From: Candidatus Equinaster intestinalis
GTDB taxonomy: Bacteria > Bacillota_A > Clostridia > Oscillospirales > Acutalibacteraceae
Direction: 5' to 3'
NCBI GenBank assembly: GCA_018065375.1
Contig: JAGHTJ010000138.1
Location: forward strand, 1-12,816
DNA: 12,816 nt
Shown here: positions 1-12,816 of the stretch, piece after piece
Numbering within the stretch: the first letter of the stretch is position 1
How the letters are laid out: each line of letters opens with the position of its first letter
Position numbers and translations under genes: made by a program
The notes under the pieces: generated by a model
The model's input: the letters and a program-made list of their open reading frames with translations, nothing else
What the model was told of the DNA's origin: nothing
Databases searched by the model: none

Positions 1-3000
1 CTCTATAACGAATTGGCACATTCCGCCCTTAAATATAACGGCGGCAAGGATGCTAAATTCACAATCAATTCAAATGATATTCACGAGTCTCCCGATGCTC
101 CCGGAGGAACAGCCGGCGACCCGACTATCGTTGACCCGAATCCGATCCCGCCCGTAACACCCGGTCAGGATCCCGATGAGCCCGAACCTCCCACACCAAC
201 CGGCGCTGATTACAACCCGATGAACGCTTCAAACTATGTTGCACCGTCTTCGTCTGCTTCAGCAGTTCCCGCAATCTTCGGTAAGGTAGGCAGTGTTGCA
301 CAGGTAGGTACAGGTCACGACCTCGATAATGATTCCTCTACAAACTCCTTCAGCTATGCAGTAGGCGATGAAATCAACTTCTGCGTAAGAGCGAAGAGCG
401 GAACCAGCATCACCTATTCACTTTACAAAGATAATCCTGATAAGAACGCAGTAACCTCTATGGGTGAAACCGCAGTAAGCTCTGCTTCTTCTGCCGTTAA
501 GTCAGGCTCTGCTACAACAGATTTGCTTGTTACAACCAAGATGAATCAGGCAGGTACTGTAAGACTTCACGTAATCCTTTCGGGTGTAACCAACGGTACA
601 TTCGATATTACCGCGGCGGCAGGTATGAGCAATATCAAGCAGGCTATCGAATATGCAAATAAGAAGCCTACTGATGTATTCAGCACATTGAAGTCTACCT
701 TCGATAGCAGAGTAACCACCATCGCAAAGGTTATTACCGATAACTCGGCAGATATTAAGTCATTCCTTACATCTGCTTCTGTAGGTACATCAAAGACCTT
801 CGGCGGTAAGCTCAAGCTCAGCTGTGTAACTGCAAGCGTAAGCGGATACAAATACTTCGATTTTGCTATCGCAGTAAATGATACCGTAGGTGTTACAACC
901 ACCAATGCTTCAACCGGTCTCTTCTCCGACAGTGTATATTCAACTGCCGCAAGTTCAACCGGTGAAAAGGCATTCAACCTGCGTCCGGCAACCGGATATT
1001 TCGCAGTGCCCACAAGCTCAAGCGGAATCAATAAGGTTGTAGCAAACTACAAGCAGTACGGTCTTGATCCTACATCCCGTACCAATGTAAGCGGTGAAGC
1101 AGTAGTTGCAGCAAGCAATACATTCACCATCAATATGAACTCTCACGGTTATGATAACTCACAGGCTTACACCCAGAGTTATAAAGATACCCTCAATAAC
1201 ACAAGCAAGACTAATGGCGGTATCGGTTCATTCCTCAGAGCAAGTGATGATAATGTAAGCACCTATAAAGAGTCTTACGCATACGGCGTTGCCTTCCGTG
1301 ATTACCTCGCATTGCAGACAGGTAAGAAACTTGCAAACCTCCTTTCTACTAACAGCAAGTCAATCACTACCTTCGGTAAATCGTTCGGTGCATGGCAGTC
1401 TGTTATGATGGGCGCACTCGATAAGAGTATAAACACCACCCAGGCATATTATCCGTGGCTCTGCTCTGTATCTGATTCTACTGCAAACTATATTGCATCT
1501 GAATTCAATGCAACCGATTGCGCAGGCATCAGATATTTCAGCACCGTATCCGCAGGTCAGTATATCGCTTCTACCATGAGCGGTCGTCCTTCAAACTACA
1601 CCATTGATATCCAGGGCGGCTTCTCTGACAGAACTGCTCCTGCAAGCGGTGTAATTTCACTCTACAATGCATTCAAGAATGCTAACTGCAATAAGAGCAT
1701 CACTCTCCATCAGTTCGAAGGCCACGGCAACTCCGGTTACCAGTCTATGACCGATGCTTATGAGTATCCCTCAACTGCAAGTGGCAGCTATAATCCTTCC
1801 AATCCGCATAACTATACCGAGGAAGGCGGTGGCGGCGGTCAGGATGAGCCTGAAACTCCGCCTTCAGGTGGTAGCGATGCAAGCTATGATCCGCGTACAA
1901 CCAAGACCACCAAGACCTACTACACCGATGCTACCTGTAAGACTACTACAAGTCTTCCTTACACCAGCACCGTAACCGGTACCGGCTCTAACTTCCCGTC
2001 ATTTGCCGAGAGTTCTACCTCGCTTAATGCTCTCTTTGAGCAGAGCGGCGGTAAGCCGATAGTAGGTTGTGATCATGACTTAACCAATCATAATGACGCT
2101 ACCAATAACGCAATTACCTACGGAGTTAATAAGGATATTAAGTTCACCGTAGATGTTGTTGGTGACTATGTAATTTACTACGAGCTCTTCAAGGATAACC
2201 CGATAGTAAATGCTATTCCGTCTTTGGGCGAGGCTATTGCCTTCAATAATAAGGGACCGGCAGTGAACGACACCGATAAGACCCTTTATGTTGATACCAA
2301 CGCTCCGGTTAAGTCCGGTCGCGCAAGAGGCAAACTCGAGCTCACAACCCAGATGAAGGAAGCGGGCACAGTAAGACTTACCTGCTGGATAGAAAAGGAT
2401 AACGGCAAAAAACTTTATTATACCTTGTCCGGCACTAGGGAAGAAGCAATGTTCAATATCGTTGCTGCGGCTGATTATACTAATATCAAGTCCTGCCTCG
2501 TTCAGAGCGGCAAGAAGCCGGCTGACCAGGATACCTTCTTCGATACTATGCGTACAACCGCCAATGCACAGGTAACCAAACTTGCTTCAAGCCTTGATTC
2601 CAAGTCTTCTGCTATTACAAGTTACCTCAGCAGTGCAAGCGTAGGTTCTACCTATGAAATCAGCGGTGTAATCAAGTTAAAGTGCTATAAGTCTACCGAT
2701 GGTTATAAGTGCTTCTACTACACCATTGCAACCGATTCTGCGGGCGGTATGACCTATCTCTATTCAGATTGCACCAAGCGTCCGGCAACCGGAACATTTA
2801 AGATTCCGACCAATCCTACCGGCGTTGCGGCTTACTATTCACCTTACGGCGGCGGACCGAGTGCGGCAGATATTGCAAACTCCAACCTGCCTTCCAATGT
2901 TCAAAACGGTAACTCTTCGCCCCTTTGGGTAACCACCTGGCCTAACGGTGAAAATCCCGAAGGCACCAATACCGGTCTTAAGGGTATCGCAGATGCTTCA

Positions 3001-3552
3001 CAGCAGACCATAACCGATCCGCTGAAGACCTATGCTTACGGTATGATTTTCCGTGATTATATTTCCTTGCAGATAGGTAAACGCCTCTACAACTATGTAA
3101 AGGGTAACAACGCTACTGCAAAGGTTAGTCACGTAGGCGTAACCGGAACCTCACAGGGCGGCTTCCAGTCATGGCTTGTAAATGCTCTCGATTATGATGT
3201 AGATTCTAATGCTACCGATGTTACATGGATGGCATGTGCAGGTCAGGAAACCTCCAATAACATTCTTTCCGGCTTCTCACCCTATGGTTCAGGTAGCTAC
3301 TACTTCAACCCCGTAAGTGCGGCAGAATATATTGCGAAGACCAAGTCTTCACGTCCTTCTGCCTTTGCATTCAAGCTTACCGGCAGTATGGGTGATACCA
3401 CCTCTCCGATAAGCGGCATAATCGCTATTTGGAATGCAATGAGCAGCTGGTCCTGCAAGAAGCAGATGGCTCTCCCGCAGTATAAGTTCCATGTAAAGCA
3501 TCCTATGGGCAATACTTGGGTTAACGTAAATATCCAGAAATCAGCAAGCTGA
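1..3552 (+). CDS. Tandem-repeat CE7-like acetylxylan esterase, 5' end missing
   Basis: The frame is open from base 1, so the start lies outside the window. Two full copies of one unit are visible (about 265-1740 and 2020-3540), each an Ig-like beta domain followed by an alpha/beta-hydrolase domain of carbohydrate esterase family 7 type. The segment 1-90 (LYN at 1-9, His-Glu at 82-87) aligns with the end of the same hydrolase fold, so at least a third unit precedes. Candidate catalytic triads: unit 1 Ser 1381 (GKSFG), Asp 1627, His 1723; unit 2 Ser 3151 (GTSQGG, the classic CE7 elbow), Asp 3394, His 3490 or 3499. The CE7 RGQ motif is not recognisable in either. Pro/Asp/Glu- and Gly-rich linkers (about 91-215, 1815-1900) join the units, as in secreted polysaccharide-degrading enzymes. 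No dockerin or cell-wall anchor occurs at the C-terminus; any signal peptide is off-window. Expected role is removing acetyl groups from plant polysaccharide; the substrate is inferred. Confidence 0.75.
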   Translation, partial: LYNELAHSALKYNGGKDAKFTINSNDIHESPDAPGGTAGDPTIVDPNPIPPVTPGQDPDEPEPPTPTGADYNPMNASNYVAPSSSASAVPAIFGKVGSVAQVGTGHDLDNDSSTNSFSYAVGDEINFCVRAKSGTSITYSLYKDNPDKNAVTSMGETAVSSASSAVKSGSATTDLLVTTKMNQAGTVRLHVILSGVTNGTFDITAAAGMSNIKQAIEYANKKPTDVFSTLKSTFDSRVTTIAKVITDNSADIKSFLTSASVGTSKTFGGKLKLSCVTASVSGYKYFDFAIAVNDTVGVTTTNASTGLFSDSVYSTAASSTGEKAFNLRPATGYFAVPTSSSGINKVVANYKQYGLDPTSRTNVSGEAVVAASNTFTINMNSHGYDNSQAYTQSYKDTLNNTSKTNGGIGSFLRASDDNVSTYKESYAYGVAFRDYLALQTGKKLANLLSTNSKSITTFGKSFGAWQSVMMGALDKSINTTQAYYPWLCSVSDSTANYIASEFNATDCAGIRYFSTVSAGQYIASTMSGRPSNYTIDIQGGFSDRTAPASGVISLYNAFKNANCNKSITLHQFEGHGNSGYQSMTDAYEYPSTASGSYNPSNPHNYTEEGGGGGQDEPETPPSGGSDASYDPRTTKTTKTYYTDATCKTTTSLPYTSTVTGTGSNFPSFAESSTSLNALFEQSGGKPIVGCDHDLTNHNDATNNAITYGVNKDIKFTVDVVGDYVIYYELFKDNPIVNAIPSLGEAIAFNNKGPAVNDTDKTLYVDTNAPVKSGRARGKLELTTQMKEAGTVRLTCWIEKDNGKKLYYTLSGTREEAMFNIVAAADYTNIKSCLVQSGKKPADQDTFFDTMRTTANAQVTKLASSLDSKSSAITSYLSSASVGSTYEISGVIKLKCYKSTDGYKCFYYTIATDSAGGMTYLYSDCTKRPATGTFKIPTNPTGVAAYYSPYGGGPSAADIANSNLPSNVQNGNSSPLWVTTWPNGENPEGTNTGLKGIADASQQTITDPLKTYAYGMIFRDYISLQIGKRLYNYVKGNNATAKVSHVGVTGTSQGGFQSWLVNALDYDVDSNATDVTWMACAGQETSNNILSGFSPYGSGSYYFNPVSAAEYIAKTKSSRPSAFAFKLTGSMGDTTSPISGIIAIWNAMSSWSCKKQMALPQYKFHVKHPMGNTWVNVNIQKSAS

Positions 3553-3571
3553 TGAATACTGCTAATTAAAT

Positions 3572-3608
3572 AAAACAGCCAGGTGGGTTTTCCACTTGGC
3601 TGTTTTTT
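3572..3608 (+). terminator. Rho-independent terminator after the esterase gene
   Basis: A stem of about 13 base pairs (AACAGCCAGGTGG against CCACTTGGCTGTT, one G-U pair) with a short T-rich loop is followed by TTTTTT. It starts 20 bases after the esterase stop codon. Confidence 0.92.
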
Positions 3609-3627
3609 CATAATTTTGCAAAACCCC

Positions 3628-3656
3628 TTGAAAAGATAGCACAAATGGTTTAGAAT
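3628..3656 (+). promoter_or_regulatory. Housekeeping-type promoter of rpe
   Basis: A -35 box TTGAAA (3628-3633) and a -10 box TAGAAT (3651-3656) are separated by 17 bases. Each differs from the sigma-A consensus at one position. Predicted transcription start is near 3663, about 24 bases before the rpe start codon. Confidence 0.75.
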
Positions 3657-3686
3657 AGAATAGAAATAATTTAAGGGGTTGTTAGA

Positions 3687-4334
3687 GTGGTAAAGATTGC
3701 ACCGTCCGTACTTACTGCGGATTTTTTAGAGCTTAAGGAAAGTATAGAAAAATTAGAGGCGGCAGGGGTGGATATGCTCCATCTTGACGTTATGGACGGT
3801 ATTTTCGTGCCCAATATTTCATTCGGAGTGCCGGTGATAAATTCCATTAAAAAGCATTCACATATACCGCTTGACGTCCATCAGATGATAGACCGCCCGC
3901 ATCGCTATATCGAGGATTTTGCCAAGGTTGCCGATTATCTCGGCTTCCATTTTGAGGCGGGGAGCGATAATGCCGAAACCCTTAAAAAAATCAGAGAACT
4001 CGGCTGTAAATCCTGCATCACCATAAAACCCTGCACCGAGCCCGAAGAAATTTTCGAGCTTTTGCCCCTTTGCGATATGGTGCTTGTAATGTCGGTTGAG
4101 CCGGGCTTCGGCGGTCAGAAATTTATGCCGGGCGCCCTCGATAAGCTCCAAAAGCTCTCTGCCGAAATTAAAAGACAGGGATTGACTATAGAGCTCGAGG
4201 TAGACGGTGGAATAAATAAAGAAACCGCACCGCAAGCTGTAAAAGCAGGCGCTACGGTTCTTGTTGCGGGAAACTATATCTTTTCCGCCGAGGATTTAAA
4301 GGCAAGGGTTGCCGAAATCAAGAGCTTTCAGTAA
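3687..4334 (+). CDS. rpe: Ribulose-phosphate 3-epimerase
   Basis: Interconverts D-ribulose 5-phosphate and D-xylulose 5-phosphate in the cytosolic pentose phosphate pathway. The 215-residue protein has the family's usual length and TIM-barrel motifs: APSVLTAD near the start, LHLDVMDGIFVPN (His32, Asp34, the metal/acid-base region), DVHQMID with His65, SVEPGFGGQKF (136-146), and EVDGGIN with Asp173. The sequence is somewhat divergent around 83-115 (YLGFHFEA, IKPCTEP replacing the usual NPATP type). The start is GTG at 3687, supported by AAGGGG at 3673-3678 with 8-base spacing. It has its own promoter and appears monocistronic. Its last 17 bases overlap the end of the convergent MecA-like gene. 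It could feed xylulose 5-phosphate metabolism downstream of xylan breakdown, but this housekeeping enzyme needs no such link. Confidence 0.96.
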   Translation: MVKIAPSVLTADFLELKESIEKLEAAGVDMLHLDVMDGIFVPNISFGVPVINSIKKHSHIPLDVHQMIDRPHRYIEDFAKVADYLGFHFEAGSDNAETLKKIRELGCKSCITIKPCTEPEEIFELLPLCDMVLVMSVEPGFGGQKFMPGALDKLQKLSAEIKRQGLTIELEVDGGINKETAPQAVKAGATVLVAGNYIFSAEDLKARVAEIKSFQ

Positions 4335-4635
4335 GAATTTTTCCTATGCGCGAGATTGCGTTATTTTCGCATAGCTTTTTTCCGTGCTCAAGTATGTAAA
4401 AGTAGTGTGTTTGGTCTGTAAAACCTCTTACAGTGCTTTTTTGAGCATTTTTCAGGTGTAAAACGAGCAGATATATGCCGCCCAGCTTGTATAAATCGCT
4501 TCTTATGTTGCGAAAACGCGGGTCGGTATAAAACTGCTCGATTTTTAAAAACAGCTCTTCGCTGTCTAAAAGGGCAAAAATCCGTATTATTTCGGGTTTT
4601 ACCTTTGTTGCTTTGGCAGAATGTTCGGTTTGCAT
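4318..4635 (-). CDS. MecA C-terminal-domain-only protein
   Basis: The 105-residue product resembles only the C-terminal half of the adaptor MecA: a DSEELFLKIEQF helix (about 24-35), SDLYKLGGIYLLVLHLKN (46-63) matching the family's LYK..YYL strand region, and LEHGKKLCENNAI (about 82-94) matching the conserved L.EHGK.I...A helix. In characterised MecA (about 200-240 residues) the N-terminal half recognises substrates and this half binds the ClpC unfoldase. Here the N-terminal half is absent: an in-frame stop occurs at 4648-4650 and the next gene upstream is divergent. I chose ATG at 4635 because GGGGG (4641-4645) lies 5 bases upstream; TTG at 4647 is the alternative. It could be a ClpC-activating or anti-adaptor protein, or a decayed mecA. 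The assignment rests on motif recall without an alignment. Confidence 0.6.
   Translation of the reverse strand: MQTEHSAKATKVKPEIIRIFALLDSEELFLKIEQFYTDPRFRNIRSDLYKLGGIYLLVLHLKNAQKSTVRGFTDQTHYFYILEHGKKLCENNAISRIGKILTESS
4344..4381 (+). terminator. Candidate rpe terminator inside the convergent gene
   Basis: CTATGCG (4344-4350) pairs with CGCATAG (4368-4374), and C plus TTTTTT (4376-4381) follows. It begins 10 bases after the rpe stop codon. The 17-base loop is long, which lowers confidence. The hairpin lies in the 3' coding part of the minus-strand MecA-like gene. Confidence 0.55.
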
Positions 4636-4699
4636 AACTGCCCCCAATCAAATGTTTAATAATTGCATTATCCGTGAATAATATTTACGGGTGAAGCAA

Positions 4700-4840
4700 A
4701 TGAAAATTACAGAAAATAAATCAAAGTACAGCCGTGATAAACAAATTTTCATAAAAACCGTTGTAATCACCGCATCAGCCCTTGCGCTTCTTGCGATAGG
4801 GTATGTGGGTATGGGTTTTTTGTGCGGCTACTTTAGTTAG
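4700..4840 (+). CDS. Small single-helix membrane protein (46 residues)
   Basis: A short basic N-terminus (MKITENKSKYSRDKQ) is followed by a hydrophobic segment from about residue 15 to 44 containing Ala, Leu, Val, Gly and a Cys, consistent with one transmembrane helix and the N-terminus inside. An in-frame GTG at 4691 is an alternative start. GGGTGAAG at 4689-4696 is a plausible but weak ribosome binding site for the ATG. The TAG stop (4838-4840) sits inside the AGGAG ribosome binding site of the following mutase gene, so translation of the two is probably coupled. I do not recognise the family. Coding status is supported by the hydrophobic design, the unbroken frame and the tight join to the next gene. 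Confidence 0.6.
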   Translation: MKITENKSKYSRDKQIFIKTVVITASALALLAIGYVGMGFLCGYFS

Positions 4841-4848
4841 GAGAAAAA

Positions 4849-6327
4849 ATGGATTATTCAATACTTAAAAGCGGTACCGATGTCAGAGGTGTGGCGTCCG
4901 ATAAGGGCGGTCTTACCGTAAACCTCACCGAAAGTGCGGTTTATGATATAACTGCGGCGGCGGTTGTCTGGTTCTGCGAAAAATTCGGTAAAAAAGCCGG
5001 GGATTTAAAGGTAACGGTAGGTCACGATTCGAGAATTACCGCTCAAAGTATAGCCCTTAATGTCATTAAGGCGCTCACCGACTCGGGTGTAAATACTTAT
5101 TTCTGTTCGCTGTGCTCTACTCCGGCAATGTTTATGACTACCATCGACCTGAACGCCGATATGGCGGTGCAGATTACCGCAAGCCATCATCCCTTTGACC
5201 GTAACGGTCTTAAGTTTTTCACAAAGCTCGGCGGTCTTGATACCGGCGATTTATCCGAAATACTTGAGCTTGCAAGCGAAGGTAAACGCTATGATGCGGA
5301 AAATAAAGGACTTGTTTTTCCCACCGATTATATGCCCGCATACGCTAAAAGACTTCGCGATATGATATGCAATGCCGTAGGTAAAAGTGAGGCGGAAAAA
5401 CCCCTTAATGGCTATCACATCATAGTTGATGCCGGAAACGGCGCCGGCGGTTTTTATGCCAATGATGTTTTGGCACCCTTGGGTGCGGATATATCGGGCA
5501 GTCAGTTTTTAGAGCCGGACGGTATGTTCCCCAACCATATACCCAATCCCGAGAATAAAACCGCGATGGAGAGCATCTGCGCCGCTGTAAAAAAGAGTAA
5601 AGCCGATTTGGGAATTATTTTCGATACCGATGTTGATAGGGCAGGCTGTGTGGATTCAAGCGGTGAGGAAATCAACCGAAATCGCCTTGTTGCGCTGGCG
5701 TCTTTTATAGCGCTTCAGGATAATGCCGGCGGTACGGTTGTAACCGATTCGGTAACCTCGGACGGTCTTAAGGAATACATAAACACTACCCTCGGCGGCG
5801 TTCATTACCGCTATAAGAGGGGATATAAGAATGTAATAAACAAAGCGGTTGAGCTTTGTAATAACGGAATTAACTGTCCTTTGGCAATCGAAACGAGCGG
5901 TCACGCGGCGCTTCGCGAAAACTATTTCCTTGATGACGGTGCGTATCTTGCCACCAAAATCGTAATAGAACTTGCTCGCGGCAGAAAATTCGAGGAGATA
6001 TTAAAGCCTCTTAAAATGCCTGCCGAGGAGAAGGAAATAAGACTTAATATAAAGGCTGAAAATTTCCACGATTACGGTATGAGGGTTATAGCCGAGCTCG
6101 AAAGCTTTGCAAAGGAAAATAAAAACTGTGTAATTGCGGACGATAACCGTGAGGGTATGCGAATTACCACGCCGAGCGGTTGGATGCTTCTTAGGCTCAG
6201 CGTTCACGACCCCGTAATGCCGATAAACTTCGAGAGCGAAAAATCGGGCGGAGTAGCCGAAACGGTAGAGTTTTTCAGAGAGTTTTATGAAAAATTCGAT
6301 GAGCTTGATTTATCTTCATATAAATAA
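4849..6327 (+). CDS. Phosphoglucomutase/phosphomannomutase family protein
   Basis: An alpha-D-phosphohexomutase of 492 residues, near the family's usual 450-500. It moves a phosphate between C1 and C6 of glucose or mannose through a phosphoserine intermediate, supplying sugar 1-phosphates for glycan and nucleotide-sugar synthesis. Visible motifs: KSGTDVRG at the N-terminus; the catalytic ITASHHPFDRNG loop with Ser112 (usually SHNP, here SHHP); the magnesium loop FDTDVDR (Asp259, Asp261, Asp263); the sugar-specificity loop ETSGH (348-352); and a C-terminal phosphate-binding domain with REGMRITTPSGW. Which hexose it prefers cannot be read from sequence. The start is ATG at 4849 with AGGAG at 4839-4843, overlapping the stop of the small membrane-protein gene. 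A bidirectional terminator follows. Confidence 0.93.
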   Translation: MDYSILKSGTDVRGVASDKGGLTVNLTESAVYDITAAAVVWFCEKFGKKAGDLKVTVGHDSRITAQSIALNVIKALTDSGVNTYFCSLCSTPAMFMTTIDLNADMAVQITASHHPFDRNGLKFFTKLGGLDTGDLSEILELASEGKRYDAENKGLVFPTDYMPAYAKRLRDMICNAVGKSEAEKPLNGYHIIVDAGNGAGGFYANDVLAPLGADISGSQFLEPDGMFPNHIPNPENKTAMESICAAVKKSKADLGIIFDTDVDRAGCVDSSGEEINRNRLVALASFIALQDNAGGTVVTDSVTSDGLKEYINTTLGGVHYRYKRGYKNVINKAVELCNNGINCPLAIETSGHAALRENYFLDDGAYLATKIVIELARGRKFEEILKPLKMPAEEKEIRLNIKAENFHDYGMRVIAELESFAKENKNCVIADDNREGMRITTPSGWMLLRLSVHDPVMPINFESEKSGGVAETVEFFREFYEKFDELDLSSYK

Positions 6328-6340
6328 AAATGTTTAATTA

Positions 6341-6367
6341 AAAACACCCGCAAAGGCGGGTGTTTTT
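6341..6367. terminator. Bidirectional rho-independent terminator
   Basis: A perfect 11-base-pair stem, AAAACACCCGC (6341-6351) and GCGGGTGTTTT (6356-6366), closes a four-base loop. T-runs follow on the plus strand and an A/T tail follows on the minus strand. It sits between the convergent mutase and cysteine-rich protein genes and can serve both. Confidence 0.93.
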
Positions 6368-6384
6368 CAGTCCTTGTTTTTATG

Positions 6385-7197
6385 TCAGCCTTCCGCCATA
6401 CAGCCGCAATTACAGCCGCAGTCATCTCCGAGGGCGCGCGGCGGGAAGAAATCGTCTGTGGGGAATTTAATTCTGCTGAATACATCGCAGGGCTGGTCGG
6501 TTGTGTCGGTGCATTGCTTTTGCGGTATGCAGAAATCGTAAACGGGAATAAGCATCTGAACGTTTCTTACAATCTGTATAACCGTGAAAAGTCCGAGGGT
6601 TACATAAACGGTGGGCGAACCGCACGGGCAGGAGGTTACAATATCCGAGCCTAAAATGTTGCTTATGCAGTTGTCGCCTACACCTATACATTCACAGCAG
6701 TCCCTTACCTGACCGATTCTCGAAGAAAGGGGAATCGGGTCTACGCTTTGAACAACGCATTTGGGAGCATTGCTTGTAATTTCGCCCTCAAGGTCGCATT
6801 TGTTGCCTACCGTATTTGAAAATACCTTAACATTGCCTTCGCCGCCGTAGAGAATTACGCGCTTTGAGAAAGAGGCAACGCCGTTTACTTGGGTGGGGCA
6901 GGATTTTGGTGTAGAATAAACATCAAATCTTACAAGGAATAAGAATGTCAAATCGCAGGAATAAAAACCGCGGTTGAAATTTACCGGCTCGACACTTACG
7001 TAAACATTTATTACTTCCGCATTTCGCATTTTAACGCTTAAAGCGCCGTCTATATACCTTTGACCTTCCGCTGTGAAAAAACATCTTAAATCGTCTGCGC
7101 AATCCCGGTCACAGCAAGAGTCGTAAACTCTGCCTGCATCTATACAGCAGGCTTCGCTGAAATTGCCCGAGAGGTTGTCGCATTTGTTGTCAGCCAT
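6385..7197 (-). CDS. Cysteine-rich conserved protein of unknown function
   Basis: The 270-residue product has 24 cysteines, about 9 percent, many paired: EACCID, DSCCDRDC, RDCCEC, SCPCGS and a C-terminal GCNCGC. The segment RVYDSCCDRDCADDLRCFF (about residues 23-41) matches my memory of a hypothetical family widespread in Clostridia; its function is not known to me. The middle is beta-rich (EVINVYVSVEPVNFNRGFYS, VILYGGEGNVKVFSN) and there is no signal peptide or membrane helix. I chose ATG at 7197 because GGAGG lies at 7204-7208 with 6-base spacing; an upstream in-frame start at 7230 falls inside a promoter-proximal palindrome. Metal binding, or disulfide cross-linking in a spore layer, are both possible; neither is shown. 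Confidence 0.8.
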   Translation of the reverse strand: MADNKCDNLSGNFSEACCIDAGRVYDSCCDRDCADDLRCFFTAEGQRYIDGALSVKMRNAEVINVYVSVEPVNFNRGFYSCDLTFLFLVRFDVYSTPKSCPTQVNGVASFSKRVILYGGEGNVKVFSNTVGNKCDLEGEITSNAPKCVVQSVDPIPLSSRIGQVRDCCECIGVGDNCISNILGSDIVTSCPCGSPTVYVTLGLFTVIQIVRNVQMLIPVYDFCIPQKQCTDTTDQPCDVFSRIKFPTDDFFPPRALGDDCGCNCGCMAEG

Positions 7198-7217
7198 AGT
7201 TTTCCTCCGTATAAAAA

Positions 7218-7236
7218 TTAGAAGTTGCACTTCTAA
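7218..7236. repeat. Perfect palindrome at the cysteine-rich gene's transcription start
   Basis: TTAGAAGT (7218-7225) and ACTTCTAA (7229-7236) form a perfect 8-base inverted repeat around TGC. It lies directly after the predicted -10 box and covers the predicted start site. It could be an operator, a 5' leader hairpin, or, with the AATTTTTAT that follows on the minus strand, a weak terminator for folT. Confidence 0.6.
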
Positions 7237-7239
7237 AAC

Positions 7240-7268
7240 ATAATATGAAGAAAAACGGCAAGTGTTAA
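7240..7268 (-). promoter_or_regulatory. Candidate promoter of the cysteine-rich protein gene
   Basis: On the minus strand TTAACA (7268-7263) and TATTAT (7245-7240) are 17 bases apart, each one mismatch from the sigma-A consensus. The same stretch reads CATATTAT with an upstream AC, which loosely resembles mother-cell sporulation promoters. Sequence alone does not decide between them. Confidence 0.5.
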
Positions 7269-7982
7269 TTAAAGCAGTTTAAAGTTGTGCGCCGAAACAA
7301 AATCTTTAAGGAAGAAAATGTAGAATAGAATAAGAGCTACCGAAATAAGCAATAAAACAATTACCAAAATTATATGCTTTGCTTCAATTTTACGGTCGGG
7401 AAGATACTGCTTGTCGATAACCTTAATGCGCGAAAGAGCGGGCATGGCGGCAAATAAAATCACAAAAATAATTATTGCTTCTATCGGGAATGTAATCAGG
7501 TTTTTGGCAATACGGGTAAGGTTTATGAGACTGTACGCCTGCGCCTTTTCAAGACCGTAAAAAACGTAATAATCCCATTTCATAACGAGTGAAGTCATTA
7601 TGATATTGCAGATAAAATTAACCGTAAATTTAGCCAGTATTGTGCGGCTTACGGTTATTTTTTTGCGCCAGAAGAAGAGCGAGAATATAAAACCGCTTGC
7701 CATTTCAATAAAAATAAAGGGGAAGAAATAAGCACCGCTCGGAAATAAAAGACAACCGAGCGTGTCGCTTATCGCACCTACCGCCAAAGATACGAGGGGA
7801 CCGTAAATCATGGCACCCACCGAATTTACATAGCAGTCAAATGCGAGGTTAAGACCTGCGGCAAGGGGCAGCTGTAACGGCTTAACCGCCACGCGAAGCG
7901 CGATAAAAACCGCGGCAACGGCGAGCATTCTTAAATCCGAAAACTGTTTTGCCGCTTCTTTCCAATAATCTTTTTTTAACAT
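7269..7982 (-). CDS. folT: FolT-type folate ECF transporter S component
   Basis: Integral membrane substrate-binding subunit of an energy-coupling-factor importer for folates. Family-typical features are a first helix with an AxxxA motif (Ala24-Ala28, used for docking on EcfT), GPLVSLAVGAISDTLG, LLFPSGAYFFPF, and a late RIAKNLITFPIEAII segment. A tetrahydrofolate riboswitch directly upstream strongly supports the substrate. No EcfA ATPase or EcfT gene is adjacent, so a shared energy module encoded elsewhere is expected. At 237 residues it is longer than the usual 170-180: a linker and an additional hydrophobic helix (about 203-227) follow the S-component fold. The start is ATG at 7982 with AAGGAGGG at 7999-7992, which lies inside the regulatory hairpin. 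The promoter of the next gene starts right at the stop codon. Confidence 0.88.
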   Translation of the reverse strand: MLKKDYWKEAAKQFSDLRMLAVAAVFIALRVAVKPLQLPLAAGLNLAFDCYVNSVGAMIYGPLVSLAVGAISDTLGCLLFPSGAYFFPFIFIEMASGFIFSLFFWRKKITVSRTILAKFTVNFICNIIMTSLVMKWDYYVFYGLEKAQAYSLINLTRIAKNLITFPIEAIIIFVILFAAMPALSRIKVIDKQYLPDRKIEAKHIILVIVLLLISVALILFYIFFLKDFVSAHNFKLL

Positions 7983-7986
7983 AATT

Positions 7987-8037
7987 AAAAACCCTCCTTG
8001 TAGCCGGATGTAAACCGACTTGCTACAAGCAGGGTTT
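7987..8037 (-). promoter_or_regulatory. Expression platform hairpin sequestering the folT RBS
   Basis: On the minus strand AAACCCT-G-CTTGTAGC (8037-8022) pairs with GCTACAAG-G-AGGGTTT (8004-7989), a 15-pair stem with one G/G mismatch. The right arm contains the folT ribosome binding site, and TTTTT (7991-7987) overlaps and ends the stem, so it may block translation, terminate transcription, or both. The left-arm TTGTAGCA can instead pair with TGCTACAA at the 3' end of the riboswitch, giving an alternative fold that frees the site. Confidence 0.85.
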
Positions 8038-8067
8038 AAATTTACATATAATATGTACGTTGTTTGT

Positions 8068-8164
8068 AGCAGCGGGATGCGAATTTTATACCGCGAAAAT
8101 TCTTTCGTCCGTAAGGCAACTCCCCGTCCTCACGGCACTAATCGCATAAAATTCTACTCTGCTT
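8068..8164 (-). promoter_or_regulatory. Tetrahydrofolate (THF) riboswitch
   Basis: Read on the minus strand, the leader has the THF riboswitch elements in order: AGAGTAGA at the 5' side, GATTAGTGCC, GGGGAGTTGCC, GGACGAAAG, CGCGG, and GCATCCCGCTGCT closing the P1 stem against AGCAG. The span of about 97 bases fits the class. The predicted transcription start falls at its first base, and a folT-type gene follows. Ligand binding should lower folT expression, by analogy with known members. Confidence 0.92.
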
Positions 8165-8170
8165 GAAACA

Positions 8171-8198
8171 ATTATATAATATTTACCTTAAATGTCAA
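8171..8198 (-). promoter_or_regulatory. Consensus promoter of the THF riboswitch-folT unit
   Basis: TTGACA (8198-8193) and TATAAT (8176-8171), both perfect consensus hexamers, are 16 bases apart on the minus strand. The -35 box lies within the last codons and stop of the alanyl-tRNA editing gene. The predicted start near 8164 coincides with the first base of the riboswitch. Confidence 0.9.
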
Positions 8199-9330
8199 GA
8201 TTTTCTTTGAAAAACTTTTCTATTTCGTTTCGCTCTGCCGGTGTGCTGCCGGTAATCATACCGTTTCGGCCGCCGCAGGAAGCCGAGAGGGAAGCGCATA
8301 GCGCATTTCTTAATGCTTCGGTATCACCGTTTGTAACACAAACAAAACTGTATTTTTCGCCCGATTTTGAGAAAACTCCGCCGATGTTTTGCTTTTCCTT
8401 AATTAAATTTCCTGCAAACCGCATATCCTCCGCCGTGGCATTTTGGAGAAAAATGCAGGGTGAATCGGTGACGGAAAGAGTAAGCTTTAGATTTTCTCTT
8501 TTTGCCCGGGTGAGAGAAAATGACGTGTCGGCAAGGTTTTGCTTGAGGGATTTTACCGCATCGGCAACCTCCTCGGGTTTAGCGCAGAGTAAAGCCGAAA
8601 TTTCCGAAACGCTGTCGGCCTTTTGCATATAATCTAAAACGGCTCGCATACCGCATTTTATCGAAAGGCGTACGCCCTCCTTGTGCTTTTCGGCAGAACA
8701 TATTTTTATAAACCCGATTTCTCCCGTGCTCTTAACGTGGGGTGCACAGCAGGCGCAAAGATCGATCCCCTCAATTTCAACAATTCTTACGTCCTCGCTT
8801 AAATCGAGCTTGCTTCGGTAATTGAGGCTTTTAAGGGTGGTATCATCGGGATAATAGGCGGTAATTTTTGCGTTTTTCTGTACCGCCTCGTTAGCCTTTA
8901 TTTCGATTTCTTTTATCTCCTTTTGAGTGAGCATACCGTTAAAATCAAGGGTAACAATATTATTGCTTAAATGAAAACCGGTATTGTCGTAGCCGAAAAG
9001 GGAGTGAACTATCCCCGAAATGATGTGTTCGCCCGAATGGTTCTGCATTTTATCAAAACGCTCTTTAAAATTAAGAAAGCAGGGGTATTCCTTGCCGATT
9101 TCGAGCGGAGCCTCGCAAATATGATATATAATGCCGTTTTCAATTAAGGTTTCGCTTACCTTGGCATTTCCGATACTTCCGGTGTCTCCCTCCTGACCGC
9201 CTGCGGTGGGGAAGAAGGCAGTTTTATCAAGGCAAACCGAAAATTTACCGCTTTTTTCTTCGCAGGATAAAACGGTAGCGGAAAATTCGGCAAGATAGGC
9301 GTCTTCATCGTATAGCCTTACGGTTTTCAT
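8188..9330 (-). CDS. alaX: Alanyl-tRNA editing protein, AlaX-L type
   Basis: Stand-alone trans-editing hydrolase related to the AlaRS editing domain; it removes wrongly attached serine or glycine from tRNA-Ala in the cytosol. The 380-residue length fits the long AlaX class. Motifs: FFPTAGGQEGDTG (39-51, the AlaRS-like Gly-rich motif), the zinc ligands HSGEH (His98, His102) and CACCAPH (Cys194, His198), then a coiled helical stretch (about 225-290) and a DHHA1-like C-terminal domain ending with GGRNGMITGS. ATG at 9330 overlaps the TGA of the upstream S-component gene (ATGA), so it is probably translated as part of the cobalamin-riboswitch transcript. No terminator separates it from the folT leader, so read-through into the THF riboswitch is possible. 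Confidence 0.92.
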   Translation of the reverse strand: MKTVRLYDEDAYLAEFSATVLSCEEKSGKFSVCLDKTAFFPTAGGQEGDTGSIGNAKVSETLIENGIIYHICEAPLEIGKEYPCFLNFKERFDKMQNHSGEHIISGIVHSLFGYDNTGFHLSNNIVTLDFNGMLTQKEIKEIEIKANEAVQKNAKITAYYPDDTTLKSLNYRSKLDLSEDVRIVEIEGIDLCACCAPHVKSTGEIGFIKICSAEKHKEGVRLSIKCGMRAVLDYMQKADSVSEISALLCAKPEEVADAVKSLKQNLADTSFSLTRAKRENLKLTLSVTDSPCIFLQNATAEDMRFAGNLIKEKQNIGGVFSKSGEKYSFVCVTNGDTEALRNALCASLSASCGGRNGMITGSTPAERNEIEKFFKENLDI

Positions 9331-9875
9331 AGTTTCTCCTTGTTTTTCAGTAATTTTTTAAGTAACTCGGATAGGGGTAAAATAAGCAACCCCGCAATAA
9401 AATTGCTTACAGCGTGTATTAAATCAAAGGGCAAACCTGCGATTATCCAGGTAAGCGTACCTTTAAAATCAAGCCCGAACATAAGCGCTTGTGCGGGGGC
9501 GTAGAGTGTTCCGAAGGCAAGACCGTGCAGAGCACAAACAACGGGATATACAAAGCATGCAATTTTTTTCGGTATCTTTTTAGGTATCAGCATAGCGGCT
9601 CCCCAAAGCACCGCCCAGATGTAGAGATACGGAAGCCACCAGAGCACCACTCCGGAGAGAAAAGAAAAAATTCCCTCCAGAAACACATAAACATAAATCG
9701 GTATCAAGGCTTTTACTCGGAAAACCACCGTAAAGGTTACAATAAACATTCCGAGCAGGTGAATGTTGGGTAAAAGCTCCATCAGCATTTTCGTACCGAA
9801 CATAAGACCGCCGAATATGCCGAATAGAGCAATTTCGAAAAGCGAAATTTTTTTATTTTGTGTGGGTGAACTCAT
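9327..9875 (-). CDS. ECF transporter S component, probably for cobalamin
   Basis: A 182-residue integral membrane protein with about six hydrophobic helices, the size and layout of ECF S components. The first helix carries a small-xxx-small motif (Gly19-Gly23), where the EcfT-docking AxxxA normally lies. Family-like blocks include WAVLWGAAMLIPKKIPKK, HGLAFGTLYAPAQAL and GLPFDLIHAVSNFIAGLL. The cobalamin riboswitch at the head of the operon and the preceding DUF4430 lipoprotein argue that the substrate is vitamin B12 or a corrinoid, as in CbrT-type S components; the sequence alone does not prove this. I chose ATG at 9875 because GGAG lies 6 bases upstream; an in-frame TTG at 9893 is less likely. 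The gene overlaps the lipoprotein gene by 23 bases and the editing-protein gene by 4. No EcfA or EcfT gene is nearby. Confidence 0.78.
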   Translation of the reverse strand: MSSPTQNKKISLFEIALFGIFGGLMFGTKMLMELLPNIHLLGMFIVTFTVVFRVKALIPIYVYVFLEGIFSFLSGVVLWWLPYLYIWAVLWGAAMLIPKKIPKKIACFVYPVVCALHGLAFGTLYAPAQALMFGLDFKGTLTWIIAGLPFDLIHAVSNFIAGLLILPLSELLKKLLKNKEKL

Positions 9876-10260
9876 AATGTTCTCCGTTTGCAATATTTGT
9901 GTCAGTAGCGCCGGTCATAAGATATTCGCCGTTTTTGGAAAGCGACCAATAGCTTTTATCAATGTCGTAATCGGCTGTCATACCGTTTAAGGTTTTGATG
10001 TATTCGCCGGTACCTGCGGGGATAAGTCCCGCTCCATCGAGAGCATCGGCGAGGGTGGTTTTATCGGTCTTAATGGTAAATGTAACCGATTTATCGCCGG
10101 CTTTAACCTCAAGCTCTATCTGTGTTTTGCCGCTTCCGAATGCCGTATTTTCGGTGTAGGTTGCATTATTCCAGATGTCGCCGGTTTCTTCTGCCTTTTT
10201 GCAGGAGACAAAGCAGAAAATCATAATAATTGATGTGAGTAAACAAATTGTTTTTTTCAT
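9853..10260 (-). CDS. DUF4430 lipoprotein, candidate cobalamin-binding
   Basis: A 135-residue lipoprotein: a lysine-hydrophobic signal sequence ends in the lipobox FVSC with Cys20, so the mature protein should be anchored on the outer face of the membrane. Residues about 46-133 fit DUF4430, a beta domain related to the C-terminal domain of transcobalamin and intrinsic factor: TTLADALDGAGLI (68-80), LNGMTADYD (91-99), YWSLSKNGEYLMTGA (104-118), ANGEHYEFTHT. It is the first gene after a cobalamin riboswitch and overlaps the S-component gene, supporting a role in capturing corrinoids for the transporter. AAAGGAT at 10274-10268 is the ribosome binding site, about 8 bases before the ATG. The small size means only the single domain is present, without the helical domain of animal carriers. 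Binding to B12 is inferred. Confidence 0.8.
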   Translation of the reverse strand: MKKTICLLTSIIMIFCFVSCKKAEETGDIWNNATYTENTAFGSGKTQIELEVKAGDKSVTFTIKTDKTTLADALDGAGLIPAGTGEYIKTLNGMTADYDIDKSYWSLSKNGEYLMTGATDTNIANGEHYEFTHTK

Positions 10261-10267
10261 AAATAAT

Positions 10268-10297
10268 ATCCTTTCAAAAATAAATTTACAAAAGGAT
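10268..10297 (-). promoter_or_regulatory. Hairpin covering the lipoprotein gene's RBS
   Basis: On the minus strand ATCCTTT (10297-10291) is complementary to AAAGGAT (10274-10268), which contains the ribosome binding site. The stem is only 7 mostly A/T pairs with a 16-base loop. It could be the translational part of the cobalamin riboswitch's expression platform. Confidence 0.4.
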
Positions 10298-10299
10298 AA

Positions 10300-10328
10300 A
10301 TTAAAAGCGCCCTCCTATGAAAAGGCGC
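10300..10328 (-). terminator. Terminator-like hairpin in the cobalamin leader
   Basis: Minus-strand GCGCC (10328-10324) pairs with GGCGC (10311-10307), followed by TTTTAATTT. The stem is short with a 12-base loop. Its place between the riboswitch and the first gene suggests an attenuator. Confidence 0.5.
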
Positions 10329-10338
10329 AAACAAAACA

Positions 10339-10356
10339 AGATACCCCACCGTATCT
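10339..10356 (-). repeat. Small hairpin in the cobalamin leader
   Basis: Minus-strand AGATAC (10356-10351) pairs with GTATCT (10344-10339) around a GGTGGG loop, followed by TGTTTTGTTT. A further stem lies just upstream on the transcript (GTCTCTT with AAGGGAC, one G-U pair, about 10392-10369). With the hairpin at 10300-10328 these fill the interval between the riboswitch and the lipoprotein gene. Confidence 0.4.
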
Positions 10357-10400
10357 ATTATAAGTCAGCGTCCCTTCAAATTGCCCAAGAGACTTTTAAA

Positions 10401-10533
10401 CTGCGCAAAACGGTAAGCATTCCGACTTGACATCTTTCGATGAGTTACGGTAATGGCTGTTGCCGCGGATTTTCACCGCAATTTCCTTACACCTCGCATA
10501 CAAAGTATGTTCAGCCCAAAGCGTAATGCGTTA
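10401..10533 (-). promoter_or_regulatory. Cobalamin riboswitch
   Basis: Read on the minus strand, conserved cobalamin riboswitch elements appear in order: GTAAGGAA, the GCGGTGAAAATCCGC core, GGCAACAGCC, TTACCGTAAC, a small ATC/GAT hairpin, and AAGTCGGAATGC matching the B12-box region. The segment begins about 10 bases after a predicted transcription start and precedes a DUF4430 lipoprotein and an ECF S component. Exact ends are approximate. Which corrinoid form it senses is not readable by eye. Confidence 0.88.
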
Positions 10534-10548
10534 TTCTTTTGTGCTTTC

Positions 10549-10576
10549 ATTATATACCGTTTTGGCAAAAAGTCAA
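10549..10576 (-). promoter_or_regulatory. Promoter of the cobalamin-riboswitch operon
   Basis: Minus-strand TTGACT (10576-10571) and a perfect TATAAT (10554-10549) are 16 bases apart. The predicted start near 10542 leaves the riboswitch at the very beginning of the transcript. Confidence 0.88.
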
Positions 10577-10610
10577 GATAAGTAAACTGCACTATGGCAA
10601 ACTTTTCTTC

Positions 10611-10643
10611 AAAAAAACAGGGGCTGACGCCAACATCAGCCCC
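10611..10643 (-). terminator. Rho-independent terminator of the tmcAL operon
   Basis: Minus-strand GGGGCTGA (10643-10636) and TCAGCCCC (10627-10620) form a perfect 8-pair GC-rich stem with an 8-base loop, followed by TG and TTTTTTT. It lies just after the mutarotase-like gene and separates it from the cobalamin operon. Confidence 0.92.
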
Positions 10644-10650
10644 TTACAAA

Positions 10651-11574
10651 TTATATTTTCTTTAAAAATTCATCAATGGAGTTTTCGTCCTTCGGGTCAA
10701 AATCGCAGGGCTTATCAAAAATCTCCCATTTTTCGGTGTGGGTTGCCGTTTGACCGGCAGAAAGCTTTTTGAGCTCGCCGAGGGTTTCGAGCTCGGTGTA
10801 AAATGAGCAGGAATATGTTTCAAATGATACGCCGCCGTCCGGGTAAATTCCGTCCGGATAATTAGGAGTATAGCTTTTTGTGAAAACGCAGTCCTTGGTT
10901 ACATAGTAAACCCTGCCGTTTTTAAGGTCAAAACCGAGCTTTAAAGCATCGGCATCGGGCTGGAGAACCGTAGCATATTTCTTGCCGATGTAGATGTTTT
11001 CAAGGCGTAAATCGGTGTACTGCCAGTAGGCGATTTTGCCGTTTGCCTGAAAACCGGCATCGTTGGTGTTCAGCGGAATTATTTCGGTGCCGTTTGTAGC
11101 AGATACCGTAATCGCCCATAAAGCACATTCTTTCGCAGTATCTCCGATGTTTTTTACGGTGTGCTCTACCGTAACGCCGCTGCCGGTTTCATCAAGTACT
11201 ATCTTCATACCGAGCTGAACTCCGTTTTCCGTTTGGGGCGGCGGGGTTAAAATCACGCCGTTTTCGATTATTTCAAAATTTATCTCATCATTATCGGGAT
11301 AATAGGTTTCGGGATAAAGCTCCTTTGCAAGCCAAAGTCTGTGACCTCCGTAAATGTTAAAGGCCTTGCCGGTGCCGTAGTATTTTTCAAAATCGGGATT
11401 TGAATTTGGCGCAAAGCTTTCGGCATTATCATATAAAATGTTATCCCTGCCGATAAGGGCATATCTCACTATTCTCGGACCCTTTTCAAGTGTTGCAACA
11501 ACCTCGGCGGTGCCGTTGGTCATATAGATACATTTTCCGTAATTTTTGTAGTTTTCTTGCTTGTAGCTGAACAT
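10651..11574 (-). CDS. Galactose-mutarotase-like beta-sandwich protein (DUF4380-like)
   Basis: A 307-residue soluble protein without signal peptide or membrane helices. The pattern KGPRIVRYALIGRDNILYDN (31-50), GGHRLWLAKE (76-85, containing a conserved-looking His and Glu), then beta-strand-rich stretches such as VTVEHTVKNIGDTAKECALWAIT, fits the galactose-mutarotase-like superfamily and resembles DUF4380. Related proteins act on, or bind, aldoses or glycans, but this branch has no function known to me. Annotation as aldose 1-epimerase would be unsafe because the canonical catalytic motif is not evident. ATG at 11574 is one base after the tmcAL stop; AAAGGGG in the last tmcAL codons provides the ribosome binding site with 9-base spacing, so the pair is co-transcribed. 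Confidence 0.65.
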   Translation of the reverse strand: MFSYKQENYKNYGKCIYMTNGTAEVVATLEKGPRIVRYALIGRDNILYDNAESFAPNSNPDFEKYYGTGKAFNIYGGHRLWLAKELYPETYYPDNDEINFEIIENGVILTPPPQTENGVQLGMKIVLDETGSGVTVEHTVKNIGDTAKECALWAITVSATNGTEIIPLNTNDAGFQANGKIAYWQYTDLRLENIYIGKKYATVLQPDADALKLGFDLKNGRVYYVTKDCVFTKSYTPNYPDGIYPDGGVSFETYSCSFYTELETLGELKKLSAGQTATHTEKWEIFDKPCDFDPKDENSIDEFLKKI

Positions 11575-11575
11575 T

Positions 11576-12757
11576 TTAAATTTCCCCTTTAAAAACCTTT
11601 GTATAATATTCCATACCGCATTTATCTGCCTTGTCGAGTGAAAGGGCATAAATATCGGTACATTTTTTCTCGTTTTCGAAAACCTTTTTTGCAAACCCCT
11701 CGAGCTTTTCGAAATCCGAAGCGGCGGCAATAATCGGAAGCTTCGTTTTTTTGGAAATTTCACCGATTATTTTTTCGCCCCGGCGGGACATTGCCAAAAT
11801 CCTTATATACGGCACCCCCTGTTTTTCGAAAGAACTGTCAATCCCCAAAAAGCCGTTTAAAACAAGCCGCCTTATTCTTGCGAGGGTGTAACGTTTCGTT
11901 TTTATATTGTCGTATAACTCGGTAAGACTTCCGGAAATTTCAACCGCCCGCAAAAATCTGTTGTCAAGCCCCTCGCTTATATCGGGCAGATTACCGAGAG
12001 CGCCGCAAAGCCGCTTTTCGCGCAGAGAAACCAAAATGGCGGTTTCGAGTCTGCCAATATCGGAAATCGGTGCATTTTTCAGTATTTTGAAGGATTGCTC
12101 GGGCATATATTTTCCGGCGAAGCCGTAATCGCCGAGCAGTAATTTTTCGCGAATTTCTCCCGCGCTTGCCGTAACGCCGTCAGCCCTTTGGGTGTGGCTT
12201 GCTCCCAACCTTTTAATACATTGCGGTTTGATTTTCGAATTAAGCCTTTTTAAAGCCGTAATGTATTCGGTAGCCAAAATATCATTGGCGTTTTCGAGAA
12301 TTCCCTTTAAATCGGGTCTTAATTCTTCGATTGCTTCCTGACGGATAGAGGCGTAGGTTTTGCCCGATTTTATTTTTTCCTTTATTTTTTCTTCAAATTC
12401 CGCAGTTTCGAGCAGTTCGCAAACGGCGGAGATTTTTTCAATATCGGCGCTTTCACTGCCGAAAAGCAGACTGTCAATAACCCCCAAATCCTCAAGCAAT
12501 CCTACTGCGCTTTCAGAAAAACTCTGTGCGGTTGACATCGCAAATGGGGTGGGGAGCTCAATTACAAGGTCGGCTCCGCATTTTACGGCGGCGGCGGCGC
12601 GAAAACTTTTGGGTATAACGGCGGTATCTCCGCGCTGAACGAAATTTCCGCTCATCACACAAACTACACCGCAGTTTTGCTCTTTTGCCTTTTTGATGAG
12701 GTGCTCGTGTCCCAAATGAAACGGATTAAATTCGGCAATTATGCCTATATTTTGCAA
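11576..12757 (-). CDS. tmcAL: tRNA(Met) cytidine acetate ligase (YlbM family)
   Basis: By family, this enzyme uses ATP and acetate to acetylate the wobble cytidine (C34) of elongator tRNA-Met, securing accurate AUG decoding. At 393 residues it has the family's usual length. Visible motifs: GIIAEFNPFHLGHEHLI (5-21) with the nucleotidyltransferase HxGH signature (His14, His17), MSGNFVQRGD (35-44), GADLVIELPTPFAMSTAQSF (61-80), and a LGASHTQ-type segment in the middle. The start is TTG at 12757, chosen because AAGGAGGAG (12771-12763) lies 5 bases upstream and the protein begins exactly at the family's N-terminus. It heads a two-gene operon with the mutarotase-like gene. Confidence 0.93.
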   Translation of the reverse strand: MQNIGIIAEFNPFHLGHEHLIKKAKEQNCGVVCVMSGNFVQRGDTAVIPKSFRAAAAVKCGADLVIELPTPFAMSTAQSFSESAVGLLEDLGVIDSLLFGSESADIEKISAVCELLETAEFEEKIKEKIKSGKTYASIRQEAIEELRPDLKGILENANDILATEYITALKRLNSKIKPQCIKRLGASHTQRADGVTASAGEIREKLLLGDYGFAGKYMPEQSFKILKNAPISDIGRLETAILVSLREKRLCGALGNLPDISEGLDNRFLRAVEISGSLTELYDNIKTKRYTLARIRRLVLNGFLGIDSSFEKQGVPYIRILAMSRRGEKIIGEISKKTKLPIIAAASDFEKLEGFAKKVFENEKKCTDIYALSLDKADKCGMEYYTKVFKGEI

Positions 12758-12808
12758 AAAAACTCCTCCTTTCGCAAAAAGTCCTTGAAAAACTCGTAAA
12801 AATAAAGT

Positions 12809-12814
12809 ATTATA
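12809..12814 (-). promoter_or_regulatory. -10 box of the tmcAL promoter
   Basis: A perfect TATAAT on the minus strand lies about 50 bases upstream of the tmcAL start. The matching -35 box would fall outside the window, so the promoter is only half visible. Confidence 0.5.
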
Positions 12815-12816
12815 AA

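Follow-up and report, generated by a model that had tools for sequence, protein, structure and literature searches.

According to the usual teaching, ECF transport works without an extracytoplasmic binding protein. The locus described here, part of a 12,816-nucleotide stretch of DNA from a gut bacterium analyzed as a whole (hereafter, the window), raises the question of whether a surface lipoprotein might capture vitamin B12 and pass it to the S component of such a transporter; if true, this handover would be an exception to the ECF rule. Drawing on sequence families, riboswitch structure, co-occurrence, predicted folds and the presence of EcfT in the genomes of relatives, we consider it highly likely that the unit imports B12 or corrinoids in some way, and probable that it takes up B12 (corrinoids) in the manner of CbrS-CbrT, with a capture role for the lipoprotein.

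Layout of the unit and its riboswitch leader

The earlier note had described a near-consensus promoter, a cobalamin riboswitch and two overlapping genes as one tight unit, and all of these elements were recovered on the minus strand where it had placed them. The promoter, of sigma-70 type (TTGACT-16-TATAAT, 10576-10549), agrees with the consensus at 11 of 12 positions; because a promoter scan of the window gave 4 such sites where shuffled sequence would give 3.2, it is set apart by that score only. A terminator-like hairpin (10619-10644, minus strand) lies directly 3' of the upstream gene. A second hairpin, resembling an intrinsic terminator, occupies the interval between the aptamer and the first gene (10328-10307; 9 pairs, T-rich tail) and folds with an energy of -12.8 kcal/mol (z -2.63 vs shuffles), while a terminator scan of the window gave 2 sites against 1.6 expected from shuffles. 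This second hairpin is likely the expression platform of the riboswitch.

The first gene (9853..10260) encodes a CbrS-like DUF4430 lipoprotein of 135 residues, and its ORF overlaps that of a CbrT-like ECF S component (9327..9875; 182 residues, ATG at 9875) by 23 bases (9875-9853). An ORF for an AlaX-like alanyl-tRNA editing protein (9330-8188; assigned by family search) overlaps the S gene in turn by 4 bases, so the unit here probably comprises three genes, the AlaX-like gene being probably co-transcribed with the other two. No AlaX-like homologue was found at E 1e-10 among the ORFs of 80 related loci, which are the best 80 by S similarity of 526 loci with an S component relative found in genome contigs, and we know of no role for an AlaX-like protein in B12 uptake.

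The aptamer (10500-10407) passes the gathering cut-off of the Rfam AdoCbl-II model RF01689 narrowly (38.3 vs 36.5 bits) and, when folded alone, does not exceed shuffled sequences in stability (z -0.48). Because the Rfam score is only just above threshold, we built a family model, R1, from the window and 15 relatives, and searched it over both strands of 92 sources (the window, the 80 related loci and 11 plasmid loci; 967,568 bases). The window scores 101.5 bits at 10494-10410, a match by construction, as for all 16 founders. There are 59 matches at E<=1 and 56 at E<=0.001; besides the window, the latter come from 55 of the 80 related loci, where the match ends 123-960 bases upstream of the S gene. 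If the DUF4430 ORF is taken mechanically at its longest, the match overlaps it in L027 and L040. Across the 59 sequences, 17 of 23 pairs show two-sided changes and 97.3% of cells are paired, compared with at most 47.6% in slid-partner controls, the alignment being one fitted to the R1 model.

Rfam cobalamin families were applied to 32 of the 80, among them every one of the 25 loci that R1 missed, and bring in 15 further loci (163-602 bases upstream of the S gene), so that R1 and Rfam combined place a cobalamin riboswitch upstream in 70 of 80. Five loci with strong R1 matches (L008, L017, L026, L042 and L048) fall below Rfam's own cut-off; most of the 70 therefore depend on R1, which was founded on 16 of these sequences. 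No riboswitch threshold was reached in the other ten (L010, L013, L014, L023, L047, L054, L056, L067, L073 and L076), although L047 and L067 carry the riboswitch core motif despite their sub-threshold scores, and the L010 sequence runs for just 298 bases before its DUF4430 ORF ends. In the draft genomes of the first 30 loci (hereafter, host genomes), R1 has a match in at least 24 of 30, single in each apart from two in G019; this count is a lower bound, since the genome-wide search scored part of the candidates and missed the known L008 match. Together, these sequence comparisons support the identification of the leader as a cobalamin riboswitch, with a putative role in binding cobalamin and controlling the genes below it.

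The lipoprotein and the membrane protein

The earlier note had likened the lipoprotein to the C-terminal domain of transcobalamin and proposed an HMM search for DUF4430, and both the domain and the resemblance were borne out. The protein matches PF14478 at 32.4 bits (cut-off 23.8) over residues 73-132 (9865..10044, minus strand), as do 22 of 22 members of its alignment, A2, at E 0.01. Its signal peptide extends through the lipobox cysteine (10201..10260, minus strand; FVSC, residues 17-20), and Cys20 is invariant across the 22 A2 sequences; the strict lipobox pattern is found in 62 of 76 loci with an adjacent DUF4430 gene, and 2 of the 14 misses lack an N-terminus. The predicted structure (mean pLDDT 87.3) has structural matches in transcobalamin, intrinsic factor and haptocorrin (5np4, 5no0, 2pmv, 4kki), in each case to the beta domain, and the lipoprotein is thus predicted to have a transcobalamin-type beta-domain fold. 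PF14478 is its sole Pfam match at E 0.01, with no hit to PF01497, the BtuF-type periplasmic binding protein domain. His128, invariant in the window clade, was considered as a cobalt ligand and dropped, being absent from lactobacillal and enterococcal DUF4430 proteins.

The claim that the membrane protein is an ECF S component fared less evenly. A profile of its family retrieves 6fnp (CbrT) from the PDB at E 3.7e-7 as the sole match up to E 10, a profile-profile comparison with CbrT gives 98.2% with 19% identity in the profile alignment, and the predicted structure has the six-helix S-component fold. By contrast, the proposed search against S-component families gave no match: no Pfam or NCBIfam ECF family matches the protein or any of 21 tested family members, and the assignment accordingly rests on profiles and predicted structure. 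Single-sequence searches of Pfam, NCBIfam and the PDB likewise turned up no S component; they returned HupE_UreJ and an antibody chain, which we take as chance matches, and NCBIfam's BamJ matched residues 1-64 at 20.4 bits, far under its cut-off of 100. Foldseek gave no significant PDB match for the model, and a second structure comparison ranked S components first, with 6fnp not among its rows. In helix 1, where an AxxxA motif is described as serving EcfT coupling in S components (PMC11109136, the portion available), the window protein has GxxxG and 8 of 21 family members have AxxxA. The family is large, with 7,542 proteins at E<=0.001 among 8,000 candidates scored. These comparisons support the view that the protein is a CbrT homologue, with predicted cobalamin transport by way of an ECF module.

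Recurrence of the pair and its host genomes

The genome survey proposed in the earlier note found the two genes side by side far beyond the window. Among the best 80 of the 526 loci, 76 have DUF4430 directly upstream of the S gene, its ORF ending anywhere from 24 bases before to 121 bases inside the longest S ORF; the four without an adjacent DUF4430 gene (L013, L014, L048 and L053) have a PF14478 match elsewhere in their genomes. An even draw of 147 genomes from one order, including G001 (the genome of L001), contains an S profile match at E<=0.001 in 52. Of the S places in these genomes, 48 score at least 70 bits and were counted (six under 70 bits were left out), and in 43 of the 48 a DUF4430 match lies upstream in the same orientation, at 462 bases in one case and within 66 in the rest. 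The five unpaired places are C51 of G072, whose two DUF4430 matches lie on other contigs; those of G052 and G089, which have no DUF4430 match; the second copy in G054; and that of G172, which has one weak DUF4430 match (2.7e-4; position not listed). Chance neighbors are ruled out by the recurrence of the pairing in both samples. Some DUF4430 match is present in 108 of the 147 genomes, which shows that the domain is not confined to genomes with this S family.

CbrT matches were also found in 38 plasmid records. We picked ten of these, for the most part a single record per species, and found DUF4430 in every one. The domain adjoins the S gene on the plasmids of L. intestinalis, L. plantarum, L. 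reuteri (where the S gene is unannotated), E. raffinosus and E. gilvus, and lies ~2.7 to 4.5 kb away, across nrdJ, in E. gallinarum, Lactococcus, E. durans and E. faecalis, in the last of which it is beyond an IS element. The L. curvatus plasmid has the order DUF4430-EcfT-ATPase-S, L. plantarum has nrdJ-PduO-DUF4430-CbrT, and the exact order nrdJ-DUF4430-CbrT-PduO is found in L. intestinalis. A Subdoligranulum plasmid also carries a DUF4430 and S pair.

EcfT is encoded in 29 of the 30 host genomes, usually as a single gene, and we infer that the window's own host has an ECF module as well. FecCD is detected at E<=0.001 in 11 of the 30 and over its cut-off in 10, and a strong (>280 bits) BtuC-like permease is present in 4. 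The B12-binding domain is present in all 30 at E<=0.001, over cut-off in 29, and CobJ/CbiH reaches its cut-off in 0 of 30, with a weak match in 14. The hosts probably use B12 without being able to synthesize the corrin ring, and most of them probably lack BtuCD, with the absences soft because the assemblies are drafts. Further, metH lies within ~5 kb of the pair in 9 of the 80 loci.

Proposed capture and handover, and known systems

In the best reading of the unit, a putative corrinoid catcher at the cell surface would supply the S component. When the adenosylcobalamin pool is low, the riboswitch would leave the downstream terminator unformed, and the genes would be transcribed. The lipoprotein, anchored outside the membrane with one DUF4430 domain per molecule, might then bind corrinoid in the manner of the transcobalamin beta domain, raise its concentration at the membrane and pass it to the S component, which would bind it within the membrane and deliver it through the shared ECF module (EcfA-EcfA'-EcfT). 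Corrinoid binding by the lipoprotein, the handover and terminator control are the inferred steps of this scheme, and the hybrid of capture and ECF transport put forward in the earlier note is best regarded as an attractive proposal, not a discovery. CbrT of Lactobacillus delbrueckii binds B12 at about 9 nM, and ECF-CbrT imports B12 in proteoliposomes, an experiment described without CbrS in the accessible text (PMC5997447); the lipoprotein therefore more likely assists uptake than serves as an indispensable binding protein.

A bolder version, which we hold tentatively and think doubtful, is that B12 is bound at a single composite site to which lipoprotein and S component both contribute. By analogy with transcobalamin, whose beta domain binds first, before the alpha domain closes over the ligand, DUF4430 would take the corrinoid and the S component would close on its other face, then tilt in the membrane. 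If true, this would be a substrate-binding-protein-dependent ECF transporter, and human B12 carriers would have half of their ligand-binding site in common with a bacterial importer.

The import of B12 in vitro, apparently without a lipoprotein (PMC5997447, as far as its available text goes), also favors an arrangement in which the S component alone imports B12 and the lipoprotein stands outside the transport path, storing, protecting, sequestering or sensing corrinoids at the surface. Riboswitch-S loci without an adjacent DUF4430 gene do occur (L048 and L053). However, the adjacency in 76 of 80 loci, with gaps of -121 to 24 bases, and the proximity in 43 of 48 places suggest that the two proteins are made in matched amounts and act in one step, and we regard this arrangement as rather unlikely.

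Less likely still, and in our view improbable, is that the S component transports something else linked to B12, be it cobalt, cobinamide alone, or a lower-ligand base or riboside, and that the lipoprotein binds it too. Cobalt and lower-ligand importers such as CbiMNQO and CblT are also found under B12 riboswitches, which counts in favor of this reading. A second point for it is the uptake of cobinamide by CbrT (PMC5997447, in the part available). Against it, the sole solved relative found for the S component is CbrT, which imports cobalamin as well as cobinamide; the predicted fold of the lipoprotein is that of cobalamin carriers; and CobJ/CbiH reaches its cut-off in none of the 30 hosts, which would leave cobalt alone of little use for corrin-ring synthesis, and the B12-binding domain exceeds its own in 29. 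That the lipoprotein is an unrelated surface protein such as a metal binder, merely in the same operon, is scarcely credible even though its closest solved relative, 3u7z (RUMGNA_00854, Ruminococcus gnavus), is titled "putative metal binding protein", unlike our reading of the window lipoprotein, because DUF4430 is found again next to distant CbrT proteins in Lactobacillus, Enterococcus and Lactococcus, in many cases together with B12-dependent nrdJ, and its predicted fold matches vertebrate B12 carriers.

Capture by the lipoprotein and import by the S component would matter on several counts. DUF4430, a domain of unknown function common to human B12 carriers, gains a testable role, and 26 of the 30 draft host genomes lack a strong BtuC-type permease. 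The identification of B12 importers, among which CbrT is counted in the gut, has been called an open problem (PMC6593275, in its available portion), and an abundant S family without a Pfam or NCBIfam ECF model (21 members tested) bears on it.

Among known systems, the vertebrate carriers add an alpha domain, whereas in the window protein a beta-type domain stands by itself after the lipobox. BtuF-BtuCD offers an analogy in that a separate protein captures the corrinoid outside the membrane; it differs in that the window lipoprotein has no BtuF-type domain and few of the hosts have a strong BtuC-type permease. The prediction of CbrT reportedly originates with Rodionov in 2009. A full-text literature search, whose coverage mostly leaves out subscription papers and preprints, turned up no experiment on CbrS, nor any that combined a lipoprotein of the DUF4430 type with an ECF transporter. 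In Lacticaseibacillus rhamnosus, the DUF4430 protein K8Q211 (LGG_02295, LRHMDP2_2713), encoded near the B12-dependent reductase gene rtpR, is listed as "Additional lipoprotein component of putative cobalamin ECF transporter" (PMC9963975, the part available), a likeness to the window lipoprotein by annotation alone. The L. delbrueckii gene order is given as nrdJ-cbrS-cbrT-pduO, the one mention of cbrS in the accessible text (PMC5997447), and equals the nrdJ-DUF4430-CbrT-PduO order of L. intestinalis; CbrS is thus very probably a DUF4430 protein. Since the cbrS-cbrT pair and the K8Q211 label, as these sources present them, precede the window, the kind was known already, as a prediction. The window resembles CbrS-CbrT (6FNP, L. 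delbrueckii) in an S component homologous over its full length, in the EcfT of its relatives' genomes and in the DUF4430 gene placed directly before the S gene, as in L. intestinalis. It differs in the 19% identity of that S component, whose 21 tested family members match no Pfam or NCBIfam ECF model, in its short AdoCbl-II-type riboswitch and in having AlaX, not nrdJ or pduO, as its neighbor. The window is a distant member of this known kind, with an S family that lies outside every curated model tested.

Other genes of the window and its second vitamin S component

Directly behind the CbrT-like S component on the minus strand, and overlapping it by 4 bases, lies a gene for an AlaX-like editing protein (window 9330-8188), for which a search of the 80 related loci (the best 80 of 526 by similarity to the window S component) returned no homologues at E 1e-10. 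It is followed on the same strand by a tetrahydrofolate riboswitch (8163-8068; 84.3 bits) and, downstream of that, a FolT-family ECF S component (7982-7269). Approximately 3.3 kb of the window thus holds two vitamin S components, each under its own riboswitch. A cysteine-rich ORF of 281 residues, also on the minus strand (7230-6385), has neither a Pfam nor an NCBIfam match. On the plus strand, a long ORF that runs off the window edge (1-3552) matches acetyl xylan esterase (AXE1; 30.3 bits, cut-off 21) and, by eye, looks as if it contains two similar modules.

S components, riboswitches and DUF4430 outside the usual pairing

At two loci with S components of the window family, L013 and L014, we looked for an adjoining DUF4430 gene and for a cobalamin riboswitch beside the S component, and found neither; both genomes have a PF14478 match elsewhere. 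Genome G019 carries two matches to the riboswitch model, one preceding a DUF4430-S component pair and a second at C59:1198-1280 (74.7 bits). Two gut phage records that carry no annotation also contain DUF4430-like stretches, with 35.7-37.0% identity: MT839276.1 at 6050-6322 and MT836162.1 at 11815-12066.

DUF4430 proteins beside ECF genes at two further loci

In a further locus, L092 of genome G138, a cobalamin riboswitch and DUF4430/ECF genes occupy region 2829-12149. Here, a 1452-residue protein combines DUF4430 with cadherin-like domains, a single 856-residue protein fuses two ATPase domains with an S component, and a second DUF4430 protein and EcfT are encoded as well.

Locus L093 lies in a genome (G121) of the same order as the sampled relatives. 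A cobalamin riboswitch (1763-1954; 54.6 bits) is followed by a gene run (2283-9290) in which two genes for DUF4430 proteins flank one for a toroid-like protein. Next come the genes for a protein of 312 residues that matches no Pfam family, for a double ABC ATPase and finally for an S component; among solved structures, CbrT is the best match of this S component (4e-11). The toroid-like protein matches the alpha-alpha toroid family Prenyltrans at 22.7 bits, under the cut-off of 26.5. The alpha domain of transcobalamin has an alpha-alpha toroid kind of fold. Although a PDB search gave no significant match for the toroid-like protein, L093 may possibly encode the two halves of a transcobalamin-like carrier, adjoining a dedicated ECF transporter.
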